A stretch of DNA of 6,813 nt from positions 1-6,813 of the forward strand of contig JBFJWU010000189.1 of the NCBI GenBank assembly GCA_041623475.1, read 5' to 3'. How positions within the stretch are numbered: the stretch's first letter is position 1; every line of letters begins with the position of its first letter. The DNA is from JBFJWU01 sp041623475 [NCBI: bacterium] (lineage in GTDB: Bacteria > J088). Shown piece by piece: positions 1-6,813 of this stretch. The position numbers and the translations under genes were made by a program. The notes beneath the pieces were generated by a model. That model was given only the letters and a program-made list of their open reading frames with translations. It had not been told where the DNA came from and ran no database searches.

Positions 1-1124
1 CCTTTTACCAGGTCAGCGACCGATTGAACAGTTCCCGATCGATCGACGAAATTGTTGAAATCCTGCTTGACTCTGCCTCGCGCGAACTGGCCCCGGACAT
101 GTTTGGTGTCTGGCTGCTGCGCGAGGGCAACTGGAACCAGGCGACCCTGTGGCCCCCTGACGACCAGATGCCGGCCGCCGGTGAGTTCCTGAACAGGTCT
201 TTTGATTCACTGGCGTTGCTCAAGGCGTTCCACGAGGGCGAGCCGCTGCTCCTTGAACAATCTCGTATTGGCGAATATTTTTCTGTCGATGGGGATGCCG
301 CCCCACAGTCGTCGCTGATTGTACCGATGCGTGTTCATGGCCGGATTTCGGGAATGATCGGTGCATTCAAACTGAACGAGGCCCGCGCCTATACCGAAGG
401 TACGCGGCGGACCCTGCAGTTATATGCCGACCGGGCCGCATTGGCGGTCCAGAACATCCACCTGGATGACAACCTGCAGACAACATTCTTGCAGACCATC
501 CAGAGCCTGGTCGGTGCCCTTGAAGCAAAGGACGAATATACCAAAGGCCACAGCGAACGGGTCATGCAATGGGCCATGATCATCGGTGAACTTGTCGGGC
601 TGAGCGAACTGGCGCTGTCGGACCTGCAACGGGCGGCGCTGCTGCACGACATTGGCAAAATCGGCATCAACCTGGATGCGCTCAACCGTCCCGGCAAGCT
701 GTCCGATACAGAGGTCGAAGAGTTCAAACTGCATACCGTAATCGGCAAACGCATCCTCGAACCTGTGGACTTCCTGCGGGGATCGATTCCGGCCGTAACC
801 CACCACCACGAGCGATGGGACGGCTCGGGTTACCCGTTGGGACTCGAGAGCGAGGATATTCCCCTGGGCGCCCGGATCCTCGGGATCGCAGACAGTTTTG
901 AAGTCATGATTACCGACCGGGTCTATCGCAAGGCCCTGACGCTGGACGAGGCGCGCTCCGAATTGCAGTCATCTGCGGGCTCTCATTTTGACCCCCGCAT
1001 CGTCGAACGATTCCTCGAATGGCTGTCCACCTTCGACACGCTGGATGACCTGCCTGTCAAGGGTGGCCGGCGCGATTATCTGGACGAGCAGACGGGCGAC
1101 GAGCCCGAGGAAAACGTCGCCTGA
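1..1124 (+). CDS. GAF + HD-GYP domain protein, probable cyclic-di-GMP phosphodiesterase (5' partial)
   Basis: Probable cytoplasmic regulator that hydrolyses cyclic-di-GMP through a C-terminal HD-GYP domain, with an N-terminal GAF sensor. The frame is open from position 3 (FYQVSDRLNSS...), and that leader fits the first GAF helix, so the TTG at 24 is not the true start and the N-terminus lies outside the window. Numbering from that TTG, GAF covers about residues 1-145 (SLIVPMRVHGRISGMIG core) and HD-GYP about 155-335. The expected metal and catalytic residues are visible: His176 in GHSERV, His208-Asp209 with Lys212 in LLHDIGKIG, His237, His261-His262 in HHERWDGSGYP, GYP at 269-271 and Asp290 in the IAD motif. 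The catalytic site therefore looks intact. The last 30 residues are acidic and probably disordered. No GGDEF or receiver domain is visible, but one could lie upstream. Domain identity is firm; the ligand and partners are unknown. Confidence 0.9.
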   Translation, partial: FYQVSDRLNSSRSIDEIVEILLDSASRELAPDMFGVWLLREGNWNQATLWPPDDQMPAAGEFLNRSFDSLALLKAFHEGEPLLLEQSRIGEYFSVDGDAAPQSSLIVPMRVHGRISGMIGAFKLNEARAYTEGTRRTLQLYADRAALAVQNIHLDDNLQTTFLQTIQSLVGALEAKDEYTKGHSERVMQWAMIIGELVGLSELALSDLQRAALLHDIGKIGINLDALNRPGKLSDTEVEEFKLHTVIGKRILEPVDFLRGSIPAVTHHHERWDGSGYPLGLESEDIPLGARILGIADSFEVMITDRVYRKALTLDEARSELQSSAGSHFDPRIVERFLEWLSTFDTLDDLPVKGGRRDYLDEQTGDEPEENVA

Positions 1125-1275
1125 CCGTTGTCCTGCGAGGCTGAATACAGCCGGTACGACCCCCCAAAAACGACGGTTCAGCGGATCCGCGATGCTGCCT
1201 GAAAGCAAAGGTTCTTTCGCCGCAACGGCATACGGATCAGGGTGAGGCTCATGATAGCCTGATAGACCGAATCTA
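1125..1275. other. Structured intergenic region between the HD-GYP gene and dnaB
   Basis: These 151 bp encode nothing convincing but contain several dyads. An imperfect long inverted repeat pairs CTGACCGTTG (1121-1130) with CGACGGTTCAG (1171-1181), with one bulge and one G-U pair. Inside it lies a perfect small hairpin, GGCTG-AATA-CAGCC (1139-1152). GCGGATCCGC (1181-1190) is a perfect 10-base palindrome, and AGGCT-CATGAT-AGCCT (1245-1260) is a further dyad close to dnaB. None is followed by a T tract, so an intrinsic terminator on the + strand is not supported. I found no promoter with both hexamers close to consensus, although a dnaB promoter is plausible here. Confidence 0.5.
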
Positions 1276-2691
1276 ATGGAAAAAAACAGCCAAAGAACAC
1301 CCCCCAGTCACCAGGAAGCGGAGCGCACGCTGCTGGGTGCCGTGCTGCGCGACAACGCCCAGATGGAAGACCTGTCGTTGTCATTGACCGCCGAGGATTT
1401 TTACAAAGGCATTCATAAACGCATTTTCCAGGCGATGCTGGACCTGTACAATCGCGGCAACCCCATTGACCCGGTTGGAATCAGTGAGGGGCTCGACCTG
1501 GCGGAGCTGGACCAGCACGGCGGACAGGAGTATTTGTACGACCTGTTTGACGCGACTCCGGCGGGCACGGATACGTCCTATTACGCGGGCATCGTCCGCG
1601 AAAAATCGCTGCGGCGAAAACTGATCCATGTTTCAACGGTTGCAGCGGCCAGTGGTTTTGATCCGGAACGAGAAATCGAAGACCTGATCGGTGAGGCTGA
1701 AAAGAACCTGTCGGACCTGAACGACAATGAATTCAGTCGGCCGTACCAGGCGATTGATGGACTGGTTGTCGAGGCGGTCAACCAGATCGAGCAGTTTTAC
1801 AAGTCCAAGAAGCATGTTACGGGACTGGAAACCGGTTTCCAGAAACTGGACGAAAAGACGCTCGGATTGCACCCCAAGCAGATGATTGTTATCGCCGGTC
1901 GACCGGGGATGGGCAAGACCGCATTCGGATTGAACCTGGCATCACATATTGCTAAGCAGCCCGGGCAGCATGTCCTGTTTTTCAGCCTCGAGATGGGTGC
2001 TGACCAGCTGGTCCAGCGAATGATCGCCAGCGAAGCCAGGGTTGATTCCCAGTCGATCCAGAAGGGCCTGATGACGTCGGAAGACTGGGGTCGAATTACC
2101 CGGGCGGCGGATACCCTGGCGGAATCCAACCTCTATTTTGACGATTCACCGCTGCTGACGATGCCGATCATTTTCAGCAAGGCGCGGCGACTGAACAACG
2201 AACTGAAACGAAAAGGCGAGGCTGGCCTGAGCCTGATTATCGTCGATTACCTGCAGTTGATGTCCAGTCCCAAGCGGGTTGAAAGCCGGCATCTGGAGAT
2301 TGGTGAAATCAGCCGTGGAATGAAGCTAATGGCCAAGGACCTGGAGTTGCCGGTGATTGCCCTCAGCCAGTTGAACCGTAGTTTGGAAGCACGCAAGGAC
2401 AAGCGGCCGATGCTCAGCGACCTGCGGGAATCCGGGGCGATCGAACAGGATGCCGACGTCATCCTGTTCCTCTACCGCGACATCGTGTACCGCGAGAAGC
2501 AGGCGCGCGAGAATGACGAAGAGCTGATAATGACGCCGGAACAGATGCGCGAATCCGAGCTGATTATTGGCAAACAGCGATCGGGCCCGACCGGAACCGT
2601 TTTCCTGAACTATTTCGCCGAATGGACACTGTTCGCGGATGCGGCGTACCAGCATGAGGACCAGCAGGCGGCCAGCGAACCGTTTATCTGA
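1276..2691 (+). CDS. dnaB: Replicative DNA helicase DnaB
   Basis: Hexameric 5'-3' helicase that unwinds DNA at the replication fork and binds primase. Its 471 residues match the usual family length. The N-terminal helical domain spans about residues 8-105 (HQEAERTLLGAVL opening), the linker about 145-185, and the RecA-like ATPase about 186-460. Visible motifs are Walker A GRPGMGKT (208-215), the catalytic Glu239 in FFSLEM, Walker B LIIVDYLQL with Asp324, Gln365 in ALSQLNRSL, the SDLRESGAIEQDAD segment, and IGKQRSGPTGTV with Lys433 and Arg435 (arginine-finger region). ATG 1276 is the only sensible start, because an in-frame TAG lies at 1255-1257 and the N-terminus aligns from there. No clear Shine-Dalgarno sequence is present; GGTGAGG at 1241-1247 is too far upstream. 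A charged stretch at about 406-426, before IIGKQR, is longer than in E. coli DnaB. No intein interrupts the ATPase motifs. trmFO follows after 43 bp, probably co-transcribed. Confidence 0.97.
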   Translation: MEKNSQRTPPSHQEAERTLLGAVLRDNAQMEDLSLSLTAEDFYKGIHKRIFQAMLDLYNRGNPIDPVGISEGLDLAELDQHGGQEYLYDLFDATPAGTDTSYYAGIVREKSLRRKLIHVSTVAAASGFDPEREIEDLIGEAEKNLSDLNDNEFSRPYQAIDGLVVEAVNQIEQFYKSKKHVTGLETGFQKLDEKTLGLHPKQMIVIAGRPGMGKTAFGLNLASHIAKQPGQHVLFFSLEMGADQLVQRMIASEARVDSQSIQKGLMTSEDWGRITRAADTLAESNLYFDDSPLLTMPIIFSKARRLNNELKRKGEAGLSLIIVDYLQLMSSPKRVESRHLEIGEISRGMKLMAKDLELPVIALSQLNRSLEARKDKRPMLSDLRESGAIEQDADVILFLYRDIVYREKQARENDEELIMTPEQMRESELIIGKQRSGPTGTVFLNYFAEWTLFADAAYQHEDQQAASEPFI

Positions 2692-2734
2692 TGCCGGGAC
2701 GGCTCCGGATCGCCATTCTTGTGACAAACCGGAT

Positions 2735-4063
2735 ATGACACAACCAGCGGATGTCATTGTGATCGGCGGCGGGCTGGCAGGCTGCGAAGCGGCGTGGGCA
2801 TGCGCCCAGGCAGGTCTGAGGGTCGATCTGTACGAAATGCGGCCAACGCACCCGACCGATGCCCACGAAACGGGGGACCTGGCCGAACTGGTGTGCTCCA
2901 ACAGTTTTCGTGGCCGCAAGCCAGTTCAGGCCCCGGGACTGCTGAAAATCGAAATGCAACGGCTGGACAGCCTGGTCATGCAGGCGGCTGCCGCCGCCGA
3001 AGTCCCGGCCGGGGGCGCGTGGGCTGTGGACCGGCAGGGTTTTTCCCGGTACATGACGGACGCGATCCAGGACCATCAGCGCATTCGGGTCATTCGCGAA
3101 CGCCTGGACGATATTCCCCGGGACCAACCGGTCATTGTTGCCACCGGCCCCCTGACCCACCCTCAACTGCAGCACGCAATCGAAGGCCTGGTCAGTTCCC
3201 GGTCGCTGGCGTTCTACGATGCAATCGCACCGATTGTCAGCCGCGACAGCATCGACTGGGATCACGCGTTCCTCAAGGACCGTTGGGAGGACGACACCGG
3301 CGACGCGGTCTACGTCAATTGTCCGCTGGATGAGGCACAGTACGCAGCGTTCCTGGAGGCATTGCTGGCCGGGCCGTATGTACCATACAAGCCATTCGAG
3401 GAAAATATCCGTCATTTCGAGGGCTGCCTGCCGATTGAGGAAATGGCCAGCCGGGGGCCTGATACGCTGCGGTACGGACCAATGAAGCCGGTTGGGCTGC
3501 GGCATCCGGTGACCGGCAAGGACCACTTTGCCGTTGTCCAGTTGCGGCCGGACAATCGCAGCCAATCGCTGCTGAATATCGTCGGGTTCCAGACAAAGAT
3601 GACGTATGGTGCGCAGAAGGATGCGTTCCGGCTGATCCCGGCGTTGCGCAATGCCACGTTTGTCCGCCTGGGCAGCATGCATCGCAATACGTTCCACGAC
3701 AGTCCGCGGCTGCTGGACCCCGACCTGTCATTGCGAACCCATCCGGCGATTCGTTTTGCCGGCCAGATGACCGGTGTCGAGGGTTATATCGAAAGCGCGA
3801 CCAGCGGGATTATTGCCGGAATGGCGGCGGCGGCGGCCCATCGTGGCCAGGCGTTTGCCCCACCACCTGCAGAAACGGCAACCGGGGCGCTGCTCCGCTA
3901 TATTTCCGATCCGGTGGTCGACCCCTTCCAGCCAATGAATATCAACTTTGGATTGTTCCCGGACCTGCCCCAGCGGGCCCGGGGCAAGGAAAAACGGCAG
4001 ATACTGGCCGACCGGGCCCTGGCCGCCCTTGACCAGTGGCTGCAGCAACAGGGCCAGGGATGA
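2735..4063 (+). CDS. trmFO: Methylenetetrahydrofolate--tRNA-(uracil-5-)-methyltransferase TrmFO
   Basis: Flavoenzyme that makes 5-methyluridine at position 54 of the tRNA T-loop, using methylenetetrahydrofolate as carbon donor and reduced FAD, unlike SAM-dependent TrmA. The frame is open from 2639, but that extension only reads through the dnaB 3' end. ATG 2735 gives 442 residues, normal for the family, and places the FAD Rossmann motif (VIVIGGGLAGCEAAW) at residues 7-21. Other family signatures are YEMRP (33-37), ELVCSNSFRG with Cys54, AWAVDRQGFS, FYDAIAPIV, FEGCLPIEEMASRG with Cys231, DTLRYGPMKPVGL, NIVGFQTKM, MHRNTF and FAGQMTGVEGYIES. Cys54 and Cys231 match the two catalytic cysteines known in the Bacillus enzyme (Cys53 and Cys226). 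The C-terminal FAD/NAD-binding part looks complete. The stop codon overlaps the mutT start as ATGA, suggesting translational coupling. The product is soluble and cytoplasmic. Confidence 0.96.
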   Translation: MTQPADVIVIGGGLAGCEAAWACAQAGLRVDLYEMRPTHPTDAHETGDLAELVCSNSFRGRKPVQAPGLLKIEMQRLDSLVMQAAAAAEVPAGGAWAVDRQGFSRYMTDAIQDHQRIRVIRERLDDIPRDQPVIVATGPLTHPQLQHAIEGLVSSRSLAFYDAIAPIVSRDSIDWDHAFLKDRWEDDTGDAVYVNCPLDEAQYAAFLEALLAGPYVPYKPFEENIRHFEGCLPIEEMASRGPDTLRYGPMKPVGLRHPVTGKDHFAVVQLRPDNRSQSLLNIVGFQTKMTYGAQKDAFRLIPALRNATFVRLGSMHRNTFHDSPRLLDPDLSLRTHPAIRFAGQMTGVEGYIESATSGIIAGMAAAAAHRGQAFAPPPAETATGALLRYISDPVVDPFQPMNINFGLFPDLPQRARGKEKRQILADRALAALDQWLQQQGQG

Positions 4064-4455
4064 TTTCGGTCGTCGCGGCGATCTGCATCCGCGAGGGGCG
4101 CGTCCTGCTCAGCCAGCGACCACCGGGCAAGCATCTGGCAGGCTGCTGGGAGTTTCCAGGGGGAAAGATGGAAGACGGCGAAACCCCCGAGGCCGCCCTG
4201 GAGCGGGAACTCCGTGAGGAGTTGGATGTCGGGGTGGTGCGCTGCGAATCCTTCGATTTTGTCCTCCACCGCTACCCCGACCGCGAGGTCCTGCTGCTGT
4301 TCTACCTGGCGGAACTGGATGGCGAACCGACGCCACAGGAGGACAACCCCTGCAAATGGGTGCCGGTCAGTGAATTACCTGGACAGCAGATGCCACCGGC
4401 AGACCAGGATCTGGTCCGGCGACTTGCCCGGGAGTTTGACGCGGCCGGGACGTGA
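4060..4455 (+). CDS. mutT: MutT-family Nudix hydrolase, probable 8-oxo-dGTP diphosphatase
   Basis: Small cytoplasmic hydrolase, probably converting 8-oxo-dGTP to the monophosphate to prevent A:T to C:G transversions. ATG 4060 gives 131 residues (E. coli MutT has 129) and overlaps the trmFO TGA; a GTG at 4036 would add eight residues and is less likely. The Nudix box runs from Gly35 to Val57: GKMEDGE, seven residues, then RELREEL, with Arg49, Glu50, Glu53 and Glu54 present. The near-terminal Gly of the consensus is Asp56. CWEFPGGK precedes the box. The C-terminal half keeps the MutT pattern (YPDREVLLLFYL, DGEP, KWVPVSEL, PPADQDLV), including the region near the Asn that reads 8-oxoguanine in E. 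coli, where Asp is seen here. MutT is therefore the best call, but a broader Nudix substrate range is possible. No thiamine phosphate synthase domain is fused to it. Confidence 0.88.
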   Translation: MISVVAAICIREGRVLLSQRPPGKHLAGCWEFPGGKMEDGETPEAALERELREELDVGVVRCESFDFVLHRYPDREVLLLFYLAELDGEPTPQEDNPCKWVPVSELPGQQMPPADQDLVRRLAREFDAAGT

Positions 4456-4466
4456 TCCAAATCACA
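4451..4466 (+). promoter_or_regulatory. CRP/FNR-family operator-like palindrome
   Basis: CGTGATCCAAATCACA differs from the E. coli CRP core TGTGA-N6-TCACA only at the first base. GTGAT and ATCAC form a perfect 5-base dyad with a 4-base centre. It overlaps the mutT stop codon (4453-4455). Its centre at 4458.5 is exactly 41.5 bases upstream of a start predicted from the TAAAAT hexamer. The motif also resembles FNR sites (TTGAT-N4-ATCAA) but has the CRP-type G and C at the discriminating positions. The regulator could be any CRP-family protein, such as CRP, Vfr or Clp; none is encoded in the window. Confidence 0.6.
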
Positions 4467-4487
4467 GCGCCTTCAAACATTGCAAAG

Positions 4488-4493
4488 TAAAAT
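4488..4493 (+). promoter_or_regulatory. Probable -10 element of the lipoprotein gene promoter
   Basis: TAAAAT matches five of six bases of the sigma-70 -10 consensus and sits in a locally A-rich patch of a GC-rich region. The hexamers 15-18 bp upstream (around CAGCGC) do not resemble TTGACA. That fits an activator-dependent promoter using the palindrome at 4451-4466. Transcription would begin near 4500, giving a leader of about 60 nt before the ATG at 4560. Confidence 0.5.
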
Positions 4494-4507
4494 AGCGGTC
4501 ATGATCA

Positions 4508-4524
4508 CCGGGTGTGCGGCCCGG
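4508..4524 (+). other. Small stem-loop in the predicted lipoprotein mRNA leader
   Basis: CCGGG (4508-4512) and CCCGG (4520-4524) can form a 5 bp GC stem around a 7-base loop (TGTGCGG). No T tract follows, so it is not an intrinsic terminator. It could stabilise the leader or have no role; a 5 bp stem can occur by chance in GC-rich DNA. Confidence 0.25.
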
Positions 4525-4549
4525 ACCAGACATTCCCAGCAAACATGAC

Positions 4550-4555
4550 GGGGGA
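4550..4555 (+). promoter_or_regulatory. Ribosome binding site candidate for the lipoprotein gene
   Basis: GGGGGA lies four bases before ATG 4560, closer than usual. It helps favour 4560 over the in-frame ATG at 4545, which lacks a purine-rich site and would add an acidic MTGDP leader. The in-frame ATG at 4569 is 13 bases away and cannot be fully excluded. Confidence 0.45.
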
Positions 4556-4559
4556 CCCC

Positions 4560-6813
4560 ATGCGATTGATGACGAAATTATGTCTATTTGCCTTGATGGC
4601 CGGAGTATCCGGTGCCTGCAACGACACCATCGTTCAGCAGGTGACGCCAACGTCGACCAGCGTTGACGTGGCAAGTGACGGCGTGATCAACGGGGTCGTT
4701 GAGCTAGAGGGACTGGGTGGCTGCGAGGGGCTGTCCATCAGCGTCGCCGGTCCGGGATTTGTAACGGATGTCATCACAACCGCAGGTGGCAGCTTTTTTG
4801 TTGGCGACCTGACGCCCGGGGCCTACCAGTTTGAAATTGCCGCCGACGGATTTGAGCCGTTCAATGAAGTCATTGTCTACGACGCGACCGGCGCGCTGGA
4901 CCTGGACCCCATTGTCCTGCCGCCGGCGACGGTGCCGGTCGCCGGTGACCTGTCATTGTCTGATGGACAGAATCCGGCAGGCAGCACGATCGAGCTGCAG
5001 GCGACCGGCGCCGTCGATGCGCCCGCCAGCACGGTCTGCGCAAACGATTCCGCACCCGTCAGTGCGGAAGAGACCGTCGTCGCCGATGCGTCCGGCAATT
5101 ATACGGGACGTGTGCCTGTGCGCAGCGATTCGGTGACGGTCCGTGCCAGTCGTCCCGGCTACGAGGGTGCCGAACGGTCTGTCAGCGGCTCTGACATCCA
5201 GTCCGCGACCGAGGACGCGCCCGCCAGCGTACCGTCGATGGTGCTGAACCCGCTGACGGGGTTCGTCAACATCAAGGGCGGTGTCGCGGTGACCAGTTCT
5301 TCGGTCATTACCCTGCAGATCAGTGCCTTCAACAGCGTCAGCGAAATGGGCCTGGGACAGGTCAGTCCGATCGACCAGTGCATGTATGGCGACTGGCAAC
5401 TGTTCGAAGCGGAAACCGATTTTACATTAACCGGCCCCGATGGAGAATATTCGATCTGTGTCCGGGTACGCAATAACCTGGGCCAGGAGTTCACGGATAT
5501 GCGCGTCAACGTGCTGCTGGATTCGACACCGCCGACACCGTTGCTGGCACGCATCGTCGGCGGCCCGTACATCAGCAACGTCAGTGTCAACCTGGAACTG
5601 GATGTGGTTGATGCCGGTCCCGTGGACATGATTGTGTCCAATGATACGACCTACAACGAACCGGTTCAGCGGTTCGCGCCGACGATTACCCACCTGCTGG
5701 ACAGTGGCGATGGCAGCAAGGATGTCTATGTGCGGTTCATTGACCAGGCTGGCAATACCGCTGACATTGCGACGCCAGCGGTAACGATGGATACCCAGCC
5801 GCCGACCAACCCTCAGGTGCGGACGGCCGGCCAACTGGTTGACCAGGGCAGCATCGATGTCGAATTGTACCCGGGCACTGTGACCGACAGTAACTTTTCA
5901 CATTTTGAGGTCGCCGGCGGATCGGACTATCCGGCAGGTTTTTCTGCCGTTGGCTTTCCCTATACCCAGACCCTGTTTACCTTCGGCCTGGTGCAGGATG
6001 CCGAAAACGTTCTGCAGATCCGGGCTGTTGACCTGGCCGGAAACGTGTCGATTCCCGGCCAGGTGGTGATCAGCGAGGATTCGACCGACCCCCCGGCAGT
6101 CAATGATTTGCAGATCAGCAACGGCAACGAGCGGGCGACGCTGCGGTGGTCCACGCCTGCTGCATCGGATATTGATGGTTACTGGATCTACTACGGTACA
6201 CAGTCGCGCATCAGCAATTTTGCCAGTGAAGAAAATACGTACCTGGGTAAGTTTGCCGACCAGGGCCAGAGCCCGATCTGGGTCCCGGCCGGTTCGACCC
6301 GGACGTTTACCATCAGCGGCCTGCCCAACGGCAATGCCCTGTTTGCGACGGTAGTCGCCGCAGATCGCGTCGGCCATCGCTCGCCGTTCGGGAACGAGGC
6401 CGCGGCGTGGCCCAATATTGTGACACCAGAACTGGTTTATCCGGCAGATCGCCGGACGGCGCTCAATCCGCTGTTGGCCGAATTGCTGTTGCAGCACAAG
6501 ATGGCGACCTATACCGCGGAATCGATTCTGTATGGGACATCAAAAGGCAACCTGCTGGCGTGGGACATCTCGGACAACCTGAACCCCGTCCTGACGGCGA
6601 CCGTTGCGGTCGGGCAGCCGGATACGATCCTTGCCGACCTGGTCATTAATGAAACGAACGACCGCCTTTATGTCATTGCCTATGTCCCGGACCAGTCGGT
6701 GATCGGCTACACGCCGGCAATTTCAGTTTTTGATATTTCCGTGCCGGGCTCACCAATTTACGTTGATGATGTCTTCCTGCCCGGCGACCAACTGCCGGTG
6801 GCGATCTCCGGCA
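4560..6813 (+). CDS. Large secreted lipoprotein with Ig-like, FN3 and LVIVD beta-propeller repeats (3' partial)
   Basis: An open frame of 751 codons runs from ATG 4560 to the right edge without a stop. The N-terminus is a short lipoprotein signal peptide: Arg2 and Lys6, a hydrophobic core (LCLFALMAGV), then SGAC with Cys20 as the lipidated residue. Asn follows at +2, which fits outer-membrane or surface placement. Residues 44-120 and about 125-215 resemble carboxypeptidase-regulatory-like beta domains (GGSFFVGDLTPGAYQFEIAA; ASGNYTGRVPVRSDSVTVRA). Three related Ig-like units follow, each with a VR/IR...AGN-type motif near residues 302, 392 and 488, closing with DSTPP, DTQPP and DSTDPP. Residues 511-612 look like FN3 (ATLRWSTPAASDIDGYWIYY). 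From about 655, LLAWDISDNLNPV and ISVFDISVPGSPI are LVIVD-type propeller repeats. No catalytic motif is visible. The role is unknown; a surface binding or structural protein is a guess. It probably has its own promoter in 4451-4500. Confidence 0.85.
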   Translation, partial: MRLMTKLCLFALMAGVSGACNDTIVQQVTPTSTSVDVASDGVINGVVELEGLGGCEGLSISVAGPGFVTDVITTAGGSFFVGDLTPGAYQFEIAADGFEPFNEVIVYDATGALDLDPIVLPPATVPVAGDLSLSDGQNPAGSTIELQATGAVDAPASTVCANDSAPVSAEETVVADASGNYTGRVPVRSDSVTVRASRPGYEGAERSVSGSDIQSATEDAPASVPSMVLNPLTGFVNIKGGVAVTSSSVITLQISAFNSVSEMGLGQVSPIDQCMYGDWQLFEAETDFTLTGPDGEYSICVRVRNNLGQEFTDMRVNVLLDSTPPTPLLARIVGGPYISNVSVNLELDVVDAGPVDMIVSNDTTYNEPVQRFAPTITHLLDSGDGSKDVYVRFIDQAGNTADIATPAVTMDTQPPTNPQVRTAGQLVDQGSIDVELYPGTVTDSNFSHFEVAGGSDYPAGFSAVGFPYTQTLFTFGLVQDAENVLQIRAVDLAGNVSIPGQVVISEDSTDPPAVNDLQISNGNERATLRWSTPAASDIDGYWIYYGTQSRISNFASEENTYLGKFADQGQSPIWVPAGSTRTFTISGLPNGNALFATVVAADRVGHRSPFGNEAAAWPNIVTPELVYPADRRTALNPLLAELLLQHKMATYTAESILYGTSKGNLLAWDISDNLNPVLTATVAVGQPDTILADLVINETNDRLYVIAYVPDQSVIGYTPAISVFDISVPGSPIYVDDVFLPGDQLPVAISG
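5229..6095 (+). repeat. Three diverged Ig-like protein repeats inside the lipoprotein gene
   Basis: Residues about 224-325, 326-415 and 416-512 end in comparable segments: SICVRVRNNLGQ, DVYVRFIDQAGN and VLQIRAVDLAGN. Each is followed by a short strand and a D[ST]-x(1-2)-PP linker. The aligned arginines are 90 and 96 residues apart. Similarity is at protein level only, so the duplication is old and not a recent DNA repeat. Boundaries are approximate. Confidence 0.6.

What the first reader, a model, noticed from the sequence alone, without database searches (positions are those of the whole stretch)
4451..4500. Class II CRP-type promoter geometry at the end of mutT
Directly seen: a near-perfect TGTGA-N6-TCACA-type palindrome (4451-4466), a TAAAAT hexamer at 4488-4493, and no recognisable -35. 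A start seven bases after the hexamer would be at 4500, putting the palindrome centre at -41.5. This is the known class II CRP/FNR position, where the activator replaces the -35 contact. Two elements falling in exact register argues against chance. The site also covers the mutT stop codon, so regulation of the lipoprotein gene is embedded in coding sequence of the upstream gene.
Basis: partly seen in the sequence, partly recalled or inferred. Interest (0 to 1): 0.6.

Follow-up and report, generated by a model that had tools for sequence, protein, structure and literature searches.

The report
CRP-type activator promoter before lipoprotein gene
A short mirror-image DNA site and a promoter box sit at the spacing used by a well-known bacterial gene switch (CRP), and the same arrangement recurs before related surface-protein genes in the closest relative found, so this is very probably a real but ordinary switch, seen in a little-known bacterial phylum.

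Summary
CGTGATCCAAATCACA (4451-4466) has one mismatch to TGTGA-N6-TCACA; TAAAAT (4488-4493) follows 21 nt later, giving a centre of -41.5 if transcription starts at 4500. The strong evidence is comparative. The closest relative found is the MAG J088 (only genome held for its phylum; GTDB J088, "Candidatus Sifixiota"). It has 33 such palindromes (12 for the control pattern). In their flanks, -10-like hexamers peak sharply at 20-23 nt (13 seen, 1.9 expected). A matrix trained on eight J088 promoters, without the lipoprotein ones, ranks 4451 first in the window (29.5 bits; best other place 8.1; 0 of 200 shuffles reach it). Two of three J088 homologues of the lipoprotein with a readable 5' end carry the same architecture beside other upstream genes; J088 mutT lacks it. 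So the site follows the lipoprotein, and its overlap with the mutT stop codon looks incidental. J088 encodes a CRP-type regulator with an SRETVSR recognition helix. Verdict: class II CRP-type promoter, new member of a known kind. Ligand, start site and the window's own regulator are untested.

The parts
4451..4466 (+). CRP-type palindromic operator CGTGATCCAAATCACA, centre 4458.5 (-41.5 to an assumed start at 4500)
   Evidence: top site of the window with a matrix trained on J088 promoters
4488..4493 (+). -10 hexamer TAAAAT (5 of 6 to TATAAT), 21 nt after the palindrome; no extended -10
   Evidence: same hexamer before the J088 C202 homologue
4500..4500 (+). inferred transcription start (seventh base after the hexamer), inferred 60-nt leader
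   Evidence: arithmetic only; not mapped
4560..6813 (+). target gene: large putative lipoprotein (signal sequence and lipobox-like SGAC, by eye; CarboxypepD_reg domain), open at window end
4060..4455 (+). mutT (Nudix, 8-oxo-dGTP diphosphatase type); its TGA stop (4453-4455) lies in the left half-site
2735..4063 (+). trmFO, overlapping the mutT start by ATGA; probably one operon with mutT

Best explanation
4451-4493 is a class II CRP-type promoter for the lipoprotein gene at 4560. A CRP-family dimer carrying a small-molecule signal (a cyclic nucleotide by family) binds the palindrome at about -41.5. It sits where a -35 contact would be, touches RNA polymerase and lets it start from TAAAAT, giving a leader of about 60 nt. 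The gene can thus be switched on independently of the trmFO-mutT operon upstream. Shown: the sequence, the spacing, its recurrence in J088 promoters and before lipoprotein homologues, and a fitting regulator in J088. Inferred: binding, activation rather than repression, start site, ligand, and presence of the regulator in the window's own genome.
For: Palindrome and -10 at 21-nt spacing, no -35 found. J088 has 33 palindromes at up to 1 mismatch against 12 for the backward control. -10-like hexamers at 20-23 nt from these: 13, where the mean of 0.465 per offset predicts 1.9; the highest of 196 four-offset windows; 12 of 33 sites (Poisson tail 9e-8; range set after seeing the listing). A matrix trained on 8 J088 promoters without the lipoprotein ones gives the window site 29.5, best other place 8.1, 0 of 200 shuffles as high. 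J088 lipoprotein homologues on C377 and C202 have palindromes with -10 at 20 and 22 nt, beside a DUF6901 gene and a divergent kinase-like gene instead of mutT. The J088 C178 protein carries HQEIAGMAGTSRETVSRIL, matches NCBIfam CRP at 1.5e-36 and PDB CAP 1i5z at 5.2e-26. J088 has four class III cyclase-domain matches.
Against: One of three J088 homologues with a readable 5' end (C184) has no palindrome (best 4 mismatches). 21 of the 33 J088 palindromes have no -10-like hexamer at 20-23 nt, and at least two of the 12 that do (C367, C373) lie inside long open frames. The window's own genome is not held, so its regulator is not seen. The J088 regulator scores below the NCBIfam CRP equivalog cut-off (125.9 of 266 bits). 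Opposite the T-N pair of PDB 3d0s, recalled as cAMP contacts, it has A-D (alignment), so the ligand may not be cAMP. A second HTH_Crp_2 protein of J088 (C56) was not characterised. No orthologue in the same gene order was available.
Confidence: 0.88

Rival explanations
1. The regulator is an FNR/DNR/FixK-type member or another family branch rather than a CRP branch protein; the site works the same way but answers to oxygen, NO or redox.
For: Same family geometry (recalled). J088 has a second HTH_Crp_2 protein over the cut-off (C56) whose recognition helix I did not characterise.
Against: The half-sites read (T/C)GTGA, not TTGAT (FNR consensus recalled). The SRETVSR helix of the C178 protein is the CRP type (role of the residues recalled).
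Confidence: 0.06
2. The palindrome is a repressor or roadblock site, and the gene is transcribed by read-through from trmFO-mutT or from the -10 without activation.
For: No terminator-like site is listed on the + strand between mutT and the lipoprotein, so read-through is possible.
Against: The -10 sits at activator spacing in 12 of 33 J088 sites, far above background, and no -35 is found in the window.
Confidence: 0.04
3. Chance: a TGA stop codon inside GTGAT and an AT-rich spacer happen to look like a class II promoter.
For: The stop codon supplies three letters of the half-site; palindromes of up to 1 mismatch arise 0.17 times per shuffled window.
Against: The combined pattern arises 0.003 times per window; 0 of 200 shuffles reach the matrix score; the pattern recurs before homologous genes.
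Confidence: 0.02
4. The inverted repeat acts as an RNA hairpin (mutT 3' end or terminator).
For: A GUGAU/AUCAC 5-bp stem with a 4-nt loop can form.
Against: Folding is no better than shuffles (z +1.0; 176 of 200 shuffles fold at least as well); no U-run follows and no Rfam match up to E 1 in 4300-4800.
Confidence: 0.01

Closest known systems
Class II CRP-dependent promoters of Escherichia coli, e.g. the semi-synthetic CC(-41.5) promoter and mchA of EAEC 042 (PMC12360894, passages read)
   Same: CRP-type palindrome overlapping the -35 region, -10 hexamer kept, no recognisable -35
   Different: mchA uses an extended -10, the window has none; activation not tested here; organism from a candidate phylum; target is a large lipoprotein of unknown role
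M. tuberculosis CRP and its sites (PMC4117774, passages read)
   Same: PDB 3d0s, the best PDB sequence match to the J088 regulator, is recalled as M. tuberculosis CRP; the paper reports a consensus like that of E. coli CRP and sites both inside and between genes
   Different: The T-N pair of 3d0s is A-D in J088
FNR/FixK class II promoters (recalled)
   Same: Activator centred near -41.5
   Different: Half-site GTGA here, not TTGAT

Membership tests
Class II CRP-type promoter | Palindrome close to TGTGA-N6-TCACA | tested here: met
   1 mismatch of 10
Class II CRP-type promoter | Site overlaps the -35 position; -10 about 20-23 nt after the palindrome | tested here: met
   21 nt, TAAAAT; no -35 found; J088 peak at 20-23 nt
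Class II CRP-type promoter | Transcription start placing the centre near -41.5 | not testable with these tools
   start only inferred
Class II CRP-type promoter | Activation through AR1 and AR2 contacts | not testable with these tools
   needs transcription assays; AR residues of the J088 protein were not analysed
Class II CRP-type promoter | Cognate CRP-family regulator in the genome | tested here: inconclusive
   own genome not held; present in J088 with SRETVSR helix
Class II CRP-type promoter | Site kept before related genes in related genomes | tested here: met
   2 of 3 J088 homologues with a readable 5' end; one genome only; weak homologues in 19 other genomes not examined
cAMP-CRP (ligand cAMP) | cAMP-contacting T/S(N) pair in the C-helix (recalled) | tested here: not met
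   A-D in the J088 protein opposite T-N of 3d0s
cAMP-CRP (ligand cAMP) | NCBIfam CRP equivalog cut-off | tested here: not met
   125.9 bits against 266

The most novel reading that the evidence does not exclude
A candidate phylum of which one genome is held (J088, 'Candidatus Sifixiota') runs a class II CRP-type regulon that includes several lipoprotein or secreted-protein genes. Its regulator has a changed nucleotide pocket (A-D for T-S/N) and may answer to a ligand other than cAMP.
Probability: 0.3. Interest if true: 0.45.

Novelty: new member of a known kind. Interest (0 to 1): 0.36.

Why it matters
It is a sequence-only regulatory prediction in a nearly unknown phylum that held up against an independent genome: the same activator geometry recurs across J088, with a fitting regulator. 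It assigns an operator to a large lipoprotein family of unknown role and gives a cheap reporter test in E. coli. The mechanism itself is textbook.

Tried and rejected
RNA hairpin, terminator or riboswitch reading: folding no better than shuffles, no Rfam match up to E 1 in 4300-4800. Alternative sigma-70 promoter near the gene: none listed at the scan threshold. Conservation at the mutT end: the J088 mutT end has no palindrome (best 4 mismatches) and is followed by an enoyl-CoA-hydratase-like gene (named by eye from the translation), so gene order is not shared. Lipoprotein homologues in other relatives (19 further genomes of 98 with weak matches) were not examined for sites. More members of the phylum: family and phylum searches returned one genome each. 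Papers: CRP regulon/class II/comparative genomics/Deltaproteobacteria (0 papers); Dadabacteria+J088; CRP/candidate phylum/TGTGA and others, at least 4 of 5 terms (57 papers, 8 listed and seen as listing); class II/CRP/41.5 (an unrelated abstract book); Sifixiota; CRP/lipoprotein/stop codon. None of the rows shown is a CRP study in this phylum; 49 of the 57 papers were not listed.

Full report
What is there. The window carries, all on the + strand: a GAF/HD-domain (HD-GYP-type) gene open at the window start, dnaB (1276-2691), trmFO (2735-4063), mutT (4060-4455, ATGA overlap with trmFO) and a long open frame from ATG 4560 to the window end with a signal sequence and lipobox-like SGAC (by eye) and a CarboxypepD_reg domain.

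Chance within the window. One match to TGTGAN6TCACA with up to 2 mismatches is seen and 2.55 are expected, so a loose palindrome alone is not unusual. At up to 1 mismatch the expectation is 0.17. With a -10 of at least 5/6 at 20-23 nt it is 0.003 per window (1 of 300 shuffles), with 4/6 or better 0.007 (2 of 300). The start at 4500 is assumed from the hexamer, so -41.5 restates the 21-nt spacing and is not a second measurement. No -35-bearing promoter is listed near the site.

Where it comes from. No genome is held for the window. L001 shares the order HD-GYP-type gene, dnaB, trmFO (by eye). In a tree of 28 TrmFO rows (the window and 27 chosen of the 80 loci) window and J088 pair with 100/100 support. 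A review table lists J088 as the GTDB name of 'Candidatus Sifixiota', 1 genome, 2.83 Mb, iron-rich hot spring (PMC11382960, two passages seen). The family and phylum searches returned one genome. That the J088 MAG is that table's genome rests on the name and the size (2.8 Mb). The record title calls it Dadabacteria.

The motif in J088. There are 33 palindromes at up to 1 mismatch and 12 matches of the control pattern read backwards. I fetched the flanks of all 33 (33 stretches, two of them for homologues without a listed site). Counting -10-like hexamers (4/6 or better, A2, T6) in both orientations, offsets 20-23 hold 13, against a mean of 0.465 per offset over 0-199, which predicts 1.9. It is the top of 196 four-offset windows, and 12 of 33 sites are involved. 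The Poisson tail is 9e-8, with the range set after seeing the first listing. Of the 14 orientations of the 7 perfect palindromes, 5 have such a hexamer. The flanks of the 12 control matches were not fetched.

Training without the lipoprotein sites. From the 12 sites I trained on 8, chosen by hand. I left out the two lipoprotein sites on purpose, and C367 (L189) and C373 (L190) because they lie inside long open frames; C91 (L197), which also lies inside open frames, was kept. The matrix scores the window site 29.5; its own reverse strand 19.7; the best other place in the window 8.1; 200 shuffles reach at most 22.9. C377 scores 28.3, C202 25.8; the C184 stretch reaches at most 8.4.

The site follows the lipoprotein. 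In J088 three homologues have a readable 5' end: C377, C202, C184. C377 has TGTGATCTGGATCACA, then 20 nt, then GACAAT. C202 has CGTGATGCTGCTCACA, then 22 nt, then TAAAAT. With start codons chosen by eye, inferred leaders are 54 and 36 nt against 60 in the window. Their upstream neighbours are a DUF6901 gene and a divergent kinase-like gene (named by eye). J088 mutT is followed by another gene and has no palindrome at its end. So the overlap with mutT's stop codon looks like an accident of tight spacing.

The regulator. J088 has 21 cNMP_binding matches and 5 HTH_Crp_2 matches, 2 over the cut-off. The best, on C178, is a 225-aa protein with the helix GTSRETVSRIL. It matches NCBIfam CRP at 1.5e-36 but below the equivalog cut-off, and PDB CRP entries (3d0s 2.4e-39; 1i5z 5.2e-26). 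The stretch FGEMALLDGGPRSA, phosphate-binding by family knowledge (recalled), is present. The T-N pair of 3d0s is A-D, so cAMP as ligand is not assured (roles recalled). Four class III cyclase-domain matches are present. The second HTH_Crp_2 protein over the cut-off (C56) was not characterised.

Other J088 genes with the arrangement, from the frames and Pfam: a TPR protein (C173), a short protein with TPR matches below cut-off (C241), a NAD-dependent epimerase (C306), a putative lipoprotein without Pfam match (C376), a secreted-type protein with a TIG match below cut-off (C192), a membrane protein without Pfam match (C362), a ParB_N protein (C390), and a putative lipoprotein with an LppM match below cut-off (C91). 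A further putative lipoprotein (C343) lies behind a perfect palindrome without a -10 at 20-23 nt. I did not test whether lipoproteins are enriched; 'lipoprotein' is by eye.

Conclusion. This is best read as a class II CRP-type promoter for the lipoprotein gene. Class II means that the CRP site overlaps the -35 element (PMC12360894, passages read). Nothing here shows binding or activation. Novelty is low in kind; the value is the comparative support in a phylum with one held genome.

Noticed in passing
window 2735-4455: trmFO and mutT overlap by ATGA, suggesting one translationally coupled operon.
   Followed up: no
window 4560-6813: Large putative lipoprotein with CarboxypepD_reg and weak Ig-like/OmpL47-type matches below cut-off; J088 has homologues in open frames of 1377, 1474 and 1633 aa.
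   Followed up: partly
L115 (J088 C178): CRP-type regulator with an SRETVSR recognition helix but A-D in place of the pair recalled as cAMP contacts.
   Followed up: partly
L169-L201 (J088): A predicted class II CRP-type regulon with several putative lipoprotein genes.
   Followed up: partly
L171 (J088 C184): One lipoprotein homologue lacks the palindrome; it may be regulated otherwise.
   Followed up: no
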